Assembly: GCA_021836865.1 (NCBI GenBank)
Contig: JAKBHH010000003.1
Location: 26,024 to 90,023 of the forward strand
Length of the DNA stretch: 64,000 nucleotides
Direction of reading: 5' to 3'
From: Acidobacteriota bacterium
GTDB lineage: Bacteria; Acidobacteriota; Terriglobia; Terriglobales; Acidobacteriaceae
In this document: in pieces, positions 1 through 64,000 of the stretch
How positions within the stretch are numbered: position 1 is the stretch's first letter
Layout of the letters: every line of letters begins with the position of its first letter
The notes under the pieces: model-generated
What the model saw: the letters and a program-made list of their open reading frames with translations, nothing else
Told to the model about the DNA's origin: nothing
Databases searched by the model: none
Translations under genes and position numbers: made by a program

Positions 1-1
1 C

Positions 2-130
2 GCAAGCGCATTGCCGTTTGTGGTGACCGTGGAGCCGTGCAAATCGTCGGCGCTGAAGCGGGCGCTGGCCAGCATTGGGAAGATGGATTGCCTGCTGGAG
101 CAGCCCCTGGATCTGCAAATGCTGGAATAG
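2..130 (+). CDS. C-terminal fragment of a CDS truncated by the window edge (…SALPFVVTVEPCKSSALKRALASIGKMDCLLEQPLDLQMLE*)
   Basis: Open frame from window start to TAG at 128-130; family not recognised. Confidence 0.5.
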   Translation, partial: ASALPFVVTVEPCKSSALKRALASIGKMDCLLEQPLDLQMLE

Positions 131-176
131 GAAGCCGGGTCAGACAAGGTGCGGACGCGCATGCGGAGGTCAATCG

Positions 177-383
177 GTGATAGATACGATCTATCGGTGT
201 GAGATTTGCGGTGAAGAGAGCGATGATCCCGTGCGGTGGATCGTGATCCATTGCAGCAATACGCAGTTGACGGTGTACAAGTGGACGAAGGAGGCCGCAG
301 TTGCTCCTCAGGCGCGCCACTACTGCGGCGAAGCGCACGCTCAGGTTTACATCAGCCGCTGGTTTCAGTCGTACTGCGGCTGA
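177..383 (+). CDS. Small Cys-containing hypothetical protein (68 aa, CxxC motif)
   Basis: In-frame GTG at 177 inside the listed 75..383 ORF; protein VIDTIYRCEICGEESDD… carries a CEIC pair and further Cys. Confidence 0.45.
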   Translation: MIDTIYRCEICGEESDDPVRWIVIHCSNTQLTVYKWTKEAAVAPQARHYCGEAHAQVYISRWFQSYCG

Positions 384-392
384 GGCGGTGCA

Positions 393-1469
393 TCAGCTCC
401 GGGCGGCCGACGCGGGGCCGGTCGACTCGCGGACGACGAGCTCGGGCGTCATCATGACTTCCGCGGGGTGCCCGTCGGCTTGCCCGCTGATTCGCTCCAG
501 CAGCACCTGCGCACCCCGCTGACCCATTTCAAACAAGGGCTGTCGCACGGTGGTGAGAGAAGGAGTGTAGTAGGCCGCGGAAAGAATATCGTCAAAACCT
601 ACAACGGAGACATCGCCGGGGACCGAGAGTCCGGCATCCTTGAGCGCGCGGATGGCGCCGATCGCGGCAATGTCGTTGAAGCAGAAGATGGCTGTAAAGT
701 CGCGGGCCTTTTCGAGGAGCACCTGCATCGACTTGTAGCCAATTTCAGGGGCCATGGGGTGATAGCCGGCCTTCATAGACCAGCTTGCCGTATCAATGCG
801 GGTCACGTGCGCTGTGTCGATGCGCAGCCCCATCTCGCGCGCCACCTGCTGAATGCTTTCCCAGCGGTAGTCCGAGTCGGGAATCGCCTTCGGTCCGCGC
901 ATAAAGGCGATACGGCGGTGGCCGAGCTGATAGAGGTGCTTGAGTGCCTGCTCCACCGCGCTGTGGTGATCGAGCACGATGTTGGTGACATTCTCCGCCG
1001 CGCTGTGGGCTGAGATGGCCACCACGGGCACCGGCACGGCAATTTGGTCTGCGGGAGTATTCAGCAGCAGAAAACCGTCCACGGCGCGCTCCACCAACAT
1101 GCGTGGATACTGCTCGATCAACTCACGCTTCCAGTCATGGCAGGCGGTGAAGTAGAAGTAGTGCGCGCGGCTAAGCTCCTGCACCACGCCGCTCATCACG
1201 CGGGTAAAGTAGCCCTCGCTCAAATCCGGGGCCAGCACGCCCACGCTCATCGAGCGGCTCTGCCGAAGAGAGCGGGCAAAGTAGTTGGGCCGGTAGTTCA
1301 GCCGCGCCGCCGCCTCAGTGACGCGATTGCGCGTCTCCTGCGGAATGGATTTGGCCGATGGCGAGTTGTTCAGAACCAGTGATACCGTGGTCTGCGAAAG
1401 CTCAAGATGCTCGGCCAGCATTCTCAGGTTGACATGTCCCGGTGGCGTCGAACCCTTTCCCTTTGCCAT
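393..1469 (-). CDS. LacI-family transcriptional regulator
   Basis: N-terminal HTH 'NLRMLAEHLELSQTTVSLVLNN…RVTEAAARLNYRPNYFARSLR', periplasmic-binding-like domain 'VVGFDDI…TTVRQP'; internal Met start preferred over 1529. Confidence 0.93.
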   Translation of the reverse strand: MAKGKGSTPPGHVNLRMLAEHLELSQTTVSLVLNNSPSAKSIPQETRNRVTEAAARLNYRPNYFARSLRQSRSMSVGVLAPDLSEGYFTRVMSGVVQELSRAHYFYFTACHDWKRELIEQYPRMLVERAVDGFLLLNTPADQIAVPVPVVAISAHSAAENVTNIVLDHHSAVEQALKHLYQLGHRRIAFMRGPKAIPDSDYRWESIQQVAREMGLRIDTAHVTRIDTASWSMKAGYHPMAPEIGYKSMQVLLEKARDFTAIFCFNDIAAIGAIRALKDAGLSVPGDVSVVGFDDILSAAYYTPSLTTVRQPLFEMGQRGAQVLLERISGQADGHPAEVMMTPELVVRESTGPASAARS

Positions 1470-1594
1470 GATTGGAGTTGTAACACGTTTATCCGGGATC
1501 GGGAAACAGGGTTTTCCCACGGTGTACATCGATTTGCCAAGGCGGCCAGGGAAACGGAACGGGGTTTGTTGGCCAGCCCCGGAACAGAGCGCCT

Positions 1595-3985
1595 TTACCG
1601 GGCCCGGATGCGGTTGACTCCTGGCTTGAGCGGCCAGCTTTGCCCTTGAAAGACGAAAGTGCCGGTCAGGCTGCCGGGCAGAGTTACCGTCGCGTCCAGG
1701 TCGCTTGCGCGTTTCTTGTAGTCCACCTCGATCATGCCTTCAGGGTGCGGAAAGCTGGCCTTGAGCGCCGGCAGCGAGCCCAGGTGCGGAGCAACGCGCA
1801 CGGTGGCAAAGCCGGGGCTGGCCGGTTGGATGCCCGCGACGAGTGTGAGCATGTCGTAGATGGGATGTGCCGACCATGCGTGGGAATCCGAGCGCGTGTC
1901 GCCGGGAACCTCAGGCCATGTGCTGAAGTGCAGCGGCAGCAGTTTGCGCCATGGTTCGATGGAGGCAAGATACTCGTCCGCCATGCCGGCATGGTCAAGG
2001 GCCCGCGCCAGATAGAAGCGGAAATAGTACGAGGCGCTCATCACACCGGCAGGAGTGGTGCCGGGCTCGATCGCGAGCATCTGACGCAGGACTGCCGGCT
2101 GAAGATCTTTGGGAATGACGTCGTAGAGAACGCCGAGAATGTTGGCCTGCTGGCTGAAGATTTTCCGGTCGGGATTGTCGGCAAGCAGACCCCGCGCAGA
2201 GCTCCAGCACCTTTTATAGATTCCGCTGCGCACATGCGCCGAGAGGGATCTGTCTCGCTCGGCAACGACGGGATCGCCCAGGCTCTGCTCCAGTTCGGCC
2301 GCGTCGTTCAGAGCGCCCAGGTATTCGAGCGTCGTCATGCAGGACTCGCCCTGCGCGTCATAGGTGGGGATTTCGCCGGAAGAGACCCAGTCAATAAAGC
2401 TCCACCAGGGCAGCTTTTCAAGCAGGCCGTCCGGTCGCTCATGGGTTGCAAACCAGCCCAGTACCGCGCGGGTACCGGGTAGCGAGGCACGCACCGGAGC
2501 CGGGTCAGGACGGTACATCCAGGCATCGTGCAACATACCAATCCAAAGAAGGGAGAACGGCGGGATAGTTTGGGGCAGGGAACTGGGATAGCGGCTGCGC
2601 GTCAGTCCTTCCGGGATGCGAGAGTCGTCAAAAGCGCGGAGCGCCTGGGTGGCGAGGCGATCGTCGCCGGCCACGACGTAGGAGATGAGCGCCTGGATGC
2701 GCGTGTCGCCGACATACTGCAGTTGCTCGTAGTAGGGCGTGTCCATGTAGGTCTCATGGGCATCCAGGCGAGCCGTGCGCCAGCTGATCTGCCAGATCTG
2801 GTCCAGGTCGGGGTCGCCGGATTTGAAGCTGGCGCGTTCAACGAAGGGGTACGCAGAGAACTGCGCGGTGAGCGATTCGAGGGTGAGTGGAGAATCGCCG
2901 GTCTGGATATCGAGGTCGAGATAGCGCCAGGCGCGCCACCAGAGCGGCTCAAAGGTCCGATGTGCGCCACCGTCGGGCAGGAATTCGTCGCGCAGGCCGA
3001 GCGCGTCGCGATCCCCCACCTCGTTGCGGTCGCCCTTGTGCTTTTCCTTGTCGTAGAGTGCCTCAGAATACGTAAGCCATATCTGCGCGCCCTTGCCGCC
3101 GGAGACGGTGAGCTGCGGATAGCCGGTAGTGAGCGCTGCCCGATCCAGAAGAATGTGTACATGGCTTCCGGCAGGAACTGTGACGGCGGAGGCGGGGAAG
3201 ATTTGCATGCTGGTGGAGCTCGCCCTTACAACCCGGCCTGTATCCGTGGGGCTGTACTCCATGTGCGGCAACATGTCGGGCACAAGGCCCCAGGGGTTGT
3301 CACCGGTCACTTCCGCGGAGTGTGCCTGGTTTGCATCGCCGTAGATACTGTCGCGCATGGGCGAGGCAACGGGAACCCAGGCGGGCCCGTTTGCATTGGG
3401 CAGGTTGGAGGCCCAATCATAATGAGCTGCGTCGATCACTTCACCCGGGCCCGCGGCCATGTAGGTCTTAAGCGTGACCGAGTCACGGCCGAGGGGGCGC
3501 TGTCCAGGGTCCTGTTCAACGAGCCAGCCCTCCGGCGTGCTGATGGAACTGTTCCCACTGGCTTCACTCTCCAGCAGAAAGGCGGTCCGGTCGCTCATCT
3601 GGGCGATGGGCGCGTAGATGGCCCAGTTCCACACGGTTGCGGTAATCAGGTTCTGCCCGGCCTTGAGCAACGGGGCAAGATCAAAGCGCTCATAGCGCCA
3701 ATGGGTCAGGTCACCGCGCGCCGGTCCATCGCCCGCGCGGCGCCCGTTGACGAAAAGAACGAAGCGATTGTCGGCGCTCACGCGAACAATGTAGCTTGGA
3801 GGAACTGCGGCGAGGTCAAGCGAGCGCCGGAAGTGCAGAACCAGCGGCTCGCGCAAAGGGGCCGTAGGATGGGTGACCCACGCTGCCTTCCATTCTCGTT
3901 GCGGCGAGTCCGGCGCCTGGGTGCTTTGTGCCGGAAGCGAAAGAGAAGAAACGACAAGGGCGATGGAGACGAGGAGTTTGCGCAT
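1595..3985 (-). CDS. Secreted alpha-L-rhamnosidase-like glycoside hydrolase (GH78-like)
   Basis: Signal peptide; 'VRVSADNRFVLFVNGRRAGDGPARGDLTHWRYERFDL' and 'LDAHETYMDTPYYEQLQYVGDTRIQALISYVVAGDDRLATQALRAFDDSR' typical of the GH78 (alpha/alpha)6 barrel. Confidence 0.85.
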   Translation of the reverse strand: MRKLLVSIALVVSSLSLPAQSTQAPDSPQREWKAAWVTHPTAPLREPLVLHFRRSLDLAAVPPSYIVRVSADNRFVLFVNGRRAGDGPARGDLTHWRYERFDLAPLLKAGQNLITATVWNWAIYAPIAQMSDRTAFLLESEASGNSSISTPEGWLVEQDPGQRPLGRDSVTLKTYMAAGPGEVIDAAHYDWASNLPNANGPAWVPVASPMRDSIYGDANQAHSAEVTGDNPWGLVPDMLPHMEYSPTDTGRVVRASSTSMQIFPASAVTVPAGSHVHILLDRAALTTGYPQLTVSGGKGAQIWLTYSEALYDKEKHKGDRNEVGDRDALGLRDEFLPDGGAHRTFEPLWWRAWRYLDLDIQTGDSPLTLESLTAQFSAYPFVERASFKSGDPDLDQIWQISWRTARLDAHETYMDTPYYEQLQYVGDTRIQALISYVVAGDDRLATQALRAFDDSRIPEGLTRSRYPSSLPQTIPPFSLLWIGMLHDAWMYRPDPAPVRASLPGTRAVLGWFATHERPDGLLEKLPWWSFIDWVSSGEIPTYDAQGESCMTTLEYLGALNDAAELEQSLGDPVVAERDRSLSAHVRSGIYKRCWSSARGLLADNPDRKIFSQQANILGVLYDVIPKDLQPAVLRQMLAIEPGTTPAGVMSASYYFRFYLARALDHAGMADEYLASIEPWRKLLPLHFSTWPEVPGDTRSDSHAWSAHPIYDMLTLVAGIQPASPGFATVRVAPHLGSLPALKASFPHPEGMIEVDYKKRASDLDATVTLPGSLTGTFVFQGQSWPLKPGVNRIRAR

Positions 3986-4233
3986 GATTTTTGGTCCGTC
4001 CGAAGTCAGTTTTCCAGCTTACCGGATTCCTGCAAACCAATGGGGAAAAAATTTATGAATGCGCGAGAAGCAGGCTCCGTCTGTGCAGAAGGGAGCCGCC
4101 TGAAGGAATTGGGCCGGGCCAGCCAGCTAGCGCGGCAAGCGTCACGGGGAGCAATTGACCTGATTTTCGCAGTCTATGAGATTGATTTTGCAGCGCTGTA
4201 ACCTCCCGTTCATATTCCACGGTTAGCCTGTTA

Positions 4234-5325
4234 GTGGTGATGATCCAAGTGCCCGAGACGCGTATTTCTCCGCCTCAGCAAAGACATGAACTGCAGTCTG
4301 CAGCCGCCCTGCAGACCGCCTCCGCGTCTCTCAAGGCATCGGAAATCCGCAAATTCCTCCTGCAACGCGGGAACTCGGCCCTGGCGGACCGCTGGTTCCA
4401 CGTGCTGATGCTTCTGTGTGCGCTGAGCATTTTTGGCATTGTATTGCTGATTGCAGGCGAACTGGCGATCGGGTCCAGCCTTTCATGGGGTCAGTTTGGT
4501 TTCGATTTCTTCTTCAAGACCTATTTCGATCCCTATACCCACCTGCCCGTGTACTGGGATCCGGTCAACGGGCACTTCAGTGCGCTGCCCTTTGTCTATG
4601 GCACGCTGGTTTCGTCGTTCCTGTCGCTGTTGATCGCGGTTCCTCTTGCGATTGGTGTGGCCGTTTTCCTGACGGAGATGTGCCCAGGGGTTTTGCGCGG
4701 CCCGCTGGCTTTCCTTACGGAACTGCTGGCAGCCATCCCGAGCATAATTTACGGTCTTTGGGCTGTCTTTGTGCTGGTGCCGCTGCTGCGGGAGTATGTA
4801 AACCCGCTGCTGACAGGGAGTCTGGGCTGGACGGGGCTTTTCAGTGACGATAATCCCACCGGCCTGGGGTTTGTGGCGGCTGCCGTAATCCTGGCCATCA
4901 TGATTCTGCCAATCATCTCGTCGCTCACGCGAGAAGTGATGATCGCTGTGCCGCACTCGCAGCGTGAGGCGGTTCTGGCGCTGGGCGCCACTCGGTGGGA
5001 GATGATCCGCATGGGCGTTCTGCGCAACGCGCGCATCGGCATTGTGGGCTCAGTCATTCTGGGCCTGGGCCGCGCGCTGGGCGAGACAATGGCCGTCACC
5101 ATGGTGATTGGTAACACGCCGGAGATTCACCGCTCGCTGCTGGCCAACGGAGCGTCCATGGCATCGGTGATTGCCAATGAGTATGCCGAGGCCACCAGCA
5201 ATCTGCATCGCAGCGCTCTCACGGAGATTGGGCTGGCGCTGTTTGTGGTAACCATCCTCGTTAATGCCGTGGCTCGTCTTCTGGTGTGGGCAGTTACGCG
5301 TGGAGCGCCGGCACGCAGCCGCTAG
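4234..5325 (+). CDS. pstC: Phosphate ABC transporter permease PstC
   Basis: PstC-like membrane protein; 'AIPSIIYGLWAVFVLVPLLREYV', 'LGATRWEMIRMGVLRNARIGIVGSVILGLGRALGETMAVTMVIGN'; operon context. Confidence 0.95.
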   Translation: MVMIQVPETRISPPQQRHELQSAAALQTASASLKASEIRKFLLQRGNSALADRWFHVLMLLCALSIFGIVLLIAGELAIGSSLSWGQFGFDFFFKTYFDPYTHLPVYWDPVNGHFSALPFVYGTLVSSFLSLLIAVPLAIGVAVFLTEMCPGVLRGPLAFLTELLAAIPSIIYGLWAVFVLVPLLREYVNPLLTGSLGWTGLFSDDNPTGLGFVAAAVILAIMILPIISSLTREVMIAVPHSQREAVLALGATRWEMIRMGVLRNARIGIVGSVILGLGRALGETMAVTMVIGNTPEIHRSLLANGASMASVIANEYAEATSNLHRSALTEIGLALFVVTILVNAVARLLVWAVTRGAPARSR

Positions 5326-5364
5326 CTTGGCAGATGAGAACAGCGTGGGTATGAGGAAACAAAA

Positions 5365-6255
5365 GTGAAATTGGAGACAAACACAACGCGGGCCAGGTTC
5401 AGAGCCATCACCGACAATGCGGTGACGCTGCTGGCCGTGCTAGCCACCTTTCTTGTGATTGCTCCGCTGGTCGCCATCTTCGTTTATCTCATTTACCGCG
5501 GCTACAGTTCGCTGAGTCTGGATTTTTTCACCCGGATTCCCAAGCCGGTGGGTGAAAAGGGCGGCGGCATGGCCAACGCCATTGTGGGATCCGGCATTCT
5601 GCTGGCGCTGGCTAGCGTTATCGGTGTGCCGATTGGCATCGGCGGGGGCATCTTTCTGGCGGAGTTCGGCCGCGGCACTAAGCTTGCCAACAGCATTCGC
5701 TTCACCGCCGATGTGCTTAATGGAGTGCCTTCCATCGTTATGGGCGTGGCCGCGTACGCATTGATTGTGAGCCCACACGTCCGCTATATGCCCCTCCTCG
5801 GCCACTTTTCAGCGTTTTCCGGCGGCGTGGCGCTGGGCATCATGATGATCCCCACGGTGTGCCGTACGACAGAAGAGATGCTGCTTATGGTGCCCCATGC
5901 CGTGCGTGAGGCCGCGCTCGGCCTGGGTGTGCCCAACTGGCGCTCAGTGCTTTCCATTACGGTCAGGACAGCGTCGCCGGGCATCATCACTGGTTGCATG
6001 CTTGCTTTTGCGCGCGTGGCCGGCGAGACCGCGCCTCTGATCTTCACGGCGCTGGGCAATTCCTTCTGGAGCACCAGCTTGAATGAGCCCATCGCGGCGC
6101 TGCCGCTGCAGATTTATGTCTACGCCATCTCACCGTATGATGAATGGCACAAGCTGGCCTGGGCAGGAGCGCTGGTGCTGATTGTGCTGATTGTGCTCGC
6201 CGTATCCCTGGTGCGTTACGTGACCAGCCGCGGCGTCTTGAAGGGGGCAAGCTAA
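5365..6255 (+). CDS. pstA: Phosphate ABC transporter permease PstA
   Basis: 'GGMANAIVGSGILLALASVIGVPIGIGGGIFLAEFG', 'GVPSIVMGVAAYAL', 'RVAGETAPLIFTALGN'; follows pstC. Confidence 0.95.
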   Translation: MKLETNTTRARFRAITDNAVTLLAVLATFLVIAPLVAIFVYLIYRGYSSLSLDFFTRIPKPVGEKGGGMANAIVGSGILLALASVIGVPIGIGGGIFLAEFGRGTKLANSIRFTADVLNGVPSIVMGVAAYALIVSPHVRYMPLLGHFSAFSGGVALGIMMIPTVCRTTEEMLLMVPHAVREAALGLGVPNWRSVLSITVRTASPGIITGCMLAFARVAGETAPLIFTALGNSFWSTSLNEPIAALPLQIYVYAISPYDEWHKLAWAGALVLIVLIVLAVSLVRYVTSRGVLKGAS

Positions 6256-7014
6256 GTGGGCGTTGGCATCGAGGTAATCAACCTGAATGCGTGGTACGGC
6301 GCGAATCACACGCTGCAGGACATCAATCTGAACATCCCGGCCAATCATGCCACGGCGCTGATAGGACCTTCGGGCTGCGGCAAGAGCACCTTTGTGCGCT
6401 GTTTGAACCGGATGCATGAGACCAATCCGATTGCGCGCGTCACGGGGACTGTGCGCATCGGCGACCTCGATATCTATGAGGACGCGAAGCCAGTCGAGAT
6501 CCGGCGGCGTGTCGGCATGGTCTTTCAGCGTCCCAATCCCTTTCCCACAATGTCCATCTATGACAACGTGGCGTCCGGCCTGAAATTGAATGGATTCCGG
6601 AATCGCCACGCGCTCGATGAGATCGTCGAGCGGTCTCTGAAGGACTCCGCGCTGTGGGACGAAGTGAAGGACGACCTGAAGAAGAAATCCGGCGCCAGTT
6701 TGTCCGGCGGCCAGCAACAAAGGCTCTGTATCGCGCGCGCACTGGCGGTGGATCCTGAAGTGCTCCTCATGGACGAACCGGCTTCGGCGCTCGATCCGGT
6801 TTCGACATCAAAGATTGAAGACCTCATCTTTCAGCTTAAATCGCAGTACACTATCGTGATTGTGACGCACAACATGCAGCAGGCGGCTCGCGTGGCAGAG
6901 AAGACGGGATTCTTTCTGAATGGCCGTATGGTGGAGTTCGACTCGACGCATAAGATCTTTACCAACCCCAGCGATAAACGCACTGAGGACTACATCACAG
7001 GCAGGTTCGGATGA
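6256..7014 (+). CDS. pstB: Phosphate ABC transporter ATP-binding protein PstB
   Basis: Walker A '[19 protein letters not shown]', '[33 protein letters not shown]'; GTG start; follows pstA. Confidence 0.97.
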
Positions 7015-7703
7015 CGCGCATTCGGTTTCAACAAAGTCTGGATGAGTTAAAGGAAAACCTGCTGGTGATGGCGGGATTGGCGGAGCAGGCTATTCAGCGC
7101 GCCATTGAGGCCTATCGCGTGCGCGACCTGTCCATCTGCGATCTGGTCAGCCGCAGCGAAAATGCCATCAATCGCATGGAGCGCGACATTGATCAGTCGG
7201 CGCTGGACATGCTGGCGATGGAGCAACCCATGGCCATAGACCTGCGCTTCATACTGAGCGTGATCAAGATCAACGCCGATCTTGAGCGAGTGGGCGACGC
7301 CGCCAAAAGCATCAGTGACCGCGTGCGCAATATGGAACAGATGCCGGTGACCGAACTGCCCGTAGATATTCCGCGGATGGCAACACTGGCCGCCGAAATG
7401 GTTCGCAAGAGTCTGCAGTCGTTCATCGAGGGCGATACCGAAGTTGCCCGCGCCGTGCTGACCATGGACGACGCGGTGGATGCGATGAATCGCGCGGCCT
7501 ACAAGGCGCTCACCAAGGTGATGGAGGAGCAGAGCCGCATTGCTCCGCAGGCGCTGAATGCCTTGATGATCTGCCGCGCTCTTGAGCGTGTTGCCGACCA
7601 CGCAACCAACATCGCAGAGGACGTGATCTTCTGGGTGCAGGGCGCGGATGTGAGGCACCACAAGAGCCTCGCAGCGCAGAAAGAAAACAAAAGCACCGGC
7701 TGA
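7011..7703 (+). CDS. phoU: Phosphate-signalling regulator PhoU
   Basis: PhoU repeats '[23 protein letters not shown]' and '[22 protein letters not shown]'; 4-nt overlap with pstB. Confidence 0.95.
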
Positions 7704-7710
7704 GGGCCGA

Positions 7711-10700
7711 TCAGTCTTCGACCATCCACCAATCGAACAAGCGCATCCTCGGGTAATAGAGCCCCGCGTGGATGGTTGCCTTCTGGTCAAGATTGGCAAG
7801 CACCGCGGCATAGGCGCTCAACTGCGGCGCGAACATGGCACGCAATGCGGCAACAGACTCAGCGGGATCTGCGCTTGCAACCTGAGTTGTTTTGTAATCG
7901 ATAAGCCAGGTGGTGGAGTCGCCTTCCGACAATGGCTCGGGCCCAGCGCGATAGACCCTGTCCACGCGTACGGTGCGCAGTGCGCCCTTCACGACGCCGG
8001 TCCATGCAGCTTCGCTGGCAGCCTGTGTGTGCGGAGAGAGAATCCACTGTCCCACTGGTTCGCTGGAGGCCTCAAGCGCAATTCCCACCGCCTCTTTGGC
8101 GATGGATGCTGCATGAGACGGAGCAGCTCCCGCGGCGCGCACCTGAGCGATGATGCGGCCTTCCATCGCAGCCAGTGCCGCGCGTGCTGAATCCCAGTCG
8201 CCGCCGGTGCGCAGCCGGGCCAGCTCTTCCAAAAGCGCATGGACAGCGGTGCCCAGCGCGCGCGAGAGCCGGCCGCCTTCATGGCGTTTGTAGAGTTTTG
8301 TCTCGCTTTGTGAGGCTTCGTCAATCGGCCTATGCGTGGTAGGAAGCACCAGGCTTGCCGCGATAACGTCTGGCTCCAGCCGGCGCAGGATTGTGGCTCC
8401 AGCCGGCGAGGACATCATTAGGAGGTTGCTTCCCTCTGATGCGGCAATGGATTGTAGGGTACCGCCGGCTGAATCCTGCGACCTCGCCTGTGCGGTTTTC
8501 CATGCATCAAAGCTCTCCTGGACCGGCTGCCACAATGCGGGCCATGCGGTGGCGAGCAGCGAGTCGGCGGGTGGCGCCAGCACCAGCTCGCCCTGCTCTT
8601 CCTTGTACGTCGGCCGTGCAAACAAGTGCAATTCTTCGCGTGCGCGTGTCGCGGCAACATAGAGAATGCGCCGCATCTCCTGCAACTCCCGTTTCCGGAA
8701 TTCACGATCGACCCACTGCTTTGCCTGCCCTCGATCTGCGCCCCTGGTTTGAAGAGGCGCCACGAGAAACTCGGTCATCTCGCCAGATTCGTCCGGTTCT
8801 GCCAGCCCGCGCTCAAGCCAGGAGAGCAGCTTGCCATGGGTACTTGCGGATCGAGCCTGAAGGTCCGGCACGATCACCACTTCAAACTCCAGACCTTTGG
8901 ACTTGTGAATCGTCATCAACTGCACGCCACAGTCGCAGCTCGCGGCGGGATCGGGCAGAGCAGTCAGCTCTTTCAGAGCCGAGTCAAGGCCGGGTCCCAA
9001 CAGACCTTCCGCGCCATCGGGCAATTGGTCCAGACAACTCCACAGGAGATTTAGATTCGCTCGTGCCGCAGAGTCCACGCAGAGCTCGCCGCCGAGCATT
9101 ATCCATGCTTGTTCGAGCCAGGTACCCAGCGTTGCGGTTGGCAGGGAAGCGCGCAGGCCGGGCAATGCATCGAGCACCGTCATAATACGGCCCACGGCAG
9201 CATGGCCATGATCGCTGAGTGCTTGATGCCGTTCGGGCAGCAGCGAAGGAATCGGAGGCTCCGGTGGATTGGAATCGTCTGTGCCGGCGATGACGTGAAG
9301 ATCGTCCAGGGACAGCCCGCACCATGGCGCGCGCAACACACCCAGCCATGCCACTCGGTCCTGCGGATTGAGCAACGCACGCCCCAGCGCAAGAGCATCC
9401 AGAATCTCAGGGCGGGTTTTCAGTTGTTCAAGCTCCACCGCACGAAAGGGAATCGAGGCCTCGTGGAGAGCGTCCGCGACCAGCGCCAGGGCCGTGCGCG
9501 TGCGGCCCAACACCGCAATTCTGTATTTATCGCCGCTGGAGCGCGCCTTCTCGATGCGATCGCTGTGACTGCGGATGAGAGCGACCATCTCTTGCAATTG
9601 AGCGGCCTGGGCAGCTTCTCTAGCCTCCTCGCCTTTGTTGTTCTGCTGCGTAAACTGCGCCAAATTGCCGCGTCGTTGTTGCGTTCTGGGCATGAACTCC
9701 AGGTGCAACCTCAGACGAGGGCCCGTCGAGGAGCCAGGTTTGCGCGCGGGCTGGGCAGCGAGAAAGCTGACGCCACTGCCGTCATCCACTGCAAAGATGG
9801 GTTCGAATATCTGATTTACGGCACCAACCAGCGATGGATCTGTGCGGAAGTTCGCTTTAAGCGAGACGCGATCGAGCGCTACGGCAGGGCCGGCGGGTGT
9901 CTCAAGCCCAAGTGACGCAACACGCGGAAACAGTTCGGCATCCGCGTCACGGAAGAAATAGATAGACTGCTTCGGATCGCCTACGACGAACAGGCTGCGA
10001 TTCTCCGTTCCCGGCCATGCGGCAACAAGACTGGCCAGTAGGCGATGTTGTCTGCGGCTTGTATCCTGGAACTCGTCCACTAGCAGGTGATGAATTCCAT
10101 CCGCGACGGCGATTGCGGCCTCGCTCGGAGTGCCATCCTCCTCCTGCAGAACGCTCTGAGCCATCTGAGCGATTTCAATAAAGTCCATGGCTCCGGCTTC
10201 CGCGAACACCACACGCAGCTCCGCCGCGGCCTGACTGAGCACGATGAAGCATGCCTGCACAATCCTCCACTCATCTTCAGAGTAGGCAGCGGAGGGCAGG
10301 TCTGTGACCGCCGCGAGCGCAGCCTCAAAGCCCTCGACTCCGCGAAGGCTCTGAATCAGCGAAGCCAACCGCTCCTTTTCGCGCTTGGCGTCCTGGGGGA
10401 ACCCGAGGGTCTTGTCGATCCGCCGGCGAAGATTCCCCTCTTGCGTGAGTAAAAGCGCCGCGACGCTATTCCATGCTTGCCGTGCGTCGTCCATCATCGT
10501 GCTGTCTGAAAAGGGGCCGGACGGGATCTGCGTCAGCTCCGCAAGGTCCCTGTGCAGTGTGTGATTCATCTGCTCACAGGCGAAGCGGGCAAGCGAAAGA
10601 ATTTCATCATGGCCGCCGGGAACGCGGTCGAGCAAATCATGCATGCGGCTTAGATGAGTACGGATGGCTTGCGTAAATGGCCGCTCGAGCCGGGCACGCA

Positions 10701-11394
10701 ATAGATCCATTTCTTGATTTCGCTCCAGCACAAAGCCGTGCATCCAGCTGTCGCGCCTGGCGAGCATTGTGACGAGCAGATCCTCCATCTCCATCCAATA
10801 GTTGTCGCGCCACGACAGCAGCGCCTCAATGGCGGCGCGCAGTCTTGCGTCGCCAGCCTCGACTTTCTCCAGGGTGCGCCGCGCGGCGCGCCGGTACAGT
10901 TCTGTCGGCTGCCCGTAAAGGTTCAGATCGGCGCCCAACCCGGAGAGGAATGGCTGTTGCAATGCAAGATCGCGGCAGAAGGAGTCGATGGTGGAAATGC
11001 GCAACTGCGCCGGAAGGTCGTTGATTTGCCAGTTACGCATCCGGGCTCGTTCCATTGCCTTCCACGCCAGGGATTTCATCGTGTCCGCATCTGCATCGGG
11101 GCCGGGTGCGCCGTTCGCTCCAGCCTTCTCAAGCTCTGCAAGAATGCGGTGGCGCATCTCGGCAGCGGCCGCCCTGGTGAATGTAATGGCAACGATCTGC
11201 CCCGGTTCATCCACTTCAGCCAGCAAGCGCAGAAAGCGGCGCGTCAGCAAGTCGGTCTTTCCAGATCCGGCAGGCGCTTCCACCAGAATGGATCGCCCCG
11301 TATCGAGCGCGCGGGTGCGCTGATCATGATCCGGTGGCAGAGGGTCCGGCGGCAGAGTGCCTGATGGCATAAGCCGGCTTGGGAGCTTAGTCAT
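7711..11394 (-). CDS. UvrD/RecB-family helicase-nuclease (AddA-like)
   Basis: 'ILVEAPAGSGKTDLLTRRFLRLL', 'HLLVDEFQDTSRRQHRLLASL', 'LMTIHKSKGLEFEVVIVPDL', C-terminal nuclease motif 'TWLIDYKTTQVA'; internal ATG at 11394 preferred over the 11580 start. Confidence 0.93.
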   Translation of the reverse strand: MTKLPSRLMPSGTLPPDPLPPDHDQRTRALDTGRSILVEAPAGSGKTDLLTRRFLRLLAEVDEPGQIVAITFTRAAAAEMRHRILAELEKAGANGAPGPDADADTMKSLAWKAMERARMRNWQINDLPAQLRISTIDSFCRDLALQQPFLSGLGADLNLYGQPTELYRRAARRTLEKVEAGDARLRAAIEALLSWRDNYWMEMEDLLVTMLARRDSWMHGFVLERNQEMDLLRARLERPFTQAIRTHLSRMHDLLDRVPGGHDEILSLARFACEQMNHTLHRDLAELTQIPSGPFSDSTMMDDARQAWNSVAALLLTQEGNLRRRIDKTLGFPQDAKREKERLASLIQSLRGVEGFEAALAAVTDLPSAAYSEDEWRIVQACFIVLSQAAAELRVVFAEAGAMDFIEIAQMAQSVLQEEDGTPSEAAIAVADGIHHLLVDEFQDTSRRQHRLLASLVAAWPGTENRSLFVVGDPKQSIYFFRDADAELFPRVASLGLETPAGPAVALDRVSLKANFRTDPSLVGAVNQIFEPIFAVDDGSGVSFLAAQPARKPGSSTGPRLRLHLEFMPRTQQRRGNLAQFTQQNNKGEEAREAAQAAQLQEMVALIRSHSDRIEKARSSGDKYRIAVLGRTRTALALVADALHEASIPFRAVELEQLKTRPEILDALALGRALLNPQDRVAWLGVLRAPWCGLSLDDLHVIAGTDDSNPPEPPIPSLLPERHQALSDHGHAAVGRIMTVLDALPGLRASLPTATLGTWLEQAWIMLGGELCVDSAARANLNLLWSCLDQLPDGAEGLLGPGLDSALKELTALPDPAASCDCGVQLMTIHKSKGLEFEVVIVPDLQARSASTHGKLLSWLERGLAEPDESGEMTEFLVAPLQTRGADRGQAKQWVDREFRKRELQEMRRILYVAATRAREELHLFARPTYKEEQGELVLAPPADSLLATAWPALWQPVQESFDAWKTAQARSQDSAGGTLQSIAASEGSNLLMMSSPAGATILRRLEPDVIAASLVLPTTHRPIDEASQSETKLYKRHEGGRLSRALGTAVHALLEELARLRTGGDWDSARAALAAMEGRIIAQVRAAGAAPSHAASIAKEAVGIALEASSEPVGQWILSPHTQAASEAAWTGVVKGALRTVRVDRVYRAGPEPLSEGDSTTWLIDYKTTQVASADPAESVAALRAMFAPQLSAYAAVLANLDQKATIHAGLYYPRMRLFDWWMVED

Positions 11395-14065
11395 CGTCAG
11401 CCTCCGGCTCTTCTTCTTCGAGTACGACTGATGGCTGCTGCTCCTGGATGCGGCACAAGGTCTGGAGTCCGCACGCGACGCAGGTCTCAGGATATTTGCG
11501 CGGATCCACGGCGGCATCGCCGGCAAGATAGTCTCGCGCAAGTTGCTCGATGGTCTCCCGCCACGCGCTGAGCTGGTCATCTGTCAGGCGGTGCTTCATC
11601 AAAAGGCTGCTACCCCTGAGCCCTCCAAACAGAGTGGTCGATGGATCCGCGACGCACCCGGCAAAGCGGAACTTTCCGGTCTGCACCTGGGCCAGGGCCA
11701 GTCCACCGGCCTTGTGCGGTTCAGGAAGGGCAAACGTGGCATAGAGCGGAAGCTGCACGTCTTGTGGACGCGGTAGTTCCCAGTCTCTGATGGAGACACT
11801 GCCCGTCTTGTAGTCAATGACCAGCAGGCTTCCGTCGTTGAGGCAGTCAATGCGGTCCAGGCGCAGTTTCAATGTAAGCCCGGCGATCTGCACGACAGCG
11901 GGCGCCTCGACCTGCTCAACATGGAACGACAGGCGTGTAGCTTCATACCCGAGCCACTCCGTCACCAACTGGACCAGCCGCTGCTCTTCCAGCGCAAGGT
12001 AACGGCGCGACATTCGGTCGCGCACTCCTTCGGGCAGTTTTTCTGCGACTGTTCTGCGCACATGATGCGCAACGAACGCCGCTAAATCCGATCGTCTATG
12101 CAGATCGTCAAGATTGCTAAGTCCATGGGGCGGTCCACCCCACACTGCGTGCATCACATGATGCAGAAGCTGCCCGCGCTGCATTGCATTCAATCCCGGT
12201 TCGGCGGGATCCCAATCCTGCGCATCCAGGCGCGTGGTCGCAAAGGCCTTGAACGGGCACTGCGATTGTGCGCTCAAGAGACCTGCTCCGCCATGCGCGC
12301 GATGTGCCGGCAAAGGGATGCGGGATGTGTCGTGGTAGCGGATGGTACGCGGCTGAATTGGCTCTACTGTTGATCCCGGCAAAGGCGTAGATGGGCCGGC
12401 AAGCCTGAGGACGATGCGCGACGGTCTCGTCTCCATCGTGTTTTTCTGGAGAGCATAGCTGAAGTGAACGATGGGCGCGGAAGCCAGCAGCCGCACGGTG
12501 ATGCTCTGAGCCAACTCCCAGTCGTGCAGCGGGCTGGCGTGCGGCATGGCCGCGTCGCGTTGCACCTGCAGGGGCAGCAATGGGTGTGCCGATCCGGTGG
12601 CGGGCCAGGAATCTTCATCTGCGCCAAGAAACCAGATTGCATCGGCGAGAAGTCCTGCGGACTCGACAGGTCCCGTAATCTGGATGGGGGCATGGATCGA
12701 TTCAGGCGCGAAAAGAGTCTCCTCTACGATGCGGGCCAATGCTGCAAGAAAATCCTGCCACGAGATGTGGCGTCCGTTGAAGCCAAGTGATCCGCAAGTG
12801 TCCAGCGCCTGCTCCCATCGGCGAGCGGCCTGGTAGTCTGCGCTTGAAAATCTGCGCTCGCCTGTCAGGCGCATCCGGTTTAGAAGTTCAGGGACCAGCG
12901 CAGCCCATTCGAGCGGATGGCGCGGTGGATGCGCTGCGGCGAGCAGATGCTCCCGCGCTGCCAGCGTGCGCTCGATCCATGCGGCGGGGAGCGCTCCGCC
13001 CCCGATACGCTGGCGGGCAAAAGCATCCAGAGTCCACGCGGGGCGCTGCAGGCCGGCGCGACGCAGCCAGCGCATGCAGGCCTGCAATGCGGCCGATTCG
13101 TCGGCATCCTGTGCCGCAAACCCCGTCGCGAGCAGCCAGTCGACGGCGGTCTCTTCCAGTGCGCCATCAAGCCAACGCAACATTGTCAGGTAGGCGCGCG
13201 GCACGGTCGCCTGGCTCAGCGGGATGCCGAGCGAGAACTCAAACACTGGATCGGCTGCGGCAGGAGCATGGCGCAGGAAGGCCCGCTCGATGGCGCCGCG
13301 ATGCTCGGCCACCTCCCGCGAAATCACGAGTACGCGGGCCTCCGGATTGGCGCCGAGCAGTTGCATGCACCAATGGGCGCATGCATCCAGTTCCTGTTGC
13401 AGATTGCTGGCGTGAAGGTGCTGGACGTGCTGCGCCGGCGCGCCGGCCTTGCCGGGTTGCCAGGAGCCCCAGGCAGTGAGAAGCGCATGTTGCACAGGTT
13501 GCATCCTGTCGAATCCCACGGTGAGGATCGGCGGACGTTGCGCGTGATCGGCTTCAAGCAGCGGAATCGCCTCCAGCGCAACGCGGCTGGCGCTGAGCAC
13601 ATCCAGAGCGCGGCATTCGGCCTCAAACGTGGTGAGCCATGCACTAAAGATGCCAGGGTCAAGGCTCCAGCTGTTGCGCGCCATGGTTTGCAGGTGGCGC
13701 GGCGAGTAGCCGCACAGCAACCCGTACCCTTGCATGACCAGGTTCGCCAACCTGTAGCGTGGACCGGGCAGCAGAGCGGCAAGATGCGCCTCCTGCGCAA
13801 CGATTCCGGCCCAGATGCTCTGCTCCTGCGCTGGATTCAACACCATCCGCCCATCGACGGAGCGTGCTTCCCATGCGGCCTGCGTGAAGCTTGCCCAATC
13901 CTGAATCTGTGGTTCCTGCCATGCCGTGAATCCGTCAGCGCGCCGGCGACGATGGAAGTCCTGTCGGAGCACGCGCGCGGCACGATCATTGCCTGTGACC
14001 ACCAGTCCGCCATTGCGCAGCCACAGGTCGATGTCAGGGATGTCAGGTTTGTCCGCGGGACTCAT
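11387..14065 (-). CDS. PD-(D/E)XK nuclease, AddB-like partner
   Basis: C-terminal nuclease 'RLDRIDCLNDGSLLVIDYKTG' with Cys pattern 'QCPFKAF…CVACGLQTLC'; overlaps the downstream helicase gene. Confidence 0.88.
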   Translation of the reverse strand: MSPADKPDIPDIDLWLRNGGLVVTGNDRAARVLRQDFHRRRRADGFTAWQEPQIQDWASFTQAAWEARSVDGRMVLNPAQEQSIWAGIVAQEAHLAALLPGPRYRLANLVMQGYGLLCGYSPRHLQTMARNSWSLDPGIFSAWLTTFEAECRALDVLSASRVALEAIPLLEADHAQRPPILTVGFDRMQPVQHALLTAWGSWQPGKAGAPAQHVQHLHASNLQQELDACAHWCMQLLGANPEARVLVISREVAEHRGAIERAFLRHAPAAADPVFEFSLGIPLSQATVPRAYLTMLRWLDGALEETAVDWLLATGFAAQDADESAALQACMRWLRRAGLQRPAWTLDAFARQRIGGGALPAAWIERTLAAREHLLAAAHPPRHPLEWAALVPELLNRMRLTGERRFSSADYQAARRWEQALDTCGSLGFNGRHISWQDFLAALARIVEETLFAPESIHAPIQITGPVESAGLLADAIWFLGADEDSWPATGSAHPLLPLQVQRDAAMPHASPLHDWELAQSITVRLLASAPIVHFSYALQKNTMETRPSRIVLRLAGPSTPLPGSTVEPIQPRTIRYHDTSRIPLPAHRAHGGAGLLSAQSQCPFKAFATTRLDAQDWDPAEPGLNAMQRGQLLHHVMHAVWGGPPHGLSNLDDLHRRSDLAAFVAHHVRRTVAEKLPEGVRDRMSRRYLALEEQRLVQLVTEWLGYEATRLSFHVEQVEAPAVVQIAGLTLKLRLDRIDCLNDGSLLVIDYKTGSVSIRDWELPRPQDVQLPLYATFALPEPHKAGGLALAQVQTGKFRFAGCVADPSTTLFGGLRGSSLLMKHRLTDDQLSAWRETIEQLARDYLAGDAAVDPRKYPETCVACGLQTLCRIQEQQPSVVLEEEEPEADDD

Positions 14066-14143
14066 TCCTGCGTTATACGCTGTCCCTCCGCCGCGGCGTC
14101 AACTGTCGGCAGCTCAAGGTCGCCGCGGATAGTAAACTGAGGT

Positions 14144-15049
14144 GTGATTCGACGAATTTTCACACTTTCAGCGCTGCTTCTTGTTGCTGCTTTGGGCGGA
14201 TGCCGCTCTGGCCAGCAGGCTGCTGCGACCGCCTCTGCCAATCCTGCTTATAAGGTGTATAAGCTGCGCGGCAAGGTTGTTGCGGCAAACCCCTCGACGG
14301 GCGAGGTAACGTTGAACCACGAGGCCATCCCCGGCTTTATGGACGCCATGACCATGCCCTACAAGCTCAAGGACCCCAGCATTCTGAGCGAATTGCATCC
14401 CGGCGATGTCATCACGGCGGATGTGCTTGTTTCGCAGGATGCGGATGCCGATGTGCTACTGGACCATATTGTGGTGGTGGCGCAGGGAAAGCCGGATTAC
14501 CGGCCCACGTCGGTTTACCATGTGCCCACACCCGGTGATCTGGTGCCGGACTTCGCGCTGCGCAATCAGGATGGGCGCGTCCTCCACCTCAGACAATTTC
14601 GCGGCAGGGCGCTGCTTGTTACGTTCATCTACACGCGTTGCCCGCTGCCCAATTTTTGCCCGCTCGTGACGCACAACTTTGCGGTCATTGATCGGCAGCT
14701 TGCCGCCAATCCTGTGCTGATTGCCAGGACGCATCTGCTCTGCATCAGTTTTGACCCCGAACATGACACACCGGCGCGGCTGCGCGCTTATGGCGCCGAG
14801 TATATCGGCAGCGAGACAAAGGATGCTTTTGCGCACTGGGACTTTGCTGTGCCGCAGAAGGCAGTTCTGGATGACATGGCCAGATATTTTGATGTGGGCA
14901 TTACCACAGGCGGCGACGGCTCCATCACGCACACGCTGTCTACCACGCTCATCGGGCGCGACGGAAAGGTTGTGCAGTTTTACCCTGGGAACGAGTGGAC
15001 TCCTGACCAGGTGTTTATCGATGTAAAAAAGGCGGCCGGCGGAGCGTGA
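14144..15049 (+). CDS. SCO1/SenC-family lipoprotein with N-terminal CusF-like copper-binding domain
   Basis: Lipobox-like 'LGGCRSG'; 'GKVVAANPSTGEVTLNHEAIPGFMDAMTMPYKL'; SCO1-like 'DFALRNQDGRVLHLRQFRGRALLVTFIYTRCPLPNFCP'; GTG start. Confidence 0.9.
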   Translation: MIRRIFTLSALLLVAALGGCRSGQQAAATASANPAYKVYKLRGKVVAANPSTGEVTLNHEAIPGFMDAMTMPYKLKDPSILSELHPGDVITADVLVSQDADADVLLDHIVVVAQGKPDYRPTSVYHVPTPGDLVPDFALRNQDGRVLHLRQFRGRALLVTFIYTRCPLPNFCPLVTHNFAVIDRQLAANPVLIARTHLLCISFDPEHDTPARLRAYGAEYIGSETKDAFAHWDFAVPQKAVLDDMARYFDVGITTGGDGSITHTLSTTLIGRDGKVVQFYPGNEWTPDQVFIDVKKAAGGA

Positions 15050-15227
15050 GAGATCTCGCCGAGCGACTACCGATCGAAATGCCTTTAGCCGGGGAAGCAG
15101 GCAGCCGGCAGGGCAGGAGCCTGAGGGCGAACGCGAGGCCGGTCCCGGCGGGGAATAGTGCATCGCTTCGGCTGAACGATCATCCAAACTACTGCATCGT
15201 TGTTTGTTAAGAGAGAAGGGAATCGGA

Positions 15228-15608
15228 ATGGCGAAAGTGACTCTGATCTTTGCCGGATTGCTGATCGCGCTCGGGCTGGTTGGTTATGTGGGGACGGGCA
15301 GCCAGCATCCCACGGCGCTGATTCCTGCCGGCTTCGGCGTCTTGCTGGGTATTTTCGGCGGGCTGGCCATCAGCCCCAGCGAGGCGCGGCGCAAGCTCTT
15401 CATGCACGTCAATGTGACCATCGGCCTCATTGCCTTTCTGGGCGGAGCGGCAGAGGGCGTGCGCGGCTACGTGCATGCCTCTTCAGCAGGCCTGCAGCCC
15501 GACATGATTGCTCTTGCCTCCAAGTTGACCATGGCGGGCCTGATGCTGATCTACGTCATCCTGTGCGTGCGTTCCTTTATCGCGGCACGGCGCTCGGGAA
15601 AGGTTTAG
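15228..15608 (+). CDS. Small membrane protein of unknown function
   Basis: Hydrophobic segments; ATG at 15228 preceded by a purine-rich RBS. Confidence 0.65.
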   Translation: MAKVTLIFAGLLIALGLVGYVGTGSQHPTALIPAGFGVLLGIFGGLAISPSEARRKLFMHVNVTIGLIAFLGGAAEGVRGYVHASSAGLQPDMIALASKLTMAGLMLIYVILCVRSFIAARRSGKV

Positions 15609-15611
15609 CGC

Positions 15612-17501
15612 ATGGGCGGTATGCGCGGCGCAGGAATCGGCATGGGGATGCGGGCTGAAAGCACGCCGCGCGGACCGGGTGCGCGGGCTGGCCGGGCGGA
15701 CATGCCGAAGCGCAAGCCGGATTTGAAGAAACTGTGGCCGCAAATCTGGGCGCTGGTGGCTCCGCGCAAGGGACTGCTGGTGGCGGGCATGGTCTTGATG
15801 GCCATCAATCGCGTGGCAGGTTTGGCCCTGCCTCTGGTCTCGAAGCCTCTGCTGGACACGGTGCTTTCTCCCCTTCACCCGCATCCGGCGCTGCTTGTGC
15901 GCATTATCGCCCTGGTCCTGGGGGCAACAATTGTGCAGGCGATTAGCTCCTACTCGCTCACCCAACTGCTCTCGGTCGCCGGCCAGCGGCTGATTGCCGA
16001 AATGCGGCGGGAAGTGCAACGGCACGTGGGCCTGCTCTCAGTGGCTTATTACGACGAGAACCGCACGGGAACGCTGGTTGCGCGCATCATGACTGACGTT
16101 GAGGGCGTGCGCAACCTGGTTGGGACTGGCCTGGTGCAGTTCGTGGGCGGGATGCTGACCGCCGTGCTGGTTTTCTTTTTTCTTCTATATCAAAGTGTCG
16201 TGGTGACGCTCACGGTTTTTGCCGTCGTAGGGGCATTCGTATTCATTCTGCAGTACGGCTTCAAAGTCATTCGCCCAATCTTCCGCGAACGGGGCAAGAT
16301 CAATGCGGAAGTGACTGGGCGGCTGACGGAGTCACTGGGTGGAGTGCGCGTGATCAAGGGCTACCACGCCGAGGAGCGTGAGCATAAGGTCTTTTCCATC
16401 GGCGTGGATCGGCTGCTGGAAAACGTGATGAAGTCGCTGACGATGACCAGCGTGCTTGGATCGGCCTCGACCACGGTTCTGGGCATCGTATCCGCACTTG
16501 TGATGTGGCTGGGCGGGCATCTGGTGCTCAAGGGTACCTGGACAGTCGGTTCCTACTTTCAATACAACATGTTTCTTGCGCTGATGGTGGCGCCGGTGTT
16601 TCAGATCGTCAACGTCGGGACGCAATTGACCGAGGCATTCGCCGGACTGGATCGCACCAACGAAATTCTGGCGGAGCCGGAGGAGAATCAGGCGTCGGGA
16701 CGCACGGTGAAGATGCCTCCGATTCGGGGAGAAGTGCAGTTTCAGGACGTGGAGTTTGCATATACACCGGAAAAGCCAGTGCTGCACGGCGTGAGCTTTA
16801 ATGCTGCATCGGGTACCGTGACTGCGCTGGTTGGATCGTCGGGTTCGGGCAAATCGACCATCATAAGTTTGCTCTGCGCCTTCCATACCCCACTCAAGGG
16901 CCGCGTGCTGGTGGATGGTGTGGACCTCGCGACCGTGGACCTGCATACCTTTCGCTCGCAGTTGGGCGTGGTGCTTCAGGACTCTTTCCTGTTTGATGGC
17001 ACGATTCGCGAGAACGTGATGTTTTCCCGTCCCGATGCGACGGAAGAGCAGTTTCTTTTTGCCTGCAAAACGGCACGTGTGGATGAATTTGCCGAGCGGT
17101 TTCCAGAGGCCTACGAAACCATCGTTGGCGAGCGCGGCGTCAAACTCTCCGGCGGTCAGCGCCAGCGGCTTTCCATTGCCCGCGCGCTGCTGGCCGAGCC
17201 TCGCATCCTGATTCTGGACGAAGCGACCAGCTCGCTGGACTCAGAGTCGGAAGCCATGATCCAGTCCGGACTCGCGCAGCTGATGCAGGGCCGCACTACG
17301 TTTGTCATCGCTCACCGCCTTTCCACGATCCGCCGCGCCGATCAGATTCTTGTCGTGGAAGCGGGACGCATTCTCGAACGCGGCAATCATGAGGAACTCT
17401 ACGCACTGGGTGGTCGGTACTACGACCTGTACACGCGCCAGCATGGCCTGGAAGCGAATCTTTTTCTAGCCCCCGGCGAAGGCGATGTGGTGCCCGCCTG
17501 A
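15612..17501 (+). CDS. MsbA-like ABC transporter (fused TMD-NBD)
   Basis: Walker A 'GSSGSGKSTIISLLCAFH', 'LSGGQRQRLSIARALLAEPRILILDEATSSLDSESE', N-terminal TMD. Confidence 0.93.
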   Translation: MGGMRGAGIGMGMRAESTPRGPGARAGRADMPKRKPDLKKLWPQIWALVAPRKGLLVAGMVLMAINRVAGLALPLVSKPLLDTVLSPLHPHPALLVRIIALVLGATIVQAISSYSLTQLLSVAGQRLIAEMRREVQRHVGLLSVAYYDENRTGTLVARIMTDVEGVRNLVGTGLVQFVGGMLTAVLVFFFLLYQSVVVTLTVFAVVGAFVFILQYGFKVIRPIFRERGKINAEVTGRLTESLGGVRVIKGYHAEEREHKVFSIGVDRLLENVMKSLTMTSVLGSASTTVLGIVSALVMWLGGHLVLKGTWTVGSYFQYNMFLALMVAPVFQIVNVGTQLTEAFAGLDRTNEILAEPEENQASGRTVKMPPIRGEVQFQDVEFAYTPEKPVLHGVSFNAASGTVTALVGSSGSGKSTIISLLCAFHTPLKGRVLVDGVDLATVDLHTFRSQLGVVLQDSFLFDGTIRENVMFSRPDATEEQFLFACKTARVDEFAERFPEAYETIVGERGVKLSGGQRQRLSIARALLAEPRILILDEATSSLDSESEAMIQSGLAQLMQGRTTFVIAHRLSTIRRADQILVVEAGRILERGNHEELYALGGRYYDLYTRQHGLEANLFLAPGEGDVVPA

Positions 17502-17685
17502 GTTGTGTCCGGTGTGCCGACGCGACCAGCACCCAGGGACCAGCGCAATCTAATCCAGGGCTTGGTTGAAGCCGCTCTTCGGAGAGCGATCTGTCTTATA
17601 GCGTGATCGATCGTATCAAAGCTTGACGGGTATCCCATATTTTGAGAGACTGTCTTTGAATTAAAACGCAATACGGGGGACCAGA

Positions 17686-18498
17686 ATGCGAGACGCGGCT
17701 CCGCAAGGCATCTACAAAGTGCAAGCCCTTGACAGGGCCTTTGCTGTTCTTGATCTGCTTGGTGAGAGTGAGACACCGTTGGGTTTGGCCCAGGTCGCAT
17801 CTTCATTGCAACTGCACAAGAGCACGGCACACCGGTTTCTGATGGTTCTCGAGCGTCATCACATGGTGGAGCGCACCAGCAGCGGAAAGTTTCGGCTTGG
17901 CCTGCGGCTTTTTGACTTCGGCAATCGCGCCATAGAGCAATATGACCTCCGCGAGCGAGCGCAGCCTCATTTGCGCCGCCTTGTTGCGGAGACCGAGGAG
18001 ACCGCGCACCTTTGCATTCTGGAGCAGGCTCGTGTGATCTACATCGACAAGATAGAGCCGGCGCATTCCGTGCGCATGATTACGCGCATCGGGTCCAGCA
18101 ACTCAGTCCACTGCACTTCAGTGGGCAAGGCGATACTGGCGTTTCTTCCCGAAGACCGCATTGCAGACATCATTCGCCGCACTCGGTTTGAACGGTTCAC
18201 GCACCGCACCATTGCCACGCCCGAGGCGCTGCGCGCGGAGATTGAGAAGACCCGCCGTCGCGGGTATGCGGTGGACGATGAAGAACTGGAGGAAGGTCTT
18301 CGGTGCATTGCGGTCCCGTTGCTGGATGCACAGAAGCAGCCGGTGGCAGCGGTCAGTGTCTCCGGTCCATCTTTCCGCGTTACCGCGCAAAAGCTTCCGG
18401 CGATCGCCAATCATCTTTTGCATTGCGTCCGTGGGATCGCCCATGACATGGGCTTCACTGCTACTACGCGCAACAGCCGCGCAGCGTGGACGGGCTGA
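17686..18498 (+). CDS. IclR-family transcriptional regulator
   Basis: HTH 'ALDRAFAVLDLLGESETPLGLAQVASSLQLHKSTAHRFLMVLERHHMVER' and the IclR effector domain. Confidence 0.93.
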   Translation: MRDAAPQGIYKVQALDRAFAVLDLLGESETPLGLAQVASSLQLHKSTAHRFLMVLERHHMVERTSSGKFRLGLRLFDFGNRAIEQYDLRERAQPHLRRLVAETEETAHLCILEQARVIYIDKIEPAHSVRMITRIGSSNSVHCTSVGKAILAFLPEDRIADIIRRTRFERFTHRTIATPEALRAEIEKTRRRGYAVDDEELEEGLRCIAVPLLDAQKQPVAAVSVSGPSFRVTAQKLPAIANHLLHCVRGIAHDMGFTATTRNSRAAWTG

Positions 18499-18929
18499 GG
18501 CACGCTTCAAGGCGGGTTCAGGCTTTTCGCAGAGTTATTTGGGCGAGGAATTTGCAGGACATTTTGGCTGTCCCGCATTCCCCAATGCCTGCAGATCTCT
18601 GTTGCGCTCGGTTTAAGCGCGAGCGCAATGCATCCTTCCTGGTGCAAGCTCTACTGAAGATATATAGCCGGGCTTGCGAGGAAGCCAGGAGCAGGGTTGC
18701 TGATTCAGGCCCAACACCTGTCCCATCAGGTGAAGCCTCGGGACGCCGCTCGGTTGGTTAGCGCGTTGCCCTCGCAATAACTTCTCTCATTTTCCTGGAT
18801 ATATAGAACATGCCGTCCGTTGGGCTGTGCATTTGACCGAGATAGCCTCTCAGGTTATCTGTGCCGGTCTCTCCATGAAGCTAGGATTGCATGGCCGGAG
18901 CGAAGCAGTGTGCCGACCGAGTCAACGTC

Positions 18930-19065
18930 ATCAAGAGGATCAAACGAAGATCCTGGTGGCTGATCGCCCCCAAGCGGGCCACAACAGCCGGATTGCTTCC
19001 TTCTTGAACTCCAGCATAACCTGCCCCGTTTGCCGCTCCTCATCGACCATCCCTTTCGCCATTAC
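18930..19065 (-). pseudogene. Possible IS3-type transposase OrfA remnant
   Basis: Minus-frame 'MAKGMVDEERQTGQVMLEFKKEAIRLLWPAWGRSATRIFV*'; the 'EFKKEAIRLL' stretch resembles OrfA N-termini; truncated and frameshifted. Confidence 0.25.
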
Positions 19066-19242
19066 AGCAGCTTGCTAAGGGATGCGCTTTGCGCGGGCAA
19101 GGTCAATGTTCTTTCCTGAAATGCCCCTAAGACAGGCAAAATACTCCACAACATGGACGGCCAGAACCGCGCTCGCCTTCCAATGTCAAACTTGTAAGGT
19201 GCATTGATTCATAGTTTTAGCTAGGGGTCGGGCGATTTCTGG

Positions 19243-19331
19243 CGGAGAGGGAGGGATTCGAACCCCCGATAGCCTTACGACTATGCCTGATTTCGAGTCA
19301 GGTGCATTCAACCGGGCTCTGCCACCTCTCC
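19243..19331 (-). tRNA. tRNA-Ser (anticodon CGA)
   Basis: Reverse complement GGAGAGGTGGCAGAGCCCGGTTGAATGCACCTGACTCGAAATCAGGCATAGTCG…GGGGGTTCGAATCCCTCCCTCTCCG; class II variable arm; anticodon loop CTCGAAA. Confidence 0.95.
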
Positions 19332-19338
19332 GCTTTAT

Positions 19339-19910
19339 TTACAACGAGATACGCCCCTGTGGAAATATAACCTCAGTGTTGGCGTCAGTTCCGGCGCCCT
19401 TCCGCGACGTGTTCGCGTAGAACGCATCCGCAACACTGTTGGTGATCTGATTGGCACCAAGCATGATATGAGCATATCGCATCGTCAACTGGATCGTCGA
19501 ATGTGCGGAGTACCTGGCGACGGCGACCCGAGGCACACCTTCCATCACCCACCGGCTGCAGGTCGTGTGGCGGTTGTCGTGCCAGGTGTAATCCGCGATG
19601 CCGGCCCAGGCCAGCATCGGTTTGGACCCATAGTCCACGTCGCTCATCGGTGAGCGCCCCGTGTTCATGGAAAGCCCGGCGCCCTTCTTTTTTGCCCTTT
19701 GCCAGTTGCGCGTAGCCCGCCGCTCCCACCTTGCCCAAGGGCGTATGGCGGATTCGGGGCTTGTTGCGGCCCGTCTTCTCATGCACGGTCAACATTCCCG
19801 GTCATGGGGTCGAAATCGCGGCTTGGAGCCCCGCCCGGCGAGAACGACGAAAACCTAGGCCGTCGACGAGTCCTATCTCGCCATCTTCGATTGCTGGTGT
19901 TACCCATCGC
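19339..19910 (-). pseudogene. Frameshifted tyrosine recombinase/integrase remnant
   Basis: 'LAWAGIADYTWHDNRHTTCSRWVMEGVPRVAVARYSAHSTIQLTMRYAHIM' catalytic C-terminus in one frame; upstream 'MLTVHEKTGRNKPRIRHTPLGKVGAAGYAQLAKGKK' in another frame. Confidence 0.85.
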
Positions 19911-20012
19911 TTAGCGGCCCTACCCCGAATCCCCTCGCCCGGGAAACAAACGGCGCTCAGGCGGTGCACGTCATGTTAGGGTTGGGGGCAAAGGAGCAGT
20001 TCGATCCCAGCT

Positions 20013-22730
20013 ATGCTTACCAGAATTAGAGTATGTGTTCTTCTGGCGGTGACCTCCGGCGCGAGCCTCTTCAGCGCCGATCTTTCCATGAAGGTGACCG
20101 ACAAGAATTACCTCGACACCCAAGGTTTTAGCGTCTTTCTCTACGACAGCACGTACCATCCCGTTTTCGTGGACCAAAAGAACACGGCGATGGAGATGAT
20201 TCTGCACGGCCAACGCATCGCCACCAATGGCGACGTGCGCCTGATGCCCACGCCTGAGCAGTGGGACCTGGTGGCAACTCTCAAAGGGCGCCACGCTGAT
20301 AAGGCGAACAACCGGCTCACCGCCGACCTGGCTTTTCCGACCTTCGATTTGAGCTACACGCTGGAAGTCGCAGCGGAACCGGGCGGCGTGAGGGTCAGCA
20401 TCAATCTCGACAAGCCGCTTCCGCAGAAGCTGGCCGGGCGCGCGGGCTTCAACCTGGAGTTTCTGCCCTCAATCTACATGGGCAAGGCTTATCTGGTGGA
20501 CGGAACGAAGGCCGGCATCTTCCCGCGAACGCCGGACGATCCGATGGTCAAGGTGTTGCCGCTGCCCGAGGAACCGAAGAAGGCGTACTACCTGGAGGAC
20601 TGGGACAAGGCCAAGGGATACACGCAGCCGCTGCCGTTTGCCGAGGGCAAGAGCATCACCCTGGGGGTGGACGACTCGCTGGCCCGGGTCAACGTGAAGT
20701 CGGATACGGCCGACCTGATGCTGTTCGACGGCCGCGACCGCGCGCAGAACGGCTGGTTCGTGTTGCGTTCGCTGATCCCAACGGGCAAGACCACCGGCGC
20801 GATCGTGTGGCACATCAGGCCGGATGTGATTCCGAACTGGACGCGGCCTCCGATGATTGCGCACAGCCAGGTCGGGTATGCGCCGGATTTCTCCAAAGTG
20901 GCAGTGCTCGAACTCGACCCGAAGTACAACGGCCCGAAGACCGCCAAAGTGCTTCGCCTGATGGAGGACGGATCGTACAAGCAGGTGTTCGAGGGCCCGA
21001 TCACGCCTTCAACTCCCTGGCTGCGGTACGTCTATTCGAAGTTCGACTTCACCCCGGTGAGGGATCCCGGCCTGTATGTCATCGAGTACGCAGACCAGCG
21101 AACGGCGTCCTTCCCCATCTCCAAAGATGCCTACGCCAACATCTGGCAGGACAGCCTGGACCATCACCTTGCGGAGCAGATGGATCACGTTTCCGTTCGC
21201 GAAGGCTACCGCATGTGGCATGGCGCCTCGCACCTGGACGATGGCCGAATGGCGCCTGTAGTTGGCGAGCAATTCGACGGCTGGTATCAGGATAAGGCGA
21301 CCGACGGCAAGTATAAGGGCGGCGATCATATTCCAGGGATGAACGTAGGCGGGTGGTATGACGCCGGCGACTTCGACCTCGAAGAGCCTGCGCAACTGAA
21401 CGTGATTCAGAGTCTGGCTCTGGCGTATCGCGAATTCAATCTCAAGTATGACGAGCTTTTCGTGGATGAAGCGGCACGTGAAGTTGAGATGCACCGTCCC
21501 GATGGCGTGCCGGACGCGGTGGAGCAAGTGAGGCACGGCGCACTGCTCATCCTGGCGCAGTTCCACAATATCGGCCATGCGATCCGCGGCACGCACGAAC
21601 CAGATCTGCGGCAGTACACGCAGTTGGGCGACGGAGCCTCGAAAACCGACGGCCGCATCTATGACCCGAAGCTCGGTCTGAACGAAGTGAAGGGCGACTA
21701 CTCCGGCAAGCCGGACGACCGCTGGATCTTCACCACCAACAACCCATATTTCCAGTGGAACGCCATCGCGGCGCTGGCTGCTGCGGCCGATGTGCTGAAG
21801 GGCTGGGATGACGCATTAGCGAAAGACTGCCTCGATACCGCAATCAAGGCATGGAACGACGAACAGGCTCACCCGACGCCGTGGCCGGCGGGCAGCGGCT
21901 TCGGCGGGGCGGCTCCGGCAGGTGGGCCCGGAGGTGGCGTGCTGGCTGCGTCTCAGGGTGTGGTGTCTGGCGCTCAAGGCAATCTTCACGGGCGGGGCAG
22001 CTCAGCTGCTCCGGCAAGTTCCGGCACGACCAGCGCACAAGCGGCTCCGCCTGCCGGCTTTGGCCGTGGCGGCTTTGGGGTTGGACAGGACTGGGCGGCG
22101 GCTCTGGAATTGACCATCGCCACCCATGGCGCAGAGCCCTACAAATCCCGACTGAAAGAGTTGTTCCCTCAAATGATCACCCCGCAGCAGATGGGTATGC
22201 GTGGTTGGACGGCAGTCCGAGCATTGCCATACCTGGACGCGAGCGCCAAAGATCAGATGCGCGACGCTGTGAAGACGTACATGGGGGGTCTGGACAAGCA
22301 GTTGGATGCCACGCCGTTTGGCGTGCCTCCGAGCCTTGGCACCTGGGGCGGGTCAGGCGCTGTGGTTGACATGGCCATCCGGATGTACTTTCTGCACAAG
22401 ACGTTTCCGGATCTTGTGGGTCCCGAATACACATTGCGCGCCGTCAACTACATTCTCGGCACGCACCCGGTATCAAGCACTTCGTATGTAGCCGGCGTCG
22501 GTACCGTCTCGAAGACGAAGACGTACAGCAACAATCGCGCCGACAACTCGTACATTCCGGGCGCGGTGATTCCGGGATACATCATCATCAAGCCGGATTT
22601 CCCGGAGTGCATTGACGACTTCGGATTCCTCTGGTTCGAGGATGAAGCCGTGGTGGCTGGGTCGGCGAGCTGGGTCGTCGCCGGCAACGCTGCGGACGCG
22701 ATCACCAGGGAACCGAAACAGGGCCAGTAG
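20013..22730 (+). CDS. Glycoside hydrolase family 9 (endoglucanase-like), secreted
   Basis: CelD-type Ig-like 'PPMIAHSQVGYAPDFSKVAVLELD'; GH9 'GGWYDAGDFDLEEPAQLNVIQSLALAYREF'; 'RPDGVPDAVEQVRHGALLIL'. Confidence 0.9.
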   Translation: MLTRIRVCVLLAVTSGASLFSADLSMKVTDKNYLDTQGFSVFLYDSTYHPVFVDQKNTAMEMILHGQRIATNGDVRLMPTPEQWDLVATLKGRHADKANNRLTADLAFPTFDLSYTLEVAAEPGGVRVSINLDKPLPQKLAGRAGFNLEFLPSIYMGKAYLVDGTKAGIFPRTPDDPMVKVLPLPEEPKKAYYLEDWDKAKGYTQPLPFAEGKSITLGVDDSLARVNVKSDTADLMLFDGRDRAQNGWFVLRSLIPTGKTTGAIVWHIRPDVIPNWTRPPMIAHSQVGYAPDFSKVAVLELDPKYNGPKTAKVLRLMEDGSYKQVFEGPITPSTPWLRYVYSKFDFTPVRDPGLYVIEYADQRTASFPISKDAYANIWQDSLDHHLAEQMDHVSVREGYRMWHGASHLDDGRMAPVVGEQFDGWYQDKATDGKYKGGDHIPGMNVGGWYDAGDFDLEEPAQLNVIQSLALAYREFNLKYDELFVDEAAREVEMHRPDGVPDAVEQVRHGALLILAQFHNIGHAIRGTHEPDLRQYTQLGDGASKTDGRIYDPKLGLNEVKGDYSGKPDDRWIFTTNNPYFQWNAIAALAAAADVLKGWDDALAKDCLDTAIKAWNDEQAHPTPWPAGSGFGGAAPAGGPGGGVLAASQGVVSGAQGNLHGRGSSAAPASSGTTSAQAAPPAGFGRGGFGVGQDWAAALELTIATHGAEPYKSRLKELFPQMITPQQMGMRGWTAVRALPYLDASAKDQMRDAVKTYMGGLDKQLDATPFGVPPSLGTWGGSGAVVDMAIRMYFLHKTFPDLVGPEYTLRAVNYILGTHPVSSTSYVAGVGTVSKTKTYSNNRADNSYIPGAVIPGYIIIKPDFPECIDDFGFLWFEDEAVVAGSASWVVAGNAADAITREPKQGQ

Positions 22731-22733
22731 TAG

Positions 22734-22769
22734 AAGCGCTCGGTGTTCCAAGGGGCACCGGGCGCTTTT
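22734..22769 (+). terminator. Rho-independent terminator after the GH9 gene
   Basis: AGCGCTCGGTG-loop-CACCGGGCGCT followed by TTTTGTTT. Confidence 0.75.
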
Positions 22770-23317
22770 GTTTGGGACGCTTCTATTGCAGCGCGGCCTT
22801 CGGTTGCACGAAAGAGCTGTCGCCTGGAGGAGCCCCTTGGCCTAGCCGTGGTGGAGCTGCAGGCGATCAAGATGGCCGGCACGCACATCGACGCGAAGGC
22901 GTACCGCTATATCGGATGCTCACCAGTCCCGTCCGCCGTGCTCCTGGCATCCAGACCCTGCGTCAAGCGTCTGCTGCCGTGCTGTTGGAAGGAGATCAGG
23001 CCATTTGCGTTCACTTGATCGAATATGCATCCAAAGGGACCCGCCTGGTGGTTGCGGTTCCCTGGCTTCATGCCAATCGGCCGGCTGGTGCGTTGGCTTC
23101 CGCGTAGAACTGCTCAGGAAGATGCGCCAACGGGGATTTGATTGGCTAAGATTGACCCGATAGAGGTCCATTCAAGATGAGACGACGCGGACCTGCGGAC
23201 GGCGTTAGCTACGGCAATCTTCGGGCTGCAGCTCTTTTTGCCGTGATTTTCCACGATGATTCTTCTTCCGGCACACGGTGGGCATTGCCGCGGTTCCGGA
23301 TCTCTGCGGAGAATTTT

Positions 23318-25165
23318 ATGCGATGGGGCATTTTTCTGCCGGGCTGTGTCTTGTATCTGAGTCTGTGGTCCGGATGGGCACAGGCACCGCACATCAACAC
23401 AATCGATCCTCCCGGATGGTGGGCGCAGATGCCCAACCCAATGCTGCTGGTTAACGGCAACCGTCTTGGAGGCGCGCACTTTTCGGTTCGCGGCAGTGGC
23501 GTGGTTCTTACGCGCACGCAGATCTCCGCCAATGGTCATTGGGCGTTTCTCTGGCTGGATACTTCCCATGCCGCGGTGCAAACTCTGGAGGTCGTCGCGC
23601 GGACCCAGGCCGGCTCCGCGCAACACGTTTTCGCTCTGTCTGAACGCAACCACGATCCGCACGCTCATCGCGGATTCAATTCATCCGACGTGATGTACCT
23701 CATCATGACCGATCGCTTTGCAGACGGCGACCCGCGTAACGATCAGCCGGGCTACGATCGCAGCGCTCCGCGCGGGTGGCACGGCGGCGATTTGAAAGGC
23801 ATCGAGCAGCACCTCGATTACCTGCAGCAGCTTGGAATCACAACCCTGTGGACCACGCCGGTCGTCTCGAACGGAGCAATGCCGGATACTTATCACGGCT
23901 ACGCTGCGACTGATCTCTACTCTGTCGATTCACACTTTGGCACCATCGCCGAATATCGCCACCTCTCGGATGCGTTGCACGCACGCGGCATGAAGCTGGT
24001 GATCGATCTGGCTCCAAATCATCTCGGCATCCTTGATCCGTGGATCAAGGACCCGCCTGCACCCGATTGGTTTCACGGAACAGTCGAACACCATCTCCAT
24101 GCTCAGGGTGAGTTCCAGGATCTGGTGGACCCGCATGCGCCGAAACAGGCGTGGCGCGCCATCACCGAAGGGTGGTTCACCGACTCCATGCCGGACCTGA
24201 ATCAGGAAAATCCAATCGTGGCTCAGTACCTGATTCAGAACGCTATATGGTGGGCGGAGACGGCGGATCTCGACGGTATTCGGCTTGATACATTTCCCTA
24301 CGTGGGCCGCGCCTTCTGGCATGACTTCCACGCCCAGTTGCACGCCGTGTATCCGCATCTGACGACGGTCGGCGAAATCTTCAACCCCAACCCCGAGATC
24401 ACTTCCTTCTTTGCGGGAGGGGTGAAGCACAACGGCATCGATACAGGCCTTGACACACCGTTCGACTTTCCCGTGTACTTCGCGCTGCGCGACGTGCTCA
24501 CCCAGGATCGCTCATTCACGGAACTCGCCCGCGTTCTGCGGCAGGATGCTCTCTACCCGCATCCCGAGCGCCTCGTGCCTTTCATTGGAAATCACGACAC
24601 CAGTCGCTTCCTCACTGCGGTAAACGGTTCCATTCGCAGGCTCGAACTCGCCTTCGGTCTTCTCACAACCTTGCGCGGCATGCCGCTTTTCTATTCGGGC
24701 GATGAGATCGCAATGCCAGGCGGCAACGATCCCGATAACCGCCACGATTTTCCTGGCGGGTTCCCCGGGGACGCACAGAACGCGTTCACCCGGACCGGCC
24801 GCAGCGCCACCCAGGAACAAGTCTTTTCCTGGGTTTCTGACCTCATCAGGATGCGGAAAGAGCATCCCGTCCTCGAATCCGGCGTCGAGCAGAATCTGGA
24901 TGCGAAAGACGATGTGTTTGTCTTTGTGCGCGCGCAGAACCCATCCGGGTGCGCTGCCGATCATGGCGCGGAACGCATCCTGATCGTCGTGAACAAGTCA
25001 TCTGCAAGGAAAACCATCGAAATCAGTGTGGCTGATACCGCATTGGAGGGATGCAAGGATTATCGCGTCCTCGCGCCGACTTCGGAGAACGTGATCCAAT
25101 GGGATGCCGACAAACTGCAGATCGAAGAGCCCGCCGAAAGCATTTCTGCGGTGCACGTAGACTGA
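23318..25165 (+). CDS. Secreted GH13 alpha-amylase-family enzyme
   Basis: Signal peptide from the ATG at 23318; 'VMYLIMTDRFADGDPRND', 'GMKLVIDLAPNHLG', 'DLDGIRLDTFPYV', 'VPFIGNHDTSRF'. Confidence 0.92.
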   Translation: MRWGIFLPGCVLYLSLWSGWAQAPHINTIDPPGWWAQMPNPMLLVNGNRLGGAHFSVRGSGVVLTRTQISANGHWAFLWLDTSHAAVQTLEVVARTQAGSAQHVFALSERNHDPHAHRGFNSSDVMYLIMTDRFADGDPRNDQPGYDRSAPRGWHGGDLKGIEQHLDYLQQLGITTLWTTPVVSNGAMPDTYHGYAATDLYSVDSHFGTIAEYRHLSDALHARGMKLVIDLAPNHLGILDPWIKDPPAPDWFHGTVEHHLHAQGEFQDLVDPHAPKQAWRAITEGWFTDSMPDLNQENPIVAQYLIQNAIWWAETADLDGIRLDTFPYVGRAFWHDFHAQLHAVYPHLTTVGEIFNPNPEITSFFAGGVKHNGIDTGLDTPFDFPVYFALRDVLTQDRSFTELARVLRQDALYPHPERLVPFIGNHDTSRFLTAVNGSIRRLELAFGLLTTLRGMPLFYSGDEIAMPGGNDPDNRHDFPGGFPGDAQNAFTRTGRSATQEQVFSWVSDLIRMRKEHPVLESGVEQNLDAKDDVFVFVRAQNPSGCAADHGAERILIVVNKSSARKTIEISVADTALEGCKDYRVLAPTSENVIQWDADKLQIEEPAESISAVHVD

Positions 25166-25542
25166 GTCGCCATCACCAACGTGGAAAGGAGCTATGCGCT
25201 CTCGACGCATCCGCGAGATAGAGGGAGCGCCAACGCGTGATGGGCCACCAGTCCGCTCCCGCGCGCTTCATGTACGAATGCCAGCTTCAGATCAGGCCGC
25301 GGGCCGCCGCCCTCGGCCAGAGCGTGATTGCGAAGGGATCGGCTTCGCCGTGCGCATCCGACCGCAGCCGAGCGCGCCGTGTCAACGATCCATCCCAGCC
25401 AATTGCTTTGACCACGACATTGTGAAAACGCCCAGCGGGCGAGATTACGACGCTCGCAGAGAAACTCAGCAGCCTCAGGCCCCCGACAGCACCAATTCCT
25501 CGCGCAGTTCTACCACTACCCAAAACGAGGCGCCCTGCTTCC

Positions 25543-25564
25543 CGACAATTACTTACAATTGTCG
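25543..25564. repeat. Perfect inverted repeat CGACAATT-N6-AATTGTCG
   Basis: Direct reading: CGACAATTACTTACAATTGTCG, 8-bp arms with no mismatch. Confidence 0.9.
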
Positions 25565-25886
25565 TACAGGCCCTAGTCGGAGTAATGCATGGCATAGATC
25601 TCCCCTGTATTGATGTAGCGCAGCAGAAGCACCACGTAGTCCGGGGTCAGCGTGAACCATGTTGAGGTATCTCCACGATTCGTCGGATTGCTGCTAGGGG
25701 GTGGGGGTATCCCGGTAGGCTCTCACGGCAAGAGAGCGCTGCGAACGGATCAACGGCCTTCCCGCGGAGTGCGGTTGACTCAAAAAGTCTGGTTTTGAAG
25801 GTGGAGTTTGAGAAAGTTTGAGAAATTGGGATTTCGCGGCTTGTCACTGTCGGCGCCATCATTCCTTAAATCTTTTAGAATGATGG

Positions 25887-25963
<77 letters not shown>

Positions 25964-26586
25964 CTATTTCTTCGACCTGCGCCAAGCCTAAGAAATTGCT
26001 GTCTTTCGCTACTGTCTATTTCCTCTCCCGCTTCCACTTCTTCCACGGGATCTAACCGATTTCCGTGGCTTATGGGCGGCATGAACCCTTGCCATCGATG
26101 CCGTTGCAGGAGAGTCGTAACCCGAGAACATCTGTCCATGTCCCGTGATTCAAATTGTACCAAACAAACCTGGCTCGGAGCAGATCGACTGGGCTCTCCG
26201 ACAACCTTTAATCCGCGAAGGGCAAACGAATGATCGCGATGGTCAGAATGCGGCTGGGCTGAATTGCGTAATGACTCCGATGCCGCGTCGTTCTGCGGTG
26301 AACGCGGCCCCCTTTTGGCTTTATCCGCGACTTCTCTCATGGGTTGATTCCTGGATTGAGGGGCGAGGCTAAGCGGGCCTGGAAAGTTGATTCCCGCTGT
26401 GCCGGTTGCGCTGAGGGTGTGGAAAGAGCGGTTGCCGGTCACGATCAGTCCCAGCCTGGCTTCGTGCATCTGTTTGCCGAGGATCTTCTGAAGCGGGTGT
26501 CGCGCGCTGGTCGGAGCCGGAAGCCTACTTGATTCTCTTTGGCCTAGCACCGGGCCATGAGCTGCTTGCGACGGAAGATATGGAGG

Positions 26587-27594
26587 CTAGTGCTCGTCCT
26601 TGCCGGGCCGGAGCATCAGATCCCGGATCGCCTCGCGCGGGTCCTTGCCTTCATCGAGGATGAGTTCCATCTGCTCGGTAATTGGCATTTCGATGCCGTG
26701 CTTGCGCGCCAGCCCCAGTGCGGCGCGCGTGGTGCGCACGCCTTCCGCCACCTTGCCGCCAAGGCTCTCCAGAATCTCAGGCAATTTGCGTCCCTGGCCC
26801 AGCGCCTGGCCCACAGTGCGATTGCGCGAGAGCGAACCCGTGCAAGTCAACACCAGATCTCCAACTCCCGAGAGGCCGGCCAGTGTCTCACGCCGTCCTC
26901 CACACGCAACTGCGAGCCGCGTAATTTCTGCAATGCCGCGTGTGATGAGCCCGGCGGCGGAGTTATAGCCGAGTCCCATGCCGGCCGCCACGCCGGCGGC
27001 AATCGCGATGACGTTCTTGAGTGCGCCCCCAAGTTCAACTCCAATGACATCCGTTGTCGTGTAGAGCCGAAGCGTTTCCGAGGAGAATTCCTGCTGGACG
27101 AGGGTGGCGATCAGGGGGTCGCTGAAGGCTACTGTGACGGCGGTTGGCTGGCCCTGGGCGACTTCAAGGGCGAAGCTGGGTCCTGAGAATGCGCCGATGG
27201 AAAGCAGGAGTCCGGCCGGTTCGAGGGTTTGCGAGATGACCTGGGTCATGCGCAGGAAAGTACGATCTTCCACACCCTTCGTGGCGCTTACGATGAAACT
27301 ACCGTTGCGCAGGTACGGGACGAGACGGGCCAGCGTGGGGCGCAGAAACTCGGATGGAATGACGGAGACGACGATGTTCGCGGAAGTGATTGCGGCTGCA
27401 TCGGAGGTGACCGCAAGGTCAGCCGGAATTGGGAAGCCCGGAAGGAATTGGGTATTCTCACCCGTGGTGGAGATATGATGAGCTTCCTCGGCGCTGTGCG
27501 ACCAGAGCGTCACCTGATGCCCGCCGCGGCGATGTAGAGAGAGCGCGATGGCAGTGCCCCAGGCTCCGGAACCAAGAACGGCAATTTGGCTCAT
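26587..27594 (-). CDS. gpsA: NAD(P)H-dependent glycerol-3-phosphate dehydrogenase
   Basis: 'IAVLGSGAWGTAIALSLHRRGG', 'GPSFALEVAQGQPTAVTVA', 'GALKNVIAIAAGVAAGMGLGYNSAAGLITRG'. Confidence 0.97.
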   Translation of the reverse strand: MSQIAVLGSGAWGTAIALSLHRRGGHQVTLWSHSAEEAHHISTTGENTQFLPGFPIPADLAVTSDAAAITSANIVVSVIPSEFLRPTLARLVPYLRNGSFIVSATKGVEDRTFLRMTQVISQTLEPAGLLLSIGAFSGPSFALEVAQGQPTAVTVAFSDPLIATLVQQEFSSETLRLYTTTDVIGVELGGALKNVIAIAAGVAAGMGLGYNSAAGLITRGIAEITRLAVACGGRRETLAGLSGVGDLVLTCTGSLSRNRTVGQALGQGRKLPEILESLGGKVAEGVRTTRAALGLARKHGIEMPITEQMELILDEGKDPREAIRDLMLRPGKDEH

Positions 27595-28235
27595 GCGGGT
27601 CTCCCTTCGCGTGCATGGGAGCCGAAGCGGCTCTCAGTGCCGGAGAGCAGCCGGCGAATGTTCTGATGATGTTTCACAATAATGAGCAGCGCGACGATCG
27701 TCTGCACGGCGAGAAACGGCCAAGGTTTGTCGCCCTCTACCAGGAACCACGCAAAAACCGGAAAGCTGGCGGCGCCAAGAATGGAAGCCAGAGAGACAAA
27801 TCGTGTCAGGTAGAGCACAACAAAAAAGACGCTGATGGCTGCCAAGGCCGCCCATGGAGCAGCCACAAGAAACACGCCGAAGCCCGTGGCCACGCCCTTG
27901 CCGCCGCGGAATCGTAGCCAAATCGGAAACATGTGTCCAAGCACTGCGCAAAGAGCCGCCAGTGCTTCCACGTTGCGAAGCGGACTTTCAGGCATCAGGA
28001 TTGGTGCTCCTAGCGCCCCAAGCCAGACCGCCGCACAGCCTTTCAGCATGTCAAGCAGGAACGTGGCGGCGCCGAGCCCTTTACCGCCAGAACGCAATAC
28101 GTTGGTGGCGCCGATATTGCCGCTTCCCACGGTGCGGATATCCTGCTTGCGGATCACGCGTACCAGAAGGTATCCGGCAGGGATAGACCCCAGGAGGTAA
28201 GAAACAATGATGACCAGGACACTTGCACCGACCAT
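27591..28235 (-). CDS. plsY: Glycerol-3-phosphate acyltransferase PlsY
   Basis: 'YLLGSIPAGYLLVRVIRKQDIRTVGSGNIGATNVLRSGGKGLGAATFLLDMLKG', 'RFRGGKGVATGFGV'; overlaps gpsA. Confidence 0.96.
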   Translation of the reverse strand: MVGASVLVIIVSYLLGSIPAGYLLVRVIRKQDIRTVGSGNIGATNVLRSGGKGLGAATFLLDMLKGCAAVWLGALGAPILMPESPLRNVEALAALCAVLGHMFPIWLRFRGGKGVATGFGVFLVAAPWAALAAISVFFVVLYLTRFVSLASILGAASFPVFAWFLVEGDKPWPFLAVQTIVALLIIVKHHQNIRRLLSGTESRFGSHAREGRPA

Positions 28236-28406
28236 GACGATTGAGAGTGTAGCAGGTGGAGGGTGCGGAACCAACCCTACCCGGAGTTCCGGCAACCGGA
28301 CTTGCCAACCCAAAGGGAGGGTGGCCATCGCACAAGGAATGGGGTGTATACTTCGGTCTTCTGCCGGGCCTGAATCTCTAACAGATTATGAATGAGGTGA
28401 AGAACC

Positions 28407-28739
28407 ATGCCCAGTTATCTTGTGCAGGCATCCTATAGCGCTGAGGCATTGCGGGCGTTGATCAGGAAGCCCGAGGATCGCTCCGAGGTCGTGCGCAGGG
28501 CAATTGAGAAACTTGGCGGCAAGCTGGTTGGCCTGTGGTTGTCCTTCGGCGATCAGGACGTCGTGTGCATCATGGAGATGCCGAACAACGTGAGTGCGGC
28601 CGCGATTTCCCTTGCCATCGGTGCAGGTGGAGCCCTCAAGACCACCAGGACGACTGCTTTGCTGACGATCGATGAAGGTCTGGCGGCTTTGAAAAAGGCT
28701 GCCACATCAGGCTACAGTCCTGTCGCTGCAAGAAAATAA
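28407..28739 (+). CDS. GYD-domain protein
   Basis: 'YLVQASYSAEALRALIRKPEDR…IEKLGGKLVGLWLSFGDQDVVCIMEMPN'. Confidence 0.88.
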   Translation: MPSYLVQASYSAEALRALIRKPEDRSEVVRRAIEKLGGKLVGLWLSFGDQDVVCIMEMPNNVSAAAISLAIGAGGALKTTRTTALLTIDEGLAALKKAATSGYSPVAARK

Positions 28740-28818
28740 GTGCAGAGTTGAACCGTGTCGTGCGCTTCGCCCGCCCATTGAGTTGGTACCCCTTTCGGCG
28801 GGCTCAAGTCGTCTTCGT

Positions 28819-29529
28819 TCAATCCACCATCACATCGCCTGCAACGATGGGGCGTGTCCGGTAAAGTTTGCCTCGATATGCCAGCCACCCCATGAAGGCC
28901 AGCACTGCAAGATAAATAGCCAGCTTGAGCCCGTCGGCTGCGTGCCCGCGCGGCAGAGCCTTCCACAGAACCAGCAGAACGCTCTGAGCCGCTGTGACGG
29001 CCCAGACAGAGCCGTAGAAATAGCGGCGCTCTACGCCTTCACCTTTGGTGCGGGGCCCCACGCGGGGCAACTTGCCGAGCAAGCCAAGCCCGAGAATGAG
29101 AATGAAGATCGGCAGGTAGCCGTACTGATAGATCTGCTGCATGGCCCAGACCCCGCGGATGACCGCGAGCAAAAGGCCCGTCAGGTTCAGGAGCGCAAAG
29201 TTCAGCACGGCATTCCAGGCAAAGGTGTAGCAGATGCGCCGGTAGAGGGGATTGGGCTTATCTTCGTCAAAACGGAGAATGTAGGGTCGATGTTCTACAC
29301 CCGGCAGTTGCGCGCGCAGGCCTGCAATCCCTGTGCCGATGAGTACCGCGGCCAGCCAAGCGGAGTTTGAACGGCTGAAACCATGCGCGAAAAGCGAAAA
29401 CGTCAGCGGGCCGGGTGCAAGAAAGAAGACCCATATCCAGATTGGCCAGTGCGCCAGCCGGTAATAAGGCTTGTTGTGCTCGCGGATTTTGCGGGCTTCG
29501 GCGTATTCCACTTTGCCGACATATCCCAT
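28819..29529 (-). CDS. Multi-pass membrane protein of unknown function
   Basis: Full-length ORF with several hydrophobic segments; no family recognised. Confidence 0.7.
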   Translation of the reverse strand: MGYVGKVEYAEARKIREHNKPYYRLAHWPIWIWVFFLAPGPLTFSLFAHGFSRSNSAWLAAVLIGTGIAGLRAQLPGVEHRPYILRFDEDKPNPLYRRICYTFAWNAVLNFALLNLTGLLLAVIRGVWAMQQIYQYGYLPIFILILGLGLLGKLPRVGPRTKGEGVERRYFYGSVWAVTAAQSVLLVLWKALPRGHAADGLKLAIYLAVLAFMGWLAYRGKLYRTRPIVAGDVMVD

Positions 29530-29834
29530 GGGCGAGAGTTTTGCAGAGAAGGAGCGGCCCCGTCAACGGCGATTGCCCATGTATGTGGGATGTCGGGGAG
29601 CGGGTTCATACAGATGGTTGGGCGCGATTAGCCTGTCCGCACTTGACCCTTGGGCGAGTCAGCGTCTCAAGGTTCGGCGGCGTTGTGAATCTTCGCAGAG
29701 GACCTGCCGATCGTCTGCAATGATGCGGTGAACGGTGGCATCGGAAGCAGTTCGTGGCCCCTGCACCGCAATCCGTATGGAGCGTGCCCTGATGCCTCAA
29801 GGCGGGCACGCTGCCCCGTTTACACTGGAAGTGT

Positions 29835-32336
29835 ATGACGGAAGAAAAAGACCTTCGTTACGACCCATCGGCAATTGAACCCAAATGGCAGCAGCGTTGG
29901 GCCGCTAACGCTGCTCTCTATGCGGCGGAGCCGGCTGGGTGCGGCAAGCCCAAGTACTACGTGCTGGAGATGTTGCCCTACCCCAGCGGCCAGCTGCACA
30001 TGGGGCATGTGCGCAACTACTCGATCGGCGATGCCCTGGCGCGGCACATGTGGATGCGGGGGTACAACGTGCTGCACCCGATGGGATGGGATGCATTCGG
30101 ACTTCCCGCGGAGAATGCCGCGCTCAAAAACCATACGCCGCCGCGCGAGTGGACTCTCGCGAACATCGCCGGCATGAAGCGGCAATTCGAGCGGCTGGGC
30201 ATGGGCTTCGACTGGGCCACCGAAGTGACCACCTGCCTGCCCGACTACTACCGCTGGAACCAATGGTTCTTCTTGCGCATGTATGAGAAAGGCTTGGCCT
30301 ACCGCAAGAAGAGCAAGGTGAACTGGTGTCCGGACTGTGCAACCGTGCTGGCCAACGAGCAGGTGGTCAATGGCTGTTGCTGGCGGCATGAGACGACGCT
30401 CGTGGAACAGCGCGATCTGGTGCAGTGGTTCTTCCGCATCTCCGCCTACGCGCAGGAGCTGCTCGACGGCCTGGACAAGCTCGACGGCTGGCCGGAAAAA
30501 GTCCGCACCATGCAGCGCAACTGGATCGGTCGTAGCGAAGGGACGGAAGTCGATTTCAATGTGGAGGGCAGCGGAGACAAGATTCGCGTCTTCACGACGC
30601 GAGTGGACACCATCTTTGGTGCGACAAGCGTGCAATTGGCGCCTCAGCATTCTCTGGTGGCCGCGTTTACTGCGCACGATTCCACGCTGAAGGCGCAGGT
30701 GGATGAGCTGATCGAGCAGCAGAAGAAGGCGCGCGAGGCCGGCGACCTGGGCGCAATTGAAAAGCACGGCGTTCCCACCGGCAAGTTTGCGCTCAACCCT
30801 TACAACGGCGAGCGCGTTCCCATCTGGGTGGCCAACTACATCCTGGCAGACTACGGCACAGGCGCCATCATGAGTGTTCCCGGACACGACGAGCGCGATT
30901 TTGAGTTTGCGGGCAAATACGGCCTTGCGATCCGGCGCGTGATTGCGCCCTCGGAGGCAAGTGCGGAAGAGCCGACACTGCCATTTACCTCAGAGGACGG
31001 CGTGCTCGTGAATTCGGGTGAATACAACGGCCTGAGCTGCACTGCTGCTGAGAAGAAGCTCCAGGAAGTCGCCGTACGCCACGGATTCGGCCAGGCCACA
31101 GTGACATTTCGCCTGAAAGACTGGGGCGTCAGTCGCCAGCGCTACTGGGGCACGCCCATTCCCATGATTCACTGCCAGCGCGACGGACTGGTTCCGGTGC
31201 CTGACGATCAGCTGCCCGTGTTGCTGCCTGAGCAGATCGAGATCACGCAGCAGGGCGGCTCGCCACTGGGCCGCGTGCCGGAGTTTGTCAATGTTACCTG
31301 CCCCAAATGCGGCGGGCCGGCACTGCGCGAGACCGACACGATGGACACCTTTGTCGATTCAAGCTGGTACTTTTACCGCTACACCGACGCGAAGAATGCA
31401 ATGGCGCCCTTTGATCCGGAGGTGGTCAAGTACTGGTTCCCGATTGACCAGTACATCGGCGGCGTGGAGCATGCGATTCTGCATCTGATCTACTCGCGCT
31501 TCTGGACCAGGGTGATGCGCGACCTGGGCCTGGTGGAGATCGACGAACCGGTGCGGCGCCAGTTCTCGCAGGGCATGGTGATCAAAGACGGTGCCAAGAT
31601 GTCAAAGTCCAAGGGCAACGTGGTCTCGCCCGATGACATGGTGGCCCGCTACGGCGCAGATGCCACGCGCATGTATTCGCTGTTTGCCGCGCCGCCGGAT
31701 CGCGACCTGGACTGGCAGGAAGATGGCGTCGCGGGAGTGAGCCGCTTTCTGGGCCGAGTGTGGCGGCTGGTGACGAAATATGCGCCGGTAGCGCGCAGCG
31801 CGCGCGGTCAACAGGCTGAAGCGCCGACAGGAGTCTCTCTCAAGCTGCTGCGCAAGCTGCACCAGACCATCGCCAAAGTCACGCTGGACTTTGAGGGACG
31901 CTGGCACTTCAATACGTGCGTGGCGGCCATTATGGAACTGGTAAACGATGTTCAAGCTGTCGACGCTCAACTGGCGGCGCGTGAAGTTCCCGCACAGGTT
32001 GTTTGCGAACTTATGCGCTCGTTGGTGCTGCTCCTGGCGCCTTTCGCGCCTTATCTTGCGGCTGAGCTTTGGGAGCAGCTTGGCGAGGAGAGTGCTGTGC
32101 TCCGTGCGCCTTGGCCGACGAGCGACCCGGAACTTGCAAAAGAGGATGAGCTCGAGATTCCCGTGCAGGTGAACGGCAAACTGGTGACCGTGGTGCGAGT
32201 CGCGCCCAACGCGGCATCAGAAGTGATTGAAGCCGCTGCACTGGCCGAGGAGAGGGTCCGGGCGCGCACAGCCGGTAAAACCGTGGCAAAGGTCATTGTG
32301 GTGCCGGGCAAGCTAGTCAACCTGGTGGTCAAGTAA
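29835..32336 (+). CDS. leuS: Leucyl-tRNA synthetase
   Basis: 'LEMLPYPSGQLHMGHVRNYSIGDALARHMWMRGYNVLHPMGWDAFGLPAENAA' and 'KMSKSKGNVVSPDDM'. Confidence 0.98.
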   Translation: MTEEKDLRYDPSAIEPKWQQRWAANAALYAAEPAGCGKPKYYVLEMLPYPSGQLHMGHVRNYSIGDALARHMWMRGYNVLHPMGWDAFGLPAENAALKNHTPPREWTLANIAGMKRQFERLGMGFDWATEVTTCLPDYYRWNQWFFLRMYEKGLAYRKKSKVNWCPDCATVLANEQVVNGCCWRHETTLVEQRDLVQWFFRISAYAQELLDGLDKLDGWPEKVRTMQRNWIGRSEGTEVDFNVEGSGDKIRVFTTRVDTIFGATSVQLAPQHSLVAAFTAHDSTLKAQVDELIEQQKKAREAGDLGAIEKHGVPTGKFALNPYNGERVPIWVANYILADYGTGAIMSVPGHDERDFEFAGKYGLAIRRVIAPSEASAEEPTLPFTSEDGVLVNSGEYNGLSCTAAEKKLQEVAVRHGFGQATVTFRLKDWGVSRQRYWGTPIPMIHCQRDGLVPVPDDQLPVLLPEQIEITQQGGSPLGRVPEFVNVTCPKCGGPALRETDTMDTFVDSSWYFYRYTDAKNAMAPFDPEVVKYWFPIDQYIGGVEHAILHLIYSRFWTRVMRDLGLVEIDEPVRRQFSQGMVIKDGAKMSKSKGNVVSPDDMVARYGADATRMYSLFAAPPDRDLDWQEDGVAGVSRFLGRVWRLVTKYAPVARSARGQQAEAPTGVSLKLLRKLHQTIAKVTLDFEGRWHFNTCVAAIMELVNDVQAVDAQLAAREVPAQVVCELMRSLVLLLAPFAPYLAAELWEQLGEESAVLRAPWPTSDPELAKEDELEIPVQVNGKLVTVVRVAPNAASEVIEAAALAEERVRARTAGKTVAKVIVVPGKLVNLVVK

Positions 32337-32337
32337 C

Positions 32338-33237
32338 ATGGCGCGCCCGGTGCGCGGGACCCAGACGCTGGTCGATCAGATGGGGTGGGTCTTCAATCGG
32401 CCGCTGTTGACCGGGATCGAGCTGGCCTGGCGCTGGAGTCTCGGTGTGCCGTTTCTGCTTGTTTGCCTGGCTCAGGCGCGACATATCCTTCGTGCCGTGC
32501 CGCTGGCAGACACGGGCTTTGACAACATTGACACGCAGAACCCCTGGGTTGCCGTGGTGCAACTCGCGGGCGTGTGGGCGCACTACCAGTCCCATGTGTC
32601 CGCGGTGCTGCTGTGGCTTGTGCCTGCTGCCGCGGTGGCATGGGTCATTCTCTCGGGCGTGGGGCGCAGCCTAGTGCTTAAGCGCATGGAAAGCAGAGTT
32701 CGCATCCGGCCTATCGCGATGATGAGCCTTCAGGCCATCTGGCTTGTTCTGCTCGGTCTCACTCTGTCGTGCTGGTTTCGCGCCATCCAGTGGGACGCCG
32801 CCACCCACATCACGTTCGATGGCAATGCCGATCTGATCGGCTACTCGATCTGGGCGATCTTCCTGTCGCTCGGCTTCTTCAGCCTCTGGGCATTCATCAG
32901 CTGGCCCTTTACCATGGCGCCGCTCCTGATGCTGCTTGAAGATCGCGGTCCGCTCGATGCGCTGGCGCAAAGCTTCAGGCTGGGCAGCGTCTTTACCAGC
33001 AAGCTGATGGAGATCAACCTGGTAATGGGCATCGTGAAGCTCATGGTGATGGTGCTGGCCATGGTCTTCTCCGCCGCGCCGCTACCCTTCAGCGACCAAC
33101 TCGGCCCCGATGCGCTCCATGGGGTGATGGCCGGCGCGACCGTGTTTTATCTTGTGGGCAACGATTTCTTTCAGGTTGTGCGCCTGAAGAGCTTTGTGGA
33201 GTTCTGGCGGACCTTTCGCGGACTGCCTGGTCTGTAA
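32338..33237 (+). CDS. Membrane protein of unknown function
   Basis: ORF starts 1 nt after the leuS stop; hydrophobic segments. Confidence 0.75.
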   Translation: MARPVRGTQTLVDQMGWVFNRPLLTGIELAWRWSLGVPFLLVCLAQARHILRAVPLADTGFDNIDTQNPWVAVVQLAGVWAHYQSHVSAVLLWLVPAAAVAWVILSGVGRSLVLKRMESRVRIRPIAMMSLQAIWLVLLGLTLSCWFRAIQWDAATHITFDGNADLIGYSIWAIFLSLGFFSLWAFISWPFTMAPLLMLLEDRGPLDALAQSFRLGSVFTSKLMEINLVMGIVKLMVMVLAMVFSAAPLPFSDQLGPDALHGVMAGATVFYLVGNDFFQVVRLKSFVEFWRTFRGLPGL

Positions 33238-33252
33238 TCTTCGACAAACAGC

Positions 33253-33906
33253 CTATTGGTTCGCGGATGGCAGTGCCGACTGGTTGCGAAACGGTGCACT
33301 CAGCGTCTGTTTCTGCTGCGCCAAAGGAAGCAGCGTAGGATAAAACTGCACGAATGTCGTATCGACCGCGCCGTGCGCGGCGTGGCAGGAATAGCACGGT
33401 GCGCCCGTTGGAATCAGCGTCCCATTCGCCGTGGGCGTATCAAAGTCGAAGAAGGCCCATTTGCCCGGAAAGCGCGCTTCGTCTTTTACGTGAACTTCAA
33501 ACCCCTTGACTCCAATTCCCTGGTAGTCACCGCTTTGATTGATGGAGCCTTTGCTGCGCGCTTCTCTGACCTCAAGGACCAGCACCGTCTTATCGGGCCA
33601 AATCCCGGTCCTGAGAAAGCTGCGATAAGACTCCGGATTCACAAAAACATTGTCGAACACCGAGTGGTCGGCCATCTCCTTCGACTTTGGCGCATAGCTC
33701 ATGTCGATTCCAGAGGTCAGATAAATCCACTCGCGATAGTGCACAGGTGGCATCAGATCGCCGTTGGCGGCATAGTCGGGAGTGGTGGAAGATGCAGCTT
33801 GCACGGTCTTGCGAGCATGCGCACCAAATAAGATCACCAATACGATGGCGAACAGGCAGGGTACTGTGAAAGGAGCAGATATTCTGGGAATCAAGTTGGT
33901 CTCCAT
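33253..33906 (-). CDS. Cytochrome P460-family protein
   Basis: Signal/anchor; 'YREWIYLTSGIDMSY', 'PESYRSFLRTGIWPDKTVLVLEVREA', heme motif 'CYSCHAAHGAVDTTFVQFYP'. Confidence 0.88.
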   Translation of the reverse strand: METNLIPRISAPFTVPCLFAIVLVILFGAHARKTVQAASSTTPDYAANGDLMPPVHYREWIYLTSGIDMSYAPKSKEMADHSVFDNVFVNPESYRSFLRTGIWPDKTVLVLEVREARSKGSINQSGDYQGIGVKGFEVHVKDEARFPGKWAFFDFDTPTANGTLIPTGAPCYSCHAAHGAVDTTFVQFYPTLLPLAQQKQTLSAPFRNQSALPSANQ

Positions 33907-33979
33907 GCATACAGAACGCAGCGTGGGCCGAATAGGTTCCGGGATGGTCGGGAGATCAGCGCAAATGATCGACGGACTC

Positions 33980-35056
33980 TCAGAACACCTTGAGACGAAT
34001 GATGAAGTACTTCTTTGGATTCTCGCGCATGCCCTGGATCAGTTGATGCGCCTGATCGAGAGTCTGATCGGCGTGGTCATACAGTGCTCGATTCTGTACC
34101 AGCTGGCCCAGCGAACCTTTGCCCTCATCGATGCCCTTAAGGATGTTGTCGAGCCTTCCCACTGTGTCATCCAGCTTCTGTGCGAATTCCGGATCTTTGG
34201 CCAGCTTGCCCAGCGACCCCTTGCCCTCGTTGATCTCCGCAAGCAGCTGATTGGCATTCTTCGCGGCTGAATTCAGGTTGGTGTACATCGAGTCGTCGCG
34301 CAAAAGCTTGCCGGCACTGCCCTGGCCTTCATCGAGCGAGGTCGCGATACGGTCCAGCCGGTCGACCGCTGAATTAGCGTGGGTATAGAGCGTGTCGTCG
34401 TTGACCAGCTTGCCCAGCGTTCCCTGGCCATGGCTGATCGCGTCAGTAATCTTTTCAAGGTCATCCGCGATGCGGGAAACCTTTGCGTAGAATGCCGGAT
34501 CATTGATCAAAGCGCCGACGGTGCCGCGTTCTGAGTTCAGCGTATCGGTGAGCGTCTCCAGTTTGCGCATCAGGGCAGTGACTTCCTCAATCGAGCCCTG
34601 GCTTGTGCGTATGACGTCTTGAATGCTCGGCGAGCCTGTGGCCCTCAGTTCGGCGTTGTTGCCCGGCGGCGGCCCTGTTGCCGAGCTTGAGTCGATATCA
34701 ACGTAGCTGTCGCCCAATACGCCTGCCTGAGCAATCGATGTGGTCGATGTTACATGAAGATCGCGAATGTACTCTTGGCCCACGCGCATCGTCACCTCGA
34801 CCGGCGTCGGATTCCGATCCGGCACGACACGAATCCGGAGGACGTTGCCAATCGTCACTCCTTCGAGCGTGACTGGCGCGCCATTCTTCAATCCCGAGGC
34901 GTTGTCAAAATACGATCGCAGCACCAGCTTGCGCGCGAACAGGCCACCCGAAGACCCGGACATGAGAAAAATAATGAACATCAGGGCGGCCATTGCTGCC
35001 AGAACCAAAAGGCCCACTCGTAACTGTGACCATTGAATCTCTTTCTGGCTTGGCAC
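33980..35056 (-). CDS. MlaD/MCE-family protein with C-terminal tandem repeats
   Basis: N-terminal TM then MCE domain 'LVLRSYFDNASGLKNGAPVTLEGVTIGNVLRIRV'; GTG start at 35056 inferred. Confidence 0.85.
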   Translation of the reverse strand: MPSQKEIQWSQLRVGLLVLAAMAALMFIIFLMSGSSGGLFARKLVLRSYFDNASGLKNGAPVTLEGVTIGNVLRIRVVPDRNPTPVEVTMRVGQEYIRDLHVTSTTSIAQAGVLGDSYVDIDSSSATGPPPGNNAELRATGSPSIQDVIRTSQGSIEEVTALMRKLETLTDTLNSERGTVGALINDPAFYAKVSRIADDLEKITDAISHGQGTLGKLVNDDTLYTHANSAVDRLDRIATSLDEGQGSAGKLLRDDSMYTNLNSAAKNANQLLAEINEGKGSLGKLAKDPEFAQKLDDTVGRLDNILKGIDEGKGSLGQLVQNRALYDHADQTLDQAHQLIQGMRENPKKYFIIRLKVF

Positions 35057-35093
35057 GGCATTCCCCTGGCTGAAATGGACCGATTGCGTGAGG

Positions 35094-35510
35094 TTACGCC
35101 TTGAGGATAGCAGATATGGGAGCGGAATCGAGTCCATCTTCCAGCACCACACTCGCCATGGCCAGCTCCGCGGTGTGGGTAATGGAAAGAGCCGAGTGGG
35201 TAACCCGGAGCCGCTGGGCGATCTCCAGCGCGCGGCCACGGAACCTTACCATCGGCCGTTGGCCGGGGTCTCGCACCACCTCAATCTCCAGCCAGTTGAC
35301 CCCGCGACTTATGCCTGTACCCAGTGCCTTAGCGCCGGCCTCCTTGGCGGCGAAGCGCGCCGCAAAACTCTCCGCAGCCGTCCGCTTCTTTAGGCAATAA
35401 GCCTGCTCCGCCGGCGTGAAGACACGATTCAGAAAGCGATCGCCATAACGGGCGATACTCATTTCGATGCGCCGGATCTCGATCAGATCAATGCCGCTGC
35501 CTACGATCAT
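35094..35510 (-). CDS. acpS: Holo-[acyl-carrier-protein] synthase
   Basis: 'MIVGSGIDLIEIRRIEMSI', 'RFAAKEAGAKALGTGI', 'SITHTAELAMASVVLE'. Confidence 0.95.
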   Translation of the reverse strand: MIVGSGIDLIEIRRIEMSIARYGDRFLNRVFTPAEQAYCLKKRTAAESFAARFAAKEAGAKALGTGISRGVNWLEIEVVRDPGQRPMVRFRGRALEIAQRLRVTHSALSITHTAELAMASVVLEDGLDSAPISAILKA

Positions 35511-35752
35511 CCTGTCTTTCAAACTACATCATTTGTCTGGATTGGGGCCTGCGGGAAATCGAAGTACGGCGCGACTTCATCCTCGCGATGAACCTACGGT
35601 TTCCACCCGCCCTGCCTGAATCAGTGGCCCTCCGGGAGGATAGGATTGTCCAGAACCCGGCCATTTCCCGCTTTACGCTGAGACACAATCATGCCTTAGC
35701 GCTGCATACCGATAATCTGTGCGTGAGACGGGAATCCCCATCGCAGGATGTA

Positions 35753-36127
35753 ATGCCCCTGGCGCCAGTTCTCTGGGCCATGGAGATGAAGGCGCTCTGC
35801 GTGGATGAGCCCGGACATTTGGTCAAGACGCTGACCGGGGCGATCCTGGGTTGCGGCGGTTGGGTGCTGAGTCGCGGTGCAAATGACTCCGGTGCTGTAA
35901 ACCTGTTGTTTGAATTCGAGCGCCGATTATGCGTGGAGATTTATAGCGTGCTGGTCGGCGCCGGACTCGATCTTAGCCAGAATGCGCATCTGCGCTTTAC
36001 CGAACTCTGCCACTGCACAAGACACCACGCCGCCGAATGTGGGGCGGAGATCGCCAGCATCGATCTCGAAGTCCAAACCCTGCCCGCGGAGATCTCCAAC
36101 GGCACGTCCGCGCCACAATGGACTTGA
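35753..36127 (+). CDS. Conserved-looking hypothetical protein
   Basis: In-frame ATG at 35753 of ORF 35588..36127: 'MPLAPVLWAMEMKALCVDEPGHLVKTLTGAILGCGGWVLSRG…'. Confidence 0.6.
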   Translation: MPLAPVLWAMEMKALCVDEPGHLVKTLTGAILGCGGWVLSRGANDSGAVNLLFEFERRLCVEIYSVLVGAGLDLSQNAHLRFTELCHCTRHHAAECGAEIASIDLEVQTLPAEISNGTSAPQWT

Positions 36128-36205
36128 TCCTTCCCCGGCGACGCGGGCTTGGGTCGCGATGCGGGCCTTTGCGACTGGCTTATGCCTTCGGCCCGTGAAA
36201 GCAGA

Positions 36206-36231
36206 CGGCGCAACCGTTTCCGGTTGCGCCG
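36206..36231. terminator. Hairpin between convergent genes, candidate bidirectional terminator
   Basis: CGGCGCAACCG-TTTC-CGGTTGCGCCG: perfect 11-bp stem; no clear U-tract. Confidence 0.45.
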
Positions 36232-36279
36232 CACGGTAGATCCAGGCCTGCACTCCAGCCGGATAGACGAGACTTTCGC

Positions 36280-37710
36280 TTAAAAGAGGTTCCAAAGCGA
36301 CTGGTTGTAGACCTCGTGGTGATACTGCACCTCGGAGCCCTTGACGAATGTGCCCAGGGCGCGTGGGCAACGGTCTGCAGCAGCCTGCTTGAGGTCAGCA
36401 AATCGCCCCTGCACGTCGCTGCCGAGAATCTCGGCAATCCAGCTCGATGTCTTGAAGTCATCGATCGCTTGCTGGATGTGATCGGGAAGATAGCGCTGCG
36501 CCTGACGAAGGTTATCGATCTCCGCCTTCTTGCCGTCGATCCCCGTCTTGAAGATGGAGTAGAGCGCAAGGTAGGGGTTCGCATCCGGAGCTACCGAGCG
36601 CACTTCAACCCGCATCGACCGCGAGTTGCCGATCGGGATGCGCACCATTGACCCACGATCCGTGGCCGATGCCTTGATCTGGTTTGGAGCCTCGAAGTGC
36701 GGATCCAGACGCCGGTATGCATTCACGCTGGGGTTCAGCACCAGGCAAATGTCAAGGGCATGGCTCAGAACGCGGTCAATGAATTCCCAGCCCAGTGCGG
36801 AGAGCTGCTCCTGTCCCTTTTCGTCCCAGAACAGGTTGGTCTTGCCCTTCGAAATGGACATGTTTGTGTGCATCCCGCTGCCGTTCACGCCCACCACAGG
36901 TTTTGGCAGGAAGCTGGCCGTGAAGCCCATGTTGTTTGCGATCTGGCGAGTCAGCAGCTTGTAAAGCTGAATCTGATCGGCTGCAGCAACCACTTCGCCG
37001 TAGCCGTAGTTGATCTCAAACTGGCTGGGCGCCACTTCCGGATGGTCCTTCTCGTTCTGGAACCCCATCGCGCGCTGCACTTCCGCCGCGGTGTCGATGA
37101 ATTGGCGAAGCGGGTCCAGGGGCAGAACATGGTAATATCCGCCCGTGTTAATGAACTCGAATTTGCCTGTTTCATGGAAGCGCTTTTCCGCGTCCCGGCC
37201 AGCAAAGAGGAAGCCCTCGATCTCATTGGCCGCGTTCAGCGTGTAGCCCTTCTCCTTGTACAGTGTGTCGGAGTATTTCTTCAGTACGCCGCGCAGGTCT
37301 CCGGAATAGGGCGTGCCGTCCTTGTCGATGACGGTGCCGAAGACAAGAACCTTGCCGTTGCCGAATACGTCCGCGGGAACCCAGTAGAACGCGCTCCAGT
37401 CAATGCCAAGGCGCAGATCGCTTTCTTTCTGCGCAGTAAAGCCACGGATCGACGAGCCATCAAACGTCAGGTTTTCATACGAGCCAAGCAGGAACTTCTT
37501 GTCGTAGTCAAGTAGATGAAGACGGCCTTCCAGGTCACTGAACAGAACAGTGACGGCCTTGATCCGCTTCTCGTCGGTCAGGTACTTGAGCCGCTTCTCG
37601 CGGACTTCGTCCGGCGAGACCCTGCTGATACGGTCCGCCTTTGCTTCAAGGTTCTTTTCTTCAAGCTCTTCATACGAAAGAGCCAGAAAGTTGCGATACT
37701 CAATAGACAT
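36280..37710 (-). CDS. glnA: Glutamine synthetase
   Basis: 'DGSSIRGFTAQKESDLRL', 'NEIEGFLFAG', 'VAPSQFEINYGYGEVVAAADQIQLYK', 'VVGVNGSGMHTNMSI'; internal Met start at 37710. Confidence 0.93.
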   Translation of the reverse strand: MSIEYRNFLALSYEELEEKNLEAKADRISRVSPDEVREKRLKYLTDEKRIKAVTVLFSDLEGRLHLLDYDKKFLLGSYENLTFDGSSIRGFTAQKESDLRLGIDWSAFYWVPADVFGNGKVLVFGTVIDKDGTPYSGDLRGVLKKYSDTLYKEKGYTLNAANEIEGFLFAGRDAEKRFHETGKFEFINTGGYYHVLPLDPLRQFIDTAAEVQRAMGFQNEKDHPEVAPSQFEINYGYGEVVAAADQIQLYKLLTRQIANNMGFTASFLPKPVVGVNGSGMHTNMSISKGKTNLFWDEKGQEQLSALGWEFIDRVLSHALDICLVLNPSVNAYRRLDPHFEAPNQIKASATDRGSMVRIPIGNSRSMRVEVRSVAPDANPYLALYSIFKTGIDGKKAEIDNLRQAQRYLPDHIQQAIDDFKTSSWIAEILGSDVQGRFADLKQAAADRCPRALGTFVKGSEVQYHHEVYNQSLWNLF

Positions 37711-37805
37711 GGAACTCCTTCTTGACGAAAAAGGGATTTGAATATTCCTGAAGAGTTTAAGGTTCCCGCCATAAGGAACCCGTGAAGATTGCGAAGGGAA
37801 CTGGC

Positions 37806-38780
37806 TTACCGATGCCGGGCAACCAGAACCATCAGTAACAGAATAACAACAGGGATGAGCGCGAGAGCAGAATAATACAGAATCTTCCGCGGCAAATGGG
37901 ATTTGCGGTTGCGCCACTCCCGCAACTCGGGCCTGTCTTCCACCCCAACCTGATCCAGATGCTGCAAATCCTGTGCAAAATCCCGCGCCCGCGCATAACG
38001 GTTCTGCGGGTTGCGCTCCAGGGCGCGGTAGAGGACTTCCTGCAACTGTGGCGAAATCGCTGGCTCCGCGACGGTAGGCGGCATTGGATAGTTCAGCAGC
38101 CGGTCGTTCATCACCTCCATGGGAGAGGAACCGGTGAACGGCTGCCTGCCTGTGAGCATTTCGTAGAGAATCACGCCCAGCGCATAGATGTCAGAGCGTC
38201 CATCGCCGCGCTTGCCCTTGATCTGCTCCGGCGAAATATAGTCCGCCGTGCCCAGGGTCGCAGTGAAGTTGGCATAGGTTAGTCTGCGCGCCGCGGCGTC
38301 GCCGGCAATGCCAAAATCGATGAGTTTGATGACGTCATCACCAACCACCATGATGTTTTCCGGCTTCAGGTCGCGGTGTACCACCCCCTGCTCATGGATA
38401 TATTCGAGCGCTTCAAGTACGGCAAGCGCGATGCGAATCGCGCGGTCCTGAGAGATCCGGCCCTCGCTTAGAATCTGGCGCAGCAGGCGCCCCTCGCACC
38501 ACTCCATCACCATGTACACCCGCGAACGCTTCTCGCCTCCATAGACGCGCATCACGTTGGGGTGCTGCAACTTCTCGCCGATGCCTGCTTCGCGCTGAAA
38601 GCGGTCGAAAAGAATGGGATCGGCTTCCATGTCCGGGTGTGGAATCTTCAGTGCCACCACGCGATTGTCCCGTACATCCACCGCGCGGAAGATGGATGCC
38701 ATCCCGCTTTGCGCCACCGGCGCCTCAATGCGATAGAAATCGATCTGCGATCCTGCTTCAATGCTGTCAAGAAAACCCAT
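37806..38780 (-). CDS. Serine/threonine protein kinase with C-terminal TM anchor
   Basis: 'VVALKIPH', 'GVVHRDLKPENIMV', 'KLIDFGIAG', 'SDIYALGVILYEMLTGRQPF'; C-terminal 'ILYYSALALIPVVILLLMVLVARHR'. Confidence 0.95.
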   Translation of the reverse strand: MGFLDSIEAGSQIDFYRIEAPVAQSGMASIFRAVDVRDNRVVALKIPHPDMEADPILFDRFQREAGIGEKLQHPNVMRVYGGEKRSRVYMVMEWCEGRLLRQILSEGRISQDRAIRIALAVLEALEYIHEQGVVHRDLKPENIMVVGDDVIKLIDFGIAGDAAARRLTYANFTATLGTADYISPEQIKGKRGDGRSDIYALGVILYEMLTGRQPFTGSSPMEVMNDRLLNYPMPPTVAEPAISPQLQEVLYRALERNPQNRYARARDFAQDLQHLDQVGVEDRPELREWRNRKSHLPRKILYYSALALIPVVILLLMVLVARHR

Positions 38781-38890
38781 CGTGGGTCATACTCCAAGCG
38801 TGGCGCTGATCTTACTCTACCGGCAATCCACCGTAAAAGCCGAAAGCCCTTTGTAAAGACTCTCTAAGGATCGCCATAAGGACAGGTGCG

Positions 38891-39694
38891 TCACGACGGC
38901 AGCCTATACGGTCGACCGCGGTACATGCCTACCTGTTCCACTGACCGCACGCGGATTACTTGCGCCGTCGTGTTGTCGTTGCCATCGATTTGTACTGCCC
39001 GCGCAACCAACTCGTTCGCGATCTCTTCGATATTCCTGTGCTGCGAGACGATTCCCGCCATCTCTTCTGGCTTCAGTTCGTCATGCAGCCCGTCTGAACA
39101 CAGCACCAGCACGTCCTCGGGCTGCAGTGTGATCGCGGTTGTGTCCGGAGAGACGAACATTTCCGGGCCGAGGGAGCGGATGAGCACATGGCGCGATTCG
39201 GACTCCGCAATCTCCGCTGCGGAGATAAGGCCCAGCTTGCGCTGCTCATTCACCCATGTGTGATCCTGGGTAATCTGCCGCGCCGTGCCGCTGCGTACCA
39301 GATAACAGCGCGAGTCGCCTACGTGGGACACGATGGCCTGATCGTGCCGCAGCGCGCATGCGACCAGCGTCGTAGCCATCTTTTTTCCGCGAAACTCCGG
39401 AGCCAAGGTGCGGTCATGCACAGCAGAGTTGGCAGACTGCACGAGCCGCGGCAACAGGCTGATGAGCATGGCGCCTGGCTGCGCTTTGCCAAACTCTTCG
39501 GTCATCACTGTCACCGCCGTTGACGACGCCACCTCGCCCAGATCCATTCCGCCGACGCCGTCCGCTACGCAAAACAGAAAGCCATGCGATCGCGCCTGGC
39601 CGCGCGAAGAGGGGATGAACGACGCCATCGAGTCTTCGTTGTTGGTACGTACTTTGCCAGGATCGCTGGCCTGGCCGAACACTACATCCAGCAT
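38891..39694 (-). CDS. PP2C-family protein phosphatase
   Basis: 'GKVRTNNEDSMASF', 'FCVADGVGGMDLGEVAS', 'VSHVGDSRCYLVR', 'LVLCSDGLHDEL'. Confidence 0.95.
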   Translation of the reverse strand: MLDVVFGQASDPGKVRTNNEDSMASFIPSSRGQARSHGFLFCVADGVGGMDLGEVASSTAVTVMTEEFGKAQPGAMLISLLPRLVQSANSAVHDRTLAPEFRGKKMATTLVACALRHDQAIVSHVGDSRCYLVRSGTARQITQDHTWVNEQRKLGLISAAEIAESESRHVLIRSLGPEMFVSPDTTAITLQPEDVLVLCSDGLHDELKPEEMAGIVSQHRNIEEIANELVARAVQIDGNDNTTAQVIRVRSVEQVGMYRGRPYRLPS

Positions 39695-39773
39695 GGCGCC
39701 GCCGCCTCTGAGGGTTTGCCGCGTCAGTGTGCGGAATCTCTCATTCTGCTCTTTACGCTATCAGGATGAAATG

Positions 39774-39834
39774 GCTACTGGGTGGTTTCCCCGGTGCGGT
39801 CTCCAGTAGTAGACCGGTAAGGGTTGCCACCCAG
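39774..39834. promoter_or_regulatory. Structured intergenic element with mutually exclusive stems
   Basis: CTGGGTGG(39778-39785)/CCACCCAG(39827-39834), CGGTCT(39797-39802)/AGACCG(39811-39816), alternative CTACTGG(39775-39781)/CCAGTAG(39803-39809). Confidence 0.5.
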
Positions 39835-39867
39835 CGCCTGTGGTTAAGTTACTTTATGACCGAGAGC

Positions 39868-41637
39868 CTACTTGGCCTCAAGCAGAACCGCCTTACCCTT
39901 TGCTTTGGACGTGCGCAGGAAGTAGATGGCTCCGTAGATGCCCCAGATTGCGCTGATTGCCAAGGCCAGCAATGGCTCTTTAAAGGTTCCCAGGCCAAAT
40001 ACTGGACTGATGAGGTAAAAGGCCATGCACACCAGATTGGCGAGCAAGCCAAAGCCGGGAATGATCAAGTGAAGGATTGGGTTGTAGTCGGGGCGCTTGT
40101 GGAAGGCCACGATGCACAGGAGACAACTGAGCGCGTACAGGATGAAGGTGCCGAAGTTGGACGTGAGGGTGACGGTGAGGAGCGAGTTCGGCAGCGCAGC
40201 CAGCTTGTCATGCGTGCTATAGCCAAAGTTGGAGAGGATGCCATGCGGAAGTGCGGCAATCGTGGCGTCCGTCGGTGCACTGGCATCGGCAAAAACCAGC
40301 GACACGGCGATGACTCCGATAACTGCCGAAATGACAGCCAGTGTCCAGATTGCGCGACGAGGAGTGAGAGACTCTGCGTGCAGTATGCCAAAGTGCTCCG
40401 GAGCTTCATCGTCTTTGCCCATTGCGTAGGTTACCCGCGCGCCGGTGTTCATGCATGCAAGCGTGGTGCCAATCAGTGCCAGGAATACGGTAATCGCCTC
40501 GGCCAGCATGAAGTACTTACCGTGTCCCTGGCCCAGCAGCGCATCGCCGACGATGATCATCATATCGCCGATGGGAGCTGCGGAGCTGACTGCATTCTGC
40601 ATCGAGTAACCAGAGTTAAGGAAGTAGTTAGCTGCGAAATACTCGATTAAGTAACAGACGAGGCCTTGGATCAGCAGGGAGGCGATGACAGCGATCGGGA
40701 TATGCTTCGTGGGGTTTTTGGCCTCGCCTCCCATCGAAGTCACCGATTCGAAACCGACCAGGATCAGAATGGCAACCGTCGCCTGAATAAACACATAACT
40801 GAATTTGTGCGGCGCAACTACCGAGCTGGCCGTGGGATGCGTTAAGAAGTTACCGCTCGCATCCTTCTCAGGGTATGTGATGACGTAAGGAACCGGCTTG
40901 CCTGCCGAATCCAGCAGCGGAAGCGGGGTGCCACTTGCATCGCGGATCGTCGAACCGTCCTTGGCTGTGGCGAACTGGTAGGTATAGGTGGAGAGCGTTT
41001 GCGAGTCGTACTGGAAGCCCGTGGAACCGGAAGGATGGTTTACGCGATAGCCCAGCGCCAGCACGCTGAAGACGATCAGCGCGGATATCTGGACGATGTT
41101 GATTGCCAGATTCACGGCCGTCGATGCACCCGCTCCCTTTTGTGCGATCCAGGCGACAAAGAACGAGAAGACAACGGCCACGAGCCCCATGAAGACAGGA
41201 CCAGGGTTGCCGCCGCTCAGGAAGGAGGGATACAGGAAGCCAACTACATATCCCACAAAGATTCCTGTAGTCGCGACCATCACGCCGGGATAGACCCAGT
41301 AATAGAGGTGCGAACCCCAGCCGACGATGAACTTGGCAACGCGGGCATATTTGAACGCCTTGTCCTTAGAGAGCAGCGCCTGCTCGGCGTAGTAGTAACT
41401 TGAGCCGGTGCCAGGATAGAGCTTGGAAATCTCCGCATAGGCCACGGCTGTGGCCAAACAGAGCAACAAGGCCCCGAATATGCCCAGCCACATGGTCGGC
41501 GCGGTGGTTCCGGTTCCAGCCTGGATGACGAAGGTGAGCCAGAGAAAGGCGCCCGGAGCGATGAGCGCCATTGCGTTGCTGGTCAGCCCGGTCAGTCCGA
41601 GCGTGGCCTGCATCTGAGGAGCTTTCTGTTCTGCCAT
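39868..41637 (-). CDS. APC-family amino acid permease
   Basis: Multi-pass protein; 'GLTSNAMALIAPGAFLWLTFVIQAG', 'AVAYAEISKLYPGTGSSYYYAEQALL', 'GFESVTSMGGEAKNPTKHIPIAVI'. Confidence 0.92.
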   Translation of the reverse strand: MAEQKAPQMQATLGLTGLTSNAMALIAPGAFLWLTFVIQAGTGTTAPTMWLGIFGALLLCLATAVAYAEISKLYPGTGSSYYYAEQALLSKDKAFKYARVAKFIVGWGSHLYYWVYPGVMVATTGIFVGYVVGFLYPSFLSGGNPGPVFMGLVAVVFSFFVAWIAQKGAGASTAVNLAINIVQISALIVFSVLALGYRVNHPSGSTGFQYDSQTLSTYTYQFATAKDGSTIRDASGTPLPLLDSAGKPVPYVITYPEKDASGNFLTHPTASSVVAPHKFSYVFIQATVAILILVGFESVTSMGGEAKNPTKHIPIAVIASLLIQGLVCYLIEYFAANYFLNSGYSMQNAVSSAAPIGDMMIIVGDALLGQGHGKYFMLAEAITVFLALIGTTLACMNTGARVTYAMGKDDEAPEHFGILHAESLTPRRAIWTLAVISAVIGVIAVSLVFADASAPTDATIAALPHGILSNFGYSTHDKLAALPNSLLTVTLTSNFGTFILYALSCLLCIVAFHKRPDYNPILHLIIPGFGLLANLVCMAFYLISPVFGLGTFKEPLLALAISAIWGIYGAIYFLRTSKAKGKAVLLEAK

Positions 41638-41897
41638 GTGGGTTCTCCTGGATTTGTGAGGTTCTGATAGCTTGGTCCGGCAGCAGGGCTGCCGACAGAT
41701 GGTCTGGTTCGCCCGTCTTCAAGATCCCACTGGGGCGGCTGCAGAGTGTGCTAGGACGTTAAATTCACTCTCGGGGGCCGACAATAAAGATGCAATGAAG
41801 AACCCCCCTTGCATTCCCGTTGATTACGCGCCATCACCTATTGCCGCATGTCCGGCTGCCTGTGCGGAATGCAGACAGTCACGCGGTTACAGGCCAT

Positions 41898-43088
41898 CTA
41901 CCGTTTCGGTCCAAAGAACGCGACGAATCCGGCCGTCACCGTCGACTGCGCGTCCACCATATTGCTGTCTCCCTTGTGGAAGAAGTTCTTGTCTGACCAG
42001 TCGCGACGGTACTCAATGCGGGTGAACATACCTTCGGCCCACTTGTACTCGTAGGTGCCCGTAAACTCCTTGACCTCCTGGGCTGTACCTGTCTGGTAGC
42101 CCTGGGGATCGTTGAAGTACTCGAAGCGCCCGGCCAGGGCCTGCGTGCCAGTCATCTGCTCGTGCGCGGCCACGGCAATGCCCTGCCAGTGGTTCAGATT
42201 TGTGTCACCTGTGGTTGTGGTGCCAATCGTGGTGAGGGCATCTCGGTTCTGGCCGTAGTCGTAGTTCAGGTAGGCATTGAACTTCGCGTTCGGCGTCAGC
42301 AATAAGGTAGTGTCGATCAGGTTACGGTAGCCCTTCTGCGTATTCGCGTTCGACGGGCCGCTGTACACATTCAGGTTCCATGTGTACTTGGGCTTCACCA
42401 GGGCGTTAGTCAGCCCAATCGTCACGCCGCCATTGTTTGTAGTCACGTTGTTCCATCCGTTGACCACTTGCACGCCGATCGTATCTGTCTTTGAAACCGG
42501 CATCGACGACCGCAGGCCAAAGTGAAAGTAGGGAATAGCCCACGCAAAGAGCAGCGAACGCGAGTAATTCCAGTTATCCTTGGACTCGATCACTTCCGCG
42601 CCCGCAGATGTGACAAACTTCCCAAAGTCGAGCTCGAGTCCTTTGGCTTTGGGTGGCTTCAGGCTCAAGAAGGCCTGTTCGAGGTAGCGTCCATTACTTG
42701 CGCTGGCGGGACCGTTGACCAGATCGTTCGCGCGTCCGAACAACAGATCAACGTGAGCGCCCACAGGATCTGGATCGTGGTTCAATGTGAGCCGAGCTTC
42801 GGCCAGATTGAACTGGTCTGTCTTGTCATTGAAGTTGTACAGATCATTGATCTGGCCATTCGCAAGGTTACTGGGTCGATTGGCGTTGTAGCTGTAGTAG
42901 CCATCGATCAATCCGCTGAGGTCCATCGGGCCAACGCTCCACGTGGGAGCGGCAGGCGCTGCAGCCGGCGCCGGGGCCGGTGTTTGGGCAGGTGCGGATG
43001 GTGCAGGCGCCTGTGCGCCGGCCGCAAGGGCAACGCAAAGCGCGGCGCCGGAAATAGACCTCGAGATGAGGCGTGGGCTCATATGCAT
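41898..43088 (-). CDS. Outer-membrane beta-barrel porin-like protein
   Basis: Signal peptide, Ala/Pro linker, 'DLSGLIDGYYSYNANRP…', alternating barrel-like strands, terminal aromatic-rich segment 'VTAGFVAFFGPKR'. Confidence 0.85.
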   Translation of the reverse strand: MHMSPRLISRSISGAALCVALAAGAQAPAPSAPAQTPAPAPAAAPAAPTWSVGPMDLSGLIDGYYSYNANRPSNLANGQINDLYNFNDKTDQFNLAEARLTLNHDPDPVGAHVDLLFGRANDLVNGPASASNGRYLEQAFLSLKPPKAKGLELDFGKFVTSAGAEVIESKDNWNYSRSLLFAWAIPYFHFGLRSSMPVSKTDTIGVQVVNGWNNVTTNNGGVTIGLTNALVKPKYTWNLNVYSGPSNANTQKGYRNLIDTTLLLTPNAKFNAYLNYDYGQNRDALTTIGTTTTGDTNLNHWQGIAVAAHEQMTGTQALAGRFEYFNDPQGYQTGTAQEVKEFTGTYEYKWAEGMFTRIEYRRDWSDKNFFHKGDSNMVDAQSTVTAGFVAFFGPKR

Positions 43089-43756
43089 CGGAACTCGTCC
43101 TCCCGTAAAAAAGAATCAATGTGTTGGATTTCGCCATGAAACAGGAATGCTGAACCAGCGACGAACAGTCCTTTGTCTTTTGCATCCTTCAGTCCGCTTT
43201 GGAGCCAATATGGGCGGACATACAACGCAAGTCGGTCTCCATCTTTGCGGCCGCTGTGTTGCAACACCAGTAACGCAGATAGCGCATAAGGAAGAAGTGA
43301 AGAACGTATAAGAGACATCAAAAGAAACTTATAGAGTCCTTACGGTGAGTTCCTGCATGACGGACAGCTTTAGCCTTTTGCTCGCAAGCTTTCAGCCTTT
43401 CGGCTCGATTTGCCTTTATATAATTTCTTCTAAAGATTGAATGAAGAGCTGGTAAAATTCCTCTATCTGTTTCACGCACTCAACCCTTGCAGACTAGCGG
43501 CACCTCACTCTCAACCTGTCTGTATGTGCGGCCTTTCAGCAGGCTTGGATAGCACGCGACAAGGCAAGCCGCAGCCACTGCGCTCACACGCGTGGGTGAG
43601 CAAACAGGCTGGTCAGCTCCTTCTGCATTCGCAGGCGCCGGAAGTTCAGCGCGGCGTGAAGCTTACCGGCTGGTGAATGCGTGGCGACTGGACAGTGTTC
43701 CAGCGCAGGGCTCGCATGAAGTTTGTACGGATGCGCGATCTCGCGCGGGAAAGGAC

Positions 43757-45262
43757 ATGATTGGTTTGGCAATTTCCCTGACCTCCTTGCGCAGCACGGG
43801 CAGACCTCACGCTTCGGCGATGAAGGTGCTCCTTTTCACCCTGGAGTGCTCGCTCGGCATGCTCGCGGTCTTCATGGTGGGTTTGCTTGGCCATTGGTTC
43901 CATTGGTTGCTGCCAGTTCCGGAGTTGTTGAGCCTGCTCATAGTCGTTCCGGCCGCTCTGCTCAGTGGCTTCTGGCAGGCCGTCATCGTCTCGCTCTTTG
44001 CCGTTCTGGTGCAGAGCTACTTCACCGTGCATCCATCGCCGCTCAATCCTGCCCGCGATCCGGCAAATACGATCACCCTCCTGGCCTTCATCTTTACCGC
44101 ATTGGTAGTCAGCCGGCTTTCGGCTCGCGTCACTGAGCACGCTCGCCAATCCGAGTCCTGGGGCGGCCAGATGCACGACCTCTATGAGTTCACCCGCCGT
44201 ACCCTGCAGATGAATCTTCACGTCGAGCCGGGCGCGCAACTGGCAGAGCTTGTGCATGAGATCTTCGCGCTGGAAGCTGTCGTCGTCTTCGACGCAGACC
44301 TGCATGAAACCTACCAGGCCGGTTACTGGCCCGAGGATCCGCAGGAGATTGCGCAGAATGTCTATTACTTTGAGACTTCCGACGACGATCCGGAAGTCGG
44401 CATGAGTCGCCGTGTGGTGCGTCTGGGCAATGTGCCCATCGGCAGCCTCGTCGTACGTGGCGAGATCAGCCCTCTGACGAACAACGCCATCGCGTCGCTC
44501 ATCGCCATCACCTTTGATCGGTATCGCGCATTTGCCAATGAGAGCCGCATCGAGACCGAGCGGCGCACAGAGCAGCTCCGCGCCACCGTACTGGACAGCC
44601 TGGCCCACGCCTACAAAACGCCGCTCACGGTCATTCGCGCCGCTTCCACGGGACTCAGCGAGATGGGCAGACTGTCTCCAGCGCAGGCTGAGCTCGTCTC
44701 GCTCATCGACGAGCAAACCGGCCTTCTCAGCGATCTGACCGCGCGTCTACTGACGACCGCCCGCCTCGACGCCGGTGAAGTCACCATTCATGCTGAACCC
44801 ATTGGCGTGGCAGCACTCATGGACGAGGTCGTCGCCAGCCTGAGCGAGCGCCTTGCCAGCATGAAAGCCGCAATCGACTTGCCTGACGAAACCCTTACCG
44901 TTTGCTGCGACCGGCAGCTCATGGTGATGTTGCTGACCCAGTACATCGACAATGCCTGTAAATACTCGATCTATGGCACCACCATCACCATTCGCGCCGT
45001 CAAGGCCAAGACGGAAGTCATCTTCTCTGTCCATAGCTTCGGCCCGGTCATTCCCATCGCAGACCGCGAGCGCATCTTTGATCGTTACTTTCGCTCTTCC
45101 ACTTCGTCCAATCGTGCGGCTGGCACAGGCATCGGCCTCTCCGTTGCCAAGCGGGTGGCTTCGATTCACGGCGGCTATGTCTGGGTCACCAGCGACGAGG
45201 AGGAGGGCACCACTTTTTTCGCAGCTATTCCAACATCTGACCAGAAAAGGAAAGCATCATGA
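43757..45262 (+). CDS. KdpD-like sensor histidine kinase (DUF4118-type TM module, HisKA/HATPase)
   Basis: 'LLSLLIVVPAALLSGFWQAVIVSLFAVLVQSYF', H-box 'ATVLDSLAHAYKTPLTVIRAASTGL', 'GTGIGLSVAKRVASIHGGYVWV'; ATG at 43757 with AAGGA upstream. Confidence 0.9.
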   Translation: MIGLAISLTSLRSTGRPHASAMKVLLFTLECSLGMLAVFMVGLLGHWFHWLLPVPELLSLLIVVPAALLSGFWQAVIVSLFAVLVQSYFTVHPSPLNPARDPANTITLLAFIFTALVVSRLSARVTEHARQSESWGGQMHDLYEFTRRTLQMNLHVEPGAQLAELVHEIFALEAVVVFDADLHETYQAGYWPEDPQEIAQNVYYFETSDDDPEVGMSRRVVRLGNVPIGSLVVRGEISPLTNNAIASLIAITFDRYRAFANESRIETERRTEQLRATVLDSLAHAYKTPLTVIRAASTGLSEMGRLSPAQAELVSLIDEQTGLLSDLTARLLTTARLDAGEVTIHAEPIGVAALMDEVVASLSERLASMKAAIDLPDETLTVCCDRQLMVMLLTQYIDNACKYSIYGTTITIRAVKAKTEVIFSVHSFGPVIPIADRERIFDRYFRSSTSSNRAAGTGIGLSVAKRVASIHGGYVWVTSDEEEGTTFFAAIPTSDQKRKAS

Positions 45263-46032
45263 GCCAGCCGGTGATTCGCATTCTGATTGTTGACGACGAA
45301 GCGGCAATCCGCAGAGCCTTGCGGCCACCGCTGACCGAGCTGGGCTTTCAGATCAATGAAGCTTCGCGCGGAGAAGAGGCGCTGCAGCTGTTGCAGGCGG
45401 GTAATATCGATGTCGTTCTGCTCGACATCAACATGCCCGGCATCGGCGGCATTGAGACTTTGCGCCGCATTCGCGCTTCGGCTCCGCGGCTGCCCGTCCT
45501 CATGCTCACCGTGCGCGAAGGGGAAGAACAAAAGGTGGAAGCTCTCGAGCTGGGCGCCGACGACTACATCACCAAGCCCTTCAGCGTGCGTGAGCTGATC
45601 GCCCGCATTCGCACCGCGCACCGCCGCGTGCATGCGCCTTCCCGCGCCGAGGATGCTCCCATTGAGATCGGCGAGATACGCCTTACGCCTGCCCGCCGAA
45701 GCGTCACCAAACGCGGCCAGCTGCTTCACCTCACCCGCAAGGAATTTGACATTCTCTATTGCCTGATGAGTCGCGCCGGCAGAGTCGTCACCTATGCCAA
45801 GCTACTCACCGCTGTCTGGGGTGCTGATTGTCGCGAAGAGGTAGAGTATCTTCGCACCTTCGTGCGCCAGCTGCGCAAGAAGATTGAAGATGACCCCTCA
45901 AAGCCGGTCTATCTGCTCACCGACGTGTATGTGGGTTACCGTTTTGCGGACGCGCAAATGCTGCAGGACGGGTCCGATGGCGCCGACTCCGAGCTACCCG
46001 GCACGGAAGCAGCGCCCATCGCGGACAAATAG
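45259..46032 (+). CDS. OmpR/KdpE-like response regulator
   Basis: Receiver 'ILIVDDEAAIRRALRP…VVLLDINMPGIGG' and winged-helix domain; ATGA overlap with the kinase. Confidence 0.95.
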   Translation: MSQPVIRILIVDDEAAIRRALRPPLTELGFQINEASRGEEALQLLQAGNIDVVLLDINMPGIGGIETLRRIRASAPRLPVLMLTVREGEEQKVEALELGADDYITKPFSVRELIARIRTAHRRVHAPSRAEDAPIEIGEIRLTPARRSVTKRGQLLHLTRKEFDILYCLMSRAGRVVTYAKLLTAVWGADCREEVEYLRTFVRQLRKKIEDDPSKPVYLLTDVYVGYRFADAQMLQDGSDGADSELPGTEAAPIADK

Positions 46033-46046
46033 AGCGAGCGCGAGGT

Positions 46047-46595
46047 CTACTCGTCGTAATGCAGCAGGCTGAAGACGTCGTATTCCTTGAACCGGTCGCG
46101 TCCCTTCAGGAAGTCCAGCTCTACCGCAAAGCACAGCCCGGCAATCTCGCCGCCCAGTTGCTTTACCAGCTTCACTGTGGCCTCCATCGTGCCCCCCGTA
46201 GCCAGCAGGTCGTCCACCAGCACTACCCGCTGCCCCGGCTGGATCGCGTCCAGATGAATCTCCAGGGTGTCTGAGCCATACTCCAGGTCATACGTTACGC
46301 GCGCCACAGGAGCGGGCAACTTCCGCGGCTTGCGCACGGGCACAAAGCCCGCGTTCAGGCGGTAGGCCAAAGCCGGCCCAAAGATAAAGCCGCGCGCCTC
46401 AATGCCCAGCACCAGGTCGATCTTGCGTTCAATGTAATGCGCCGCGAGTGCATCAATCAGCTTCGCAAAGCCGGTTTTGTCTTTCAGGAGCGTCGTGATG
46501 TCATAAAACAGGATTCCCGGTTTGGGGAAATCGGGTACCGTGCGCACCAGCGATTTCAGGGCCTCAACGTTAATTGGCTTGTGAGTCTCGGACAT
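46047..46595 (-). CDS. apt: Adenine phosphoribosyltransferase
   Basis: '[20 protein letters not shown]', '[19 protein letters not shown]', '[15 protein letters not shown]'. Confidence 0.97.
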
Positions 46596-46760
46596 GCCTG
46601 CGCTCGCTCCTGGAGTGCTTCAAGCCTTGGCTTGAGTGATGGGATGATGTTGCGGGAAGGGAAGAGACACCTCTTGGATTCGCTTCCTTGAAGATTATAG
46701 AAGAGCTGGGCTCCGACCCTGGAACTGGGCACTCTGATCTCGGACGGGAATACTCTGTCT

Positions 46761-47042
46761 TCACCACGCTCCCTCAATCCGGAACATATCGAGCCCGTCG
46801 GCCTCGCTTTCATCCAGGTAGTGTTCCACGAGGCGATCCACACGGCTGCCGCGCGGCCCCTTGCGCAGGCTGGCGCGCAGCTCGGCCAGGTCTTCCACCG
46901 TGCCGCTGGCCACCACCTCCACATCGCCGTCTTCGGTGTTACGCACCCAACCGCGCAGCTCCAGCTCGCTTGCCTCCCGATGCACATACCACCGGAAGCC
47001 CACGCCCTGCACTCGACCCTGAATCAGAAAATGAAGAACCAT
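46761..47042 (-). CDS. Acylphosphatase
   Basis: 'FLIQGRVQGVGFRWYVHREASELELRGWVRNTEDGDVEVVASG'. Confidence 0.96.
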   Translation of the reverse strand: MVLHFLIQGRVQGVGFRWYVHREASELELRGWVRNTEDGDVEVVASGTVEDLAELRASLRKGPRGSRVDRLVEHYLDESEADGLDMFRIEGAW

Positions 47043-47436
47043 CGTTAAGAACCCAGGCTAGTTTTGCAGATGCAGTTCCCCGCAGGCAAGCCGCCCATGG
47101 CGCGGATATTCTTCGCATCAATCCTTCAATTAGCTCCCGACCTTCAATCAAATTGAGCAATACGATGCGTCACGCTGACCGCAGTCCACGGGAGCGAAAA
47201 CAGTCAAGGTATCGGCCTATGCAGATAGTTCCGTTTTGGCTGTGTCACAACCGGGACCCCGGCGAGTGGTTCCAAGAAGCACCAGGTTTCACATCACCGC
47301 AAGATCGCAAGAGTGAGAGCGCAGCGATTGCCTGGAGAACGGGCGCCCATATATCCAACATCCGATAAGAAGTATTGGTGTGCTTGCCGTTGATAGGGGC
47401 GCAGCGGAAACCTCTGCCGACGGTGGGGCTGGCGGG

Positions 47437-47484
47437 ACAGGCACGGTCGCCGTTGCGGTAGCCCGGCGGGTGAACCGTGCCTGT
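47437..47484. promoter_or_regulatory. Strong hairpin 13 nt downstream of the PilZ-like gene stop
   Basis: ACAGGCACGGT/ACCGTGCCTGT perfect 11-bp stem plus inner CGCCG/CGGCG stem. Confidence 0.6.
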
Positions 47485-47496
47485 TTGAGGGACCGA

Positions 47497-49383
47497 TCAT
47501 CCTCCATGCTCGGGGTTTGCGGCGCGTGATTGAATGCCACCAAGGCGCCTGTAGCGCCGCAGGAAGTTGTCCAGTGCCTTTCGGTCTGCCCCTTTCCCAG
47601 GGAGGATCTGTCCATTGAGCAGGTTTACGTTCTCCGAGGTGACGAATTGGAAGCCTACACCATCTGCACCTGACCAGACGACTTTCGCGAGGACCGAGAG
47701 GGAGTCCCCGTCTTTGGTTCCTTCGCTGTTTTTCAGCTGCAGGTTCATTACGAGTACAGTGTCTCTGAGCCAGCGATCTCTGGTGAGAAGGTACAGGCCG
47801 GTGACACTTATATTTCCTATTCTGTGCGGATGAGGAGGGCCGCCAGTCCAGAAGTAGGCGACGATCTCCGGCGAGCGGAGACGCTCGGCGGCTTTGGGTG
47901 GAGCGTTGAGCCAGCGCAGGAATCGCGACCCAAGCGAAGGCGTCGCTTCGGACGCGGAATCGACTTCCTTCCCCCCATCCAGTTTTTCCCTTGGCACTTC
48001 CCGTCTTTCAGGGTCTCTTCTCGCCCGTGGCATCAGGATTGCCGCCTGTTGCGAAGTGCCTTTCTCAGGAGCAGGCTTCTTACTTTGCGCGCGCTCTTTT
48101 GGCGTATGCGGAGCCGACGCGGCCGGCACTGCGGCTGGTGCTTCCGCAGTTGGAACGACGACTGCGGGTGCGACTGGTTCAGGTACGGCAACGACGGCCT
48201 TCTCCGACGCGGGTCCGGCTTGCGTCGGAGTGATTGGGGCCGGTGTGTCCGCGGTTGCCGCAGCCGGATCGGGGGCTGCCTCGACGACGGCAGGCTTGAC
48301 TGGCGTGGCCTCGATTTCGGCCGGAGTTTCCGTTGACTGAACAACAAAAGCTGTGCCTACTGGCCCTGGAACGGCAATCACCCGCTTCAACGGCGCGGAT
48401 GGAGATCGCGCAGGAGTGGGTAGGGCCGGGTTGACGGCGGCTTGAGCAGCCGCAACGGGTGTGGATGGCTGCGGTGCTTCAATCGGAGGCTCAACTTGCG
48501 CGGGGTTGACCGGAGCGATTGCTACAGGTTCGATCGGCTCCGTTGCAACTTCGCCTGGAGCGGCTTCATCAGGGGAGGTCGGAGCCTGCATGACCTCAGG
48601 AGGGGCGACGGCACCGAGAGATTCTTGCGCCGGAGACGCTTGTTCGGGGTTGATAGGCGCGGAGGATGACGGGGCCGGAGCGGGACTTGCAGCAGAGATT
48701 GAGACCGGGACGGCCACGGCGCTTCGCCGTCGGTTGGCGATCCAGCGCTTGATCTGTGAAATCCGAGAGAGGCCGTCTTCAGGAGCCGATGCGGCCTTTT
48801 CTTCTTCCTGTTCACCTGTCGCGGAGGGTGGAGGCGTAGAGAATTGCAGGCCTAGTACCGATTTGGACCGGTCGATTGACGACGCGGACTGAGTTCCGGC
48901 GGCGGCTTGAGCGTCCAGCTTTGCCCGAGCACGCTGCGCTGATTTCGCCTCCCGCGAAGACTCCGGCTGCGTCTCCGCTAACGACCATATAATGAGTTCA
49001 TCTCCGGGCTGGGTCTGCGTCGCCGTGATCGTGCGGGGCGGAAGCGCAAGAGCACTGGCCACTTGCTCCGCTGGCCGTTTAGAGGAAGGGTTCGGGAATG
49101 ACTCAACGCTGATCACGCGGTAGTCCCGATCCAGACACACCAGGTCGAACACCAGGAGAGAATGTCCCACTGGAAGATCAATGTACGGGGAGAGCCAGAG
49201 TCCCGACTGCGAATTGTCCGCAAGGCTTTGAATTTGCTGGTTGCTGGACTGATTCAGAACGTCGACCGCAGCAATCCGCAGGCTGAGAAAGCTACCCTGG
49301 GTTCTGTTGTATGCGCAGTATTTCCTGCTTTCCATACGCTCCCGCTTTTTTATACGTACTCGCTGGACTGCAAAGGGCCTCAA
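47497..49383 (-). CDS. PilZ-domain-like protein with long Pro/Ala-rich linker
   Basis: C-terminal 'PEIVAYFWTGGPPHPHRIGNISVTGLYLLTRDRW' PilZ-like; central low-complexity PA/PT linker; start may be 49335. Confidence 0.75.
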   Translation of the reverse strand: MRPFAVQRVRIKKRERMESRKYCAYNRTQGSFLSLRIAAVDVLNQSSNQQIQSLADNSQSGLWLSPYIDLPVGHSLLVFDLVCLDRDYRVISVESFPNPSSKRPAEQVASALALPPRTITATQTQPGDELIIWSLAETQPESSREAKSAQRARAKLDAQAAAGTQSASSIDRSKSVLGLQFSTPPPSATGEQEEEKAASAPEDGLSRISQIKRWIANRRRSAVAVPVSISAASPAPAPSSSAPINPEQASPAQESLGAVAPPEVMQAPTSPDEAAPGEVATEPIEPVAIAPVNPAQVEPPIEAPQPSTPVAAAQAAVNPALPTPARSPSAPLKRVIAVPGPVGTAFVVQSTETPAEIEATPVKPAVVEAAPDPAAATADTPAPITPTQAGPASEKAVVAVPEPVAPAVVVPTAEAPAAVPAASAPHTPKERAQSKKPAPEKGTSQQAAILMPRARRDPERREVPREKLDGGKEVDSASEATPSLGSRFLRWLNAPPKAAERLRSPEIVAYFWTGGPPHPHRIGNISVTGLYLLTRDRWLRDTVLVMNLQLKNSEGTKDGDSLSVLAKVVWSGADGVGFQFVTSENVNLLNGQILPGKGADRKALDNFLRRYRRLGGIQSRAANPEHGG

Positions 49384-49584
49384 CTAGGGGTCAACCCCAA
49401 GCCTAGCAGACAGAAGGACAAGCACGAAAAGTACCAAAGTAAGTGATGCGCAAGACCTTTGGTGAAGCGGAGCTTACGCTGCCGCGAAGGGATCGAGCAG
49501 CAAAACTATGTCCCTCCTGCGTTGCTTTGCGGCGAATGGGGCGCATTCTCGCGCACACGCAACGAAATGCCCTAAGCTAGAGGC

Positions 49585-50613
49585 ATGAACGACATAACGC
49601 GGGGCGGAGCGGAGGGCGAGGTTTTTGACTTGCTCGTTGTGGGTGCGGGGCCGACAGGGCTGGCGTGCGCGATTGAGGCGCAAAAGGCGGGCTTCAAGGC
49701 GGTGCTGGTGGACAAGGGCTGCATCTGCAACTCGCTCTTCCATTACCCGTCGCACATGACATTTTTCACAACCTCGGAATTGCTGGAGATTGGCGACATT
49801 CCCTTTCCCAGTCCGAATGCGAAGCCTACGCGCAATGAGGCCTTGCAGTACTACCGGCAGGTGGCAGCGCACTACAAGCTGGACGTACGGCAATTTCTTC
49901 GCGTAGAGGGGGTGACGGGCTCGGATGGCGACTTCGCGGTACATATGGTGGACCGGTTTGCGCGCCATAGCGAATTGAAGGCCCGAAAGCTCGCGATTGC
50001 CACCGGCTACTATGATTTGCCCAACATGATGGGGATTCCGGGCGAGAATCTGAGCAAGGTGCATCACTACTACGACGATCCGCACCCCTATTTTGGGCTG
50101 GATGTCGCGGTCGTGGGCGGCAAGAATTCGGCGGCGATTGCGGCGCTGGAACTGTGGCGTCATGGAGCCCGAGTGACGCTGGTGCATCGCGACCCGGAGC
50201 TGCATCGGCATGTGAAGTACTGGATCAAGCCGGACATTGAAAACCGCATCAAGGCAGGCGAGATCAAGGCGTACTTCAACTCGCACCTGGCGGAAGTGAC
50301 ACCGGACTCCGTGGTTCTGAAGACCCCGGATGGCATCAAATCACTGAAGAACGACTTTGTGTTTGCCATGACGGGCTATCATCCCGACTTCGCATTTCTT
50401 GAGGGCCTGGGTGTGCACTCTGAAGGGGCAGACAAGTTGCCCGTCTATAACCCTGAGACCCTGGAAAGCAATGTGCCGGGGATCTATCTGGCTGGTGTGA
50501 TTGTGGCGGGCTCGCGAACGAATGAGATTTTCATTGAGAATGGGCGGTTTCACGGACGGCAGATCGCGCGCGGGCTGGCTGTGGCGTTGGCGTCAGGTGG
50601 GCAGAGCGTATAG
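49585..50613 (+). CDS. YpdA-like FAD/NAD(P)-binding oxidoreductase
   Basis: 'FDLLVVGAGPTGLACAIEAQKAGF', 'VAVVGGKNSAAIAALELWRHGARVTLVHR', 'FVFAMTGYHPD'. Confidence 0.9.
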   Translation: MNDITRGGAEGEVFDLLVVGAGPTGLACAIEAQKAGFKAVLVDKGCICNSLFHYPSHMTFFTTSELLEIGDIPFPSPNAKPTRNEALQYYRQVAAHYKLDVRQFLRVEGVTGSDGDFAVHMVDRFARHSELKARKLAIATGYYDLPNMMGIPGENLSKVHHYYDDPHPYFGLDVAVVGGKNSAAIAALELWRHGARVTLVHRDPELHRHVKYWIKPDIENRIKAGEIKAYFNSHLAEVTPDSVVLKTPDGIKSLKNDFVFAMTGYHPDFAFLEGLGVHSEGADKLPVYNPETLESNVPGIYLAGVIVAGSRTNEIFIENGRFHGRQIARGLAVALASGGQSV

Positions 50614-50670
50614 GGCGAGGCGCGACGGATTTTTGGACTGAGGCGTGCGAGGGGTCGGGAGGTTGTCAAG

Positions 50671-52551
50671 GTGCGAATGCGACTTTGGCCGAGGTCGATA
50701 CGCTGGCAGATGCTGGCTGGACTGGTGCTGTTGGAAGCCCTGTCGATTGGCCTGTTCGCAGTGTTGCTGATTCACCGGCAGGCGCGCGAGGTGCATGAGC
50801 GTGCGCGACTGAGGCTCGGGCATCAGGCGACTTCCATGGCCCTGCAGGCACGGGAAGCGCTGCGGCAGGAGCGGCCGGGCTGGGTGGGGCTTTCGGTCAC
50901 GATGATGGGCGAGACGCCGGGCGTGGCGCGCGCGATCGTCACGGACGCGGTGGGCAACGTGCTGTTTGCGAGCGCGGGCGAGGCCGAGGAGATGCGGCTG
51001 GACTCCGCCGAGCGCGCGGAGATTCCCTTGAGGAACCCCCGCGAGGCGACGGTGTTTACGTTTGCCGGTAACCGGATGGAGAGCGTGGACGCAATCTATA
51101 CGGGAAGCGACCTGCGCGGCTATGCGTGGGTGGAGACGGACCGGGCATGGGACTACGAGCAACTGAACACCATTGAACGGGGTACGGTGATCTTTGGGAT
51201 CACCTGGATTGTGGCGTCTGTACTGCTCGTGTTGCTGGTCGCGAGGGCGATTTCACGGCCGTTGGCGGTTCTGCACCGCGGGACGCGCGCGCTGATGGAT
51301 GCGCCGGACAGCGGTAGAAACTTTCCGCTCCCGGTGACGGTACATAACGAGTTTGGCGACCTGATTGAGGCGTTCAACCGGATGGTGGCCTCGATCAAGG
51401 AGCAGCGCGCCGGCCTCAACAACACGCTTTCCCTGCTGGACTCGATGCTGGCAAATGCGCCGATCGGGCTGGCGTTTTTTGATCGCAGTTGCCGGTTTGT
51501 ACGGGTGAACGATGTATTTGCAGGGATGACGGGCGTGCCGCTGAACAGCCACCTGGGCCGCACGCTGCCTGAGCTGGTGCCTGTACCGGTGGCGCAACAG
51601 CTGGAAGAGGCTGTGCAGCGGGTCTTTGTCGCCGGCGAGCCGGTGCGCGATGTGGAGCTGAGTGGGAAGCGCGGACGGCTGAACCTTCCATGGACTTGGC
51701 TGGTGAGTGCCTACCCGGTGCGCACGCAACCCGATGAGGTGCGCTGGGCAGGCGTGATTGTGCTGGATGCAACCGAGCGCAAGCGGGGAGAGGAGGCGCT
51801 GCGAAGGACTGAGAAGCTGGCGGCGACGGGAAGGTTGGCGGCCTCGATTGCACATGAGATCAACAATCCACTGGAAGCGGTGACGAACCTGCTGTTTATG
51901 CTGAAGAACTATTGCAACCTGGAGGCTCCTGCGCTGGAATATGCCGCGATGGCGGAGCACGAGGTGAAGCGGATCGCGGAGATTACCCAGCAGACGCTCC
52001 GGTTTTACCGTCAATCGACGCTGCCGGCACGCGCCAGCATGAGTGAGCTTCTGGATTCGATTCTGAATCTCTACCATGTGCGGCTGAATACGCTCGGGAT
52101 TACGCTGGTGCGGAAGTACGATCCGGCGCTGGACCTCTACTGCTTTGCGGGCGAGGTGCGGCAGGTGATTGCCAATCTGCTGGTGAACGCAATGGATGCG
52201 ATGCCGGGCGGGGGCATGCTGACGGTGCGTGCGCGGCGCTCGCGGCACTGGACGGCGCCAAGGCAGGAAGGGGTTCGGATCACGATCGCCGACACGGGGT
52301 CCGGCATGGATGCCGAGGTGCGGGCGCGGATCTTCGAGGCGTTTTTTACAACCAAGGATGTGACCGGCACAGGGCTTGGTTTGTGGGTAAGTCACGAGAT
52401 CATCCTGAAGCATCGTGGGCTGGTGCATGTGCGCAGCCGTACGTCCGAGGGCGGAAAGCCGTCAGGGACGGTATTCCAGTTGTTCTTTCCGGACCACCAG
52501 GACCTGTCGGTGCAGCCGGCGCAACCGGCGGTGGTACAGGCAGCGGGTTGA
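50671..52551 (+). CDS. Membrane sensor histidine kinase (HAMP-PAS-HisKA-HATPase)
   Basis: N-terminal TM, 'AISRPLAVLHRGTRAL' HAMP, 'ATGRLAASIAHEINNPLEAVTNLLFML' H-box, 'GTGLGLWVSHEI'; GTG start. Confidence 0.93.
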   Translation: MRMRLWPRSIRWQMLAGLVLLEALSIGLFAVLLIHRQAREVHERARLRLGHQATSMALQAREALRQERPGWVGLSVTMMGETPGVARAIVTDAVGNVLFASAGEAEEMRLDSAERAEIPLRNPREATVFTFAGNRMESVDAIYTGSDLRGYAWVETDRAWDYEQLNTIERGTVIFGITWIVASVLLVLLVARAISRPLAVLHRGTRALMDAPDSGRNFPLPVTVHNEFGDLIEAFNRMVASIKEQRAGLNNTLSLLDSMLANAPIGLAFFDRSCRFVRVNDVFAGMTGVPLNSHLGRTLPELVPVPVAQQLEEAVQRVFVAGEPVRDVELSGKRGRLNLPWTWLVSAYPVRTQPDEVRWAGVIVLDATERKRGEEALRRTEKLAATGRLAASIAHEINNPLEAVTNLLFMLKNYCNLEAPALEYAAMAEHEVKRIAEITQQTLRFYRQSTLPARASMSELLDSILNLYHVRLNTLGITLVRKYDPALDLYCFAGEVRQVIANLLVNAMDAMPGGGMLTVRARRSRHWTAPRQEGVRITIADTGSGMDAEVRARIFEAFFTTKDVTGTGLGLWVSHEIILKHRGLVHVRSRTSEGGKPSGTVFQLFFPDHQDLSVQPAQPAVVQAAG

Positions 52552-52670
52552 ACCGGGTGGTACGCCGCGGAACTTTTTCAGGCGGGGAGGGTTAGAAAGA
52601 GCAACCGGCTTTGCCGAGGCTCGTCTAAAGAGTGGTAGAGCCGGGAAAAGCACCCAGGAGTGAGAGAGCG

Positions 52671-54074
52671 ATGAATCGGGCGGTGTGGCAGCGAATCTTT
52701 CCGCAAATTCTGGCGTGGACCGCTTTGTTTGTTCTTTGCACGGCGCTGGCGTTGGCCCAGAGCGCTGCACCGGCCGGCGGGCAGCGCACCGACGGGCAGA
52801 TCGAAATGGACGTGGTTCATGCCCTGGATGGCTCGCAGCCGCTGAAGAATGATCTGATTACGGCAGCGACGATCCAGGGCGAAGTGACGCTGTCTGGGAC
52901 GGTGGCGCTGGAGTCGTCAAAGACGCTGGCCGAACAGATTGTGAAGGGTGTGGCGGGCGTGACGGCAGTGCATGACAACCTGAGGGTGGGCAACCCGGCG
53001 AACGATCCGAATGCACAGAACGGTCCGTTGGTGGATTCGAACGATGCAAGCGCCCCGGATACGGGGAATCCAGCACCGTATGCGTCGAGCGAGCCGCAGG
53101 TGACGAATCCTGGTTATCAGCGGCAGAGTCCAGCTCCGCAGTATGGGCAGAACCCGCCGCCTAACTCTGCCCAGAATGGGTATCCCAATAACGGGCCGAG
53201 TCAAGGTCCGAATTACGGCCAGAATCCGGCGTATGGTCAGAATCCAAATTACGGGTATGGGCAGAACCGGTATCCAGGTTACGGACAGAATGGATATTCG
53301 GGCTATGGGCAAAACGGGTACGGCCAACAGCCTTATCGTCAACAGTATGCGCCGCAGCGGCCGCAGTATCAGATTCCCAGCGGTCCTGTGACGGTAGCGG
53401 CGGGCACGCTGATTGAGGTGCGGACGAGCGAGGCGGTCAGCAGCAAGCACGCGACCGAAGGCACGCCGGTGGAGTTCACGGTGATTCGCGATGTAACGGC
53501 GGGTGGTGCGCTGGCGATACCGCGGGGCGCGACGGTGCACGGGGTGGTGACCGCGGTGCGGCAGGCGGGGCAGCTTTCGGGCAGTCCGGAGCTGGCGCTG
53601 CGGCTGACCTCGCTCGACCTGGGAGGGCGAACCTACCCTCTTGACTCCGATCTTTTCAGAGTGAAAGGCCCAAGCAAGACGGGGCGCACGGTTGGGAATG
53701 TGGTGGGTGGCACGCTGGTGGGCGCACTGATCGGCGGGGTCGCCGGCGGCGGTGGCGGGGCGGCAATCGGCGCGGTGGCGGGCGGTACGGTGGGTACGGC
53801 GGCATCCGCCGCGGAGCACGGACCGAATGCGTGGATTCCGTCCGAGGCGCTGGTGACGTTCCATCTGGCAGGGCCGGTGACAGTCAACCCGGTGACCCAA
53901 CAAGAGGCGAACCGGCTGGCAGAGGGGCTGAACCAGGGTGGCCCGAGGCTGCAGCAGCGGGGCGCATATGCGCAGCCATACGGGTATGTAACTCCTTACT
54001 ATTACCCCTATGGCTATGCGCCGGTTTACTATCGGCCGTATTACTACACAGGCGGCTTCTACTACTGGCGCTAA
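52671..54074 (+). CDS. BON-domain protein with Tyr/Gly/Gln/Asn/Pro-rich repeats and Gly-rich hydrophobic segment
   Basis: BON 'DGQIEMDVVHALDGSQPLKNDLITAATIQGEVTLSGTVALESSKTLAEQIVKGVAGVTAVHDNLRV'; then GYGQN-type repeats; 'GGTLVGALIGGVAGGGGGAAIGAVAGG'. Confidence 0.88.
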   Translation: MNRAVWQRIFPQILAWTALFVLCTALALAQSAAPAGGQRTDGQIEMDVVHALDGSQPLKNDLITAATIQGEVTLSGTVALESSKTLAEQIVKGVAGVTAVHDNLRVGNPANDPNAQNGPLVDSNDASAPDTGNPAPYASSEPQVTNPGYQRQSPAPQYGQNPPPNSAQNGYPNNGPSQGPNYGQNPAYGQNPNYGYGQNRYPGYGQNGYSGYGQNGYGQQPYRQQYAPQRPQYQIPSGPVTVAAGTLIEVRTSEAVSSKHATEGTPVEFTVIRDVTAGGALAIPRGATVHGVVTAVRQAGQLSGSPELALRLTSLDLGGRTYPLDSDLFRVKGPSKTGRTVGNVVGGTLVGALIGGVAGGGGGAAIGAVAGGTVGTAASAAEHGPNAWIPSEALVTFHLAGPVTVNPVTQQEANRLAEGLNQGGPRLQQRGAYAQPYGYVTPYYYPYGYAPVYYRPYYYTGGFYYWR

Positions 54075-54333
54075 GGCGGTGCGGCAGGCCGCAACCTGCT
54101 GGGCGGCCGTTGATCGAGCAGAGCACATGCCTTTGCTTTGGGCAGATGGCGGGGCGGTGAAAGGTCTTTGGCCTGAGAGTCTGCGTTGTGCAGTTCGTCT
54201 ATAATTGAGGGGATCGCATCGAGCGAGAACTTCGCAATCGTGGAGAGCGTCAGTTCCCGAGCCGGCATTGTGTGCCGGCTGGACAGCTGGCAATCCACGC
54301 CGCGCATAGAGAGTTGAAGGCTCAAGTCCATCC

Positions 54334-56307
54334 ATGATTCGTTTCCTGCAAAAAGACAATCGCCTGACGAAGGCACTGTTTGTCGTCATCATCGCCGCCG
54401 CATCGGTGTCGATGGTGGTTTACCTGATCCCCGGACTGACGGGGATGGGCGCCAGTTCCTCGGACACGTTCGCGGTGGTGTATCCGCACTGGTACAGCCG
54501 CTTTCTTTCAACGGGCGACGCAATCAGTCAGCAGAAGGTTGAGCAGCTGGCGACGGAGCGGGTGCAGCAGCAGTATCCGCAGTATGCCAGCAATCCAATG
54601 ATTTTGAGCCTGATTGAGCCGCAGGTGGGTCAGCAACTGGTGCAGCAGCAGATCATGCTGGACGAGGCGGAAAGACTGGGCATTTATGCCGACAGCAACG
54701 ACGTGCGGCAGTATCTTGAGACGGGAGCGCCGGCCACAGTGTTGTTCCCGAACGGGAAATTTGTCGGCGATCAGCAGTATGCCGCGATCATTGCCAGCCG
54801 CTTCAACATCTCCGTCGAGGAGTTTGAGAAGAGCGTCCGGCAGGACATCATCGTTCGCCGCCTGGAGGCGCTGATAACGGCGGGTGTGACGGTGAGCGAC
54901 CAGGAAGTGCGCGCTGCTTACCGCAAGAGCAATGTAAAAATCAAGTTTGACTATGCGGTGCTCTCAGCCGATGACCTGCAGAAGCAGATCAATCCGACAG
55001 ATGCAGAACTGGAAGCATTCTTCAAGAAGAACGCCGCGCGGTATGCTCACGCGGTGCCGGAAGGGCGCACGATAACCTACTTTGCATTCAGTGCGGACCA
55101 GGTGCCGGGCGGAGTTCCTCAGCCGACGCAGCAGGATATTCAGCAGTACTACACGGCGCACCAGTCCGAGTACACGATGCCGGAGCAGGCGCGGGCGCGT
55201 CACATCCTGATCAAGGTAAATCCCGGCGCGGATGCGAAGACGGATGCGGCGGCGAAGGCGAAGGCCGAAAGCATTTTGAAGCAGATTCAGGGCGGCGCAA
55301 GCTTTGCCGAGCTGGCTAAGAAGTACTCAGACGACCCCGGCAGCAAGGACTCGGGCGGCGAACTCGGCTTCGCGCAGCGCGGGCGGATGGTGCCGGAGTT
55401 TGACCAGGCGATCTTTGCGCAGCCGATTGGCCAGTACGCGATTGTGAAGACGCAGTACGGTTACCACATTGTTCAGGTGGAAGAGCGACAGGCCGCACAC
55501 ACGCAGCCTCTAAGCGAAGTGGCGCCGACGATCCAGGCGACGCTGGTGCGCGAGAAGTCGGCTGCGGCGCAGGAGAACTATGCACGGACGCTTACCTCAG
55601 AGGCAATCAAGAGCGGCCTGCAGAAGACGGCCGAGGCGCATCACCTGCAACTGGTGACGACGCCGCCGATCAATGAACAAGGGGTGATCGCCGCGTTGCC
55701 GGACAGCTCGCAACTGCTGGCGAAGGCCTTCCAGTCCAAGCAGGGCGACCCGGCGCAGTATGCGACTACGGGCGAAGGCTATGCGGTGTTCCAGGTGACG
55801 GGAGTGTCGGCCGCCCATGCGCCGACGTTTGCGGACTGGAAGAGCCATGTGCTGGATGACTATCGGAGCGAGCAACTGCCGAGCTTGCTGGCGCAGAAGA
55901 CCGCCGAGCTGGCGGCAAAGGCAAAAGCCGAAAACGACCTGGCGAAGGCTGCTAAAGAGATGGGCGCGCAAGTAAAGACTAGCGACGAGGTGAAGGAGGC
56001 CGACCAGGTGCCCGATATCGGCGCACTGGGCCAGGTAGCTCCGCAACTGTTTGATTTGGCGCCGGGCGCGATCAGCGGGCCGATCAACGCGGGTCGCACG
56101 GGCGTGGTGGCCAGGCTGGTGGACAAGCAGGAGCCGACGGCTGCTGAGATCCAGCAGAGCTTTGACCAGATGCGCGACCAGATGCTTGAGCAGCGCCGCA
56201 ACGACGCCTTCCAGGTATTTGCCAGCGATGTGATCAACAGCTACAAGAAGCGCAAGCTGGTGCAGATCAACGCCAAGCCACAGTCGCCGATGATGCCCGG
56301 CCAGTAG
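54334..56307 (+). CDS. Membrane-anchored PpiD/SurA-like peptidyl-prolyl isomerase
   Basis: N-terminal TM; parvulin domain 'ARARHILIKVNPGAD…FAELAKKYSDDPGSKDSGGELGFAQRGRMVPEFDQAIF'. Confidence 0.94.
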   Translation: MIRFLQKDNRLTKALFVVIIAAASVSMVVYLIPGLTGMGASSSDTFAVVYPHWYSRFLSTGDAISQQKVEQLATERVQQQYPQYASNPMILSLIEPQVGQQLVQQQIMLDEAERLGIYADSNDVRQYLETGAPATVLFPNGKFVGDQQYAAIIASRFNISVEEFEKSVRQDIIVRRLEALITAGVTVSDQEVRAAYRKSNVKIKFDYAVLSADDLQKQINPTDAELEAFFKKNAARYAHAVPEGRTITYFAFSADQVPGGVPQPTQQDIQQYYTAHQSEYTMPEQARARHILIKVNPGADAKTDAAAKAKAESILKQIQGGASFAELAKKYSDDPGSKDSGGELGFAQRGRMVPEFDQAIFAQPIGQYAIVKTQYGYHIVQVEERQAAHTQPLSEVAPTIQATLVREKSAAAQENYARTLTSEAIKSGLQKTAEAHHLQLVTTPPINEQGVIAALPDSSQLLAKAFQSKQGDPAQYATTGEGYAVFQVTGVSAAHAPTFADWKSHVLDDYRSEQLPSLLAQKTAELAAKAKAENDLAKAAKEMGAQVKTSDEVKEADQVPDIGALGQVAPQLFDLAPGAISGPINAGRTGVVARLVDKQEPTAAEIQQSFDQMRDQMLEQRRNDAFQVFASDVINSYKKRKLVQINAKPQSPMMPGQ

Positions 56308-56333
56308 GCAGGCATTTTTGTGAGCAGTTCAAG

Positions 56334-56366
56334 GCCCCGCGATCCATGGAGATTGCGGGGCTTTTT
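56334..56366 (+). terminator. Rho-independent terminator after the PPIase gene
   Basis: GCCCCGC-N14-GCGGGGC followed by TTTTT. Confidence 0.85.
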
Positions 56367-56435
56367 CAGGCTGGAAATGTCCGCCGGATCGCGATCGCCA
56401 TCTGGCACAATTAGGACTACGGAGAAGAGGCTGAA

Positions 56436-57992
56436 ATGCATTTTGAACGTTCCTCCGGGGTTTTGCTTCACATCAGCTCGCTGTCATCGTATGGCGGGAT
56501 CGGCGATCTTGGGCAGGCGGCCCATGCGTTTTTGAGTTTTATGGCGGCGGCCAAACAGCATGTGTGGCAGGTGCTTCCTCTGTCCCCCACGGGCTATGGC
56601 AACTCGCCGTATGCGTCGTCATCGGCATTTGCGGGCAATCCTTACCTGATCAGTCTGGAAATGCTGGTGGACTGGGGCTGGATTGCGGGGGAGCGGATTG
56701 CGGGGCTTGCGGGATGCGGCGGAAATGTGGATTTTGGCGAGATAGAGCGGCGCAAGCTGCCGTTGCTTGATGAGGCTGCGGGGAATTTTCTCGACCTCGG
56801 GCCCAAGCAGCCGCAGTTTGCCGAGCATTGGGCTGCGTTTGAGCAATTCTGCCGCGACGAGCACGGCTGGCTGGACGATTACGCGTTGTATGCGGTTCTG
56901 CGGAGGCGGTTCAATACAGGAGCGTGGACCGAGTGGCCGGAAGGCTTGATGCGGCGTACTCCGCAGGCGCTTGCTGAGGCCGCCGCAGAGCACGGCAGGG
57001 CAATTGCGCAGGAGCAGGTGTTGCAGTTTGCCTTTGCCGTGCAGTGGAGCCTGCTGCGCGAGGCCGCGGCGCAGAAGGGAATTCGCATTCTGGGCGATGT
57101 GGCCATTTTTGTGAATATGGACTCGGCGGATGTGTGGGTGCATCCGGCGATTTTTGATCTGGATGAGAATCTTAAGCCCGTGCGGGTTGCCGGAGTGCCA
57201 CCGGATTACTTTTCACCGACGGGGCAGCGGTGGGGCAACCCGCTGTATCGCTGGGACGTGCTGGAGATGCGGGATTTTGACTGGTGGGTCGAGCGGATTC
57301 GACGGGCCTGCCATCTGTATGACATCGTGCGACTGGATCACTTCCGCGGTTTCGAGGCGTACTGGTCGATTTCCGCAAGCGAGGAGACGGCGGTGAACGG
57401 GGAGTGGGTAAAGGCTCCGGGTCTGGCGTTGTTCCGCGCGCTGGAGGCGGCGCTGGGTCCGCTGCCTCTGGTGGCTGAGGATCTGGGGGTGATTACGCCT
57501 GAGGTGGATGCCCTGCGGCTGAAACTGGGCATGCCGGGTATGAAGGTAATCCAGTTCGGCTTTGGCAACGCCTCGGCGCACATGCACCTGCCGCACCAGT
57601 TTGCACCGGCGACGCTGGCCTATACCGGCACGCACGACAACGACACTACGCAGGGATGGTGGAGCACGGCGGGGGAGGCGGAGCGCGCCGAGGTGGAGGC
57701 CTATGTGGGGCCGGTGCATGACAGGCCAGTGCGGCCCCTGCTGCGTGCGGTGCAGGCGAGCGCGGCGCAGATGGCGATGGCGCCAGCGCAGGACCTGCTG
57801 GAGCTTGGGTCAGAGGCGCGCATGAACACGCCGGCGGTATCGGCGGGTAACTGGAGTTGGCGTGCGCCGGAGGGCTGCTGGTCGCCGGAACTGGCAGCGG
57901 AACTGGCTTCGCTCGCGAAGGTGACGGACCGGGACAACGATCCTTTTGGCCTCGCGCCAGTCATTACGGAAGAGTCGAACAACAGCCAGTGA
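56436..57992 (+). CDS. malQ: 4-alpha-glucanotransferase
   Basis: 'SSGVLLHISSLSSYGGIGDLG', 'QVLPLSPTGYGNSPYASSSAFAGNPYLISLE', 'RLDHFRGFEAYW', 'TGTHDNDTTQGWW'. Confidence 0.97.
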   Translation: MHFERSSGVLLHISSLSSYGGIGDLGQAAHAFLSFMAAAKQHVWQVLPLSPTGYGNSPYASSSAFAGNPYLISLEMLVDWGWIAGERIAGLAGCGGNVDFGEIERRKLPLLDEAAGNFLDLGPKQPQFAEHWAAFEQFCRDEHGWLDDYALYAVLRRRFNTGAWTEWPEGLMRRTPQALAEAAAEHGRAIAQEQVLQFAFAVQWSLLREAAAQKGIRILGDVAIFVNMDSADVWVHPAIFDLDENLKPVRVAGVPPDYFSPTGQRWGNPLYRWDVLEMRDFDWWVERIRRACHLYDIVRLDHFRGFEAYWSISASEETAVNGEWVKAPGLALFRALEAALGPLPLVAEDLGVITPEVDALRLKLGMPGMKVIQFGFGNASAHMHLPHQFAPATLAYTGTHDNDTTQGWWSTAGEAERAEVEAYVGPVHDRPVRPLLRAVQASAAQMAMAPAQDLLELGSEARMNTPAVSAGNWSWRAPEGCWSPELAAELASLAKVTDRDNDPFGLAPVITEESNNSQ

Positions 57993-58123
57993 AGCGTCGC
58001 CGGGACGTGGTGGAACACAGGCGACTGCGGGCGAAGCGACCGACTGGCACGATTTAATTCCGCAGAGCGAGCAGGTGGACGGAGATTCGTGTCCTTCGCC
58101 AATTCTTGTTATTCTTGCCGCAC

Positions 58124-58921
58124 ATGGAAAGCGCGGCGATACAAACTTACGGCCTGACGCGGCGCTTTGGCGACCTCACTGCTGTGGATGATGTGACGCT
58201 GACTGTGTCGCAGGGGCAGTTTTTCGGGTTTCTTGGGCCCAACGGAGCAGGAAAGTCGACGACCATCAAGATGTTGACAGGCCTGCTGGAGCCGACGACG
58301 GGCAGCATCGAAATTCTTGGCCGGCGATTCTGGTCGGGCGCACTGGAGCTGAAGGGGCAGATCGGTGTGGTGCCGGAAGGGATGGCGCTGCTGGGCCGAC
58401 TGACGGCGTCGGAGTATCTGCACTTTGTGGGCCGCATGTATGGGCTGGACCGAAAGACCACCAGCCAGCGCACGGAAGAGCTTCTTGAGTTTATGGATCT
58501 GGCCCATGAGCACAAGAAACTGGTGACCGATTTCTCCCACGGAATGCAGAAGAAGCTCGCACTGGCGGCGGCAGTGATTCATGCGCCGAAGGTGTTGTTT
58601 CTCGATGAGCCGTTCGAGGGCGTGGACGCGATTGCCGCGGGGATGCTGAAGGCGCTGCTGCAGGGGATGATCCAGCGTGGCGCGACGATCTTCCTCACAA
58701 CCCATGTGCTGGAGATTGTGGAGCGGCTGTGCAGCCATGTGGCGATTATTCACCACGGGAAGCTTGTGGCCAATGGATCCCTCGCTGACCTGCGCGCGGG
58801 AGTGGTTTCGAAACTGCCGGGCGAGGAAGGCAGCCGGACGCTGACGCTCGAAGAGATTTTTCTCTCCACTGTTGGCGCAGATAGCGGTGGGGTCGCGCAG
58901 GAGTTGTCATGGCTGGCGTGA
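58124..58921 (+). CDS. ABC transporter ATP-binding protein (ABC-2 type)
   Basis: 'FLGPNGAGKSTTIKMLTGLLEPTTGSIEILG', 'VLFLDEPFEGVDAIA'. Confidence 0.95.
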   Translation: MESAAIQTYGLTRRFGDLTAVDDVTLTVSQGQFFGFLGPNGAGKSTTIKMLTGLLEPTTGSIEILGRRFWSGALELKGQIGVVPEGMALLGRLTASEYLHFVGRMYGLDRKTTSQRTEELLEFMDLAHEHKKLVTDFSHGMQKKLALAAAVIHAPKVLFLDEPFEGVDAIAAGMLKALLQGMIQRGATIFLTTHVLEIVERLCSHVAIIHHGKLVANGSLADLRAGVVSKLPGEEGSRTLTLEEIFLSTVGADSGGVAQELSWLA

Positions 58922-60633
58922 GCGACGGCGGGCAGGGGTCTGCGGCGGGCGCGCACAAAGGGCCCTTCAGCAGACTGGCGCTCGCTCAGTATGCGACGTT
59001 GCTGGGGATGCGCTGGCTTGTACTGTCGAACACGCTGCGCACGCTGCAGGGTGTGGTTGAGTTAAGCGCGCGCGGATTGGGTCTGCTCGTCTACGGAACA
59101 ATGGGGCTGGGACTGAGCTTCGCGCTGGGCTCCGCTGCAAACATATTTTCCGCGCACGAGGAGTGGGCGATGCTGGCGCTTGTCTTCTGGGTGGCGCTTT
59201 TTATCTGGCAGTCCGTGCCGGTAGGTCTGGCCTCATTTCAGACACAGTTCGAGATGGGCACCCTGCTGCGCTTTCCGGTGAGCTTCGGATCATTTTTCCT
59301 GCTCAATCTGGTGGTTGGCATGGTGGACATCTCGACGATTCTTGGCGTGCTGTGCTCGATCGGGATTTGGATGGGGATTGCACTGGCGCAGCCGGACCTG
59401 GCGCTGTGGGCTCTGGCCGTGGTGGGACTGTTTGGGATCTTCAATATTCTGCTGGTACGGCTGATCCTGCTGTGGCTGGACCGGTGGCTGGCGCGACGAC
59501 GCTCCCGGGAGCTGGTTGGAACAGTCATCGTCATGCTGCTGCTTAGTCTCCAACTTCTGAATCCCGCGCTGCAATCGGACAGTCACCCACGGCGTCAATT
59601 GCCGCCGCGGCACTTCTCAGTCGAACCGGTGAACGGTGAAGAGAAGGGCATAGTGGCGCAGACTGTGCTGGCGGTGCAGCATTGGTTTCCGCCGGGACTC
59701 GCGGCGGTGGTGGTGCGGCGGGCATCTCGCGGAGACGCGAATTCCGCGGGAAAAGCACTGGCGGGACTTGGCCTGTATGTGGCTGCCGTGGCCGGGCTGT
59801 TGGGCATGCGGCTGAAAGCTGAGTTTCGAGGTGAAAACCTGGGTGAAGCGGAAGGGGCGGGCGCCGAGAGCCAGCGGAGCTACGGAATGCTCCTGAACGG
59901 GGCGGGGCCAATCGCCGCGGTTATGGAGAAGGAACTGCGCACCATGATGCGCTCGATGCCGCTGCTCTATGCAATGGGCGCGCCACTGTTCATGGTCATC
60001 GTCCTAAGCAGCCTGTTGCATAACAATGCGCCGGCGCGGTGGCGCGAGTTCGACTATGCGCTGCCGGGATGCCTGGCCTATGCGCTGATGGGGGTTTCGC
60101 AGCTCTTGTATAACGCGCTGGGAACGGACGGAACGGGCGTGCGCCTGATTTTTCTTTCACCCACGCCGGTGCGGACGGTGATGCTGGCGAAGAACCTGTT
60201 CCACGGGATGGCGTTTGGTGTGGTGGCCTGTGCGGCATGGGTCATGACCAGCCTGCGGATGGGCTGGCCGGACAATGTCATGACAGCTGCGACGGTGGCG
60301 TGGCTGATGTTCGCGCTGCCGGCAAACCTTGCCATCGGAAATGTGTTCTCGCTTGTGATGCCGCATCGCGTGGACCTGGGACGGCTGACGCGGCAACGTG
60401 GCTCGGCGGCGAGCTCGCTGCTAAGCATGTCTGTCCAGTTGTTGTTGCTGGGCGTTGGCGGAGCGGTATTCTTCTTATGTTCGATGAGTGGGCGGCTGTG
60501 GCTGGCGGTACCGGTTTTTCTGGTGCTGGCGGGCGCAGCGAGCTATGCGTGGCTCCGCATCTTCAATAATCTGGATGCATTGGTGAGCCGTCGAAAGGAC
60601 CTGCTGAACTATACGCTGGCCAAGACGGAGTAG
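58909..60633 (+). CDS. ABC-2-type transporter permease
   Basis: Large multi-pass protein overlapping the upstream ATPase gene. Confidence 0.85.
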   Translation: MAGVSDGGQGSAAGAHKGPFSRLALAQYATLLGMRWLVLSNTLRTLQGVVELSARGLGLLVYGTMGLGLSFALGSAANIFSAHEEWAMLALVFWVALFIWQSVPVGLASFQTQFEMGTLLRFPVSFGSFFLLNLVVGMVDISTILGVLCSIGIWMGIALAQPDLALWALAVVGLFGIFNILLVRLILLWLDRWLARRRSRELVGTVIVMLLLSLQLLNPALQSDSHPRRQLPPRHFSVEPVNGEEKGIVAQTVLAVQHWFPPGLAAVVVRRASRGDANSAGKALAGLGLYVAAVAGLLGMRLKAEFRGENLGEAEGAGAESQRSYGMLLNGAGPIAAVMEKELRTMMRSMPLLYAMGAPLFMVIVLSSLLHNNAPARWREFDYALPGCLAYALMGVSQLLYNALGTDGTGVRLIFLSPTPVRTVMLAKNLFHGMAFGVVACAAWVMTSLRMGWPDNVMTAATVAWLMFALPANLAIGNVFSLVMPHRVDLGRLTRQRGSAASSLLSMSVQLLLLGVGGAVFFLCSMSGRLWLAVPVFLVLAGAASYAWLRIFNNLDALVSRRKDLLNYTLAKTE

Positions 60634-60647
60634 CCTGTTGTGGGGTG

Positions 60648-61820
60648 TTACCGAGCGGATCGATCACGGAGGATTCGAAACGGGCGCACGACCAGATACA
60701 GCGGCGCGAGCCAGCCCGGTAGCGGCAGAAAGGCACGGTCTCGCTCGTTCGGTCTAAGAAAGTTGAGTGAGAGAATGAGGCGCATGCGGTCATATGTATC
60801 AAGGAGCTGCACGTTGTAAGGAATGCGACCGCTCGGAGTAGTGCCCGGAGCGCTAAAAAGGTTCAATTGAATGTGGCGCACCAGGTTCATGACGATCCTG
60901 TCTCGTTCAAAGCGGCTCAGCACGAAGGCGGGCACGGCTGCGCCAGTGAAGCGATGCGCGAGCAACACACCAAGTGCAAGAGGTCTTCCAAGTCCCTGCC
61001 GACGGGCTTCGCGGAGGGTGCGGTCCCAGTCCAGATCGGGGCAGGAGGCGATGACCTGCGCGACATCGAGAATCCAGATCATGCGCGACCAGATATGCTT
61101 GCTGCCATGCATGCAGAGGACGAGCAAGGTGGTCTCGGGACCCATGTCGGGAATCTTGGCGCCGGCGAGCATCGCGAAGCGTCGGCTGGGCCAGACCCAA
61201 TCCAGGCCGAGATTGCGCCTGAACCGCGGCTGGGTGAGCTCAAGACGCCAGCGGAGTTCAATGATCAGGCCGTCGGACCCTCGCTCGAAATGATATTCGA
61301 AGTAGTCCGGTGCTTCGGGCGTTCCGTCATCGAGGGCCATCGTCTTGAGATCGAAGCCGCAGCTGCGCAGCAGTGCCGTTGCGCGCAGCAGGTCGCAATA
61401 CTGGATAAGGATGTCGAGGTCGCCCGCGGGCCTGAGTGAAGGGTCACCATAGACGGAGGCTCCCAGGACGACACCCTTGAAGGGCATTGCGGTAATGCCA
61501 TGCTGCTCGAACAGGCTGAGGGTGCGAATCAGCTCCGCGGCGTTGCTTAGGGTTTGGATGGTGTTGCGGTTGAACTCAAGTTGTAGGTGGGCATGGGCGG
61601 CGGGGGGTATGGATACTCCGGACTGGTTGAGACGGTGAAATAATAGGGGAGCCATTCCGTGCTCGCGCGCGAGCTGGATAAGTTCATCCCAGTTCTCGAT
61701 GCTGGAAGCAAGGCGCTGGAGGGCCTCGGTGGCGTCCAAATGGGGCTGTGCGATCGCGATCAGGAGGTTTGAGGCGTTGTCATGCACTGTGGGAAGGCTC
61801 TCGATTCCTTCTGGCGTCAT
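60648..61820 (-). CDS. Nucleotidyltransferase family protein (PF14907-like)
   Basis: 'HGITAMPFKGVVLGASVYGDPSLRPAGDLDILIQYCDLLRATALLRSCGF'; helical C-terminus; internal Met start at 61820 inferred. Confidence 0.88.
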   Translation of the reverse strand: MTPEGIESLPTVHDNASNLLIAIAQPHLDATEALQRLASSIENWDELIQLAREHGMAPLLFHRLNQSGVSIPPAAHAHLQLEFNRNTIQTLSNAAELIRTLSLFEQHGITAMPFKGVVLGASVYGDPSLRPAGDLDILIQYCDLLRATALLRSCGFDLKTMALDDGTPEAPDYFEYHFERGSDGLIIELRWRLELTQPRFRRNLGLDWVWPSRRFAMLAGAKIPDMGPETTLLVLCMHGSKHIWSRMIWILDVAQVIASCPDLDWDRTLREARRQGLGRPLALGVLLAHRFTGAAVPAFVLSRFERDRIVMNLVRHIQLNLFSAPGTTPSGRIPYNVQLLDTYDRMRLILSLNFLRPNERDRAFLPLPGWLAPLYLVVRPFRILRDRSAR

Positions 61821-62390
61821 AGTTGCGAATGCGATGCCCACCGAGACGGAAGGCCGCCCCAGCGCGGGGTGCAATGTGCCGAATGAGAGGCGATGCTGCG
61901 ACCCAACTTTGGCTCAGCCGGGTGGAGGGCGCGAAAGCGATCATCCGTAATCTGAAGCACAACGATCACCCATCACCGATGCAGCCGGCGCGGTCCAGCC
62001 AGCAGCAATCGATGTCCCAGATGGAATGGCACCAGTATACCTTCGCGATGCGCGCGCGACCGCCGCGAAATGGAAAACGCGCCCGGGATGGGCGGCCGCT
62101 CTGCATTTCGGACGGCGCGCGACGGATGCAGCAGGTCATGGAAGTCAGGGAATCAAGATAAGTAAGAAGGTTACGCGTGCGGGGTGACAGTCTGCAGGGA
62201 CCTGAAAGGGCAGATGGTTGCATTGGGGCTTACATCGAAAGTACCCTGCATGTCTTGTTACCAGAAGTGCTTAAGGCATTACTAAATACTTGAAAATTAT
62301 AGATATCGCTCCTAACAAGGGCGCGGTATACTTCAACGCAGTCAGGGTTACAAGGGTTAGAAAAGACTCAACGCAAAAGGAGAGAACACG

Positions 62391-62834
62391 ATGCAAGTAG
62401 AGCGTACGAATACGGGTGATCTGGTCGTAAATGCGCTTCCAGATGGATCCAAAGTGATCGTTGACTCCAGGAACGACAAAGTCTTCGCGCTCAACGCGAC
62501 GGCCGGTGCGGCCTGGGATGCCTGCAGCAGTACGACAACCCTGTCCGAGGTGACAGCCAATATGAAGCGGACGCTGAATACCGGAGTGACCGAAGATCTT
62601 GCTGAGCAGGCCATCTTAAGCCTGCAGACGCAGAATCTCGTGACCGCTTCGGGCGCATCGGCGGGTACTTCGCGTCGCCAGGTGCTGGCTACCTTGGGCG
62701 CAATTGCACTTCCGCTGGTGGTCTCGATGACGATGTCGGACCAGAAGGCCTATGCGGGCGGTGCAATGTCACAGTCTACTTCCTACGACCGGCCCGGCCC
62801 GGTAGTCAGCAGGAATAACGGCCCCAGCTACTAA
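62391..62834 (+). CDS. PqqD-like domain fused to internal twin-arginine/hydrophobic segment and short Ser/Tyr/Pro/Asn-rich tail
   Basis: N-terminal 'VVNALPDGSKVIVDSRNDKVFALNATAGAAWDACSSTTTLSEVTANM' PqqD-like; 'SRRQVLATLGAIALPLVVSMTM'; tail 'GGAMSQSTSYDRPGPVVSRNNGPSY'; AAGGAG RBS upstream. Confidence 0.85.
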   Translation: MQVERTNTGDLVVNALPDGSKVIVDSRNDKVFALNATAGAAWDACSSTTTLSEVTANMKRTLNTGVTEDLAEQAILSLQTQNLVTASGASAGTSRRQVLATLGAIALPLVVSMTMSDQKAYAGGAMSQSTSYDRPGPVVSRNNGPSY

Positions 62835-63057
62835 TCGCCTCTGCTTTCATGCGCAGTGGCCTCGCCAGGGTCGAGTTTCCCCGGACTGCACGACATGCGG
62901 GGTGCTACGTGTATAGGGTGGCGCACGAAAAGGGCTCCGATCTCCCACTTTTGCGGCAGATTTCGCGAGAAATCTGAGGCTAGGATGGCGACCTGACGAT
63001 GGTCGCCATCTTCGCTCGAACCCTCCAGTGTGACCTTATAGAACTATTATGTAACTT

Positions 63058-63864
63058 ATGCCGGAACCCCATGTTTTGAGGATTTGCGCCTATGGGTGCA
63101 ATCTCCAGATTGAAACTGCAACAAGCACCATGTTAGAGGCCGCGGAGCGGTATGTGCTGCCGACGCTTCCCCGGACGCATGCCTTCACCGGGGCGCCTCA
63201 TTGCCTGGCTCGCATCGAAGAAGCGGACGGCGGATACGACCTGATTGCAGATGGCATCTCGTGTGCCTTTTCTCCAACAGCTACATCGATGATGCAATTT
63301 CTGATTCGGGTGCTGGATGATGCGGTCATTCGCAATCTACGCAACCTATACGCAGTCCATGCCGGGACGGTCGTGTGGAATGGGAGGGCAATCCTGTTGC
63401 CGGGCATGTCGCATGCTGGCAAGTCCTCGCTGGTGGTAGAGCTGCTGCGCAGGGGAGCGACCTACTACTCAGATGAGTATGCCTTGATTGATTCCAGAGG
63501 ACAGATTCATCCCTACCCGAGGCCTGTGCTGGTCCGCAATGGAAGGGCGTTTCAGCAGCCAGTGCTGCCGGATGAATGGCAGGCGCCGGTGGGACGCGAA
63601 CCTGTCACAGCCGGTTGGATCTTTCTGGTGAACTACCGCGCCGGTGGGGCCTGGAAGGTCGAGCCGATGGAACAAAGCGAGGCGGTGTTTGCGCTACTGA
63701 AGAACACACCCCATGTTTTGGCGGAGTCGCATGAATTGCTGAGCTTTTTTCATCGAGCAGTGCTGGGAGTGAAGGGATTTTCCGGCGAACGGAGCGAGGC
63801 GGGCGAAGCCGCGGAGCGCATCCTGGAACTCGTTGATACACCAGGGTCGGGCGCGATGCGGTGA
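63058..63864 (+). CDS. HPr kinase/phosphorylase-like protein
   Basis: 'LYAVHAGTVVWNGRAILLPGMSHAGKSSLVVELLRRGATYYSDEYALIDSRGQIHPYPRP': P-loop GMSHAGKSS and an HPrK-like SDE motif. Confidence 0.88.
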   Translation: MPEPHVLRICAYGCNLQIETATSTMLEAAERYVLPTLPRTHAFTGAPHCLARIEEADGGYDLIADGISCAFSPTATSMMQFLIRVLDDAVIRNLRNLYAVHAGTVVWNGRAILLPGMSHAGKSSLVVELLRRGATYYSDEYALIDSRGQIHPYPRPVLVRNGRAFQQPVLPDEWQAPVGREPVTAGWIFLVNYRAGGAWKVEPMEQSEAVFALLKNTPHVLAESHELLSFFHRAVLGVKGFSGERSEAGEAAERILELVDTPGSGAMR

Positions 63865-63974
63865 GCGTTGCGGCTAGTCATCATGGAGTGACCGGTCTCC
63901 CTGCGCTGTCCGTGGGTTAGGCTGTGAGCCGAAGAGGAACACAGTTCAGAGCCACAAGCGGAGAGGAACCGGTC

Positions 63975-64000
63975 ATGAAGGAAAAGGTACGATTTTTGGG
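63975..64000 (+). CDS. Start of a possible CDS truncated by the window end (MKEKVRFL…)
   Basis: ATG at 63975 preceded by GGAGAGG; only 26 nt visible. Confidence 0.3.

Follow-up and report, generated by a model that had tools for sequence, protein, structure and literature searches.

The closest described systems to the locus analysed here are two lasso peptide pathways in which an HprK-like kinase modifies a serine of the precursor. In the bsf cluster of Bradymonas sediminis, the kinase BsfK phosphorylates Ser3 of the core, and the reaction runs far faster with the PqqD-type RRE protein BsfB1; the cluster also carries a nucleotidyltransferase gene, bsfN (PMC10368454). In the pseudomycoidin pathway of Bacillus pseudomycoides, PsmK phosphorylates the C-terminal Ser of the lasso peptide and the nucleotidyltransferase-like protein PsmN then puts one or two hexoses on the phosphate; an indirect route for this hexosylation is not excluded (PMC8498205, PMC9266682). 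A further parallel is provided by the DUF2063-associated RREs, which act on DUF2282 precursors bearing a Sec secretion signal (PMC12710340). In the RRE-dependent pathways known so far, the RRE either stands alone as a protein or belongs to an enzyme. It has also been reported that 21% of PF05402 proteins exceed the size of a discrete RRE without any other Pfam annotation (PMC12710340).

The window, by which we mean the whole 64,000-nucleotide stretch of DNA analysed (positions 26024-90023 of a 90023-base contig), comes from an acidobacterial genome for which the close relatives that bear names in GTDB belong to the Acidobacteriaceae. An initial annotation had claimed that it ends in a trio of genes for a nucleotidyltransferase, a PqqD-domain protein and an HPr-kinase-like protein, and all three are found at the positions given for them. 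The features on which our analysis turns are as follows.

60648..61874, minus strand: NTase, a PF14907 (NTP_transf_5) nucleotidyltransferase-like protein (Pfam E 5.3e-55)
62391..62834, plus strand: PqqD/RRE-domain protein of 147 aa, the proposed self-presenting precursor (PF05402 match, RRE fold)
62391..62654, plus strand: PqqD/RRE domain of this protein, residues 1-88 (PF05402; Foldseek)
62670..62756, plus strand: predicted twin-arginine export signal, S94-RRQVLATLGAIALPLVVSMTMSDQKAYA-122 (RR invariant, AxA end conserved)
62706..62726, plus strand: A-L-P-L-V-V-S (106-112) within the signal, proposed in-cis RRE recognition sequence (conservation, model)
62757..62831, plus strand: variable C-terminal tail GGAMSQSTSYDRPGPVVSRNNGPSY (123-147), proposed mature peptide (identity at the level of shuffled sequences)
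62769..62771, plus strand: Ser127, at +5 after AxA, proposed phosphorylation site (25/25 copies)
63058..63864, plus strand: HprK/PEPCK-fold kinase (model fold, Foldseek, kept catalytic residues)
63403..63426, plus strand: Walker A of the kinase, G116-MSHAGKS-123 (G121 and K122 in 52/52 homologues)
63472..63477, plus strand: catalytic acidic pair of the kinase, D139-E140 (D139 in 52/52; E140 in 47/52, D in 3)

The locus had also been thought to continue past the window. The contig stops at window position 64000, however, so that no later gene can be read in this genome, and comparison with relatives shows the predicted three-gene set to be complete as seen. No separate precursor gene was seen at the window locus, and none is needed there. 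In a genome-wide search the single PF05402 match and the single PF14907 match both fell at the locus, which holds the genome's one HprK homologue of the trio type as well. The profile searches that the initial annotation had proposed upheld its PF14907 and PF05402 assignments; the HprK models stayed below their cut-offs, but fold and catalytic residues support the kinase.

The product of the middle gene consists, in order, of an RRE/PqqD domain, a putative twin-arginine signal ending in AxA and a short variable tail. It scores 26.8 bits with PF05402, above the gathering threshold of 23.4, and no NCBIfam family came above cut-off with it. An AlphaFold2 model built from 24 homologues (mean pLDDT 82) has the RRE fold, and with the Pfam match and this winged-helix fold the protein meets both criteria for the PqqD/RRE family. 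The best solved Foldseek matches of the model were the TigE RRE, leader-bound TbiB1, leader-bound FusB1 and PqqD. These matches have only weak E-values (0.0075 to 0.5), which is normal for a domain of this size, and almost all of the top list are RRE proteins. As modelled, the RRE fold is closest to that of lasso B1 proteins bound to their leader, and the TbiB1 and FusB1 matches satisfy the lasso criterion of a discrete RRE (B1) fold, though the domain is here fused to a signal and a tail.

The segment that follows residue 88, SRRQVLATLGAIALPLVVSMTMSDQKAYA, has the appearance of a twin-arginine signal and closes with AxA, after which the tail begins. It has the features of a Tat signal, namely (S/T)RRx followed by two hydrophobic residues, a moderately hydrophobic stretch and AxA, and TatC is encoded in the window genome. 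Export by Tat is thus probable on the strength of the motif, which is also all that cleavage after AxA is inferred from; export itself is untested. A folded 88-residue domain ahead of a Tat signal is unusual, and we have counted this against the proposal made below. Within the signal, A106, P108 and V110 are invariant in 24 sequences, and of 72 signals compared across the phylum, 63 contain P[LVIMA][VIAL]x[STAV][LIMA]. Only five other Tat-like signals were available in the fetched loci as a control for this Pro motif, and none has it at offset 13-17, but five are too few to weigh. The model shows a strand at residues 110-114 and a helix from 115 to 125, and gives the block 111-120 a pLDDT of 88. 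Since a strand at 110-114 needs a partner, we suspect that the signal is laid on the RRE domain; such docking is probable, with the reservation that it comes from a single AlphaFold2 model whose coordinates were not inspected.

Conservation along the protein was assessed in 25 intact copies from Acidobacteriaceae. Mean pairwise identity is 55% for the PqqD part and 63% for the part from RR to AxA, and that of the tail beyond +5 is 27%, as against 25% for shuffled tails. The Ser at +5 after AxA is nonetheless present in 25/25 copies, in every one of them 19 residues from the conserved signal Pro (Pro108), and an Ala at +3 is present in 22/25. Several loci carry tandem copies with different tails (four in locus L021, two in L020 and two in L042). 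A fully random tail is not quite what is observed: a sub-class from seven genomes, the window included, has [RH]Px[AP]x[VI][SP][KRH] in common, and KPCATA-type tails are shared by L021 and L042. Because some tails fall into sub-classes with a shared motif, we infer that they are under selection. The +5 Ser lies very near the cleavage site and could alternatively be kept for signal peptidase or folding.

When 396 Acidobacteriota genomes were searched with a profile, 42 gave good matches, and 40 stretches were fetched and read. The layout of RRE, RR, hydrophobic stretch, AxA and tail is the same across the phylum, and 42 of the 48 tails read are Cys-rich. All but one of these (41/42) have an even number of Cys residues (6, 8 or 10; chance about 1e-11), as expected of exported disulfide-bonded peptides. 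A Ser or Thr stands no more than three residues ahead of the first Cys in 39 of the 42, compared with 43% by chance; the signal Pro lies 15-16 residues ahead of that Ser/Thr in 32/34 and 16-17 ahead of Cys1 in 34/36. Six loci (L045, L077, L082, L088, L092 and L100) have the C-C-CC-C-C spacing 6-5-0-3-x that is typical of knottins, the disulfides being judged from spacing only. This knottin-like spacing is a property of some relatives and not of the window protein. One homologue, L098, stops two residues after AxA and has no tail. A search of 72,556 plasmids with the window protein or the Cys-type L045 gave no match.

The kinase scores 17.3 bits against Pfam PF07475, a weak match under a cut-off of 33.3, and 56.5 bits against TIGR04352 (HprK_rel_A, HprK-related kinase A), its best NCBIfam match yet far below the cut-off of 200, so that the family criterion is not met. 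Its AlphaFold2 model (pLDDT 91), on the other hand, matches PEPCKs and HprK/P in Foldseek, and H101, K122 and D139 are kept in 52/52 homologues. The protein thus meets the criteria for the HprK/PEPCK fold: the fold itself together with the His, the Walker A Lys and the catalytic Asp. The equivalent of its acidic pair in BsfK is D186-D187 (PMC10368454). The NTase matches PF14907 with 187 bits and has the GDxD acidic motif; K133-G134, R148 and G151-D152-x-D154 are invariant in 16 aligned homologues. From an alignment of starts, its true start is probably near 61820 (ATG) and not the TTG at 61874.

The association of these genes is pronounced. At 14 distinct Acidobacteriaceae loci the NTase is divergent from the precursor gene or genes and the kinase follows. 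When all frames from 59 loci were clustered, the families common throughout were the precursor (58), the kinase (48) and the NTase (44), and many of the missing cases are explained by a contig end or a separate locus; the recurrence of the trio in relatives, which the initial annotation had asked to see, is therefore borne out. The other shared groups among those listed were one family-specific polysaccharide/housekeeping neighbourhood and reverse-strand frames. Strong matches to the kinase (E below 1e-28) were obtained in 42/42 genomes of the phylum with the precursor versus 3/354 without it (Fisher p 1.5e-53, uncorrected for relatedness), and among 61 nearer genomes (E<1e-25) in 10/10 versus 0/51 (p 1e-11, relatedness again uncorrected). 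In a few genomes the kinase, with or without the NTase, lies apart from any RRE-signal-tail precursor, and no hidden PqqD-type partners were found near the kinases of three kinase-only genomes or at five separate kinase loci.

The NTase is missing upstream of the precursor in the two nearest relatives, L025 and L027, and we therefore reject it as an obligatory part and infer that the core is precursor plus kinase, with the NTase as an addition that is, by its distribution in the genomes compared, frequent but dispensable. This dispensability, the twin-arginine signal between domain and tail and the invariant Ser had all gone unnoticed in the initial annotation. The ABC exporter at 58106-60633, directly upstream of the set, was likewise considered as a part of the system, but its synteny is confined to the nearest relative, L025, and the set occurs in L027 with no such exporter; we rejected it on these grounds.

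Given the bsf and pseudomycoidin precedents, the best reading is that an RRE acting in cis presents the tail, that the kinase phosphorylates its Ser and that the NTase caps the phosphate with a sugar. The product of the locus would in this way be a small exported peptide, cut from a precursor with a built-in domain for recruiting the enzyme. That N-terminal domain, the PqqD/RRE, would fill the role that a separate B1/RRE protein has in lasso pathways, gripping the conserved (A)LPxVxS of its own twin-arginine signal and so presenting the tail to the HprK-like kinase, which would phosphorylate Ser127 or, in relatives with Cys-rich tails, the Ser/Thr shortly ahead of Cys1. The PF14907 protein, where present, may then add a sugar (or nucleotide/sugar phosphate) to that phosphate. 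The signal would direct the product to Tat (or Sec), signal peptidase would cut after AxA, and a modified peptide of 10-65 residues would be freed beyond the inner membrane; for most of the phylum this would be a disulfide-bonded mini-protein.

What sequence comparison establishes directly is the basis of this proposal: the architecture, its conservation, the co-occurrence of the genes and the retained catalytic residues. Phosphorylation and sugar capping are suggested by analogy with BsfK/BsfB1 and PsmK/PsmN. In layout alone the precursor fits a RiPP, in which a core is modified under the guidance of a leader and RRE before cleavage; neither step is shown here. The claim that no separate precursor exists and that the PqqD protein's own tail may be the substrate has gained strong support from the phylum-wide architecture, the kinase in 42/42 genomes, the varying tails with one invariant Ser and the tandem copies, though the chemistry has yet to be demonstrated. 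Taken as a whole, the proposal of a self-presenting RRE precursor with a kinase-modified Ser and an exported, cleaved tail seems to us probably correct, with considerable room for doubt while chemistry, export and cleavage are unproven. The lasso kinases known mostly act on a C-terminal Ser, with BsfK on Ser3 the only exception, and this too we have counted against it. A further extension, which we advance only tentatively, is that the RRE treats the twin-arginine signal of its own precursor like a leader, so that leader and Tat signal would be one and the same sequence, that it thereby delays export until the HprK-like kinase, often together with a sugar-transferring NTase, has modified the Ser/Thr at its fixed distance, and that the products form an undescribed phylum-wide peptide class including knottin-like phospho-mini-proteins. 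A role as a secreted competition peptide or a surface peptide is a guess.

Other readings of the locus have to be considered. The PqqD protein might be a membrane-anchored adaptor with an uncleaved C-terminal anchor, its RRE serving unlinked substrates and its tail being a mere periplasmic stub. There is indeed a hydrophobic stretch after the RRE domain, cleavage is still undemonstrated, any such adaptor would be the only one in the window genome, which encodes a single PqqD protein, and the few kinase and NTase pairs away from a PqqD gene also speak for it. The twin Arg and the AxA are invariant, however, as is the Ser at its fixed spacing, and tandem copies differ mainly in the tail; together with the even Cys numbers and knottin-like spacing, this leads us to infer that the tail is a product rather than a stub, and we regard an adaptor as unlikely. 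A role in surface glycans stays possible because of glycosyltransferase neighbours: in family f30 the trio adjoins a WecA-like transferase, a UDP-GlcNAc 2-epimerase and two glycosyltransferases; the L029 precursor, whose tail is rich in Thr/Ser/Pro/Ala, is separated from a kinase by a GT2. The kinase and NTase would in that case make a phospho-sugar link on an exported peptide that acts as a glycan anchor or primer. Most other loci, the window included, lack such neighbours and the tails are far too different for a single acceptor role, which makes this explanation a decidedly doubtful one.

The likeness to lasso peptide clusters that had been drawn for this locus holds for the tailoring enzymes, which are the same as in the pseudomycoidin and bsf clusters, but the lasso B2 peptidase (PF13471) is found in 0/7 genomes with the set. 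From this absence we conclude that the locus is not a lasso cluster, and the 59 loci, which taken together conserve nothing but the three genes, speak against that identity as well. An asparagine synthetase-like cyclase was not among the families common to those loci (the loci only, not whole genomes). A remnant or relative of a lasso cluster, minus cyclase and B2, would agree with an RRE fold closest to lasso B1; yet the precursor architecture is unlike that of lasso peptides and its conservation over many families is not remnant-like, and we give this idea very little credence. HprK proteins are classical regulators and the winged-helix fold resembles DNA-binding domains, so a phospho-switch can also be imagined in which a metabolite-sensing kinase regulates the PqqD-domain protein and nothing is secreted. 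An export signal, variable tails and Cys-rich mini-proteins would be out of place in such a switch, which we consider highly improbable.

Returning to the self-presenting precursor, its RRE and its tailoring enzymes are of known kinds. It would resemble bsf in the action of an HprK-like kinase on a Ser early in the core and in dependence on a PqqD-type RRE; unlike in bsf, the acidobacterial RRE is fused to the substrate, the set has no B2, cyclase or ABC exporter, and a twin-arginine signal replaces the ordinary leader (PMC10368454). The combination of an HprK-like kinase with a nucleotidyltransferase-like protein is that of PsmK and PsmN (PMC8498205, PMC9266682), but the acidobacterial Ser lies near the proposed mature N-terminus, and there is no lasso machinery. 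The DUF2063/DUF2282 system differs in having separate proteins, a Sec signal and other enzymes (PMC12710340). In the literature searched, mostly without subscription papers, we found no account of PqqD with a twin-arginine signal, of an RRE-precursor fusion, or of an HprK-related kinase or knottin in Acidobacteria that matches the system. The phylum-wide fusion of RRE, Tat-type signal and peptide, with disulfide-rich products, is thus apparently undescribed there, and there is a fair chance that it will deserve a class of its own once the chemistry is known.

In the acidobacterial system the substrate itself seems to include the RRE, and its 'leader' seems to act as a Tat signal too. Such precursors may account for some of the long PF05402 proteins that lack a second domain (PMC12710340). 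If our interpretation is correct, the succession of PqqD, RR, AxA and tail offers a simple genome-mining handle for many untested peptides, knottin-like ones included, from a little-studied soil phylum, and a system of two or three genes is small enough to be tried out in E. coli. In BsfA, 16 steps separate Pro(-14) from phospho-Ser3 (PMC10368454), a spacing that matches the 15-16 residues seen in the Cys-type relatives.

Beside the nucleotidyltransferase gene, towards lower coordinates, lies an ABC exporter pair, which is kept at the same position only in L025, one of the two nearest relatives:

58106-60633, +, ABC exporter pair
58106-58921, +, exporter ATPase
58909-60633, +, exporter permease, 12-TM

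The nucleotidyltransferase gene is convergent with this pair, with 15 bases separating the two, and its translation probably begins at the ATG near 61820 and not at the TTG of 61874. On the other side of the locus, NiFe-hydrogenase-like genes of the opposite strand lie just after the kinase gene in both nearest relatives (L025 4815-8674, L027 7838-11754); the small subunit of the hydrogenase bears its own twin-arginine signal. Such genes probably also occupy the DNA beyond 64000.

Knottin-like tails with the Cys spacing C6-5-0-3-3/4/5/6 were found in L077, L082, L088, L092, L100 and L045, and we propose that these bacterial tails are secreted products. Tails of other kinds, and loci with additional genes, were also observed in other Acidobacteriota:

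L106 5857-6237 and beyond, +, precursor-like protein
L112 5991-6236, +, RRE-like protein
L029 6464-7660, 8568-9386, 9940-10719, and L041, GT2, DUF7164 protein, second kinase copy

The L106 tail opens with a shared QGAGSG start and continues into long DPGTTT and GGGDT repeats; the L112 protein combines RR with a long poly-Thr tail, and no kinase or nucleotidyltransferase gene was found near it. Kinase and nucleotidyltransferase pairs without an adjoining PqqD-type gene occur in L118, L122 and L123, where the substrate may be encoded elsewhere or be of another kind. In L029 and L041, where the precursor tail is Thr/Ser/Pro/Ala-rich, the GT2 glycosyltransferase gene sits between precursor and kinase, and the second kinase copy has a stop codon inside the matched stretch.

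Follow-up and report, generated by a model that had tools for sequence, protein, structure and literature searches.

Is the protein encoded at positions 62391-62834 (plus strand) of the 64,000-nucleotide stretch of acidobacterial DNA analysed here (the window) a peptide precursor with a recognition element of its own? The question arises from the layout of this protein, P0001, which comprises 147 amino acids and whose open reading frame runs from ATG to TAA, preceded, as read from the sequence, by a Shine-Dalgarno-like AAGGAG (62377-62382, plus strand) 8 nt 5' of the start codon. In the translation, an RRE/PqqD-like domain is followed by a linker, the segment SRRQVLATLGAIALPLVVSMTMSDQKAYA, the residues GGAMS and the terminal stretch QSTSYDRPGPVVSRNNGPSY. 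The intact frame, the AAGGAG, a match to PF05402 and a confidently modelled RRE bear out the open reading frame and the three-part architecture given in a preliminary description of the gene. The strings quoted there, SRRQVLATLG and AIALPLVVSM, are indeed present; the quotation was not contiguous, however, in that the nine residues TMSDQKAYA between VVSM and GGAMSQ had been omitted, and these contain a basic residue and the AxA site. Scans for promoters and terminators at the gene gave nothing informative. The final base of the window is the end of the contig, and the genome (3.98 Mb, 192 contigs) is about 96% complete.

With regard to the RRE (residues 1-87; 62391-62651, plus strand), the Pfam model PF05402 (PqqD) matches residues 22-73 of P0001 with 26.8 bits against a curated cut-off of 23.4, and at E-values up to 0.1 all 22 close and all 34 distant members give a PqqD match. 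Structure prediction (AlphaFold2 with 22 sequences) yielded block pLDDT values of 87-94 for residues 1-80 and 84 for residues 81-90, followed by 55 for residues 91-100, 64 for residues 101-110, 84 for residues 111-120 and about 60 for the tail. When residues 1-89 were compared with solved structures, the top matches mostly stemmed from RRE-bearing proteins, i.e., MibB (Z 8.3), NisB, TbiB1 with leader (8.2), MccB (7.9) and TigE (7.8), with the PbtF RRE and PqqD (5.2) lower in the list; Z values near 8 are moderate, and unrelated winged helices also occur among the matches. According to the model, residues 1-89 are a winged-helix fold of the RRE kind, for which leader binding is a putative function. 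Searches by sequence for solved structures of the family, of the neighbouring kinase and of the neighbouring transferase returned no credible relative. A role as PqqD in PQQ biosynthesis was rejected (TIGR03859, 11.6 bits against a cut-off of 46).

What the RRE might bind was approached from the genome and from the model. P0001 is the only PqqD-domain protein found in the genome, about 96% complete as it is. The small open reading frames and the DNA of the two intergenic regions beside the gene are without match in other loci, and a separate small precursor next to the gene was rejected because the intergenic small open reading frames are not conserved across loci. The model assigns residues 110-114 to a strand; since all other strands belong to the RRE and are its only possible partners, part of the signal segment appears to be docked on the RRE, as judged from the secondary-structure string and not from coordinates. 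Recognition by the RRE of its own segment is only hinted at by this strand.

Relatives of P0001 were detected in 19 of 149 related genomes, namely the window's own, 15 more of the genus and three from other families of the class. Among the named genomes, P0001 alone as a query gave no match; an alignment as query recovered 24 loci, and the named relatives all belong to the Acidobacteriota, including Occallatibacter savannae AB23, Edaphobacter lichenicola X5P2 and Acidobacterium sp. S8. A profile supplemented with three distant members found matches in 100 of the 396 genomes searched in the phylum; of the weaker ones, many are confined to the PqqD part. The fetched loci provided 65 full-length sequences, 29 of the window's type (close relatives) and 36 of a wider type that mostly stem from other classes. 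One further gene (L066:6126-6532) is interrupted by an ambiguous stretch, with X in the translation, that is probably an assembly gap and not a broken gene. Weakly similar PqqD-family proteins are also encoded on Halobacterium salinarum plasmids, e.g., at NC_002608.1:208449-208739, the similarity reaching the RR region (query residues 7-106).

Homologues lacking the twin-arginine segment would have spoken against the architecture as first described. R95 and R96 are, however, present in 65 of 65 full-length relatives, and because they are kept at the same place while the preceding linker and the following tail vary, the pair is more than a chance occurrence. The RR/hydrophobic/basic/AxA segment (residues 94-122; 62670-62756, plus strand) is in fact the most conserved part of the protein: mean pairwise identity among the 29 close relatives, which are not independent of each other and have short tails, amounts to 0.57 for the RRE, 0.19 for the linker (residues 88-93; 62652-62669, plus strand; low model confidence), 0.63 for RR-AxA, 0.40 for the xxAxS motif (residues 123-127; 62757-62771, plus strand) and 0.18 for the tail (residues 128-147 and stop; 62772-62834, plus strand). 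Invariant in this set are N35, R95, R96, A106, P108, V110, A120 and S127; A122 is kept in 27 of 29. Ratios of dN/dS, for which the same reservations hold and in some pairs dS is near saturation, are 0.01-0.08 for RR-AxA in 10 of 12 close pairs (the exceptions, 0.26 and 0.81, being pairs of tandem copies), 0.06-0.32 for the RRE in pairs allowing an estimate and 0.15-0.47 for the tail where estimable, the tail also having a higher pN than the other parts.

This combination, in which RRE and RR-AxA are conserved and the tail varies, is the one expected of a conserved leader followed by a loosely constrained core. One protein thus combines a domain of the leader-binding type with an RR/hydrophobic segment and a variable tail, as proposed at the outset and as would suit a precursor equipped with its own recognition element. 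Whether the tail is conserved had been left to an alignment of homologues, which shows it to be variable (18% identity against 57% for the RRE) except for the Ser127 of close relatives. RR-AxA is conserved beyond what is usual for signal peptides, which suggests another or a further role; the segment may serve recognition, either in addition to export or in its place.

The segment itself resembles an export signal. S or T mostly stands directly before RR in the relatives, and a basic residue precedes AxA in 28 of 29 close relatives vs. 4 of 36 wider-type members. A basic residue at this place is known to discourage Sec. Three features make Tat a more plausible route than Sec: RR occurs throughout, S/T mostly precedes it and close relatives have the basic residue, the last of these being an argument that fails in the wider type. 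The model TIGR01409 (TAT_signal_seq) does not match P0001 but scores 21.3 bits against a cut-off of 16.7 with a distant relative (L019), and at E-values up to 0.1 it finds eight of the 34 distant and two of the 22 close members. The genome encodes TatC and four proteins matching S26 signal peptidases. The twin arginines are residues 95 and 96, behind the RRE, and the signal is not N-terminal; a position behind some 93 residues and a folded domain is unusual for a Tat signal. As far as sequence can tell, SRRQVLATLGAIALPLVVSMTMSDQKAYA may be regarded as an internal Tat-like signal and a possible RRE-bound leader.

Behind this segment, Ser127 (codon 62769-62771), the last residue of the xxAxS motif, is present in 29 of 29 close relatives and, by analogy with the LPP and Bsf systems described below, is the probable kinase site. 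Earlier emphasis was on a tail rich in Ser/Thr/Tyr and ending in NNGPSY; that ending is not conserved, and the residue kept in every close relative is Ser127. If cleavage after A122 is assumed, Ser127 becomes position 5 and not 3, which speaks against it as the site, and the Ser/Thr of many wider-type members position 2 or 3. Tandem copies, four in L039, three in L107 and two in other loci, differ from each other in the tail. The 29 tails of the window's type are Pro-rich, His/Asp-rich or plain and contain no, one or two Cys in 17, 3 and 9 members, respectively. Eight tails, noted for the window (62751-62831) and eight close relatives, have a [RHG]Px[AP]x[VI][SP][KRH] motif (RPxAxV-like) in common and otherwise vary. 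YDRP in the tail of P0001 was considered as a [Y/W]xxP leader motif and dismissed, since these eight tails do not keep the aromatic residue.

Tails of the wider type contain an even number of Cys after the signal in all 36 cases (six in 24, eight in 7, ten in 3 and none in 2). Disulfides are therefore favoured and hence a location outside the cytoplasm. The Cys spacings are of many different kinds. In 27 of 33 tails, the residue directly before the first Cys is Ser or Thr, vs. a background of 0.24; the p-value of this difference ignores relatedness. Preceded by an RRE and RR segment of the same kind, several Cys-rich tails show a knottin-like C-x6-C-x5-CC-x3-C-x4-C arrangement, and a few match knottin-type Pfam models, e.g., UPF0506 and Omega-toxin; a spacing held in common is uninformative on activity. 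Tails of this appearance are located at L074:1456-1938, L083:1438-1902 and in other wider-type loci.

Two genes accompany that of P0001 and had gone unmentioned in the preliminary description, as had the Cys-rich tails of the relatives. Downstream, 63058-63864 (plus strand) encodes an HprK-like kinase of 268 amino acids that reaches E=2e-15 with TIGR04352 (HprK_rel_A), i.e., 56.5 bits against a cut-off of 200. Its model (mean pLDDT 92.6) matches PEPCK (E 3e-7) and HprK/P (E 4e-4), and the kinase is, by its predicted structure, of the HprK/PEPCK fold. Compared with the catalytic His, the P-loop Lys and the Asp-Asp pair of peptide kinases like BsfK, H101, K122 and D139 are invariant, but D-E takes the place of D-D. 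The second gene (60648-61874, minus strand; putative TTG start) encodes a PF14907 (NTP_transf_5) nucleotidyltransferase of 408 amino acids (187 bits, cut-off 31.2). Among 49 loci, some of which are cut by contig ends, the kinase lies within 2.5 kb of the gene in 39, PF14907 in 40 and both in 33; for the ten loci without a detected kinase, missing sequence accounts for only some. The same triad is found on a plasmid of Gemmatirosa kalamazoonensis (Gemmatimonadota).

In other classes, further neighbours include UDP-GlcNAc 2-epimerase, glycosyltransferases, Wzy_C, Poly_export and TPR proteins, and in Occallatibacter savannae glycosyltransferases and PMT_2 lie near the gene; the open reading frames beside the gene in the window include no polysaccharide genes. 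The locus gene lists show no protease or transporter conserved beside the gene. A Peptidase_C25 (gingipain-type) protein adjoins the triad at L102:2537-5602, the only one of its cluster that was scanned, and the same protein cluster occurs in L103, L105 and L118. Secreted-looking repeat proteins of one cluster with a shared ESTPSNTTTVTVP-like end domain flank the triad in several close relatives (L028:6641-7744, L028:11246-14113, L029:6790-8760, L030:13578-14516, L034:6899-8368 and L035:5042-6043).

The explanation that best draws together the RRE fold, the conserved RR-AxA, the variable tail with its fixed Ser, the linked kinase and transferase genes and the even Cys counts is that P0001 is the precursor of an exported peptide with its own RRE in cis, the kinase acting on Ser127 and the tail being exported and released. 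We regard this account in its entirety as evenly poised. The steps that we infer, i.e., recruitment in cis, phosphorylation, Tat use and cleavage, together with a part in polysaccharide or envelope processes, would be arranged as follows. The RRE would first act in the cytoplasm, guiding the HprK-like kinase to the beginning of the tail and perhaps doing the same for the PF14907 nucleotidyltransferase. There, Ser127 would receive a phosphate and possibly further groups; in relatives from other classes, the residue concerned would be the Ser/Thr immediately preceding the first Cys. Export of the tail by way of the RR/hydrophobic/AxA segment would follow, most likely via Tat, and a signal peptidase would free the tail after A122, the RRE staying behind. 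Taken singly, the precursor-type architecture appears highly probable, export of the tail likely and its release by signal peptidase rather probable, and for action of the kinase on Ser127 or the equivalent Ser/Thr we see balanced chances.

The hydrophobic segment could also be an uncleaved N-in/C-out anchor of a membrane-bound adaptor. In this reading, kinase and transferase would be brought to the membrane by the RRE to work on the envelope or on polysaccharide, and the tail would serve as periplasmic tether or sensor. The frequent polysaccharide genes in the loci of relatives agree with this, as does the single hydrophobic segment, whose strong conservation would suit a helix with partners. 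However, AxA and the fixed residues behind it resemble a cleavage region, Pro-rich, His/Asp-rich and Cys-rich tails fit a released core better than a tether, and polysaccharide genes do not lie beside the gene in the window; we consider such an anchor unlikely. The low dN/dS of RR-AxA in most pairs (0.01-0.08) would also be in line with a leader that the RRE binds in cis, a dedicated protease and exporter handling the core without Tat. P108 and V110 are reminiscent of the Pxx portion of the lasso/LPP leader motif [Y/W]xxPx[L/V/I/F/A], N35 is invariant like the Asn by which LppB holds the leader Pro, and the modelled strand 110-114 points the same way. On the other hand, the aromatic residue of the motif is absent, the gene lists provide neither a conserved protease nor a transporter, and a leader has no need of RR and AxA, which makes this reading distinctly unlikely. 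The segment could serve as both leader and export signal.

An ordinary PqqD-type chaperone with a dispensable C-terminal extension that serves an unlinked peptide would conform to the habit of PqqD domains, which mostly work in trans, and to the variability of the tail. We hold it to be very improbable: the extension includes the segment with the highest conservation, the tail is under purifying selection where this can be estimated and keeps its fixed Ser, and tandem copies duplicate domain and tail together with no separate precursor nearby. Because domain, internal export signal-like segment and variable tail are fused in one protein encoded beside a kinase gene, P0001 probably gives rise to a secreted peptide that bears a chemical tag and belongs to an as yet uncatalogued type. 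A literature search, weak in that subscription journals lay mostly outside its coverage, found no description of a fusion of PqqD with a twin-arginine segment or of an RRE with a precursor.

Among known systems, HPr-rel-A (kinase TIGR04352, PqqD protein TIGR04353) likewise has an HprK-related kinase beside a PqqD-family protein; TIGR04353 (74 positions), however, spans the domain only, without RR segment and tail. Membership was rejected, with the kinase at 56.5 vs. 200 bits, P0001 unlisted for TIGR04353 and the best relative at 27.6 vs. 35. With Tat signal peptides (TIGR01409, PF10518), P0001 shares S/T-R-R, the hydrophobic region and AxA, and close relatives also the basic residue before AxA; it differs in that the segment follows a folded domain of about 90 residues and that no model matches P0001 itself. 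In the Bsf lasso peptide system of Bradymonas sediminis, BsfK phosphorylates Ser3 of BsfA and the RRE BsfB1 speeds the reaction (PMC10368454). An HprK-like kinase and a nucleotidyltransferase gene are present there as in the P0001 locus, but RRE and precursor are separate and lasso peptidase B2 and cyclase C are involved. PF13471 (B2-type leader peptidase) has no match in the about 96% complete genome, and a lasso cluster was rejected on this basis. Pseudomycoidin PsmK and PsmN (PMC9266682) also combine an HprK-like kinase with a nucleotidyltransferase; there, phosphate and hexose are placed on Ser, PsmN having been linked to the hexose on the phosphoserine (PMC9266682). Pseudomycoidin differs in being a lasso peptide modified at its C-terminal Ser and in its separate RRE.

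The closest parallels are offered by the linear polyphosphorylated peptides (LPP) of the lpp cluster of Paenibacillus alginolyticus (PMC13381572). In that system, the linear precursor works together with three further proteins, namely a discrete RRE, an HprK-like kinase and an NTP transferase. LppK phosphorylates Ser3 (AQS) of the linear core and an SpI-type signal peptidase frees the core; such clusters often lie within capsular polysaccharide loci and have been reported only from Bacillota (PMC13381572). LPP and P0001 loci both encode an RRE, an HprK-like kinase, an NTP transferase and a linear precursor that is conserved in its N-terminal part and variable at its C-terminus; both contain between one and several precursors, and a setting in polysaccharide loci is a further common trait in the case of relatives of P0001. 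The AQS phosphoserine near the start of the LPP core resembles the AxS of P0001, and release of signal peptidase type would be shared if the scheme proposed here applies. In contrast, the LPP leader is short and contains a YxxP motif, and the cluster provides its own SpI-like peptidase (LppS) as well as an MsbA-like exporter; a YxxPxV-type motif does not occur in the conserved part of the P0001 family, YDRP being present only in the tail of P0001. Above all, the RRE of LPP is a separate protein, whereas in P0001 RRE and tail are one.

Tentatively, and with somewhat less than even confidence, we see here a new class of ribosomal peptides spread across the Acidobacteriota and at least one Gemmatimonadota plasmid, with a built-in recognition element, a phosphorylated core possibly linked to sugar or polysaccharide, internal twin-arginine export and cores ranging from Pro-rich to disulfide-rich and knottin-like. 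If true, poorly studied soil bacteria would possess a phylum-wide set of secreted, probably phosphorylated peptides, and both the export of a C-terminal tail by a signal behind a folded domain and the role of HprK-like kinases and PF14907 enzymes beside polysaccharide loci would become testable. Genome mining keyed to a separate precursor gene would miss such systems. Leader recognition, export signal and core would be united in one gene, whereas in systems of the LPP, Bsf and paeninodin type they are distributed over separate genes or missing.
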